NCBI GenBank assembly: GCA_003265685.1
Contig: QJOU01000083.1
Span: forward strand, 1 to 43,365
Reading direction: 5' to 3'
Length of the DNA stretch: 43,365 nucleotides
Origin: Piscinibacter caeni
GTDB lineage: Bacteria; Pseudomonadota; Gammaproteobacteria; Burkholderiales; Burkholderiaceae_C
Shown here: positions 1 through 43,365 of the stretch, in pieces
Layout: each line of letters starts with the position of its first letter
Position numbering within the stretch: the stretch's first letter is position 1
Notes under the pieces: model-generated
The model's database searches: none
What the model was told of the DNA's origin: nothing
The model's input: only the letters and a program-made list of their open reading frames with translations
Position numbers and translations under genes: made by a program

Positions 1-1
1 G

Positions 2-1321
2 GCCGCTGCGGGTGGCGCCTCCGCCGACGCCGGCGCCGACGCGCTGCCCGACTGGGACGAGGCCGCGACGCGCCCGCTGTCGGCGCCGCGCGCCGCCGCC
101 ATCGCCGCCGAGACCGGTGCCGATGTGCTCTGGCGCGTCTTTGCGCGCAGCCGCAATCCGTACGAGCAGGCCGAGGTGCTGGCCGCGCTGGCGCGCCGCG
201 ACGACACCGACCGCGAGGCGCTGGGACGCCACGCCGAGGCGCTCTATGCCCGTGCCGCGCAGCGCCGCCGCTGGGGCCTGGTGCGGCGCGCCGCCGGCCT
301 GCTGCGGCTGCACGACGACGCGCTCGAGGACGCCGTGGCGCAGCTGCTGGCCGCGGGCAAGCGCGTCGCGCTCGGGCGTGCCTACGGCGTCGGTGCAGTG
401 GTCGATCGGCCGCTGGCGCGCAGCGAGCTGGTCGGGCGGCTCGAACGCTTCGGCGGCGACGATCCGCGCGGCCGCGCGCTGCTCGAGGAGGTGGTGCTGC
501 TGCTGGGCCTGCTGGCCAAGGCCGACACCACGCTGTTCGAGGGCACGCTGACGTTGCGGCCATGGCAGTCGGTGCGGCTGCTGACCGCCTGGCTGGCACG
601 CGAGCACGACGTCGTGCCGGCCGAGGCCTTCGAGCACCTGCTCGAGCTCAGCCCGTACGCGGTGCTCGGCCGGCTGCGCGAGGTGTTCGCCCGCGAGCAG
701 GAGATGGCCGCCAACGTCGTGCGCATGCAGTCGCTGCACCGCGTCGGCGGCGGGGCGGCGCTGGTGCACGTGCAGTTCCCGCCGGCCTTCGACCCGCCGC
801 GGCTCGACGGGCCGGGCGAGGGCGGCTGGGCCGCGTGGCGCGAGACGGCCGGCGCGATCGGCCGCACGCCGGCGGACTTCCACGCCCGTGTCTGGGCGCT
901 GCTGCAGCATTGCGGCGGCCTGGTGATCGGCGACCAGCTCGAGGTCGCCAACCGGCTCGACAGCGCACTGGCCCGCGCCGACAGCACACCCGGCGAACCC
1001 GGCTTCGCGCTGCAGGTGGACGAGCTGCTGCAGCGCATCGCGGCGCCCGAGTACCGGCAGCTGTGCGTCGAGGCGCTGCTGGCGCTGTCCGACATCACCG
1101 AGGCCAACCCCGAGCTGCGCATCGGCGAGGCGCTGGTGCTGGACGTGCTGATCGGCATCGCCGTGCGCCTGGGCTGGCAGGAAGGCCGTGCCGACGCCGA
1201 CTACAACGAACATGTCTCGCAGGCCTGGCAGGCCTTCTATGCAGCGCCGCCGCACCGCGTGGCCAACCTGGTGATGGCGGCGGTGGCCCATCTGCTGGAA
1301 CCGGAGGCCGTCACGGCATGA
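2..1321 (+). CDS. Phosphorylase kinase alpha/beta-like (GH15-like) protein, C-terminal part
   Basis: The reading frame is open from the window edge, so the true start lies upstream; 439 residues are visible. The last third resembles the C-terminal region of eukaryotic phosphorylase kinase alpha/beta subunits: a block DFHARVWALLQHCGG (about nt 877-920) followed by PEYRQLCVEALLALSDI (about nt 1046-1096), matching the remembered family pattern 'GFYxxVWxxLxxCxG ... PEYRQLxVExLxVL'. In that family an N-terminal GH15-like (glucoamylase-fold) domain precedes this segment; it would lie upstream of the window. Bacterial members have no established role; eukaryotic subunits regulate glycogen phosphorylase activation. 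The position at the head of a glycogen/alpha-glucan locus fits a role in glucan metabolism, but that is inference. Its stop codon overlaps the start of the MATE gene by 4 nt (ATGA). Low-complexity Ala/Gly sequence near the window edge may be a linker. Confidence 0.75.
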   Translation, partial: AAAGGASADAGADALPDWDEAATRPLSAPRAAAIAAETGADVLWRVFARSRNPYEQAEVLAALARRDDTDREALGRHAEALYARAAQRRRWGLVRRAAGLLRLHDDALEDAVAQLLAAGKRVALGRAYGVGAVVDRPLARSELVGRLERFGGDDPRGRALLEEVVLLLGLLAKADTTLFEGTLTLRPWQSVRLLTAWLAREHDVVPAEAFEHLLELSPYAVLGRLREVFAREQEMAANVVRMQSLHRVGGGAALVHVQFPPAFDPPRLDGPGEGGWAAWRETAGAIGRTPADFHARVWALLQHCGGLVIGDQLEVANRLDSALARADSTPGEPGFALQVDELLQRIAAPEYRQLCVEALLALSDITEANPELRIGEALVLDVLIGIAVRLGWQEGRADADYNEHVSQAWQAFYAAPPHRVANLVMAAVAHLLEPEAVTA

Positions 1322-2664
1322 AGCCGCGCCCCAGGCTGAACGCGATCGCCGGGCCGATCCTCGGCGAGTTCCTGCTCGGCATGAGCGTCACGATGGCCGG
1401 GCTGTGGCTCGCCTCGCACACCTCGGATGCCGCGGCCGGTGCCTTCGGCCTGTCGCAGCAGGTCTACGAGACGCTGGTGGTCATCTTCCGCGTGCTGGCC
1501 ATCGGGCTCGGCGTGGTGATCGGCCAGGCGCTGGGCGGCGGCGGCGACGAGTCGGCGCGCCGCACCGCGATGGTGGCGCTGGGCGCCAGCAGCTGGGCCG
1601 GCCTCGCGGCGGTGGCCTGCGTGCTGTTCGGCGACGAGCTGGTGCTGGACCTGCTCAATGCGCCCGAGGCGGTGGTGCCGCTGGCCGCGCCCTACCTGCA
1701 GCTGCTCGCGCCGGTGCTGCTGCTGGAGGCCTACAACCTGAGCATGGCGGCGATCCTGCGCGCCCACCTGCACGTGCGCGACTCGCTGGCGGTGATGGTG
1801 GCGATGCACGGCGCGCACCTGCTGCTGGCGATCCCGCTGATGCGCGGCGTCGGCGGGTGGGACGGGCTGGGCCTGAACGGCTACGCGGTGGCGATGCTGG
1901 CCAGCCGCGTCATCGGCCTCGCGCTGCACCTGTGGCTGTGGCGCCGCCGCATGCAGCTGGTGCCGCGCGCACGCGACTGGTGGGCCGTGGCGCTTGCGCC
2001 GCTCGCGCCGGTGCTGCGCATCGGGTTGCCGGGCGCGGCAGTGGAGTTCGTCTACCGCGGCGCGTTCATGGTCTCGCTGGCGGCCACCGCGCGGCTCGGC
2101 GTGGAGGCGCTGGCGACCCACTCCTACACGCTGCAGATCCTCAAGTACGTGCTGCTGGTCAGCATGGCGATCGGCTGGGCCACCGAGATCATGGTCGGCC
2201 GCCTGGTCGGCGCCGGCGAGCTGCGCCAGGCCGACGCGCTGGTGCGCAAGGGCGTGCGCAACGGGCTGCTCGCCTCGGGCGGTTTCGCGCTGCTGGTGGC
2301 GCTGGGCGCACCCTGGCTGATGCGCGGCTTCACGCGCGACCCGGTCATCATCGAGGCGGCGCAGACGCTGCTGTGGCTCTCGCTCGCGCTGGAGACCGGG
2401 CGTGTCTTCAACCTGGTGCTCAACGGCGCCCTGCGCGCCACCGGCGACGCGATCTTCCCGGCGCTGGCCAGCATGGGCTCGCTGATCCTGGTGATGGGCG
2501 TGGGCTCGTTCTGGATGGGGCGCTGGCTCGGCCTGCCGGGCATCTGGCTGGTGTATGCGCTGGACGAGTGGATCCGCGGCCTGCTGATCCTGTGGCGCTG
2601 GACCCGGCGCGGCTGGCTCGAACATGCGCGCGACACCCAGCGGCGGGTGCGCGGCACCTCGTGA
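1318..2664 (+). CDS. MATE-family efflux transporter
   Basis: A 448-residue, strongly hydrophobic protein with about twelve predicted membrane segments, the usual MATE length. It has the typical two-halves layout: an N-terminal half with 'GLSQQVYETLVVIFRVLAIG' and a second half with 'VEFVYRGAFMVSLAATARLG', 'ALATHSYTLQILKYV' and 'NLVLNGALRATGD', which match MATE conserved regions. Members exchange H+ or Na+ for organic cations or metabolites across the inner membrane; the substrate cannot be read from sequence. The start ATG overlaps the stop of the phosphorylase kinase-like gene (ATGA), so translation is probably coupled. The lacI-type gene begins 22 nt after its stop. Why a MATE exporter is paired with a PhK-like protein is unknown to me. 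Confidence 0.88.
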   Translation: MKPRPRLNAIAGPILGEFLLGMSVTMAGLWLASHTSDAAAGAFGLSQQVYETLVVIFRVLAIGLGVVIGQALGGGGDESARRTAMVALGASSWAGLAAVACVLFGDELVLDLLNAPEAVVPLAAPYLQLLAPVLLLEAYNLSMAAILRAHLHVRDSLAVMVAMHGAHLLLAIPLMRGVGGWDGLGLNGYAVAMLASRVIGLALHLWLWRRRMQLVPRARDWWAVALAPLAPVLRIGLPGAAVEFVYRGAFMVSLAATARLGVEALATHSYTLQILKYVLLVSMAIGWATEIMVGRLVGAGELRQADALVRKGVRNGLLASGGFALLVALGAPWLMRGFTRDPVIIEAAQTLLWLSLALETGRVFNLVLNGALRATGDAIFPALASMGSLILVMGVGSFWMGRWLGLPGIWLVYALDEWIRGLLILWRWTRRGWLEHARDTQRRVRGTS

Positions 2665-2673
2665 ATCGTCTGC

Positions 2674-2679
2674 AAGAAT
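2674..2679 (+). promoter_or_regulatory. Putative -10 element of the lacI-type gene
   Basis: The hexamer AAGAAT ends 7 nt before the GTG start at 2687, and no Shine-Dalgarno sequence lies between the MATE stop and that GTG. If used, transcription would begin at or next to the start codon (leaderless mRNA). No clear -35 hexamer is seen. The support is position and resemblance to five or six similar sites in the window. Confidence 0.35.
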
Positions 2680-2686
2680 CGGCGCC

Positions 2687-3712
2687 GTGGCCATCGACCT
2701 GAAACAGCTTTCCGCCCGCCTCGGCCTGTCGCCGACCACGGTGAGCCGCGCGCTGAACGGCTACACCGACGTCAGCGAGGCGACCCGCGCGCGCGTGCTG
2801 GAGACCGCGCGCGAGCTCGGCTACCAGCCCAACCTGGCGGCACGCCGGCTCGCGCTCGGGCGCGCCGACGCGGTGGGCATCGTCTACCCCGTGGACACCG
2901 ACTTCATGGGCAACCCGCTGTTCCTCGAGATGATCGCGGGCGTGTCCGACCGGCTCGACGAGGCCGGCATCGACGTGCTGCTGGCCGTGGCACGCGAGAA
3001 GTCCGAGCTGCGCACCTACGAGCGCCTGGTGCGCGGGCGCCGCGTCGACGGGCTGATCGTCGCCCACACCCGCGTCGTCGACGAGCGCATCGAGTACCTC
3101 AAGCGGGTCGGCTTCCCGTTCGTCGGCTACGGGCGCACCGGCTCGCCGGAGGGCTTCGCCTGGCTCGACTTCGACAACGAGGCTGGCAGCGTGGAGGCGG
3201 TGCGGCGCATGGCGGCGCTGGGCCACCGGCGCATCGCCTACGTGCACGCACCGCTGACGATGAACTTCGCCGCCCAGCGCCACGCCGGCTTCCTGCGCGG
3301 CATGGCCGAGGCCGGCATCGCGCCGCGGCCCGAGTACATCATTCCCGGCAGCCTGGACCGGCGCGGCGGCTACGCGTCGGGCCGGCAGCTGCTGGCGCTG
3401 CCCGAGCGGCCCACCGCCATCCTGGTGGACAACAACCTGGGCGGCGTGGGCGTGGTGCGGGCGCTGCTGCAGGCCGGCATCGCGATCGGCCGCGAGGTCT
3501 CGGTGGTGGTCAACGACGGCGTGCCGCCGGACACCCTGCTGATCGGCCAGGACGTCGCCGGCGTCACCCAGCCCACCGCCTACGAGTCCGGCCAGACCAT
3601 GGCCGGCATGCTGCTGACCTTGATCGACGGCAAGCCGCTGGAGCAGGCGCAGGTGCTGCGCCAGCCGGTGTTCGTCGAAGGCACCAGCCTCGGGCCCGCG
3701 CCGGCGGCCTGA
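2687..3712 (+). CDS. LacI-family transcriptional repressor, probably of the alpha-glucoside operon
   Basis: A 341-residue protein, typical LacI length. Residues 1-50 form the LacI helix-turn-helix and hinge: DLKQLSARLGLSPTTVSRALNG, then 'ARVLETARELGYQPNLAARRL'. The rest is a periplasmic-binding-like sugar-sensing domain. The chosen start is GTG 2687, which places the DNA-binding domain immediately at the N-terminus; upstream in-frame starts fall inside the MATE gene and add non-conserved sequence. The gene precedes a sugar ABC operon, and the 251-bp region after it carries four matching operator-like sites, so it probably represses that operon until an alpha-glucoside or a breakdown product binds. 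Comparable regulators are AglR and MalR-type proteins. The effector is not readable from sequence. Confidence 0.9.
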   Translation: MAIDLKQLSARLGLSPTTVSRALNGYTDVSEATRARVLETARELGYQPNLAARRLALGRADAVGIVYPVDTDFMGNPLFLEMIAGVSDRLDEAGIDVLLAVAREKSELRTYERLVRGRRVDGLIVAHTRVVDERIEYLKRVGFPFVGYGRTGSPEGFAWLDFDNEAGSVEAVRRMAALGHRRIAYVHAPLTMNFAAQRHAGFLRGMAEAGIAPRPEYIIPGSLDRRGGYASGRQLLALPERPTAILVDNNLGGVGVVRALLQAGIAIGREVSVVVNDGVPPDTLLIGQDVAGVTQPTAYESGQTMAGMLLTLIDGKPLEQAQVLRQPVFVEGTSLGPAPAA

Positions 3713-3749
3713 TCACCCTGCCCTTAGCTTGGGTACATGCGGTTTCATG

Positions 3750-3784
3750 CCAAACCGTTTTGGATAGTTTCCGAAGCGTTTTGA
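3750..3784 (+). promoter_or_regulatory. Paired LacI-type operators, upstream pair
   Basis: Two 14-nt sites align closely: CCAAACCGTTTTGG (3750-3763) and CCGAAGCGTTTTGA (3771-3784). Both have the central CG of LacI-family operators, and their start points are 21 bp apart, two helical turns. They lie about 180-215 nt upstream of the binding-protein start. The likely ligand is the adjacent LacI-family protein. Confidence 0.6.
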
Positions 3785-3859
3785 GAGGGCGCCCAGCTTT
3801 GTTCTGAACGCACCAGCGGGGAAAACACCGATGCCGCTCTGGAGCGATGCTCCTACGCT

Positions 3860-3893
3860 TCAAAGCGCTTTCGGCGCCACCAAAGCGTTAAAA
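3860..3893 (+). promoter_or_regulatory. Paired LacI-type operators, downstream pair
   Basis: TCAAAGCGCTTTCG (3860-3873, containing the perfect palindrome AAAGCGCTTT) and CCAAAGCGTTAAAA (3880-3893) lie 20 bp apart, the same near-two-turn spacing as the upstream pair. The 89 bp between the second and third sites would suit DNA looping. The best -10-like hexamer nearby is TACGCT (3854-3859), abutting the third site, but no good -35 is seen, so the exact promoter is unresolved. The downstream pair ends 70 nt before the start of the binding-protein gene. Confidence 0.6.
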
Positions 3894-3963
3894 ATCACCG
3901 GCACGGTCAGCCCTCGCGCAGAGCGCGGCCGGACCCCTGGATCACCAAGGAGACTTGCGCATC

Positions 3964-5235
<1,272 letters not shown>

Positions 5236-5252
5236 TCTGACCGCAGCACCAC

Positions 5253-5300
5253 GCCGGCGCCCCGCGCGGGGCACCGGCGACGACCGGCCGCACGGGCCGG
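5253..5300 (+). other. Tandem GC hairpins between binding-protein and permease genes
   Basis: The 98-nt gap contains two adjacent stem-loops. The first (5253-5278) pairs GCCGG/CCGGC and GCCCC/GGGGC around a GCGC loop with one C-A mismatch. The second (5284-5300) pairs CCGGCC with GGCCGG around GCACG. There is no T-tract, so full termination is unlikely. The position recalls malE-malF and similar operons, where hairpins stabilise the binding-protein mRNA. GC-rich DNA makes chance stems common. Confidence 0.4.
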
Positions 5301-5333
5301 AATCGCACGACATCGAGCCATCGAGGGGCGTCC

Positions 5334-6236
5334 ATGAAAGACCGGACCCGCACCGCCTGGATCTTCCTGGCGCCGATGCTGTTCCTGATGCTGCTGGTGG
5401 CCGGTTGGCCGCTCGGCCGATCCGTCTGGTTCAGCTTCACCGAGACCAACATCAACGACATGTCGGCGAGCAGCTTCGTCGGCCTGGCGAACTACTGCGG
5501 TGAATTCGGCCTGTTCTGCAACGAGGGCTTCTGGCTGAGCGACTGGTGGACCTCGATCAAGAACACCTTCCAGTTCTCGATCGTCTCGGTGTTGCTGGAG
5601 ACCCTGGCCGGGCTCGGCGTCGCGATGCTGCTGAACCAGGACTTCAAGGGCCGCGCCCTCGTGCGCACGGCGGTGCTGGTGCCCTGGGCCATCCCGACCA
5701 TCGTGTCGGCCAAGATGTGGGGCTGGATGCTGCACGACCAGTTCGGCCTGATCAACCAGCTGCTGGTCGACTGGGGCCTGATCACGCAGAAGATCGCCTT
5801 CACGGCAGACCCGAACTACGCGCTGTGGACGGTGGTGGCGGTCGACGTGTGGAAGACCACGCCCTTCATGGCGCTGCTCATCCTCGCCGGCCTGCAGACC
5901 CTGCCGAAGGACTGCTACGAGGCCGGCCGCGTCGACGGCGTGCACCCGCTGCGCATGTTCTGGAAGGTGACCCTGCCGCTGATCAAGTACCCGCTGCTGG
6001 TCGCCGTGGTGTTCCGCCTGCTCGACGCGCTGCGCATCTTCGACCTGATCTTCGTGCTGACCTCCAACAGCAGCAGCACGATCAGCATGTCCGGCTTCGT
6101 GCGGCGCGAGATGGTCGACAACGGCAACCTGGGCTTCGGCTCGGCCGCCTCGACCTCGCTGACGCTGATCATCTTCCTGTCGGCGGTGCTGTTCATGCGC
6201 GCCGCGCGGGTCAAGCTGTCGGAGGAAGCCTCGTGA
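5334..6236 (+). CDS. Sugar ABC transporter permease (MalF/ThuF-type)
   Basis: A 300-residue inner-membrane permease with about six membrane segments. The first is around residues 8-30 (WIFLAPMLFLMLLVAGWPLG). The cytoplasmic EAA loop that contacts the ATPase starts at about residue 196 (EAGRVDGVHPLRMFWKVTLP). It forms a heterodimer with the next gene product to import the ligand of the preceding binding protein. It starts at ATG 5334 after GAGGGGCGTCC and its stop overlaps the GTG start of the second permease. The gene order (binding protein, two permeases, glucosidase, ATPase) matches the aglEFGAK order known from Sinorhizobium, though symbols are not assigned here. Confidence 0.92.
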   Translation: MKDRTRTAWIFLAPMLFLMLLVAGWPLGRSVWFSFTETNINDMSASSFVGLANYCGEFGLFCNEGFWLSDWWTSIKNTFQFSIVSVLLETLAGLGVAMLLNQDFKGRALVRTAVLVPWAIPTIVSAKMWGWMLHDQFGLINQLLVDWGLITQKIAFTADPNYALWTVVAVDVWKTTPFMALLILAGLQTLPKDCYEAGRVDGVHPLRMFWKVTLPLIKYPLLVAVVFRLLDALRIFDLIFVLTSNSSSTISMSGFVRREMVDNGNLGFGSAASTSLTLIIFLSAVLFMRAARVKLSEEAS

Positions 6237-7072
6237 ATCAACAGCGTCCTCTGTGGGGAAACATCGCGCTCTACGGGGCCGCGGTGCTGGTGGTGGTGAT
6301 CTCGGTGTACCCCTTCCTGTATACGCTCGCCACCTCGTTCAAGACCGGCAACGACCTGTTCAGCACCAGCCTGCTGCCGACGCAGGCGACGCTGAGGAAC
6401 TACGTCCAGCTGTTCGAGGGCCGCCAGCCCTTCGGCCGGCACCTGCTGAACTCGATCATGGTGGCCAGCATCACCGTCGCGCTGGCGATGCTGATGGCCG
6501 TCACCGCCTCCTACGCGCTCGGCCGCATCAACTTCAAGGGCAAGAGCGCGCTGCTGCTGGCCATCCTCGCGGTCTCGATGTTCCCGCAGGTCGCGGTGCT
6601 GTCGGGCATGTTCGAGCTGATGCAGGCGCTGGGCCTGTACAACCGGGCGATCGGCCTGGTCGTGCCCTACACGATCTTCACGCTGCCGTTCACGGTCTGG
6701 ATCCTCACCACCTTCATGCGCGGCCTGCCGAAGGAGCTCGAGGAGGCGGCCATCATGGACGGCTGCGGGCCGCTGCGCATCATCTTCCAGGTGTTCATGC
6801 CGCTGCTCGCGCCGGCGCTGGTCTCCACCGGGCTGCTGGCCTTCATCGGCGCCTGGAACGAGTTCCTGTTCGCGCTCACCTTCGTCACCGTGGACACCGA
6901 GCGCACCGTGCCGGTCAGCATCTCGCTGATCACCGGCGCCACGGCCTACGAGATCCCCTGGGGCTCGATCATGGCGGCCTCGGTGATCGTTACCGTGCCG
7001 CTGGTGCTGCTGGTGCTGATCTTCCAGCAGAAGATCGTCTCGGGCCTGACGGCGGGCGCGGTCAAGGGGTGA
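6233..7072 (+). CDS. Sugar ABC transporter permease (MalG/ThuG-type)
   Basis: A 279-residue permease, the MalG-like partner. The first membrane helix is at about residues 10-30, and the EAA loop starts near residue 171 (EEAAIMDGCGPLRIIFQVFM), followed by the G-x-x-x-x-x-x-x-L-P-like 'PLLAPALVSTGLLAFIGAWNEFLFAL' region characteristic of sugar-importer subunits. The start is GTG 6233, overlapping the previous stop (GTGA) and preceded by GGAGGAAG, which supports translational coupling. Its own stop overlaps the GTG of the downstream GH13 gene in the same way, so three genes run without gaps. Confidence 0.92.
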   Translation: MNQQRPLWGNIALYGAAVLVVVISVYPFLYTLATSFKTGNDLFSTSLLPTQATLRNYVQLFEGRQPFGRHLLNSIMVASITVALAMLMAVTASYALGRINFKGKSALLLAILAVSMFPQVAVLSGMFELMQALGLYNRAIGLVVPYTIFTLPFTVWILTTFMRGLPKELEEAAIMDGCGPLRIIFQVFMPLLAPALVSTGLLAFIGAWNEFLFALTFVTVDTERTVPVSISLITGATAYEIPWGSIMAASVIVTVPLVLLVLIFQQKIVSGLTAGAVKG

Positions 7073-8715
7073 GCGTGTCCAAGGCTCCGAACAGCGGCTG
7101 GTGGCGCGGCGGGGTGATCTACCAGATCTACCCGCGCAGCTTCGCCGACAGCAACGGCGACGGCATCGGCGACCTGCCGGGCATCACACGCCGGCTCGAG
7201 CACGTGGCCCGACTCGGCGCCGACGCCGTGTGGCTGTCGCCGTTCTTCAAGAGCCCGATGAAGGACTTCGGCTACGACATCAGCGACTACCGCGACGTCG
7301 ACCCGATGTTCGGCACGCTGGCCGAGTTCAAGGCGCTGGTCGAGCGCGCCCACGCGCTGGGCCTGAAGGTGATGGTCGACCAGGTCTACTCGCACAGCTC
7401 CGACCAGCACCCCTGGTTCGTCGAGAGCCGGTCGAGCCGCGACAACGCCAAGGCCGACTGGTACGTCTGGGCCGATGCGCAGCCCGACGGCACGCCGCCG
7501 AACAACTGGCTGTCGATCTTCGGCGGCAGCGCCTGGCAGTGGGACACGCGGCGCCGCCAGTACTACCTGCACAACTTCCTGGCGAGCCAGCCCGACCTGA
7601 ACTTCCACAGCGAGGAGGTGCAGCAGGCGGTGCTCGAGGCGGTGAAGTTCTGGCTCGAGTTCGGCGTCGACGGCTACCGGCTCGACGTCGTCAACTTCTA
7701 CTTCCACGACCGCGAGCTGCGCAGCAACCCGGCGCGCGGCGAACCCGACGGCAGCGACCCGGCCGTGCCGGCCACCAATCCCTACGGCTGGCAGTGGCAC
7801 CGCTTCGACAAGAGCCGGCCCGAGAACCTGGTCTTCCTGCAGCGCCTGCGCGCAATGCTCGACCAGTACCCGGACACGACCATGGTCGGCGAGATCGGCG
7901 ACGACGACGGCCTCGCCCGCGTGGCCGAGTACACCGCCGGCGGTGACAAGCTGCACATGGCCTACTGCTTCGACCTGCTGGGCACGCCGCACGACGCGCC
8001 CTACCTGCACAAGGTGTTCTCGCGCTTCGCCGAGGTGGTGGGCAGCGGCTGGCCGTGCTGGGCGATCACCAACCACGACATCCCGCGCGTGGCCACGCGC
8101 TGGGGCGGCACGAACCCGCCGCCCGGCCTGCTGCGCGCCGCCGCCGCGCTGCAGCTGAGCCTGCGCGGCAGCGCCTGCATCTACCAGGGCGACGAGCTCG
8201 GCCTGCCCGAGGCGGAGATCGCCTTCGACGACCTGCAGGATCCGTACGGCATCGCGATGTGGCCCGAGTTCAAGGGCCGCGACGGCTGCCGCACGCCGAT
8301 GCCCTGGGATGCGTCCGCGCCGGACCTCGGCTTCGGCAGCGGCGCCGCGCGGCCCTGGCTGCCGCTGGCCGAGGCGCAGCGCGCGCTGGCGGTCGATCGC
8401 CAGGAGGCCGACGCCGGCTCGCTGCTGCAGCACTACCGGCAGCTGCTGGCCTGGCGCCGCACCCAGCCGGCGCTGCTGCACGGCGAGATGGACCTGCTGC
8501 CGGTGCACCCGCAGGTGCTCGCCTACGTGCGCCGGCACGCGGGCCAACGCGTGCTGTGCGCCTTCAACTTCAGTGCCGACGCGGCCGTGCTGCCGTTGCC
8601 GGCCGGGCATGCCGTCGCCGAGCTGCTGAGCGGCAGCGGCGCGCGCGGCGCCTCGGTGCAGGGCGCCGAGTTGCACTTCGAACCCCACGGCGTGCTGTTC
8701 GCACGGCTCGCCTGA
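7069..8715 (+). CDS. GH13 alpha-glucosidase, subfamily 23-like
   Basis: A 548-residue cytoplasmic alpha-glucosidase (no signal peptide). The GH13 barrel begins 'GVIYQIYPRSFADSNGDGIG'. Catalytic residues by motif: nucleophile Asp206 (GYRLDVVNF), acid/base Glu275 (MVGEIGDDD), transition-state Asp337 (NHDIPR). The stretch 'LQDPYGIAMWPEFKGRDGCR' is typical of GH13_23 enzymes acting on small alpha-1,4 glucosides, some of which also transglycosylate. It should hydrolyse imported maltose-like oligosaccharides to glucose for the downstream glucokinase. The start is uncertain: GTG 7069 overlaps the permease stop (GTGA), whereas GTG 7075 has AAGGGGTGA just upstream, close to the anti-Shine-Dalgarno complement. 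Residue numbers use 7069. Confidence 0.9.
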   Translation: MSVSKAPNSGWWRGGVIYQIYPRSFADSNGDGIGDLPGITRRLEHVARLGADAVWLSPFFKSPMKDFGYDISDYRDVDPMFGTLAEFKALVERAHALGLKVMVDQVYSHSSDQHPWFVESRSSRDNAKADWYVWADAQPDGTPPNNWLSIFGGSAWQWDTRRRQYYLHNFLASQPDLNFHSEEVQQAVLEAVKFWLEFGVDGYRLDVVNFYFHDRELRSNPARGEPDGSDPAVPATNPYGWQWHRFDKSRPENLVFLQRLRAMLDQYPDTTMVGEIGDDDGLARVAEYTAGGDKLHMAYCFDLLGTPHDAPYLHKVFSRFAEVVGSGWPCWAITNHDIPRVATRWGGTNPPPGLLRAAAALQLSLRGSACIYQGDELGLPEAEIAFDDLQDPYGIAMWPEFKGRDGCRTPMPWDASAPDLGFGSGAARPWLPLAEAQRALAVDRQEADAGSLLQHYRQLLAWRRTQPALLHGEMDLLPVHPQVLAYVRRHAGQRVLCAFNFSADAAVLPLPAGHAVAELLSGSGARGASVQGAELHFEPHGVLFARLA

Positions 8716-8742
8716 CCACCACCCACCCACGAGCAGCCTGCC

Positions 8743-9879
<1,137 letters not shown>

Positions 9880-9902
9880 TCTCCATCGGCCGAGGGGCAG
9901 TC

Positions 9903-11609
9903 ATGAACCGCAGCTGGTGGAAGGAAAGCGTGGTGTATCAGGTCTACCCGCGCTCCTTCCAGGACAGCAACGGCGACGGCATCGGCGACCTGCCGGGCAT
10001 CACCTCGCGCGTCGGGCACCTGAAGAAGCTCGGCGTCGACGTGGTGTGGCTCTCGCCGGTGTACCGCTCGCCGAACGACGACAACGGCTACGACATCAGC
10101 GACTACCGCGACATCATGGCCGAGTTCGGCACGCTGGCCGACTTCGACGCGATGCTCGAGGCGCTGCACCGCCACGGCATCAAGCTGATGATGGACCTGG
10201 TGGTCAACCACAGCTCCGACGAACACGCCTGGTTCCGCGAGGCGCGCAGCAGCCGCGACAACCCCTACCACGACTACTACATCTGGCGCGCCCCGGCCGA
10301 GGGCGGCGGCCCGCCGAACAACTGGGAGGCGGCCTTCGGCGGCTCGGCCTGGGAGTGGAACGAGGCCACCGGCGAGTACTACCTGCACCTGTTCTCGAAG
10401 AAGCAGCCCGACCTGAACTGGGAGAACCCGCGCCTGCGCTCGGAGGTGTACGACCTGATGCACTTCTGGCTCGGCAAGGGCGTGGACGGCTTCCGGATGG
10501 ACGTGATCAACTTCATCTCCAAGCCGTACGAGGCCGACGGCCGCCTGCCCGACGCGCCGGTGGTCAGGCCGGGGTTCCTGCAGCCGGCGTTCGGCCTGGT
10601 CGCCAACGGGCCACGCCTGCTCGAGCACCTGCGCGAGATGAAGCGCGAGGTGCTGCGCCACTACGACTGCATCACCGTCGGCGAGGCGCCCTGCGCCACC
10701 ACGCGCCAGGGCATGGAACTCACCAACGAGCAGGGCGGGGCGCTGAACATGCTGTTCCAGTTCGAGCACATGGAGCTCGACAGCGTGCCCGGCCACCCGT
10801 GGGGCAAGTGGGGCTGCAAGCCCTTCGAGCTGCGCGACCTGAAGGCCAGCATGACGCGCTGGCAGGACGAGCTGGTCGGCCGCGGCTGGAACAGCCTGTA
10901 CCTGTCCAACCACGACCAGCCGCGCCCGGTCTCGCGCTTCGGCGACGACGGCGCGCAGCGGGTCGTCTCGGCCAAGATGCTCGCCACCTTCCTGCACGGC
11001 CTGCAGGGCACGCCCTACGTCTACCAGGGCGAGGAACTGGGCATGACCAACTACCCGTTCCGCGGGCCGGAGGACCTGCGCGACATCGAGTCGATCAACT
11101 TCTGGCGCGAGGCGGTCGAGCAACGCGGCGAGGACCGTGCCGCCGTGCTCGACGCCATCCGCCGCAAGGGCCGCGACAACGCGCGCACGCCGATGCAGTG
11201 GGACGCGACGCCGAACGCCGGCTTCACCAGCGGCACGCCGTGGATCGCCGTCAACCCGAACCACGCCGAGATCAACGCCGCGGCGGAATACGACGATCCG
11301 GGCTCGGTGTTCCAGCACTACCGCCGCCTGATCGAGCTGCGCCGCAGCCAGCCGGCGCTGGTGTACGGGCGCTACCGGCCGCTGCTCGCCGAGCACCCGC
11401 AGATCTACGCCTGGCTGCGCACGCTCTACGACGACCGGCTGCTCGTGGTGTGCAATTTCACTGCCTCGCCGGCAGAGTTCCGCCTGCCCGACGAGCTCGA
11501 CGTGGTGCGCTGGCCGCTGCTGATCGCCAACTACGCGGTCGATCCGGCACAAGACCTGCGATGCTTCGAGCTCCGCCCGTACGAGGCCCGCATCCACCGA
11601 CTGCAATGA
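9903..11609 (+). CDS. GH13 alpha-glucosidase, oligo-1,6-glucosidase/isomaltase-like (GH13_31)
   Basis: A 568-residue cytoplasmic enzyme of the oligo-1,6-glucosidase / alpha-glucosidase group. Motifs: nucleophile Asp200 (FRMDVINFISK), acid/base Glu261 (VGEAPCAT), Asp338 (NHDQPR), close to the positions in the Bacillus cereus oligo-1,6-glucosidase. The residue after the nucleophile is Val; in yeast isomaltase versus maltase, Val at this site goes with alpha-1,6 activity and Thr with alpha-1,4. It may therefore cover alpha-1,6 branches while the upstream GH13 covers alpha-1,4 bonds. Trehalulose synthase-like or broad alpha-glucosidase activity cannot be excluded. ATG 9903 follows GAGGGGCAG; the stop overlaps the glucokinase start (ATGA). 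Confidence 0.9.
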   Translation: MNRSWWKESVVYQVYPRSFQDSNGDGIGDLPGITSRVGHLKKLGVDVVWLSPVYRSPNDDNGYDISDYRDIMAEFGTLADFDAMLEALHRHGIKLMMDLVVNHSSDEHAWFREARSSRDNPYHDYYIWRAPAEGGGPPNNWEAAFGGSAWEWNEATGEYYLHLFSKKQPDLNWENPRLRSEVYDLMHFWLGKGVDGFRMDVINFISKPYEADGRLPDAPVVRPGFLQPAFGLVANGPRLLEHLREMKREVLRHYDCITVGEAPCATTRQGMELTNEQGGALNMLFQFEHMELDSVPGHPWGKWGCKPFELRDLKASMTRWQDELVGRGWNSLYLSNHDQPRPVSRFGDDGAQRVVSAKMLATFLHGLQGTPYVYQGEELGMTNYPFRGPEDLRDIESINFWREAVEQRGEDRAAVLDAIRRKGRDNARTPMQWDATPNAGFTSGTPWIAVNPNHAEINAAAEYDDPGSVFQHYRRLIELRRSQPALVYGRYRPLLAEHPQIYAWLRTLYDDRLLVVCNFTASPAEFRLPDELDVVRWPLLIANYAVDPAQDLRCFELRPYEARIHRLQ

Positions 11610-12604
11610 ACGCAACCGCTACCGCCCGCCTGCTTGCCGACATCGGCGGCACCAACGCCCGTTTCGCCTGGCAGGCCGGGCCCGACGCGCCGATCGAGGA
11701 ACCGTACACCCTGCCGGCCGCCGAGCACGCCACCCTGGCCGAGGCGATGCAGCAGTACCTGCTGCGCATCGGGCGCGCCGCGCCGCCGGCCTGCTCGATC
11801 GCGATCGCCAACCCGGTGGTCGGCGACCGGGTCGCGATGACCAACCACCACTGGACCTTCTCGATCGCCGAGCTGAAGGCGCAGATGGGCTTCGCCCAGC
11901 TGCTGGTGGTCAACGACTTCACCGCGCTGGCGCTGGCCCTGCCGGCGCTCGCGCCCGACGAGCTGCGCCAGGTCGGCGGCGGCGCGGCGCGGCCCGAGCA
12001 TGCGATCGGCCTGATCGGCCCCGGTACCGGCCTGGGTGTCTCGGGCCTGGTGCCCGACGGCCGCGGCGGCTGGCTGCCGCTGCAGGGCGAGGGCGGCCAC
12101 GTCACGCTGGCCGGCACCAATGCGCGCGAGCAGGCGGTGCTGGAGGCGATCGGCGCGCGCTACGGCCATGCCTCGGCCGAACGCGCGGTGTGCGGCCAGG
12201 GGCTGGTGGACATCCACCTCGCGCTGGCCCAGCTCGACCGGCCGCAGGCCGTGCCGCCGACCGTCGCCGCGCCCGAGATCACCGCCGCGGCGCTGGACGG
12301 CAGCGATCCGTCCTGCGTAGAGGCGCTGCAGCTCTTCTGCGCCTTCCTCGGCAACGCCGCCGGCAACCTGGCGCTGACGCTCGGCGCCAAGGGCGGCGTC
12401 TACATCGGCGGCGGCATCGTGCCGCGCCTGGGCGCCTGGTTCGACGCCTCGCCGTTCCGCGCCCGCTTCGAGGCCAAGGGGCGCTTCCGGGCCTATCTCG
12501 AGGAGATCCCGGTGTACGTGATCCACGCCAGGCGGTCGCCGGCCCTGCTGGGCGCGGCGCGCGCGCTCGAATCCTCGGCACCGTTCGCGGGCCGGGCCGA
12601 CTGA
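11606..12604 (+). CDS. glk: Glucokinase
   Basis: A 332-residue enzyme of the E. coli Glk type: phosphate-binding LADIGGTNARF at residues 10-20, 'VVNDFTALALALPAL' with the catalytic Asp, the glycine-rich 'IGPGTGLGVSGLV', and 'LQGEGGHVTLA' with the glucose-contacting Glu and His. It phosphorylates the glucose released by the two flanking alpha-glucosidases to glucose-6-phosphate, the substrate for the downstream phosphoglucomutase. The start codon overlaps the GH13 stop by 4 nt, so synthesis is probably coupled. Length and motifs are complete. Confidence 0.95.
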   Translation: MNATATARLLADIGGTNARFAWQAGPDAPIEEPYTLPAAEHATLAEAMQQYLLRIGRAAPPACSIAIANPVVGDRVAMTNHHWTFSIAELKAQMGFAQLLVVNDFTALALALPALAPDELRQVGGGAARPEHAIGLIGPGTGLGVSGLVPDGRGGWLPLQGEGGHVTLAGTNAREQAVLEAIGARYGHASAERAVCGQGLVDIHLALAQLDRPQAVPPTVAAPEITAAALDGSDPSCVEALQLFCAFLGNAAGNLALTLGAKGGVYIGGGIVPRLGAWFDASPFRARFEAKGRFRAYLEEIPVYVIHARRSPALLGAARALESSAPFAGRAD

Positions 12605-12616
12605 GGGAGTCCGACG

Positions 12617-16427
<3,811 letters not shown>

Positions 16428-16456
16428 ACCCAGCCCATAACGACAAGGAGACATCC

Positions 16457-17724
<1,268 letters not shown>

Positions 17725-17725
<1 letters not shown>

Positions 17726-19155
17726 TGCGCGTCCTTCAGGTCTGTTCGGAGATCTACCCGCTGCTGAAGACCGGCGGGCTGGCCGATGTCGCCGGCGCGC
17801 TGCCGCAGGCGCTCAAGCGCCATGGGTGCGACGTGCGGGTGCTGCTGCCGGCCTTCCCGGCCATCAAGCGCGGCGTGGGTGCGCAGCAGCACCTGGCCGG
17901 CCACCCGGCGCTGATCCGCGGCCAGCTGACCGACGGCACGGTGTGCTACCTGATCGACGCGCCCGAGCTGTACGAGCGCGAGGGCAACCCGTACAGCGGC
18001 CCGGACGGCCGCGCCTACGAGGACAACCACCGCCGCTTCGCGCTGCTCGGCCGCGTTGCCGGCCTGCTGGCGCAGGGCCACGACCCGGACTGGTCGGCCC
18101 AGATCGTGCACGGCCACGACTGGCATGCCGGCCTCGCGCCGGCCTACCTGAAGGCGGCCTGGCGCACGCACGGACGGCGCGTCGCGGCCTCGGTGCACAC
18201 GGTGCACAACCTGGCCTTCCAGGGCACCTTCGGCCTGAACGTGCTGGGCGAGCTGCAGCTGCCGGCCGACTTCTACCAGCAGCATGGCCTGGAGTTCCAC
18301 GGCCAGGTGTCGTACATGAAGGCCGGGCTGCAATACGCCGACCGCATCACCACCGTCAGCCCGACCTACGCGCGCGAGATCCAGGGCGAGGAGCAGGGCT
18401 GCGGCCTGGACGGCGTGCTGCGCGCGCGTTCGGCAGACCTTTCCGGCATCCTGAACGGCGTCGACGACCAGGTCTGGAACCCGCTGCGCGACCCGCTGAT
18501 CCCGCACCGCTACGGCGCCGGCGACCTGGCCAGCAAGCGCCAGTGCCGCAGCGCGCTGCAGCAGGAGTTCGGCCTCGCGCCGCAGGCGCAGGCGCCGCTG
18601 TTCGGCATCGTCAGCCGGCTCACCGAGCAGAAGGGCGTCAACCTCGTGCTGGCCGGCCTGCCGGAGCTGCTGGCGCGCGGCGGCCAGCTGGTGGTGCTGG
18701 GCAGCGGCGAGCCGGCGCTGGAAGGCGGCCTGCGCGAGGCGGCGGCGGTGCATCCGCGCTCGGTGGCCGTGCGCGTGGGCTACGACGAGAACCTGGCGCA
18801 CCGCATCGTCGCCGGGGCCGACGTGCTGCTGGTGCCGTCGCGCTTCGAGCCCTGCGGGCTGACCCAGCTGTACGCGCTGAAGTACGGCACTTTGCCGCTG
18901 GTGCGGCGGGTCGGCGGCCTGGCCGACACGGTGGTCGACAGCGCGCTCGAGAACCTGGCCGAGGGCAGCGCCACCGGCTTCGTGTTCGAGCGCTTCGATC
19001 TGCCCGACTACGTGGCCGCGCTGCGCCGCGCCTTCGCGCTCCACCGCCGCGAGGGCGAGTGGCGCGAGGTGCAGCAGCGTGCGATGGCGCAGGACTTCGG
19101 CTGGAACGCCGCGGCCGCGCAGTACGCGGCGCTGTACCGGAGGCTGCTGCCCTGA
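17725..19155 (+). CDS. glgA: Glycogen synthase
   Basis: A 476-residue GT5 ADP-glucose:glycogen glucosyltransferase. The N-terminal motif is KTGGLADVAGALP with ADP-glucose-binding Lys15. Also present are 'VHGHDWHAGLAP', 'VHTVHNLAFQG', 'GILNGVDDQVWNP', 'VSRLTEQKGVNLV' and the C-terminal nucleotide-binding 'PSRFEPCGLTQLYALKYGT'. It extends linear alpha-1,4 glucan for GlgB to branch. It is translationally coupled to glgC and is the last gene of this plus-strand string; no convincing intrinsic terminator follows in the 74 nt before the peptidase gene. Confidence 0.97.
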
Positions 19156-19229
19156 CGCACCGGCGCGCCCGGGCCCGTCGCATAACGCGTTAGCATCGCG
19201 CCAAACGCGGCAGGCTCGGGGAGGGCGGC

Positions 19230-21227
19230 ATGGCAGGATGGTCCGGATGGCGGCGCATCGCGCTGCTGGCGGTGCTTTCGATCGCGACGCTCGGCGCCGT
19301 GCACGCGGCACCGCCGCCGATCGAGCATTTCACCCGCACGCCGGAACTCGACGACGTGGTCGTCTCGCCGTCCGGCAAGCGCGCCGCGCTGCTGGTGTAC
19401 GGCAACAACGGCCGGCGGCGTGTCGGCGTCATCGATCTCGATCCGGTCGGGCAGCCGCGCATCGTCGCCGGGTTCGACGACGCGGACGTCAACCAGGTGA
19501 TGTGGGTCGACGACGATCGCCTCGCGCTCGAGGCCGCCGAGCCGGGCTACTACGTCCGCGAAGGTGGCACCGGCAGTTTCGCCGTCGACCACGACGGCTC
19601 GAACCTTCGCCAGCTGATCGCCTTCCGATACACGACCCAGCGCGCCGGTTCGTTCGTGACCAGTCGCGTTCTGCCCTACAGCTGGGAACTGCACTCCGCC
19701 ACCCATGACGGCAGTGGCGACGTGTTCGTCCAGCAGTCGCTCTTCGACGCGAAGGGCGACCTCGACCGGGTGCAGCTCGCCCGGCTCAACACCCGCACCG
19801 GCGAGCTGCGCAATCTGAGCCAGGGCATCCCGGAGGGGGTGCGGCGCTGGTGGCTCGACATCGCCGGCGAGCCGCGCATGCTGTCGGCCTACCGCGACGG
19901 GCGCACACGCATCTACCGGCGCAGCGCCGACGCCGCGGCGCCGTGGGAGAAGATCGCCGATTTCGACGCGCTGAAGGACCCGGGCTACAAGCCGTGGCAC
20001 GTCGAGCGCGACGGCCGCGCGCTGGTGCTGGCGCGCCGCGGCGCCGGCGCGGCGCTGTTCGAGCTCGACCCGAAGAGCGGCCAGCCGGGCACCGAGCCGC
20101 TGCTCGCGGCCGGCATGTTCGACATCGCGCCGCACGAGATCGTCGATTCACGCAGCGGGCGGCTGCTCGGCGTGCACTTCGTGGCCGACCGGCCGATGAG
20201 CGTCTGGTTCGACGAGGGCCTGCAGCGCCTGCAGCGCAGCCTCGACGCCTCGCTGCCGGGGCACAGCAACGTGATCCACTGCGGGCGCTGCGAGTCGGCG
20301 CGTCACTTCATCGTGCACTCCAGCTCCGACCGCCATCCCGGCGAGTTCCTGCTGTTCGACCGCGAGAAGCGCACGCTGCTGCCGATCGGCGTCGCACGTC
20401 CCTGGATCGACGAGGCGACGCAGGGCACCCGGCGCCTGCATCGCGTCGAGGCGCGCGACGGGCTGGTCCTGCCGGTCTACGTGACGCGCCCGGCCGGCGC
20501 GGCCGAGGGGCAGGCGCTGCCGGTGGTGGTGCTCGTGCACGGCGGCCCGTTCATCCGCGGCAGCGACCTGGGCTGGGACGCGGAGGCGCAGTTCCTCGCG
20601 TCGCGCGGCTACCTGGTGCTCCAGCCGGAGTTCCGCGGCAGCGAGGGCTACGGGTTTGCGCTGTTCCGGGCGGGCTGGAGGGAGCGCGGCCGCGGCATGC
20701 AGACCGATCTCGAGGACACGCTGCGCTGGGCCGCGAAGACCCAGGGCGCCGATGCGGGGCGGGCCTGCGTGGTGGGCGGCAGCTACGGCGGCTACGCCGC
20801 GCTGATGGCGCCGCTCGCGACGCCCGGCGTGTTCCGCTGTGCCGCGAGCTTCGCGGGCGTGACCGACCTGATCCTGCTGTACGACATCACCTGGAGCGAT
20901 TTCAGCGACGCCTACAAGACGTATGGCATGCCGGTGCTGTTCGGGCCGCGCGAGGACACCGCCGGCCTCGACGCCGTCTCGCCGCTGAAGCGGGCGGCCG
21001 AGATCAAGGTCCCGCTGCTGGTGGGCCACGGTGCCGGCGACCGCCGGGTCCCGATCGAGCATGCCCGCCGGTTCATCGCCGCGGCGCGCAGCGCCAACGT
21101 GGAGATCGAATCGGTGATCTACGACGACGAGGGGCACGGGTTCAACAAGCCCGGCAACGAAACCGACTGGTACGCCCGCCTGGAGCGCTTCCTGGCGCGC
21201 TCGCTGCAGACGGAGGCGCCGCGCTAG
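19230..21227 (+). CDS. Exported S9-family (prolyl oligopeptidase-like) serine peptidase
   Basis: A 665-residue protein with an N-terminal signal peptide (RRIALLAVLSIATLGAVHAA, cleavage near residue 27). An N-terminal beta-propeller-like region (about 30-390) precedes an alpha/beta-hydrolase domain. The triad is visible: nucleophile Ser518 (GGSYGGYAAL), Asp604 (GHGAGDRRVP), His636 (DEGHGF). The layout matches S9C-type acylaminoacyl/dipeptidyl peptidases exported by Proteobacteria, which trim short peptides. ATG 19230 follows GGGGAGGGCGG. A TAGCAT hexamer at 19191-19196 may be its -10 element. It has no evident link with glycogen metabolism and probably starts a separate unit. Confidence 0.88.
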   Translation: MAGWSGWRRIALLAVLSIATLGAVHAAPPPIEHFTRTPELDDVVVSPSGKRAALLVYGNNGRRRVGVIDLDPVGQPRIVAGFDDADVNQVMWVDDDRLALEAAEPGYYVREGGTGSFAVDHDGSNLRQLIAFRYTTQRAGSFVTSRVLPYSWELHSATHDGSGDVFVQQSLFDAKGDLDRVQLARLNTRTGELRNLSQGIPEGVRRWWLDIAGEPRMLSAYRDGRTRIYRRSADAAAPWEKIADFDALKDPGYKPWHVERDGRALVLARRGAGAALFELDPKSGQPGTEPLLAAGMFDIAPHEIVDSRSGRLLGVHFVADRPMSVWFDEGLQRLQRSLDASLPGHSNVIHCGRCESARHFIVHSSSDRHPGEFLLFDREKRTLLPIGVARPWIDEATQGTRRLHRVEARDGLVLPVYVTRPAGAAEGQALPVVVLVHGGPFIRGSDLGWDAEAQFLASRGYLVLQPEFRGSEGYGFALFRAGWRERGRGMQTDLEDTLRWAAKTQGADAGRACVVGGSYGGYAALMAPLATPGVFRCAASFAGVTDLILLYDITWSDFSDAYKTYGMPVLFGPREDTAGLDAVSPLKRAAEIKVPLLVGHGAGDRRVPIEHARRFIAAARSANVEIESVIYDDEGHGFNKPGNETDWYARLERFLARSLQTEAPR

Positions 21228-21302
21228 ACCCTCCGGGTCGGTGGACAGGCCGTCAGTCTGAACCTCGGGCCTGGGCCCCGTCCAGCGGGCCGATTGCGCC
21301 CT

Positions 21303-22769
21303 TCAGCGCGTCACGCCGCCGCGGGCCAACTCGAATCGGATGGCCTGCACCGCCACCCCGTCGACGTCGCGCCCGCTGCGCTCGGCGATCCGGCCGGCGA
21401 AGACATAGGGGCGCAGCCGCGAGTCCTCGCTCTTCTCGGGCACGGCGAAGTACAACGTGGCCGGCTCGCCGCGCAGGCCCTGGGCGGCAAGGTAGCTCAC
21501 CAGCGCGTGTTCGAGCGAGTGGTAGCCGTTCTTCCAGTGGTGCTGCTTGAGCGCGTCGGAGGGCACGCTGCCGTCCGGCGCGACCCAGCCCCACACCTCG
21601 CCGCGGCGCCGGTCCGTCAGGCGCTCGAGCCAGAAGCGCCAGCTGCGTTCCAGGCGTTCCGGGGCGTCGCCCTGCTCGAGCGCCAGCGTCGCGAGGGCCT
21701 GGTCGAGCTCGGCGTAGATCCACCATTCCTTGCCCTCGTCGAGCTCGTTGCGGCCGAGCACGCGCGAGGCCCAGCTGCCGCTGCGTGGCAGCCAGGCCGC
21801 GTCGAGCGTGCGGCGCATGCCGTCGGCGGCGAAACGTTCCAGCGCCGCGTCGCCGTTTTGGCGCGCGCCGAGGTAGATCATCCAGTAGGCCTTCACCGTG
21901 TGGCCGAAGTCGTTGTGCCGGCCGCGCGGGCTCTCGCTGTCGGGCCGGCCGCGGGTGCCGATGAAGCGGCCGAGCGCCGCATCGTGGTAGCGCTCGACCA
22001 GCGCGGTCGACAGCGCTGCGATGTCGCGCCGCCAGGCCGTCTTCAGCTCGCCCTCGGGCAGCGCCGGGGTGACGAGGATCAGGTAGGCGTTGAGCTGGTC
22101 GAGCGTCGCCACCAGCTCGTCGCGCTTCGCCTCGCCCGAACCGTCGTCCTCGCCCCCGTCCAAGGCTACCCAGCGGACCAGCCCGCTGCGTTCGTCGCGG
22201 TAGCGCGCGAAGACATGGTCCTTCAGGCGCACCAGGTCCGCGAGCATGGCCTCGTCGTGGGTCAGGTAGTAGAGCGCGGCCAGCGCCAGGCCGGCGTAGG
22301 CGAGGTCCTGCGCATTGCGCCGGCCCACCGCGGGCTGCGGCCGGCCGGCCTCGAACCAGCTGGCGAAGCTGCCGCTGTCGGGGTCGCGCGCGCGCTCGCG
22401 CAGGTCGCGCACACCGGCCTGGGCGAGGCGCAGCAGCGCCACGTCGCCGCTCAGGTGGAAGCCGATCGCGTAGGCATAGACCTGGCGTGCCTGCATGCGC
22501 ACGTATTCGCGCCCGAGCTCGGGGCGGATCCAGTCCGGCGCATTCTTCAGCTCGGCGCAGGGCCGTGCCTTGTCGTAGGGCGCGCCGTCGTTGCAGCGGA
22601 AGGTCGGGAAGCGGCCGGGCGGCTGACCCTGCGCTCCCGGGTGCCGCCACAAGGGCAGCAGGTCACGCTGCACATGCTCGAGCCAGATCCGCCCTTCGGG
22701 CAGCTGCGCCAGCGCGGGCGCGCCGGCAAGCAGCAGCAGGGCGAGCAGCGCGGCGGCTATCCGGTGCAT
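21303..22769 (-). CDS. Exported AGE-family (N-acylglucosamine 2-epimerase-like) protein
   Basis: A 488-residue protein with signal peptide MHRIAAALLALLLLAGAPALA. The rest is helix-rich with motifs like those of the (alpha/alpha)6-barrel AGE superfamily: 'NDFGHTVKAYWMIY', 'KEWWIYAELDQALATLAL' and 'HHWKNGYHSLEHALV', which correspond in order to the GH-x-E, W-x-x-AE and K-x-x-YH blocks of N-acylglucosamine 2-epimerases, mannose isomerases and cellobiose epimerases. Those enzymes are normally cytoplasmic, so the secretion signal is unusual. The substrate is unknown; a glycan lyase or other (alpha/alpha)6 enzyme is an alternative. It lies 13 nt downstream of the ParA-like ATPase gene on the same strand, probably in one transcript, and no strong Shine-Dalgarno precedes it. 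Confidence 0.6.
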   Translation of the reverse strand: MHRIAAALLALLLLAGAPALAQLPEGRIWLEHVQRDLLPLWRHPGAQGQPPGRFPTFRCNDGAPYDKARPCAELKNAPDWIRPELGREYVRMQARQVYAYAIGFHLSGDVALLRLAQAGVRDLRERARDPDSGSFASWFEAGRPQPAVGRRNAQDLAYAGLALAALYYLTHDEAMLADLVRLKDHVFARYRDERSGLVRWVALDGGEDDGSGEAKRDELVATLDQLNAYLILVTPALPEGELKTAWRRDIAALSTALVERYHDAALGRFIGTRGRPDSESPRGRHNDFGHTVKAYWMIYLGARQNGDAALERFAADGMRRTLDAAWLPRSGSWASRVLGRNELDEGKEWWIYAELDQALATLALEQGDAPERLERSWRFWLERLTDRRRGEVWGWVAPDGSVPSDALKQHHWKNGYHSLEHALVSYLAAQGLRGEPATLYFAVPEKSEDSRLRPYVFAGRIAERSGRDVDGVAVQAIRFELARGGVTR

Positions 22770-22782
22770 CGCCGCGTCCGGC

Positions 22783-23475
22783 TCAGACCCCGGCCTCGTC
22801 CATTTCCCGATAGACCTCGCGCAGCCACATCTTGACGCGCTGCCGGTCCATCAGGCCGAGCGCGGCCGAGTAGCCCTCGGCGGTGCTGGCATTCCAGAAG
22901 CTGCTGCTGGTGGCGTCGATCTTGTTGATCGCGCTCTCGTGCAGCTTCTTCACCGAGACCACCTTCGCGCCCATGCCCAGCGCACGCGCCTGCTCGCCCG
23001 ATTGTTCGAGCACCGCGAAGTCGTTGCCGCGCACCTGGTTGCGCACCAGCACGTACTTCAGGCTGGTGCCGAAGCGGTCGAGCAGGCGGCGCAGCAGGTC
23101 GACCGAGTCCTTGCCGGTGTCCATCACGTGCCAGTAGAAGATCTCGACGCCGGTCTCGTCGGCCAGGTTGAGCACGCCGGAATCGTCCATCCACTTCACC
23201 AGCGGGTCGTGCGTCTGGGCCGCGAGGTCGACGATGATGCGCCGCTCGGGCTGCTCCACGGCGGCCTCCATGATGGCGTCGAGCGCCTCGTAGCGGTCCA
23301 CCACCACCGGCGAGGCATAACCCGCGTAGAAGCGCATCAGCGCGCCGTGCGAGCGGTCGGTGTCGAAGCCGAGGAAGGGCGCGCCGCGGTCGATCAGGTA
23401 CTGCGCCAGCACCCGGGCCATCAGCGACTTGCCGACACCGCCCTTCTCGCCGCCGATGAAGTGGATCTTCGCCAT
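22783..23475 (-). CDS. Orphan ParA/MinD-like P-loop ATPase
   Basis: A 230-residue ATPase of the ParA/MinD/MobD-like class. The deviant Walker A is GGEKGGVGKSLMARVLAQYL near residues 8-27, with the signature second Lys (KGGVGK). 'FLGFDTDRSHGAL' follows as the A-prime region and 'RRIIVDLAAQTHD' as Walker B. No parB-like partner is adjacent, so chromosome or plasmid partition is unlikely; related orphan proteins are often annotated as mobilisation-type ATP-binding proteins. ParA-like ATPases position cargo on the nucleoid or membrane, but the cargo here is unknown. It is co-directional with the exported AGE-fold gene and divergent from phoX, sharing a 133-bp intergenic region. Confidence 0.8.
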   Translation of the reverse strand: MAKIHFIGGEKGGVGKSLMARVLAQYLIDRGAPFLGFDTDRSHGALMRFYAGYASPVVVDRYEALDAIMEAAVEQPERRIIVDLAAQTHDPLVKWMDDSGVLNLADETGVEIFYWHVMDTGKDSVDLLRRLLDRFGTSLKYVLVRNQVRGNDFAVLEQSGEQARALGMGAKVVSVKKLHESAINKIDATSSSFWNASTAEGYSAALGLMDRQRVKMWLREVYREMDEAGV

Positions 23476-23526
23476 CGCGCTGCCTCCTTGTCGAGCGCCG
23501 GATTGTGCACGTATCGATGATGGCCG

Positions 23527-23555
23527 CCGTCACGCCGCGGTCACGCGCCTGTCAT
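23527..23555 (+). promoter_or_regulatory. Three-unit Pho box upstream of phoX
   Basis: Three heptamers recur with exact 11-bp periodicity: CCGTCAC (23527-23533), CGGTCAC (23538-23544), CTGTCAT (23549-23555). The last is the textbook PhoB half-site CTGTCAT, and the 7 + 4 spacing is that of PhoB direct repeats. A weak -10 (GAGACT, 23566-23571) lies 10 nt downstream. The box stands 53 nt before the phoX start, the right location for activation under phosphate limitation. Confidence 0.7.
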
Positions 23556-23608
23556 GCGGTCTCGCGAGACTGCGCGGCGTCACACAACGCCACCGACGGG
23601 ACTTCCGC

Positions 23609-25882
23609 ATGCACGACGACGACATCGACCTGAACACCTCCGCCAACCCCCGCTTCAACGAAGTGCTCGACACACGCCTGAGCCGGCGCGGCCTGCTGCG
23701 CGGCGGTGTCGGCGGCGTGGCCGGGGCCGTGCTCGGCTGCCTGCCGCTGGCCGGCTGCGGCGGCGGCGAGGCGGTGGCGGCCGAGACGGTCGACACTGCC
23801 GCCGCGGACAAGCAGGCCCAGCACGGCGGCCCCGGCCGTGGCGAGAAGCTGCTCAGCTTCCCGGCCGTTCCCAAGAGCGTGGCGGACCTGCTGACGGTGC
23901 CCGAGGGCTACACCGCGACGGTGCTGTTCGCGCTCGGCGACCCGCTCGACGCCGCCACGCCCGCCTACCGCAACGACGGCAGCGACGACGCGATGGAGCG
24001 CCGCGCCGGCGACCACCACGACGGCATGGCCTACTTCGGGCTCGACCCCGCCGGCCGCCTGCGCGACCGCCTCGGCGCGGCGCGCGGCCTGCTCGCCATC
24101 AACCACGAGGCCACCAGCCAGGGCGGCGGCGAACTCGCCTCGGCCTTCGTGCACGTGAACGGCGGCACCAACACCCTGCCGCGCCCGGCCGCGGAGATCG
24201 ACAAGGAGGTGCCGCTGCACGGCATCTCGATCGTCGAGGTGCGCGCGAAGCGGCGCCGCTTCGAGGTGGTGCAGGGCTCGCGCCACAACCGCCGCATCAC
24301 GCCGCTGACGCCGTTCGAGATCGCCGGCCCGGCGCGCGGCCACGCGCTGATGGTCACGGCCTGGTCGACCGACGGCACGGCCACGCGCGGCACGCTGAAC
24401 AACTGCGGCAACGGCGAGACGCCCTGGGGCACCTACCTGAGCGGCGAGGAGAACTGGGCCGGCTACTTCACGCGCGGCGCGGCCGACAACGCGGCGCGCA
24501 CGGCGGCGGGCGACGCCAAGAGCGTGACCTCGCTGAACCGCTACGGGCGCTCCCAGGGTGCGGCGAGCCGCCACGGCTGGGAGAGCGGCGGCGTGGGCGA
24601 GCCCTATGCGCGCTGGGACCTCTCGGTCAAGGGCGCAAGCGCCGCGCAGGACTACCGCAACGAGCTGAACGGCTTCGGCTGGATCGTCGAGGTCGACCCC
24701 TACGACCAGCGGGCGGCGCTGAAGAAGCGCACCGCGCTGGGCCGCTTCGCGCACGAGAGCGCCGCCTTCGGGCGGGTGGTGGAGGGCCGCCCGCTGGCGG
24801 TGTACATGGGCGACGACTCGCGCGGCGAGTACATCTACAAGTTCGTCTCCACCGCCACCTGGCGCGAGCGCGACGCCTGGCGGCGCGACAGCATTGCGGT
24901 GGGCGACAAGTACCTCGACCACGGCAAGCTCTACGTCGCGCGCTTCAACGCCGACGGCAGCGGCGACTGGATCGAACTCGACATCGCCAACCCGGCGATT
25001 GCCGGCTACGCGGGCTACACCTTCGCCGACCAGGCCGACGTGCTGGTCAACGCGCGCCTGGCCGCCGACGCGGTGGGCGCGACGAAGATGGACCGCCCCG
25101 AGTGGTGTGCCGTGCACCCGCGCACCGGCGAGATCTACTACACGCTGACCAACAACAGCAACCGCAAGGTGCAGCCCTCGAGCAGCTCGCAGAACGCGGT
25201 GGACGCGGCCAACCCGCGCTCCTACAGCGACTCCTACGCCGGCGGTCCGGCCGGCGCGCCGGGCAACGTCAACGGCCACATCATCCGCATGGCCGAGACC
25301 GACGGGCGCGGCGACGCGCTCTCGTTCAAGTGGGACGTGTACCTGTTCGGCGCGCAGGCCGATGCCGACCCGGCGACGATCAACCTGTCGTCGCTGACCG
25401 ACGACCAGGACTTCTCCAGCCCGGACGGCCTGTGGTTCAGCCCGAGCACCGGTCTGGCCTGGATCCAGACCGACGACGGCGCCTACACCGACCGCACCAA
25501 CTGCATGATGCTGGCCGGCATCCCCGGGCGTGTCGGCGACGGGCAGGCCGTGCGCCTGAGCTACACCAAGAGCGACGGCACGACGCTGGACGTGGACACC
25601 TATGTCGGCAAGAAGCCGAACGCCGGCACGCTCAAGCGCTTCCTGGTCGGCCCGAAGGACTGCGAGATCACCGGCCTGTGCGAGACGCCGGACGGCCGCG
25701 CGCTGTTCGTCAACATCCAGCACCCGGGCGAGACCATCCGATCGGCCGACGTGGGCGATCCGTCGAAGTACCTGAGCCACTGGCCGGGCAACGCCGGCTA
25801 CGGCGCCGGCGGGGCGACGGCCCGGCCGCGTTCCGCGACCATCGTCATCACCAAGGACGACGGCGGCCGCGTCGGCACCTGA
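23609..25882 (+). CDS. phoX: PhoX-family alkaline phosphatase (DUF839), Tat-exported
   Basis: A 757-residue PhoX-type phosphatase; members use Ca and Fe to release phosphate from phosphomonoesters outside the cytoplasm. The N-terminus carries a twin-arginine motif SRRGLLRGG (residues 25-33), a hydrophobic stretch, and the lipobox-like PLAGC (Cys50; an alternative VLGC at Cys44), so it may be a Tat-dependent lipoprotein. Characteristic segments include 'LLAINHEATSQGG', 'WGTYLSGEENWAGYF', 'MGDDSRGEYIYKFVS', 'MDRPEWCAVHP', 'SPDGLWFSPSTGLAWIQTD' and 'FVNIQHPGE'. ATG 23609 was chosen because it places the Tat motif near the N-terminus and follows the Pho box; earlier in-frame starts would overlap the divergent gene. 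It is slightly longer than many PhoX proteins. Confidence 0.92.
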   Translation: MHDDDIDLNTSANPRFNEVLDTRLSRRGLLRGGVGGVAGAVLGCLPLAGCGGGEAVAAETVDTAAADKQAQHGGPGRGEKLLSFPAVPKSVADLLTVPEGYTATVLFALGDPLDAATPAYRNDGSDDAMERRAGDHHDGMAYFGLDPAGRLRDRLGAARGLLAINHEATSQGGGELASAFVHVNGGTNTLPRPAAEIDKEVPLHGISIVEVRAKRRRFEVVQGSRHNRRITPLTPFEIAGPARGHALMVTAWSTDGTATRGTLNNCGNGETPWGTYLSGEENWAGYFTRGAADNAARTAAGDAKSVTSLNRYGRSQGAASRHGWESGGVGEPYARWDLSVKGASAAQDYRNELNGFGWIVEVDPYDQRAALKKRTALGRFAHESAAFGRVVEGRPLAVYMGDDSRGEYIYKFVSTATWRERDAWRRDSIAVGDKYLDHGKLYVARFNADGSGDWIELDIANPAIAGYAGYTFADQADVLVNARLAADAVGATKMDRPEWCAVHPRTGEIYYTLTNNSNRKVQPSSSSQNAVDAANPRSYSDSYAGGPAGAPGNVNGHIIRMAETDGRGDALSFKWDVYLFGAQADADPATINLSSLTDDQDFSSPDGLWFSPSTGLAWIQTDDGAYTDRTNCMMLAGIPGRVGDGQAVRLSYTKSDGTTLDVDTYVGKKPNAGTLKRFLVGPKDCEITGLCETPDGRALFVNIQHPGETIRSADVGDPSKYLSHWPGNAGYGAGGATARPRSATIVITKDDGGRVGT

Positions 25883-25900
25883 CCTGGCCCACCCCCGGAG

Positions 25901-25978
25901 CGCCTGCGGCGCCCCCCTCGAGGGGGCGCCGCAGGCGGACCGGCGGAGCCGGATCCACGGCGGCCGCTGGACAGCGGC
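25901..25978. repeat. Perfect 16-bp palindrome and two smaller hairpins downstream of phoX
   Basis: A 16-bp perfect stem (25901-25916 with 25922-25937, arm beginning CGCCTGCGGCGCCCCC, loop CTCGA) is followed by CCGGC-GGA-GCCGG (25940-25952) and GCCGCTG-GA-CAGCGGC (25963-25978). No T-tract follows, so it is not a canonical intrinsic terminator, although it sits between the convergent phoX and lipoprotein genes and could stop transcription or protect 3' ends from both sides. Its form suggests a dispersed intergenic repeat of the kind common in Burkholderiales. Confidence 0.6.
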
Positions 25979-26032
25979 ACGGTCCTGCCGACGAGGGGCG
26001 CCCTGCTGTGCGCAACAGAGGGCGGAGGCCCG

Positions 26033-26635
26033 TCACAGCCGGGCCGGCAGCGACCAGCTCCAGACCAGGTCGCCGTCGCGCCGCTCGCCCGCGGCGCGGC
26101 CGTCGGGGCTCAGCGTGCCGCTGGCCTCGAGCCGGCCCGGCACGCGCATCGGCACGCTGGCCGTGCCGGGCAGGCCGGGGCAGCCGCCGCTGACGGTGGC
26201 GTCCCACGTCTGCCCGGCGCGCAGCGTGTAGCGCGGCGGGCTGCTGCTGCGGTCGACCTCCAGCCAGGCTTCGGCCAGCGGCTGCTCGGCCGGGCTGGCG
26301 GTGGGCGTGCAGCGCAGCCAGACGACCGACAGCACCTGCCGGCCGACCAGGCGCCAGCGCGTCGTCGGCGCGGCCGTGTCCGGCTCCAGGCGCACCTGGC
26401 CGTCGACCAGGAACTCGATGTCGCCGCCCGAGGCGGCAGCGAGTCGGGCGCGGAACCAGCCCTCGGGCGCCGAGGCCGGCGGGGCGACCGCGATGGCCTC
26501 GGTCGGTGCCGGCGGCGGCGCCGGCACGGGGGCCGGCGCAGGGGCCGGCGCGGTGGCATTGGCGATCGCGCCGGAAGGCGCCTCGCCACAGGCGGCGAGC
26601 AGGGCGAGCAGCAGCGGCAGGAGCAGGTTCTTCAT
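26033..26635 (-). CDS. Small lipoprotein of unknown function
   Basis: A 200-residue protein with a short signal peptide and lipobox (LLLALLAACGE, Cys16). Next is a Pro/Ala linker of about 20 residues that could span periplasm or peptidoglycan. The C-terminal domain (about 55-200) contains 'FRARLAAASGGDIEFLVDGQVRL'-like beta-rich sequence and two Cys (WLRCTPT and SGGCPG) that might form a disulfide. I do not recognise a family. It is monocistronic and convergent with phoX. The start at 26635 lacks a Shine-Dalgarno but has TAGCAT 6 nt upstream. Confidence 0.75.
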   Translation of the reverse strand: MKNLLLPLLLALLAACGEAPSGAIANATAPAPAPAPVPAPPPAPTEAIAVAPPASAPEGWFRARLAAASGGDIEFLVDGQVRLEPDTAAPTTRWRLVGRQVLSVVWLRCTPTASPAEQPLAEAWLEVDRSSSPPRYTLRAGQTWDATVSGGCPGLPGTASVPMRVPGRLEASGTLSPDGRAAGERRDGDLVWSWSLPARL

Positions 26636-26641
26636 GCCGCC

Positions 26642-26647
26642 ATGCTA
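26642..26647 (-). promoter_or_regulatory. Putative -10 of the lipoprotein gene (leaderless arrangement)
   Basis: On the minus strand TAGCAT is followed by six bases (GGCGGC) and the ATG. This is the same geometry seen before polA, ppk, ppx and the DUF2782 gene. No -35 hexamer is evident. Confidence 0.4.
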
Positions 26648-26706
26648 GGCAGCGCGGCACCGGCGCACATGCGCCGAAGGAGCCATCGGTGCCGCGCGGC
26701 GGCCCG

Positions 26707-26916
26707 TCAGGGCTCGATGCGGAAGCCGACCTTCAGCGTCACCTGGAAATGCGCCACCTTGCCCTCGACGACGTGGCCGCGGGTCTCGACCACCTCGAAC
26801 CAGTCGATGTTCCGGATCGTCTTGGCGGCGCTGGCCAGCGCGTTGCGGATCGCCTCGTCCGTGCCGTTGGGCGAGCTGCCGACCAGTTCGACGAGCTTGT
26901 AGGTGTGTGCGGGCAT
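26707..26916 (-). CDS. Dodecin-family flavin-binding protein
   Basis: A 69-residue protein of dodecin length. The sequence '[20 protein letters not shown]' followed by '[20 protein letters not shown]' and '[12 protein letters not shown]' fits the beta-alpha-beta-beta dodecin fold; the Trp in NIDWFEV is the residue that stacks on flavin. Dodecins form dodecameric shells that store or buffer flavins (in bacteria usually FMN or CoA-linked ligands). The start at 26916 is preceded by GGAGA on the minus strand; a longer reading frame to 26988 adds a non-conserved N-terminus. It is divergent from a small membrane protein gene. Confidence 0.9.
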
Positions 26917-26999
26917 CGCGGTCTCCGTGCGGTTGTTCGTGGACGGCCAGACTACACCGCGCCGCGCCGAACGCGAAGCGCGCGACAATGCGCTCCGTG

Positions 27000-27275
27000 A
27001 TGGAGAAAGTCCTGGCCGGGGTGCTGTTGGCCGTGTGCCTGGTGCTGGCGCTGCGCATGGTGCTCGGCACGCAGCGCCGCCGGCGCCTGGACGACTGGTT
27101 CGCCGCGCTGCCTGAGCGCATGCGCCGCCTGCGGCACTGGCGCGCCGACCGCGAACAGGCCCGCCGCGTGGCCGACGAGGCGATCCGCCGCGCGCGCGGC
27201 GAGGAGGTCGAGCGCGACGGCAACGTCTACCGGCCGAAATCCTTCAAGAAGCCGCCGCGCGACGAGATGCATTGA
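27000..27275 (+). CDS. Small single-pass membrane protein, unknown
   Basis: A 91-residue protein with one N-terminal membrane helix ([20 protein letters not shown], about residues 4-23), then a very basic, helix-rich cytoplasmic tail ([20 protein letters not shown]) ending in '[17 protein letters not shown]'. I recognise no family, although short proteins with this plan are common in Burkholderiales. The start is uncertain: ATG 27000, GTG 26997 and ATG 26988 are all in frame; GACAAT at 26984-26989 could be a -10 that would place transcription at about 26997. It is convergent with the SDR gene, with 9 nt between stops. Confidence 0.65.
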
Positions 27276-27284
27276 GGCCGGGTA

Positions 27285-28043
27285 TCACCCGCGCCCGACG
27301 AACGGCATGTCGGTGGCCATCACCGTCATGAACAGCACGTTGGCCTCGAGCGGCAGGCTCGCCATGTGCACCAGCGCGTCGGCCACATGCTTCACGTCCA
27401 TGCGCGGCTCGACCTTGGTCTCGCCGTTGGCCTGCAGCACGCCGCGCGCCATGCGCTCGGTCATCTCGGTGGCGGCGTTGCCGATGTCGAGCTGGCCGCA
27501 GGCGATGCGGTAGGGCCGGCCGTCCAGCGCGGTGCTGCGCGTCAGGCCGCTGATCGCATGCTTGGTCGACGTGTAGGGCGCCGACAGCGGGCGCGGCGCG
27601 TAGGCCGAGATCGAGCCGTTGTTGACGATGCGCCCGCCCTGCGGCGACTGCGCCTTCATCATGCGGAAGGCCTCCTGCGTGCACAGGAAGGGCCCGGTCA
27701 GGTTGACGTTCACGACCGCCTGCCACTGCTCGAACGTCAGCTCCTCGATCGGCACCGCCGGCGCGCCCATGCCGGCGTTGTTGAACAGCAGGTCGAGCCG
27801 GCCGAAGCGCTGCGCGACGGCCGCGAACAGCGCCTTCACCGAGGCCGGGTCGCCGACGTCGGCCGGCACCGCCAGCAGCCGCTCGCGGCCGGCGGGCGCG
27901 GCGTCGATGGTCTGCTGCAGCGCCTCGGCGCGCCGGCCGGCCAGCGCGACATGCCAGCCCTCGGCATGCAGCGCGAGGGCGCAGGCGCGGCCGATGCCGC
28001 TGCCGGCGCCGGTGACGAGGGCGACACGGATCGTGGTGCTCAT
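27285..28043 (-). CDS. SDR-family oxidoreductase
   Basis: A 252-residue classical short-chain dehydrogenase. It has the NAD(P)-binding [15 protein letters not shown] (about residues 11-25), '[11 protein letters not shown]', the catalytic Ser in [10 protein letters not shown] and the Tyr-x-x-x-Lys motif YTSTKHAIS. An Arg pair in 'LAGRRAEAL' after the second strand favours NADP(H). The substrate is unknown. ATG 28043 has AGGAGA just upstream and overlaps the stop of the membrane protein gene (ATGA), so it is the last gene of the DUF2782-thrB operon. Confidence 0.9.
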
Positions 28044-28849
28044 GGGGTCTCCTGCGGGGGTGGGGCATCGTCCGGACCGAAGCAGCCGGCGAAGCTGAAC
28101 CAGATCGACGCATAGAACACGGTGGACAGCAGCAGCGTGACCGGCACCGCGGCGAAGGCGAGCAGCTGCGGCAGCCCCAGCAGCGCGGCCACCACGTTGG
28201 CCAGCAGTGCGAAGCCCAGCACGATCGCGCTCCACACGAGCGCGAACACGGTGAACGCGCCCTTGTTGCGCCAGCAGGCCACCCAGCTCGAGAACAGCGA
28301 CTGCGCCACGCCCTGGCCGGCCCAGTGCACCAGCGCCGGCGCATGCCAGTAGGGGATGGCCAGCAGCGCCGCGAGGCCGAAGCGCAGCAGCACGCCGAGC
28401 TCGAGCCGCGGGTCGGCCAGCGCCTGGCGCAGGTCGTCGGCCGCGGCATTGCTGTCGGACAGCGTCTGCATCAGGCGCTCGAGCGCGCCGCCGTCGACGG
28501 CGTCGCTGAGCCAGATGATCGCCAGGCTGGCCGCCGCGTAGATCAGGCCCAGGCGCAGCAGCGCGAGCCGCTGCGGGCGCGGGCCGCGCAGCGGCTCGAC
28601 GAACACCCGCGGCGCCGGCATGCGCCCCTGCAGCGCGTCGCGCGTGGCGATCATGAAGCCGAGCGAGCCCAGCGGCAGCAGGGCCAGCAGCGCCAGCGCA
28701 CCGACCAGCGGCACCAGCGTGAGCGCGAACACCACGAACAGGAACACGCCGAACACCGCCGAGAAGGGCAGCGGATGGCGCAGGAACACCTGGAAGCCGC
28801 GCCGCACCCAGGCCGCACCCTCGACGGCATCGACACGCAGCAGCTTCAT
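28040..28849 (-). CDS. BPSS1780-family membrane protein
   Basis: A 269-residue protein with about six hydrophobic segments ('[20 protein letters not shown]', '[20 protein letters not shown]', '[20 protein letters not shown]', '[19 protein letters not shown]', '[20 protein letters not shown]'). The N-terminal '[20 protein letters not shown]' and '[14 protein letters not shown]' fit the BPSS1780 family, common in Burkholderiales and of unknown function. It overlaps thrB upstream and the SDR gene downstream by 4 nt each, so it is tightly co-translated with a threonine-pathway enzyme; the functional link is unknown. Confidence 0.85.
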
Positions 28850-29817
28850 GCGCGCACGTAGTGCCAGGGGGCCTCGCGGCGCGCCCGCAGCACGCGCTCG
28901 AAATGGCCCGGGTCGTGCGGCACCAGCAGCTCGGCGTCGCGCGGCAGGTGCAGGTCCCACAGGCGCGAGACCCAGAAGCGCAGCGCCGCGGCGCGCATCA
29001 GTGCCGGAAGCGCGCGCAGCTCGCCGCTGCCGAGCGCGCGCACGCCGTCGTAGGCGGCCACGAAGGCCTGGGCGCGCGGCTCGTCGAGCCGGCCCGAGGC
29101 GAGGTCGACGCACCAGTCGTTCAGGCACACGCCGATGTCGAACAGCAGCGTGTCGACGCCGGCGAAGTAGAAGTCCATGAAGCCGGTCAGCTCGATGCCG
29201 GTGGGGCCGTCGTCGAACATCACGTTGTCGCGGAACAGGTCGGCATGGATCGGCCCGGCGGGCAGGCTGCGGCAGGCGGGCGTGGCGGCGAACTGGCGCT
29301 GGAACGCGAGCTCGTCGTCCAGCAGCGCGGCCTGCTCGGGGCCGACGAAGGGCCGCACCACCGGCACGGTCTCCTCCCACCAGGCCAGGCCGCGCAGGTT
29401 GGGCTGCACCAGCGGGAAATCAGCCGCGGCCAGGTGCATGCGCGCCAGCGCCTGCCCCACCAGCGCGCAGTGGGCCGCGTCGGGCGCCAGGTCGTGCCGG
29501 CCGCGCAGCCGCTCGACCACCGCCGCAGGCTTGCCCTTGAGCGTGTGCAGGATCTCGCCGGCCGCATCCGCCTGCGGCCCCGGCACGGGCAGGCCGCGCC
29601 GCGCCAGGTGCTGCATCAGGCGCAGGTAGAACGGCAGCTGCGCGTGCGTCAGGCGCTCGAACAGCGTCAGCACGTAGCGGCCGCGCGTGGTGTCGGCGAA
29701 GTAGTTGGTGTTCTCGATGCCGCCCTTGATCGGCTGCAGGGCCGTCAGCGCGCCGATGGACAGGCGCTCGACCAGCGCGGCAGCCTCGTCGAACGAGACC
29801 TCGGTGTAGACCGCCAT
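28846..29817 (-). CDS. thrB: Homoserine kinase (APH-fold ThrB type)
   Basis: A 323-residue kinase of the aminoglycoside-phosphotransferase fold used as homoserine kinase in Pseudomonas and Burkholderiales, making O-phospho-L-homoserine for threonine synthesis. The N-terminus is [19 protein letters not shown], the nucleotide-binding lobe includes '[11 protein letters not shown]' and 'YVLTLFERL', and the catalytic loop is [11 protein letters not shown] (His191, Asp193), with the metal-binding Asp in '[17 protein letters not shown]'. It directly abuts the DUF2782 gene upstream, a conserved arrangement in this order. Confidence 0.94.
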
Positions 29818-30120
29818 TCAGAACGACAGCACGTGCCAGACCCGCTTGCCGGCCGCCCCGCGCGAGGTGTTGGCGCCTTCGCCGAGATCGCGCGAGCCGT
29901 CGCCGGTGATGATCTCGTAGCCCTTCTTCGGACCGACCTTGGGCGTGACGACGATGCGCTGCACCGCGCCGCGCACGCGCAGCTCCTCGATGCGGCTGCC
30001 TTCATCCTCGTGCACCAGTCGCTCGACCCGGGGCTCGGACGCAGGCGCTGCCGGGGGTGCCTCCTGGGCCAGCGCGCCGGCGGCAGCGAGGGCGAGGACG
30101 GTGGCGGCGAGCGGCTTCAT
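29818..30120 (-). CDS. DUF2782 exported protein
   Basis: A 100-residue protein with a signal peptide (MKPLAATVLALAAAGALAQE) and a short mature domain of about 80 residues, 'IEELRVRGAVQRIVVTPKVG' followed by 'YEIITGDGSRD' and a basic C-terminus with Trp-His (KRVWHVLSF). This fits DUF2782, a small beta-rich family of unknown function regularly found between thrB and polA in betaproteobacteria. It is the first gene of the minus-strand operon. No Shine-Dalgarno is visible; TAGAAT lies 6 nt before the start. Confidence 0.85.
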   Translation of the reverse strand: MKPLAATVLALAAAGALAQEAPPAAPASEPRVERLVHEDEGSRIEELRVRGAVQRIVVTPKVGPKKGYEIITGDGSRDLGEGANTSRGAAGKRVWHVLSF

Positions 30121-30160
30121 GCGGCCATTCTAGGCCGCAGCGCTGGGCCACAATCCCCGC
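30121..30160. promoter_or_regulatory. Compact divergent promoter region between DUF2782-thrB operon and polA
   Basis: Only 40 bp separate the two starts. On the minus strand TAGAAT (30127-30132) ends 6 nt before the DUF2782 ATG; on the plus strand CACAAT (30149-30154) ends 6 nt before the polA ATG. No Shine-Dalgarno is found on either side. If both hexamers are -10 elements, each mRNA would begin at its start codon and each -35 region would lie at or beyond the opposite promoter. Confidence 0.45.
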
Positions 30161-32926
30161 ATGACGACCAAGACCCTGCTGCTGGTGGACGGCTCGAGCT
30201 ACCTGTATCGCGCCTACCACGCCCTGCCGGACCTGCGCAGCCCCGACGGCTTCCCGACCGGCGCGCTGCACGGCATGGTCGCGATGCTCAAGCGCGCGCT
30301 GCAGGACGTGCAGCCCGAACACGCGGCCTGCGTGTTCGACGCCAAGGGCGACACCTTCCGCAACGAGTGGTACCCCGAGTACAAGGCGCAGCGCGCGCCG
30401 ATGCCGGAAGATCTCGTCAGGCAGATCGAGCCGATCCACGAGGTGGTGAAGCTGCTCGGCTGGCCGGTGCTCGTGGTGCCCGGCATCGAGGCCGACGACG
30501 TGATCGGCACGCTGGCGCGCCTGGGCGCGGCCGGCGGGCACGACGTGGTCATCTCCACTGGCGACAAGGACCTGGCCCAGCTGGTCGACGAGCGCGTCAC
30601 GCTGATCAACACCATGAGCAACGAGCGGCTCGACCGTGCCGCGGTGCAGGCCAAGTTCGGCGTGCCGCCCGAGCGCATCGTCGACTACCTGACGCTGATG
30701 GGCGACACGGTCGACAACGTGCCCGGCGTCGAGAAGGTCGGCCCGAAGACCGCGGCCAAGTGGATCGCCGAGCACGGCTCGCTCGACGGCGTGATCGCCG
30801 CGGCCGGCGTTATCAAGGGCGTGGCCGGCGAGAACCTGCGCAAGGCACTCGACTGGCTGCCGATGGGCCGCAAGCTCGTGACCGTCAAGCGCGACTGCGA
30901 CCTGGCCGGGCATGTCGAAGGCTTCCCGTCGCTCGACGCGCTGGCGCTGCGGCCGGTGGACCGTGCCGGCCTGCTGGACTTCTACAACCGCTTCGGCTTC
31001 AAGACCTGGAAGAAAGAACTCGAGGCCGATGCCGCGCCCGCCGCGCCTGCCGCCGGCGCGGCGGTCGACCCCGCGGCGCCCGGCGACGACCCGCCGCCGC
31101 GCGCCGCCGCGCCGGCGCGCGAGAAGCGCTACGAGACGGTGCTGACGCGCGAGGCGCTGCAGCGTTGGCTCGAGCGCATCGCGGGCGCCGACCTGACCGC
31201 GATCGACACCGAGACCGATTCGCTCGACCCGATGCGGGCGCAGATCGTCGGCCTGTCGCTCGCGGTGCAGCCGTACGAGGCGGCCTACATCCCGCTGCGC
31301 CACGGCTACGCCGGCGCGCCCGAGCAACTGCCGCTGGACGAGGTGCTGCAGCGCCTGCGGCCCTGGCTGGAGGACGCGAGCCGGCCCAAGCTCGGCCAGA
31401 ACATCAAATACGACCTGCACGTGTTCGCCAACGCCGGCATCGCGGTGCGCGGCTACGTGCACGACACGCTGCTGCAGAGCTACGTGCTCGAGGCGCACAA
31501 GCCGCACAGCCTGGAGAGCCTGGCCGCGCGCCACCTCGGCCGCAGCGGCCTGAGCTACGAGGACGTGTGCGGCAAGGGTGCCAATCAGATCCCGTTCGCA
31601 CAGGTGGAGGTGGCACGCGCCTCGGAGTACTCCTGCGAGGACAGCGAGATGACGCTGCAGGTGCACCAGACGCTGTGGCCGCAGCTGCTCGAGCAACCCG
31701 GCCCGCGCCATGTGTACGAGGCCATCGAGATGCCCAGCGTCGCGGTGCTGCAGCGCATCGAGCGCCATGGCGTGCTGATCGACTCGGCCGTGCTGGCACG
31801 CCAGAGCCACGAGCTGGCCGAGCGCATGATGGCACTCGAGCGCGAGGCCTACGAGCTGGCGGGCCAGCCCTTCAACCTCGGCAGCCCGAAGCAGATCGGC
31901 GAGATCCTGTTCGGCAAGCTCGGCCTGCCGGTGAAGAAGAAGACCGCCAGCGGCGCGCCTTCCACCGACGAGGAGGTGCTCGACGAACTCGCGGCCGACT
32001 ACCCGCTGCCGGCCAAGCTGCTCGAGCACCGCAGCCTCGCCAAGCTCAAGGGCACCTACACCGACAAGCTGCCGCTGATGGTGAACCCGGCCACCGGGCG
32101 CGTGCACACCAACTACGCGCAGGCGGTGGCGGTCACCGGCCGGCTGGCGAGCAACGACCCGAACCTGCAGAACATCCCGATCCGCACGCCCGAGGGCCGG
32201 CGCGTGCGCGAGGCCTTCGTCGCGCCGCCGGGCCATGCGATCGTCTCGGCCGACTACTCGCAGATCGAGCTGCGCATCATGGCTCACATCAGCGAGGACC
32301 CCGGCCTGCTGCGTGCTTTCGCGGAAGGCATGGACGTGCACCGCGCCACCGCCAGCGAGGTGTTCGGTATCGCGCCCGAGCAGGTGAGCAGCGAGCAGCG
32401 CCGCTACGCCAAGACCATCAACTTCGGCCTGATCTACGGCATGGGTGCCTTCGGCCTGGCCGCCAGCCTGGGCATCGAGCGCAGCGCGGCTACCGCCTAC
32501 ATCGAGCGCTACTTCCAGCGCTTCGCCGGCGTGAAGCGCTACATGGACGAGACCCGCGCCTCCGCCAAGGCGAAGGGCTATGTCGAGACGCTGTTCGGCC
32601 GGCGCATCTACCTGCCCGAGATCAACGGCGGCAACGGCCCGCGCCGCAGCGCCGCCGAGCGCCAGGCGATCAACGCGCCGATGCAAGGCACGGCGGCCGA
32701 CCTGATCAAGCTGGCGATGATCGCCGTGCAGGCGCAGCTCGACCGCGAGGCGCGCGGCACGCGCATGGTGATGCAGGTGCACGACGAACTGGTGTTCGAG
32801 GTGCCCGAGGCCGAGATCGCCTGGGCGCGCGAGGCCGTGCCGCGCGTGATGGCCTCGGTGGCCGCGCTGAAGGTGCCGCTGCTGGCAGAGGTGGGCTTGG
32901 GGCCGAACTGGGACCAGGCGCACTGA
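30161..32926 (+). CDS. polA: DNA polymerase I
   Basis: A 921-residue full-length Pol I with all three activities. Residues 1 to about 290 are the 5' nuclease (LLVDGSSYLYRAYHALP, 'VFDAKGDTFRNEWYPEYKAQR', 'GIEADDVIGTLA', 'ISTGDKDLAQLV', 'GDTVDNVPGVEKVGPKTA'). About 325-510 is the 3'-5' exonuclease with intact Asp349/Glu351 (AIDTETDSL) and 'NIKYDLHVF'. About 530-921 is the family A polymerase: Asp698 in VSADYSQIELR, 'RRYAKTINFGLIYGMG', and Asp875 in MQVHDELVFEV. It functions in Okazaki-fragment processing and repair. An Ala/Pro-rich insert of about 30 residues (near 290-320) separates the nuclease from the exonuclease. Confidence 0.97.
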   Translation: MTTKTLLLVDGSSYLYRAYHALPDLRSPDGFPTGALHGMVAMLKRALQDVQPEHAACVFDAKGDTFRNEWYPEYKAQRAPMPEDLVRQIEPIHEVVKLLGWPVLVVPGIEADDVIGTLARLGAAGGHDVVISTGDKDLAQLVDERVTLINTMSNERLDRAAVQAKFGVPPERIVDYLTLMGDTVDNVPGVEKVGPKTAAKWIAEHGSLDGVIAAAGVIKGVAGENLRKALDWLPMGRKLVTVKRDCDLAGHVEGFPSLDALALRPVDRAGLLDFYNRFGFKTWKKELEADAAPAAPAAGAAVDPAAPGDDPPPRAAAPAREKRYETVLTREALQRWLERIAGADLTAIDTETDSLDPMRAQIVGLSLAVQPYEAAYIPLRHGYAGAPEQLPLDEVLQRLRPWLEDASRPKLGQNIKYDLHVFANAGIAVRGYVHDTLLQSYVLEAHKPHSLESLAARHLGRSGLSYEDVCGKGANQIPFAQVEVARASEYSCEDSEMTLQVHQTLWPQLLEQPGPRHVYEAIEMPSVAVLQRIERHGVLIDSAVLARQSHELAERMMALEREAYELAGQPFNLGSPKQIGEILFGKLGLPVKKKTASGAPSTDEEVLDELAADYPLPAKLLEHRSLAKLKGTYTDKLPLMVNPATGRVHTNYAQAVAVTGRLASNDPNLQNIPIRTPEGRRVREAFVAPPGHAIVSADYSQIELRIMAHISEDPGLLRAFAEGMDVHRATASEVFGIAPEQVSSEQRRYAKTINFGLIYGMGAFGLAASLGIERSAATAYIERYFQRFAGVKRYMDETRASAKAKGYVETLFGRRIYLPEINGGNGPRRSAAERQAINAPMQGTAADLIKLAMIAVQAQLDREARGTRMVMQVHDELVFEVPEAEIAWAREAVPRVMASVAALKVPLLAEVGLGPNWDQAH

Positions 32927-32975
32927 CACGATGCATGTCGGCGTGCCGCGGAAGATCGATTCACAGGGAGCGACG

Positions 32976-35900
32976 ATGAAGAAGCTGCTCGGGGCCATGG
33001 GCCTCGCGCTGGGCTGCGCCTGGGCGGCGGCCCAGACCCCGCCGCCGGCACCGGCGGCGGCGCCGATGATGCCGCTGGCGCGCACGCCGGACGAGCTGAA
33101 GGCACTGATCCAGCGCAAGGTGCCGCCGATGCCGCACGAGGCCCAGCCGCAGCGCTGGCCGCAGCCGGACTACTTCGCCGCCGCGCTGGCGCTGACACCG
33201 CTGAAGCCGTCCGAGCGTGCCGCCGCGCCGCGCGTCGGCGGCACGGCACCGCTCGCCGTGCTGCCGGTGCAGACCCAGGCCTTCGGCTTCGCGCCGGTGT
33301 TCCGCGCCATGCTGGGCGCCGAGCTCGACCTGCAACTCGAGGGGCGTGGCCTGCAGGCCAGTGCGCAGACCGAGGTGGTCGACGCCGGCGGCCCGTTCGT
33401 GCGCCGCTTCGACGAGGCCGCGCTGGCGGCGCTGCCGGTGCAGCTGCCCGGGCGCCGGCTGGTGCTGCTGTACGCCGGCCACGACGGCATCGACACGATG
33501 TTCCTGACGCTGGTCGTGCGTGACGCGGCCGGCCAGAAGACCGCGCACGAGGCACTGGCGCTGTCGGGGGACGCCGGCGAGGCGCTCGACGCGGCGGCGG
33601 CGGCGCTGGCCCGGCTGCTGCCCGCGGCCGGCCTCGCCGGCACGCCGTCGCCGCTGCCGCCGGGCAGCGGTGCCTGCGATGCCGGGCTGTGGACACTCGG
33701 CGCCGCGCCGGCAGCACGCGATCTGCGCCAGCAGGCCTGCCAGGCGCTGCTTGTCGGCAGCCTGCTGCCGAACTACGCGCCGGCCCACTGGCCGGTCGGC
33801 GTGTCGAGCCCGGCGCGGCTGGCCTGGCTGGCGCGGGCCTTCATGCGCGCCCGGCGCAGTCCCGACAGCGACCCGACCGGCGTCGCGCTGCGCGGGCTGG
33901 CGGCGTACCAGCTCGGGCTGCTGCCCGGCCCGATCAATGGCGCGTTGCTGCCGGCCGACTCGGTCGTCTCCCGCCTGGCCCGCCTGCTGGCGCTGCCGAC
34001 GGTGCGCCAGGCGCCGGTGCAGTCCACGCGCGACGCGCGGGCGCGCCAGCTCGCCGCGATGGTCGACGGCCTGCCGCCGTTCGCGGCCACGCTGCTGAGC
34101 CACCGCGTCGCGCAGCACGACCCGTTCGCGCGCATCGATCTGTGCGACATCGAACGCCAGATGCCTGGCGTGATGCTGCGCGGCCCGTGCCGCGAGTCCG
34201 GACCGGCCACGGCGCCGGCGCGCCCGGCCACGCCGATCGAGCGCCTGGCCTTCCAGGAATGGCGCCTGGCCGCGCACCTGCACGAGCTGGCCCGCCTCGG
34301 CGGCGCGCTCGACCTGCGCCGCGAGGCCGAGGCCTATGCCGCGGCGCTGCCGCGCGACGTGGCCGAGCACCCGCTGGTGCAGCGCCGGCTCGCCAGCCTG
34401 GTGCGCTCCGGGCCGGAGCCGACCAGCTTCGACGAGCAGCTCGCGCGGGCGCGGCGCGACGCCGAGCGCTCGCTCACGCTGTTGGCCAGCCTGCAGTGCT
34501 TCGACGAGGACACGCGCCGCGCCTCGGTCTCGGCCAACCTGTTCTCGCAGAACCTGAACATCGTCAACGACCCGCGCATGCGCGAGCTGAACGACGACGA
34601 CCTGCGCCTGATGGGCGTGCTGCAGTTCGACCGCTTCGGGCCGGACGGCCCCGAGCCCGACCGGCGCGCGGCCGGCGAGGGTGCCTTCTTCCTCGAGCCC
34701 GACCGCAACCTGGTGCGCTGGGCGCAGATGCAGGCGCAGATGGACCGCATGCAGCGCATGGCGCAGCAGGCGCCGCCGCCGCCGGCCGGCGCCGCGCTGC
34801 CCAGGCCCTACCGGCGGCAGCCCTTCGGCGAGCCGCCGCCCGATTCCTGGCACGACCCGGAGGCCGAGCTGGCGGCCGGACTGCAGGCCGACCCGATGCA
34901 CATGCCCACGCGTGTCGCCCTCGCGCTGGCGCGCCTGAAGCGCGGCGTGCCGCTGGCCGAGGCCATCGCGCTGATCAACGCGCGGCCGCCCAACATGCGC
35001 ACCGACGAACGCATCGGCGAGTCGCATGCCTGGGCCGATCCGGCGCATGCGCTGTTCTTCGCCGGCGAGCCGGACGCGGCGCGCGGCTTCTACGAGCGCG
35101 TGCTGCAGATCGGCACCGGCAGCCAGTCCGACCTGTACGCGCGCAGCCGCGTGCCGCAGATCGCCGGGCGGTTCGACGAGGCGCTGGAGGCCACGCAGCG
35201 ACGCCTGCAGCGCTACGAGTCGGACTACGCGCGGCGCGACATCGCCGCGCTGCAGTTCATGCGCGGCCAGCGCGAGCAGGCCTGGGCGCTGCTGCAGCCG
35301 CGCCTGGCCGCGAGCCAGGTCGTGCCGCTGTGGCACGCGGTCTACGTCGGGCACCGCATCGAGCGCGCCGACCAGCGCCGCGTCGATGCCTGGTTTGCCG
35401 AGCGCAAGCTCGAGAAGGTGCAGATCGACCATTCGGACGTCGACCGCATGCTTCACCACCTGCTGGCCGTGCTCGACCGGGTGCCCGGCGACGCGGAGCT
35501 GGAGCGCCTGCGCCGGCGCCGCGAGGATCTCAACAGCTGGACCGAGCCGCGCTACGCGGCCTCGGCCCTGCTGGTGCGGGCGATGCTGACCGGGCAGGGC
35601 CATGCCGAGGCGCGCGACGCGGTGCTGAAGGTGGTGGCCGACGACAACGGTGATCGCAATCGCTTCCTGCTGCCGCAGTTCGCCTGGGTGGCCTGGCAGG
35701 CGTCGGACGGCCGCGACGAGCGCCTGGCCGAGGTGCGTGAGGCGACGATCGAGGGCGATTTCGACGCGTTGCTGGCCAAGTCGCTGGTGCTGGCGCGGGA
35801 GGGCCGGCACGACGAGGCACTGCGCTTCCTGACGGCGGCGCGTTTCGAGCTCGCGCACCTGGGCCTCGGCTCGGAGCAACTGCTCGACCGCCCGCTGCCC

Positions 35901-36176
35901 GCGCCTTACCAGTGGGCGTTGGCGGCGCACGTGATACACCGCCAAAGCGGGCGTGACGAGTACCGCCGCGAGGCGCTGCGCTTCGTGCGCCAGTACCAGC
36001 GCGTGCAGCCCTACTTTGGCTGGCTGTACGCGCTGGAGGCCCTGTGGGAGAAGGCCCCGGCGGCGCGCCTGGCGGCAGCCTGCCGGGCCCGCTTCCTCGA
36101 CCCGGGTTCGTACTTCCTGGCGCAGGCGCAGGTCGCCGGGCTGGACGACACGCGCTGCCGCGGCAAGCTCTGGTAG
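32976..36176 (+). CDS. Large exported protein of unknown function, helical-repeat C-terminal half
   Basis: A 1066-residue protein with signal peptide MKKLLGAMGLALGCAWAAAQ followed by a Pro/Ala linker. I do not recognise a family. The N-terminal part (about 30-220) reads as alternating beta/alpha ('FAPVFRAMLGAELDLQLEGR', 'RRLVLLYAGHDGIDTMFLTL'). The second half is helix-rich with TPR-like spacing: 'HALFFAGEPDAARGFYERVL', 'IAGRFDEALEATQRRLQRYE', 'FMRGQREQAWALLQPRLAAS', 'LVLAREGRHDEALRFLTAAR'. Such proteins usually scaffold partners in the periplasm. ATG 32976 follows GGGAG at 32966-32970; an in-frame start at 32931 would put 15 residues before the signal peptide. It lies 49 nt after polA and 64 nt before ppk. 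Confidence 0.75.
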   Translation: MKKLLGAMGLALGCAWAAAQTPPPAPAAAPMMPLARTPDELKALIQRKVPPMPHEAQPQRWPQPDYFAAALALTPLKPSERAAAPRVGGTAPLAVLPVQTQAFGFAPVFRAMLGAELDLQLEGRGLQASAQTEVVDAGGPFVRRFDEAALAALPVQLPGRRLVLLYAGHDGIDTMFLTLVVRDAAGQKTAHEALALSGDAGEALDAAAAALARLLPAAGLAGTPSPLPPGSGACDAGLWTLGAAPAARDLRQQACQALLVGSLLPNYAPAHWPVGVSSPARLAWLARAFMRARRSPDSDPTGVALRGLAAYQLGLLPGPINGALLPADSVVSRLARLLALPTVRQAPVQSTRDARARQLAAMVDGLPPFAATLLSHRVAQHDPFARIDLCDIERQMPGVMLRGPCRESGPATAPARPATPIERLAFQEWRLAAHLHELARLGGALDLRREAEAYAAALPRDVAEHPLVQRRLASLVRSGPEPTSFDEQLARARRDAERSLTLLASLQCFDEDTRRASVSANLFSQNLNIVNDPRMRELNDDDLRLMGVLQFDRFGPDGPEPDRRAAGEGAFFLEPDRNLVRWAQMQAQMDRMQRMAQQAPPPPAGAALPRPYRRQPFGEPPPDSWHDPEAELAAGLQADPMHMPTRVALALARLKRGVPLAEAIALINARPPNMRTDERIGESHAWADPAHALFFAGEPDAARGFYERVLQIGTGSQSDLYARSRVPQIAGRFDEALEATQRRLQRYESDYARRDIAALQFMRGQREQAWALLQPRLAASQVVPLWHAVYVGHRIERADQRRVDAWFAERKLEKVQIDHSDVDRMLHHLLAVLDRVPGDAELERLRRRREDLNSWTEPRYAASALLVRAMLTGQGHAEARDAVLKVVADDNGDRNRFLLPQFAWVAWQASDGRDERLAEVREATIEGDFDALLAKSLVLAREGRHDEALRFLTAARFELAHLGLGSEQLLDRPLPAPYQWALAAHVIHRQSGRDEYRREALRFVRQYQRVQPYFGWLYALEALWEKAPAARLAAACRARFLDPGSYFLAQAQVAGLDDTRCRGKLW

Positions 36177-36200
36177 GCGGGGGCTGCTGCGCGCCCGCGG

Positions 36201-36234
36201 CTGTCACGCCGCTGTCGCAAAAGCTTCATACACT
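36201..36234 (+). promoter_or_regulatory. Pho box and -10 element of ppk
   Basis: CTGTCAC (36201-36207) and CTGTCGC (36212-36218) are PhoB-like heptamers 11 bp apart, with a degenerate third unit GCTTCAT (36223-36229) at the next 11-bp step. TACACT (36229-36234) starts 10 nt after the second unit, the usual Pho-promoter -10 position, and ends 6 nt before the ppk ATG. The same GTCACGCCGC core appears in the phoX box. Confidence 0.65.
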
Positions 36235-36240
36235 GGGCCG

Positions 36241-38346
36241 ATGAACGAGCTGGCTCCCCCGTCCGGGGCCGAGACGGGCGCCGAGCCTGCCTCGGTGCCC
36301 GAGCTGCCGCGGCTGCTGAACCGCGAGCGCGCCATCCTCGCGTTCAACCGCCGCGTGCTGGCGCAGGCGCAGCGCGCCGACGTGCCGCTGCTCGAGCGGC
36401 TGCGCTACGTGTGCATCGTCTCGTCCAACATGGACGAGTTCTTCGAGGTGCGCTTCGCCGACGTGCTGGAGGCGCACCGCGAGGGCGGCGCGGGGGTCTC
36501 GACGCGCGACCTGCAGTCGGTGGCCGTCGAGGCGCACCGGCTCATCGACGACCAGTACGCGGTCTTCAACGACGAGGTGATGCCGGCGCTGCAGCGCGCG
36601 GGCATCGTGATCCTCAACCACGCCGACCGCGACGCGGCTCAGCGGCGCTGGGTGGACGACTTCTTCCAGCGCCAGGTGCGGCCGCTGCTGGTGCCGATCG
36701 GGCTCGACCCCTCGCACCCGTTCCCGATGGTGGCCAACAAGTCGCTCAACTTCATCGCCCGGCTGTCGGGGCGCGATGCATTCGGGCGCGCCAACGGCAT
36801 CGCCATCGTCAAGGTGCCGCGGGTGCTGCCGCGTGTGATCCGCCTGCCCGACGCGCTGGCACCGGGGCAGCAGGCCTTCGTGCTGCTGACCAGCGTGATC
36901 CGCGCCCACCTGGGCGAGCTGTTCCCGGGCCGCGAGGTCGAGACCTTCTCGCAGTTCCGCGTCACGCGCGACTCCGACCTGGACGTCGACGAGGACGACG
37001 TCACCAACCTGCGCCAGGCGCTGCGCACCGGGTTGACGACGCGCCACTTCGGCCAGGCGCTGCGCCTGGAGGTGGTGAAGAGCTGCCCGCCCGAGCTGTA
37101 CGAGTTCCTGCTGCAGCAGTTCGACCTGCCCGAGGCGGCGCTCTACAAGGTCAACGGCCCGGTCAACCTGGTGCGGCTGAACCAGCTGATCGAGCAGGCG
37201 GACGAGTCGGCCGCGTCGGTGGCGCTGCGCTTCCCGGCGCACGAGCCGGCCTGGCCGCACGCGGCGCTGCCGCGCGAGGGCTCGATCTTCGCGGCGCTGC
37301 GCGAGCGCGACGTGCTGCTGCACCACCCGTTCGAGAGCTTCGAGCCGGTGGTGCAGTTCCTGCGCGAGGCGGTGTCCGACCCCGACGTGCTGGCGATCAA
37401 GCAGACCATCTACCGCACCGGCAGCGAGAGCCCGCTGATGGAGGCGCTGATCGAGGCGGCGCGGCGCGGCAAGGAGGTGATGGCGGTCGTCGAGCTGAAG
37501 GCGCGCTTCGACGAGGAGGCCAACATCAACTGGGCCGAGCGGCTGGAGGCCGTCGGCGCGCAGGTGGTCTACGGCATCGTCGGCCTGAAGACCCATGCCA
37601 AGCTGCTGCTGGTGACGCGCCGCGAGGGCGCGCAGCTGCGCCGCTATGCGCACCTGTCGACCGGCAACTACAACCCCAAGACCGCGCGCCTGTACACCGA
37701 CGTCGGCTACTTCACCGCCGACCCCGACCTGACCGGCGACGCCGAGGCCGTGTTCCAGCAGCTCGCCAGCCAGACCCGCACGCGCCCGATGCGGGCCGTC
37801 CTGCAGGCGCCGTTCACGCTGCACCGGCGCATCGGCCAGCTGATCGAGCGGGTCGGCGCGGCGGCGCGTGCCGGGCGGCCGGCACGCATCGTCGCCAAGG
37901 TGAACGCGCTGACCGACCTGCAGCTGATCGAGAAGCTGGTGCGCGCGTCGCAGGACGGCGCGAGCATCGACCTGATCGTGCGCGGCGCCTGCCAGTTGCC
38001 GCCCGGCCTGCCCGGCGCGACCGAGCGCATCCGCGTCCGCTCGGTGGTCGGCCGTTTCCTCGAGCACACCCGCGTGCTCTACTTCCGCTGGGGCGAGCGC
38101 GAGGAGGACGAGGTGCTGTACCTGTCGAGCGCGGACTGGATGAGCCGCAACATGTTCCGCCGCATCGAGATCGCCTGGCCGGTGCGCGACGCCGCGCTGC
38201 GCCAGCGCGTGATCGACGAATGCCTGGTGCCCTACCTGCACGACCGGCTGGACGCCTGGACGCTGCTGCCCGACGGCCGCTACGAGCGCGCCGGCAGCGA
38301 GGGCCCGGGCGCGCAGCAGGCGCTGCTGCAGCGCTACGCGGGTTGA
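36241..38346 (+). CDS. ppk: Polyphosphate kinase 1
   Basis: A 701-residue PPK1 that reversibly polymerises the gamma-phosphate of ATP into polyphosphate. The N-domain has 'LLNRERAILAFNRRVLAQAQ' and 'SSNMDEFFEVRFADV'. The head domain follows, then the two catalytic C-domains: 'LHHPFESF', 'IKQTIYRTGSESPLMEAL', 'RFDEEANINWAERLE', 'GLKTHAKLLLV' with His452 (equivalent to the autophosphorylated His435 of E. coli), 'YAHLSTGNYN' with His471, and 'FLEHTRVLYF' with His609 (E. coli His592). The first 25 residues are not conserved; ATG 36241 has no Shine-Dalgarno, so either the mRNA is leaderless or translation starts at a downstream codon such as the in-frame GTG near residue 19. Two bases separate it from sixA. 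Confidence 0.96.
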   Translation: MNELAPPSGAETGAEPASVPELPRLLNRERAILAFNRRVLAQAQRADVPLLERLRYVCIVSSNMDEFFEVRFADVLEAHREGGAGVSTRDLQSVAVEAHRLIDDQYAVFNDEVMPALQRAGIVILNHADRDAAQRRWVDDFFQRQVRPLLVPIGLDPSHPFPMVANKSLNFIARLSGRDAFGRANGIAIVKVPRVLPRVIRLPDALAPGQQAFVLLTSVIRAHLGELFPGREVETFSQFRVTRDSDLDVDEDDVTNLRQALRTGLTTRHFGQALRLEVVKSCPPELYEFLLQQFDLPEAALYKVNGPVNLVRLNQLIEQADESAASVALRFPAHEPAWPHAALPREGSIFAALRERDVLLHHPFESFEPVVQFLREAVSDPDVLAIKQTIYRTGSESPLMEALIEAARRGKEVMAVVELKARFDEEANINWAERLEAVGAQVVYGIVGLKTHAKLLLVTRREGAQLRRYAHLSTGNYNPKTARLYTDVGYFTADPDLTGDAEAVFQQLASQTRTRPMRAVLQAPFTLHRRIGQLIERVGAAARAGRPARIVAKVNALTDLQLIEKLVRASQDGASIDLIVRGACQLPPGLPGATERIRVRSVVGRFLEHTRVLYFRWGEREEDEVLYLSSADWMSRNMFRRIEIAWPVRDAALRQRVIDECLVPYLHDRLDAWTLLPDGRYERAGSEGPGAQQALLQRYAG

Positions 38347-38348
38347 CC

Positions 38349-38807
38349 ATGGACCTGATCCTCTGGCGCCATGCCGAAGCCGTCGAGCGCGAGGGCGTCG
38401 ACGACCTGAAGCGCGCGCTGACGCCCAAGGGCGAGCGCCAGGCGCAGAAGATGGCCGACTGGCTGAATCACCGCCTGGCCCATTCGACGCGTGTGCTGGT
38501 CAGCCCGGCGCTGCGCTGTCAGCAGACCGCCAAGGCGCTCGGCCGCTCGTTCAAGACGCTCGAAGCGCTGGCCCCGGACGCGTCGCCCGAGGCGTTGCTG
38601 AAGGCCGCGCGCTGGCCCGACGCGAACGAGCCGGTACTGCTGGTCGGCCACCAGCCCACGCTCGGCCAGCTGGCGGCGCAACTGCTGGCCGGCCAGGCGC
38701 TGCCCTGGGCGGTGAAGAAGGGCGCGGTCTGGTGGCTGCGCAACCGCGACCGCGAGGGCGCCGCGCCGGTGGTGCTGCAGGCGGTGATGGCGCCGGACTG
38801 CCTGTAG
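38349..38807 (+). CDS. sixA: Phosphohistidine phosphatase SixA
   Basis: A 152-residue histidine-phosphatase-superfamily protein. The RHG-type motif is at the N-terminus (ILWRHAEA, catalytic His8), with 'TPKGERQAQKMADWL', 'VSPALRCQQTAKAL' and the second catalytic His in 'VLLVGHQPTLGQL'. SixA dephosphorylates phosphohistidine, for instance on NPr or HPt domains. The gene starts 2 nt after ppk, so it is almost certainly co-expressed with it; the ppk neighbour, which forms a phosphohistidine intermediate, makes a link to phosphate metabolism plausible but unproven. Its stop codon touches the first bases of the nested inverted-repeat element. Confidence 0.92.
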   Translation: MDLILWRHAEAVEREGVDDLKRALTPKGERQAQKMADWLNHRLAHSTRVLVSPALRCQQTAKALGRSFKTLEALAPDASPEALLKAARWPDANEPVLLVGHQPTLGQLAAQLLAGQALPWAVKKGAVWWLRNRDREGAAPVVLQAVMAPDCL

Positions 38808-39075
38808 GAGCCTGCGCGGCAGAAACCCGGGCCCGCGCCGGGCGGCCAAGGCCGCTGGCGTAGGCGCGACGTGCGGCGCGGGCTGGACGCCCGCGCAAGC
38901 GGCGCAACACCCGCCAGTGGCCTTGGGTGACCCGGCCCGAAGGGTTGAGCCCGCCAAGGGGCGCATGCGTCGTTGCACCCCTTGCCCGGGCGGCCAGCCC
39001 GGGCTGCAGGCTGCGCCTAGCCTGCGCCCCTTGGCGGGCTCAACGCGGGCCCGGGTTTCTGCCGCGCAGGCTCCT
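38806..39075. repeat. 270-bp element of nested perfect inverted repeats
   Basis: Outer arms of 32 bp (38806-38837 and 39044-39075) are perfect reverse complements, the left arm starting AGGAGCCTGCGCGGCAGAAA. Inside are two further arms. Arm 1 pairs CCGGG (38838-38842) with CCCGG (38931-38935) and a 15-bp stem 38846-38860 with 38912-38926 (one G-T), enclosing GCGCGGGC-TGGAC-GCCCGCGC (38876-38896). Arm 2 is a perfect 22-bp repeat (38944-38965 with 39023-39044) enclosing GCCCGGGC-GGCCA-GCCCGGGC (38984-39004). The fold is a four-way-junction-like cloverleaf with three main stems. It fills the gap between convergent sixA and ppx, encodes no gene, and has no evident target duplication at its ends. 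It may be a MITE-like or REP-derived repeat, or a bidirectional transcription stop. Confidence 0.85.
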
Positions 39076-39095
39076 GGAGGAGCGCGCGCGGCGCC

Positions 39096-40619
39096 TCAGC
39101 CGCGCAGCGTCAGCTTCAGCACGCCGCCGCGTGTCCAGGCCTCGGCCTCCTCCTGGAGCAGGTACAGCGTGCGCGGATGCGTGGCGGCCCAGTCGGCGCC
39201 GAAGTCCAGCCGCGCGACGCTGCCCTGGCGGCGCAGCGACAGCGCGTCGGTGCGCACCTCGCCGCGCGCGTGGCACTTGATGATCGCCAGCCGCAGGCAC
39301 AGCACCTGCCAGGCGAAGGCCTCCTGCGTCAGCGCGGCCTCGATCTTGCGCAGCCCGCCGCGCTGGCCCAGCACCAGCTCGGCCACGCGGCGCTGCTGGC
39401 TCTGCGAGAAGCCGGGCGCGTCGACATGGCCCAGCAGGTAGGCGCTGTGGCGGTGGTGGTCGTGGTGCGAGACCATCATGCCCATCTCGTGCAGCGCGCA
39501 GGCCCACAGCAACTCGCGGCGCGCCTCGGGTGCCGCCTTGGGCCCGATCTGCTCGTACAGCGCCTCGGCCACCGAGGCGACGCGCCGCGCCTGGTCGGTG
39601 TCGACCATGAAGCGGCGCTGCAGCTCGCGCACCGAGGCATCGCGGATGTCGTGGCCGTCCTGCTCGAGCGCGGCCGCGTGCAGGCGCTCGTCGAGGTCGA
39701 AGATCACGCCCTGGCGCAGCGCGCCGCGCGCCGGCTGCAGCGACTCGATGCCGAAGTGCGCCGCCAGCGTGTAGAGGATGGCGATGCCGCCGGCGATCAC
39801 CGCGCGGCGATCGTCCTTCAGGCCGGGCAGCGACAGGCGATCGACGCGCCCGGCCTGCAGGCAGCGCTCCATCAGCCAGCGCAGGCCGTCGGGCGTGATG
39901 CGGCCGTCGGTGATGCCGCTGGCGGCCAGCAGCTGCGACACCGCGCCGACCGTGCCCGAGGAGCCCAGCGCCTCCTCCCAGTGCACCGCGGCGAACGGCT
40001 CGAGCGCTTCTTCCAGCTCGGCGCCGGCGGCCACCTGCGCGGCGCGGAAGGCCTGCTCGGTGAGCCGGCCTTCGCCGAAGTAGCGCATCGACAGGCTGAC
40101 GCTGCCGACGCGGAAGGACTCGGCGCGCAGCGGCTTGCGGCCGTGGCCGAGGATCATCTCGGTGGAGCGCCCGCCGATGTCGATCACCAGGCGCGGCAGG
40201 CTGGAGGGCTGCAGGCGCGCCACGCCGGCGTAGATCAGGCGCGCCTCCTCGCGGCCGGAGATCACCTCGATCGGCTGGCCCAGCACGGTCTGCGCGCGCG
40301 CCAGGAAGGCGTCGCGGTTGCGCGCCTCGCGCAGCGTCTGCGTGGCCACGGCGCGCACCTGCCCGGGCGCGAAGCCCTTCAGGCGCTGCGCGAAGCGCGC
40401 CAGGCAGGCCAGCCCGCGCAGCGCGGCTTCCTCGGTGAGCAGGCCGTTGGCATCGAGCCCGGCGCCCAGGCGCACGGTCTCCTTCAGGTAGTCGACGCGC
40501 CGGTAGCGGCCGTGCGGCACCTGCGCGATCTCGAGCCGGAAGCTGTTCGAGCCCATGTCGATCGCGGCGAGCTGGCCGGGCCAGCGGGTCTCTTGCAGGG
40601 GCGTCGGCACCGGGCTCAT
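39096..40619 (-). CDS. ppx: Exopolyphosphatase (Ppx/GppA family)
   Basis: A 507-residue member of the Ppx/GppA family (actin-like ATPase fold) that removes terminal phosphate from polyphosphate or converts pppGpp to ppGpp. Motifs: 'LAAIDMGSNSFRLEIAQV' (phosphate 1 loop), 'AVATQTLREARN', 'EVISGREEARLIY', 'LVIDIGGRSTEMIL' (phosphate 2 loop) and 'GSSGTVGAVSQLL'. The C-terminal region (about 310-507) is HD-domain-like, with 'LLWACALHEMGMMVSHHDHH'. Being paired with ppk it is more likely Ppx than GppA. The start at 40619 gives MSPVPTP; a start at 40643 adds eight non-conserved residues. CACAAT lies 6 nt upstream and no Shine-Dalgarno is seen. Confidence 0.92.
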   Translation of the reverse strand: MSPVPTPLQETRWPGQLAAIDMGSNSFRLEIAQVPHGRYRRVDYLKETVRLGAGLDANGLLTEEAALRGLACLARFAQRLKGFAPGQVRAVATQTLREARNRDAFLARAQTVLGQPIEVISGREEARLIYAGVARLQPSSLPRLVIDIGGRSTEMILGHGRKPLRAESFRVGSVSLSMRYFGEGRLTEQAFRAAQVAAGAELEEALEPFAAVHWEEALGSSGTVGAVSQLLAASGITDGRITPDGLRWLMERCLQAGRVDRLSLPGLKDDRRAVIAGGIAILYTLAAHFGIESLQPARGALRQGVIFDLDERLHAAALEQDGHDIRDASVRELQRRFMVDTDQARRVASVAEALYEQIGPKAAPEARRELLWACALHEMGMMVSHHDHHRHSAYLLGHVDAPGFSQSQQRRVAELVLGQRGGLRKIEAALTQEAFAWQVLCLRLAIIKCHARGEVRTDALSLRRQGSVARLDFGADWAATHPRTLYLLQEEAEAWTRGGVLKLTLRG

Positions 40620-40625
40620 GCAGCG

Positions 40626-40676
40626 ATTGTGGGGGCAAACCACACGCCGGCCGGGGTTGCGGCGCGTTCCTAGAAT
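40626..40676. promoter_or_regulatory. Divergent promoter elements between ppx and the dienelactone hydrolase gene
   Basis: Within the 89-bp gap, the minus strand has CACAAT (40626-40631) ending 6 nt before the ppx ATG, and the plus strand has TAGAAT (40671-40676), 32 nt before the hydrolase ATG, which does have a GGAG ribosome site. Neither has a recognisable -35 TTGACA-like hexamer. Confidence 0.4.
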
Positions 40677-40708
40677 CGCGGCCTTCCGAGCCTCTGGAGA
40701 CGAACGAC

Positions 40709-41575
40709 ATGCTGCAGCAGGAGATCGACAGCCTCGTGCCCGCGAGCGCGTATTCGCGGCGCCGGTTCGTGCGCACCAGCCTGGGCAGCGGCTTTGCCGC
40801 GGCCGTGCTGCCGGTGACGGCGCAGACCATCAAGACCGATACCAGCGGCGTCACCACCGGCGAGGTGACGATTCCGGTGGGCGACTTCAAGCTGCCCGTG
40901 TACCGCGCCCACCCGGAGGGCCGCGTCAACGGCCTGCCGGTCGTGCTCGTGATCTCGGAGATCTTCGGCGTGCACGAGCACATCGCCGACGTCACGATCC
41001 GCTTCGCCAAGCTCGGCTACCTGGCCATCGCGCCCGAGCTGTTCGTGCGCCAGGGCGACGCGCAGAGCTACGGCGAGGTGGCCAAGCTGATCGCCGAGGT
41101 GGTCTCGAAGGCGAGCGACGCGCAGGTGATGGGTGACCTCGATGCCACGGTCGCCTGGGCCAAGGCGCAGGGTGCCGACACGGGCAAGCTCGGCATCACC
41201 GGCTTCTGCTGGGGCGGCCGCACCACGCTGATGTACGCGGCGCACAACCCGGGCGTGAAGGCCGCGGTGGCCTGGTACGGCCCGGTGGCGCGCAGCTACC
41301 ACCCGGGCGACAGGACCGCGCTCGACGTGGCCGGCCAGATCAAGGGGGCCGTGCTCGGCCTGTACGGCGGGGCCGACGCCGGCATCCCGAACGACACGGT
41401 CGAGAAGATGCGCGACGCGTTGAAGGCGGCCGGCAACACGCGCTCGGCGTTCGTGATCTACCCGGACACGCCGCACGCCTTCCACGCCGACTACCGCCCG
41501 AGCTACCGCAAGGAGCAGGCCGAGGACGGCTGGAAGCGCGCGACGGCCTGGTTCAAGGCGCACGGGGTGGGCTGA
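40709..41575 (+). CDS. Exported dienelactone hydrolase-family protein
   Basis: A 288-residue alpha/beta hydrolase. An N-terminal twin-arginine signal is visible (SRRRFVRTSLGSGFAAAVLP, about residues 18-37), so it is probably Tat-exported. The mature part is a dienelactone hydrolase (carboxymethylenebutenolidase) domain: 'VVLVISEIFGVHEHI', nucleophile Cys167 in GFCWGGRT, Asp223 in GGADAGIP and His256 in 'TPHAFHADYRPSY', the DLH Cys-Asp-His triad. The physiological substrate is unknown; family members hydrolyse dienelactones or other esters. It starts with ATG 40709 after TCTGGAGACG and ends before a clear intrinsic terminator. Confidence 0.9.
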   Translation: MLQQEIDSLVPASAYSRRRFVRTSLGSGFAAAVLPVTAQTIKTDTSGVTTGEVTIPVGDFKLPVYRAHPEGRVNGLPVVLVISEIFGVHEHIADVTIRFAKLGYLAIAPELFVRQGDAQSYGEVAKLIAEVVSKASDAQVMGDLDATVAWAKAQGADTGKLGITGFCWGGRTTLMYAAHNPGVKAAVAWYGPVARSYHPGDRTALDVAGQIKGAVLGLYGGADAGIPNDTVEKMRDALKAAGNTRSAFVIYPDTPHAFHADYRPSYRKEQAEDGWKRATAWFKAHGVG

Positions 41576-41609
41576 GCGGGTGGGCTTGACAGCTCAGGCA
41601 TGATGAATG

Positions 41610-41634
41610 GGCCGCGGTTCTCCGCGGCCTTTTT
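41610..41634 (+). terminator. Intrinsic terminator after the dienelactone hydrolase gene
   Basis: GGCCGCGG-TTCT-CCGCGGCC (41610-41629) is a perfect 8-bp GC stem with a 4-nt loop, followed immediately by TTTTT (41630-41634). It begins 34 nt after the hydrolase stop. This is the only textbook rho-independent terminator I see in the window. Confidence 0.9.
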
Positions 41635-41646
41635 CATGCCCGCACC

Positions 41647-42435
41647 ATGACCCTGTTCGCGATCGTTCTCGCCACCTTCGCCGGCGGACTGCTGTCCGTG
41701 CTGATCGCCGCCAGCCTGACGCTGGCGATGCTCGGCCGCGTGGTGCAGCACCTGGTCAGCCTGTCCACCGGCGTGCTGCTGTCGACCGCACTGCTGAACG
41801 TGCTGCCCGAGGCCTTCGAGGGGCACGGGCCGGACCATCCCGAGCCGCAGGCGCTGTTCGCCACGCTGCTCGGCGGGCTGCTGTTCTTCTTCCTGCTCGA
41901 GAAGGCCGAGCTGTACCGCCACGGCCACCACCACGAACACGACGAGCACCACCATCACCACGGCTTCGACCGCCACCAGGCCGGGCGCGGCGGCTGGAGC
42001 GTGCTGCTGGGCGACAGCATCCACAACTTCTGCGACGGCGTGATCATCGCCGCCGCCTTCCTGGCCGACCTGCAGCTGGGCGTGGTGACCGCGCTGGCGA
42101 TCGTCGCGCACGAGATCCCGCAGGAGGTGGGCGACTACATCGTGCTGCTCAACGCCGGCTTCTCGAAGGGCCGGGCGCTGCTGTACAACGCCCTGTCCGG
42201 CGCCGCGGCGGTGCTGGGCGGCGTGCTCGGCTACTTCGTCGTGGGCGCCTGGGAAGCGCTGTTCCCGTACCTGCTGGTGGTGGCGGCCAGCAGCTTCATC
42301 TACGTGGCCACCGCCGACCTGATCCCGCAGCTGCAGCTGCGCCTGTCATGGCGCGCGACGCTGCTGCAGCTGCTGTGGCTCGGGGCCGGCCTGGCCATCG
42401 TGCTGGTGGCCGGCCACTTCCTGCACGAGCACTGA
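41647..42435 (+). CDS. ZIP-family metal transporter
   Basis: A 262-residue ZIP (zinc/iron permease) protein with about eight membrane segments. The metal-binding helices carry 'DSIHNFCDGVIIAAAF' (helix IV) and 'VAHEIPQEVGDYIVL' (helix V), the classic HNxxDG and HExPxExxD patterns. Between helices III and IV lies a His-rich cytoplasmic loop, RHGHHHEHDEHHHHHGFDRH, likely a Zn2+ sensor or chelator. It imports Zn2+ or a related divalent metal to the cytoplasm. ATG 41647 lies only 12 nt after the terminator T-tract and has no evident Shine-Dalgarno, so its promoter is unclear. Its stop is 3 nt from the stop of the convergent usp gene. Confidence 0.92.
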   Translation: MTLFAIVLATFAGGLLSVLIAASLTLAMLGRVVQHLVSLSTGVLLSTALLNVLPEAFEGHGPDHPEPQALFATLLGGLLFFFLLEKAELYRHGHHHEHDEHHHHHGFDRHQAGRGGWSVLLGDSIHNFCDGVIIAAAFLADLQLGVVTALAIVAHEIPQEVGDYIVLLNAGFSKGRALLYNALSGAAAVLGGVLGYFVVGAWEALFPYLLVVAASSFIYVATADLIPQLQLRLSWRATLLQLLWLGAGLAIVLVAGHFLHEH

Positions 42436-42438
42436 CGT

Positions 42439-42873
42439 CTATCGGACGACCAGCACCGGCACGGTCGAGTGCGTCAGCACCTTCTGCGTCTCGCTGCCCA
42501 GCAGCAGTGCGGTGACGCCGCGCCGGCCGTGCGAGGCCATCACGAGCAGGTCGCATTCCTGCTGCTTGGCGTGGTCGATGATCGCTTCCCACGGGTGCAG
42601 CGCCTCGACGGTGTGCGCCTTGCACTCCAGCCCGGCCGCCTTGGCGGCCTCGACCACGGCACCCACGCGCTTGGCCGCGATGCGCTCCTGCGCGTCGAAG
42701 AACTCCTGCGGCGGCGTGGGCTGCATCTCGGAGATCGCGCTGTAGGGGAAGGGCTCCTTGACGCTGATCGTGTAGACCTGTGCGCCCACCGACTTGGCGA
42801 GCGCGATCGCGGTGTCGACGGCCTTCTGGGTGATGTCGGAGCCGTCGGTCGGGACGAGGATGCGCTTGAACAT
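42439..42873 (-). CDS. Universal stress protein (UspA family)
   Basis: A 144-residue single-domain Usp. 'MFKRILVPTDGSDITQKAVD' is the standard N-terminus, and the ATP-binding signature 'MASHGRRGVTALLLGSETQK' followed by 'VPVLVVR' marks the nucleotide-binding type. Usps improve survival under stress such as oxygen limitation or starvation. The start at 42873 has AGGAGAG just upstream on the minus strand. An FNR/ANR-type palindrome is centred about 62 nt upstream of the start, with an AACACT -10-like hexamer at the matching distance, so low oxygen is the likely signal. Confidence 0.94.
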   Translation of the reverse strand: MFKRILVPTDGSDITQKAVDTAIALAKSVGAQVYTISVKEPFPYSAISEMQPTPPQEFFDAQERIAAKRVGAVVEAAKAAGLECKAHTVEALHPWEAIIDHAKQQECDLLVMASHGRRGVTALLLGSETQKVLTHSTVPVLVVR

Positions 42874-42900
42874 GGTCTCTCCTGGACTGTGGGTGACGAG

Positions 42901-42942
42901 AGTGTTCCCGCGCAGCCTAGGACGGTGCTTGACGGCGGTCAA
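42901..42942 (-). promoter_or_regulatory. FNR/ANR-type promoter of the usp gene
   Basis: The minus strand reads TTGAC-CGCC-GTCAA at 42942-42929, a perfect inverted repeat matching the FNR/ANR pattern TTGAY-N4-RTCAA. AACACT at 42906-42901 fits a -10 element. If transcription begins at about 42894 the box is centred at -41.5, the class II activation position, and a roughly 20-nt leader containing AGGAGAG remains before the start codon. Confidence 0.6.
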
Positions 42943-42952
42943 CGCCCGGCGT

Positions 42953-43365
42953 TCATCCCCGCGCCACCGGTCGGGTCGGATCGGCGCACCACTCGCTCCA
43001 GGAGCCGGGGTAGAGCCGCGAGCCGGCGAGCCCGGCATGTTCCATGGCCAGCAGGTTGTGGCAGGCGGTGACGCCCGAGCCGCACTGGTGCACGGTGGCG
43101 CCCGCGGCATCGCGGCCGAGCAGGGCCTCGAACTCGGCACGCAGGGCGCCGGCCGGCTTGAAGCGGCCGTCGGCGCCCAGGTTGTCCTTGAAGAAGCGGT
43201 GCAGTGCGCCGGGGATGTGGCCGGCCACCGGGTCGAGCGGCTCGACCTCGCCGCGGAAGCGCTCGGCGGCCCGCGCATCGACCAGCCGAACGCGGCCGAG
43301 CTGCGCGGCCAGCGCGTCGGCCTCGAGCGTCGGCGCGAGCGAGGCCCGCGCCGGGTAGGGCGGCG
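42953..43365 (-). CDS. sseA: 3-mercaptopyruvate sulfurtransferase, C-terminal part
   Basis: The gene runs off the right window edge; 136 residues of the C-terminal rhodanese domain are visible. It reads 'RLVDARAAERFRGEVEPLDP', 'GHIPGALHRFF', and the catalytic loop CGSGVTACHNLLAM. The six-residue loop CGSGVT is that of 3-mercaptopyruvate sulfurtransferases, whereas thiosulfate sulfurtransferases usually have CRKGVT. The ending 'RLYPGSWSEWCAD' is typical. It transfers sulfur from 3-mercaptopyruvate to thiol or cyanide acceptors. It lies 79 nt upstream of the usp start, and the FNR-type box lies between its stop and usp. Confidence 0.9.
   Translation of the reverse strand, partial: PPYPARASLAPTLEADALAAQLGRVRLVDARAAERFRGEVEPLDPVAGHIPGALHRFFKDNLGADGRFKPAGALRAEFEALLGRDAAGATVHQCGSGVTACHNLLAMEHAGLAGSRLYPGSWSEWCADPTRPVARG

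Follow-up and report, generated by a model that had tools for sequence, protein, structure and literature searches.

The 268-bp element lying between sixA and ppx in Piscinibacter caeni is, with a probability that we put at roughly 85%, a non-autonomous, IS5-linked MITE of a superfamily of folded elements. Its ~30-bp inverted ends would act as the transposition signal, and an IS5-family transposase would most likely move it in trans, by analogy with subfamilies bearing other ends, which share these with a resident IS5-family insertion sequence (IS). The element was studied in a stretch of 43,365 nucleotides (contig QJOU01000083.1 of assembly GCA_003265685.1, positions 1 to 43,365), hereafter called the window, and its features are listed in Table 1.

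A preliminary description of the window had reported nested perfect inverted repeats between the two genes at 38806-39075, and this was borne out in detail. The outer arms (38806-38837 and 39044-39075) match each other perfectly as reverse complements over 32 bp, the 22-bp inner arm (GTTGAGCCCGCCAAGGGGCGCA and TGCGCCCCTTGGCGGGCTCAAC) is perfect, the 15-bp arm (38846-38860 with 38912-38926) is fully paired, including one G-T, and an 8-bp hairpin with a 5-nt loop is present inside each arm. The layout of nested arms could be refined to two arms of ~100 nt with a 7-nt mini-hairpin between them; the nested repeats are where they had been placed, but homologues and empty sites set the limits of the element proper and of its target TA as given in Table 1. 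Both strands fold strongly, with -246 kcal/mol for the plus strand, compared with -167 (sd 5.3) in 200 dinucleotide shuffles (z = -14.9), and -243 kcal/mol for the minus strand (z = -14.3). Perfect 16-mer inverted repeats at most 300 bp apart number 25 in the window, all at the element except one cluster near 25900; in Markov-1 simulated windows there were none in 19 of 20 and two in the remaining one. The inverted repeats of the element are far above chance. Open reading frames crossing it are mechanical, and none was accepted as a gene. A second strong palindrome, consisting of CGCCTGCGGCGCCCCC and its exact reverse complement with a 5-nt loop, is located at 25901-25937 of the window.

Table 1. 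Coordinates of the element, its parts and the neighbouring genes in the window
Feature	Position	Strand	Remarks
sixA (phosphohistidine phosphatase), 152 aa	38349..38807	+	TIGR00249 75.6 bits, cut-off 74.5; ORF end
left target TA	38805..38806	.	right counterpart 39075-39076 reads TG, decayed
mobile element (MITE)	38807-39074	.	268 bp, no own gene proposed; copies and unfilled sites
left terminal inverted repeat / outer stem, 5' strand	38807..38836	+	pairs with 39045-39074
arm 1, 100-nt hairpin	38837..38936	+ (box orientation)	match of model R1
box A AGGCGC, arm 1	38862..38867	+	invariant in 23 dereplicated arms
box B GCAAC, arm 1	38904..38908	+	all bases but the second A invariant in 23 arms, that A in at least 90%
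mini-hairpin CCGAAGG, inter-arm	38937..38943	.	7-nt gap as in most distinct arm pairs
arm 2, 101-nt hairpin, inverted relative to arm 1	38944..39044	-	103.7 bits, top R1 match of own genome
box B GCAAC, arm 2	38972..38976	-	from minus-strand sequence
box A AGGCGC, arm 2	39013..39018	-	from minus-strand sequence
right terminal inverted repeat / outer stem, 3' strand	39045..39074	-	inverted-repeat search
ppx (exopolyphosphatase)	39096..40643	-	Ppx-GppA domains; TIGR03706 307.5 bits, cut-off 307

In the window's own genome (G000; 6.87 Mb, 310 contigs) a DNA search returned four further full copies at 96-97% identity and several diverged ones, and two full copies at 93% were found in the relative G004. 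Folding part of the fetched loci allowed 25 elements to be parsed, after one false parse was dropped; their 49 arms, a 130-nt arm being left out, were dereplicated to 23 and aligned to build a one-arm covariance model, R1. With 150 of 21057 candidates scored, R1 gave at least 45 matches at E ≤ 1 in the own genome, corresponding to 22 inverted pairs and one weak single match, so that the element is no one-off duplication-inversion and is present there in at least 22 two-arm copies. These follow one layout, with an outer stem (~30 bp), an arm (~100), a 7-nt mini-hairpin, an inverted arm (~100) and the other strand of the outer stem, for a total of ~269 bp. Outer pairing extends over 29-50 bp in all 22 copies, ~30 bp being common within subfamilies.

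R1 was also run locally on two sets of 41 and 78 loci (119 in all); for the larger set, the alignment contains the 150 best of 159 matches. As several loci cover overlapping stretches of a genome, distinct sequences were recounted, giving 89 arm pairs. The arms are inverted in 88 of them, the gap is 6-7 nt in 85 and the arm-to-arm span is 205-209 in 81; a gap of exactly 7 nt occurs in 69, in 67 of which the two outer pairs of the mini-hairpin form. Both boxes are present in 160 of 193 unique arms and in 119 of the 145 outside the parsed training set, counts that depend on detection because R1 itself favours the boxes. Where both occur, they are spaced by 41-42 nt in 147 of 160 arms. A 130-nt arm with ~30 extra nt within its core lies at positions 1405-1534 of L044 (G012:C3).

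The joined flanks of 14 copies of the own genome were queried against seven relatives. Matches spanning the junction were obtained in G004 for nine of them (C84, C71, C14, C43, C90, C78, C13, C16 and C55, the last being the window copy), and the other five gave no match across the junction in that genome. Once the junctions were read, eight of the 14 sites proved to be unfilled in G004, that of the window copy included, and the C16 site was found to hold a remnant consisting of the right outer arm only. Target duplications are TGA for C90 and C13, TCA for C71 and C84, and TA for C43 and for C14, the left copy of the latter now reading GA; for C78, TGA is absent from the relative's present sequence. 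At the window's own site G004 reads CTGCCTCTAGCG and G002 CTGTCTGTAGGT, compared with CTGTA followed by the element in the window, and at the unfilled site of G002 the right flank continues only after ~15 additional bases. Because it has copies and empty sites, mostly with TA or TNA target duplications, we regard the window element as a MITE. A mobile, MITE-like element had been one of the initial suggestions, and it agrees with the copies, the empty sites and the compensatory changes described below.

Ends vary by subfamily (GGAGYCTGCGCGG, GAAGGTGTGAGAG, GAACCTGTGAACC, GGGCCTGTTNNC, GAGCTTGAGAGG, GAGCGTGTTTGCG and others), and two of these many end types, in two genomes, match the ends of an IS5-family IS. 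The first is GGGCCTGTTAACACTA of G053, which bounds an 827-bp IS at a contig end, where a partial second copy and an N adjoin. Two ORFs of this IS match IS5-family NF033580, with DUF4096 and DDE_Tnp_1; the second ORF scores 135 bits (cut-off 110), the first 101, below the cut-off. The second is TAGAACCCATTTCATAA, with 83 matches in the complete genome G330: 11 are unpaired, and the others form pairs that enclose 270-272 bp (22 pairs), 859 bp (11), 167 bp (one) or 53-54 bp (two). Three 859-bp units were fetched, and the one that was read, L254, contains two NF033580 ORFs, both above the cut-off. The 20 elements fetched from the 22 (271-272 bp) have a mean identity of 99%, with 93.5% for the lowest pair, and all 20 have TA at both edges, the search pattern itself containing TA.

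No IS bearing the window element's ends (GGAGYCTGCGCGGCAGAAACC, GGAG type) was found among 18 end matches in the own genome, of which ten are the ends of five full elements, two belong to the solo palindrome of C94, four are shorter solo palindromes, one is a lone end (C21) and one a probable chance match (C24). DUF4096 was detected in none of six genomes (G000, G004, G007, G012, G014 and G020). Since both an own-end IS and DUF4096 are absent from the searched G000, the IS5 link of the window's subfamily is by analogy, and on this analogy an IS5-type enzyme most likely moved that subfamily as well. Four 21-bp solo palindromes of the own end sequence lie at G000:C3:103847, C27:3179, C1:115041 and C42:36070, and three are flanked by TA at either end. 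They may be scars left when full elements were deleted, or mobile mini-forms. On the Azotobacter chroococcum plasmid NZ_CP066311.1 (L281, 1323-2742), an IS630-family transposase gene adjoins an element copy; judged by eye, the CTAG at the edge of the element seems to have been the target of this IS, whose ends are unlike those of the element.

A different origin had been suggested by the start TGTAGGAG, which recalls REP sequences and would make the element a REP/BIME-type repeat moved by a RAYT (Y1) transposase. Dispersed gene-end palindromes and paired hairpins are indeed common to REP/BIME, REPIN and the present elements, most of which lie at gene ends. However, the TAG in that start is the stop codon of sixA, and the own genome gave no match to the RAYT transposase model Y1_Tnp (PF01797), whereas five of 14 control genomes were positive. 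The target duplications, together with the termini of other subfamilies, which match IS5-family DDE transposons in two other genomes, also speak against it. REPs are 20-40 bp long with a GTAG or CGTC tag, the GTAG-tagged ones being linked to RAYTs, according to the accessible part of PMC3733652. We consider this origin hardly credible.

The window element would have entered a TA (CTAG-like) target at the stop codon of sixA, whose TAG (38805-38807) is composed of the target TA and the first G of the element. As target and first G keep the stop codon intact, the insertion was probably harmless. The gene ppx is convergent to sixA, with its stop codon ~20 bp from the element. Using a home-made codon-usage gene caller around the copies, we found 17 of the 22 own-genome copies in which the element edge, as we set it, shares 1-3 bp with a facing stop codon. 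A stricter reconstruction of the sites before insertion placed 13 of the 22 exactly on a stop codon, 3 in intergenic positions and 6 in positions scored as coding, some of which probably reflect one duplication that has since mutated. Of the non-coding TNA targets, 9 of 11 lie on a stop codon, compared with 44 of 173 non-coding background sites taken from the same loci (p = 1.5e-4); for YTAR targets the figure is 4 of 5, which is not significant against a background likewise taken from the same loci (p = 0.16). Selection against harm may suffice to explain the stop-codon bias, because a duplication at a stop codon leaves the gene intact.

The bias could also mean that the arms work as a bidirectional transcription terminator or insulator, or as a 3'-end RNA stabiliser, so that insertions at gene ends are tolerable or even useful to the host. 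The arms being inverted, polymerase coming from either neighbouring gene would meet an arm in the same orientation, and terminator-like effects were proposed for Pseudomonas fluorescens repeats by Silby et al. in the sections available of PMC2718517. The stop-codon placement by both counts would fit, as would the flanking genes, which form only one divergent pair among the 19 copies (of 22) with both neighbours called; yet 14 of these pairs are tandem and only 4 convergent. Neither strand contains a GC hairpin with a T run in 38300-39500 (0 found; shuffles 0.2), the G.T excess of an RNA is missing from the outer arm stem (see below), and TNA/TA targets with purifying selection also predict the stop placement. 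A terminator or stabiliser role is unlikely.

Other arrangements were seen around the copies. One stop codon carries a full GGAG-ended element in G004 (L019) and a solo GGGCC-ended palindrome in G000:C31 (L158), which may indicate an insertion hot spot or end replacement. In L043 (G007:C45), two different elements (1475-1747 and 2460-2727) lie ~700 bp apart around one gene, which we take by eye to resemble a flavodoxin-type quinone reductase. A tRNA gene (1721-1809) lies ~110 bp from the element copy in L013 (G000:C182).

The conservation of the fold was evaluated on two alignments. The RNAalifold consensus of the first (A1) has 31 pairs, 28 of them with two-sided changes; in the second (A2), made of loci outside the model, fitted to the model and including a few antisense rows, 29 of 31 pairs show such changes. 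The proportion of paired cells is 92.8% in A1 and 94.4% in A2, a level reached by none of 500 shuffles, slid controls giving 34-44%; one of five shuffle measures of A2, that of further pair types, is unexceptional, with 33 of 500 shuffles at its level or above. Compensatory changes, put forward at the outset as a feature to look for among the copies, are thus present, and template switching could also produce them. Stem positions change less than unpaired positions among close copies, with 1.8 versus 6.5% of positions in the GGAG group, 3.3 versus 5.1% in GAAGG, 1.0 versus 6.5% in GAACC and 0.4 versus 2.0% in G330 (L260 event included). The 11-copy GAAGG group contains 22 distinct compensated changes versus 26 single ones.

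L260 (G330:C1:572373-572844), one of the 20 fetched near-identical copies, differs from L264 solely by one 16-nt block, which turns the imperfect core of arm 1 into a perfect palindrome and yields a perfect 48-pair hairpin, L264 pairing 24 from the base. One template switch would make such a block. The perfect stems might therefore be a mutational by-product of hairpin template switching, in which case covariation would need no selection and the element would be an ordinary IS5 MITE; for quasipalindromes in E. coli such switching is established, as far as the accessible text of PMC7202029 goes. Because it also makes compensated changes, covariation in palindromic repeats is alone no proof of selected structure. 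Template switching nevertheless leaves unexplained the fixed lengths of arms and element and the survival of the mismatched boxes, which rewriting would erase and which persist in most arms outside the training set, with the dependence on R1 given above. The lower variation of stems than of unpaired bases among close copies likewise argues against this explanation, which we hold to be doubtful.

The G-T pair in the 15-bp arm had been taken as a hint of selection on RNA, which does not hold generally. First counts of G.T versus A.C were 24 versus 7 in A1 and 90 versus 17 in A2, and a Watson-Crick-only self-alignment reduced the difference to 101 versus 60 events. Over the 14 outermost bp of the arm stems, isolated mismatches comprise 31 G.T and 35 A.C; only stem positions 15-20 favour G.T (46 versus 10). 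RNA-level selection is not claimed here, since the G.T excess weakened on self-alignment and is absent in the outer stem. A structured RNA gene turned mobile would be in keeping with the strong covariation and the invariant boxes, but the wobble asymmetry is found only near the core and 38300-39500 has no promoter-like site. Moreover, the window gave no Rfam 15 family above its gathering threshold, and among 12 loci the one such match was the tRNA of L013, none being at the element. Such an RNA gene is improbable. Integron attC sites begin, on the 5' side, with RYYYAAC and finish with GTTRRRY on the 3' side; an attC site was considered and rejected, arm 2 having, by eye, GTTGAGC 5' and GCTCAAC 3', which is the opposite order.

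Several genomes also contain forms with one arm (~167 bp) or with none. Compared by eye, the sequence of a one-arm form in G020 fits a deletion between GAAGG repeats, and solo GGAG palindromes fit a deletion at GCAG. In G330 the 22 two-arm-sized elements compare with three arm-loss forms. Since two-arm copies far outnumber arm-loss forms despite repeated arm loss, we favour the view that the arms are needed for propagation, and the chances that both folded arms are required in cis for the element's own propagation appear to us about even.

Matches of R1 at E ≤ 0.001 were obtained, own genome included, in 101 of 150 genomes of the family, 118 of 300 of the order and 63 of 397 of the phylum, for which 90% completeness was required. 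These counts may be low because few candidates per genome were scored (27, 13 and 10, respectively), and some single-arm matches in distant genomes may be chance hairpins. Among 36 distant loci that were parsed, with partner positions partly guessed, the outer stem reaches at least 20 bp in 23 and does not in 13. Relatives of L206 are found at 74-80% identity on plasmids of Azotobacter (two), Pseudomonas and Halomonas; no gene is listed under these matches in a gene table that is incomplete, the Halomonas record having one feature. L010 had no match in plasmids or phages, L262 and L025 none in plasmids, and L280 none in phages, the phage search being limited to L010 and L280.

Correia/NEMIS, RUP, ERIC and QMITE-type bacterial MITEs are known as lineage-limited sequences, whereas the folded core described here spans several classes of one phylum. 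Like it, they are non-autonomous foldback elements (available part of PMC10969869). There is a resemblance to IS5-family MITEs and eukaryotic PIF/Harbinger MITEs, which are also short, geneless and multicopy, with TA or TNA duplications and, as in two genomes here, ends shared with an IS5-family transposon; Harbinger and IS5 have been placed in one tree, as reported in the accessible sections of PMC12730594. The present elements differ from IS5-family MITEs by a fixed ~270-bp three-stem architecture with internal boxes under many termini, other MITEs varying in length and core according to the part of PMC10969869 at hand. The closest published match in the openly readable literature is the work of Silby et al. 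2009 (PMC2718517) on the P. fluorescens intergenic repeats R0, R2, R6, R178 and R200, two families of which (R0, R2) have IS-matching ends. In the available sections of that paper these inverted-repeat intergenic elements are biased to gene tails and tail-to-tail positions, and R178 is 101 bp long with an internal inverted repeat. The gene-tail bias is shared with our elements, and R178, being of one-arm size, may by size and description be one arm of the folded superfamily; compared by description only, the P. fluorescens repeats differ in that the paper treats each family separately and gives them no fold in common.

No description of a folded MITE superfamily was found in the literature covered, subscription papers lying largely outside it, and the superfamily is apparently undescribed. 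In the usual view, a MITE arises by deletion from one IS and is short-lived. That a core constant in length and fold is found under unrelated termini in many genomes of a phylum suggests end-swapping and selection on the core. We tentatively propose, as a possibility short of even odds, that this core, with its pair of inverted 100-nt arms, its AGGCGC/GCAAC boxes and its CCC-NNN-GGG mini-hairpin, represents an old selfish module in itself instead of the deletion relic of one IS. It would persist across Pseudomonadota by repeatedly taking on resident IS5-type ends, and the arms, as single-stranded folds or cruciforms of the DNA, would recruit some conserved function of the host or of transposition. 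L260 represents a natural snapshot of template-switch rewriting and a warning for the use of covariation in palindromic repeats. What MITE interiors are for is a long-standing question, and G330, a single complete genome with 22 elements of two-arm size, 11 units of IS size and also forms that have lost arms, opens the function of such interiors to direct test.
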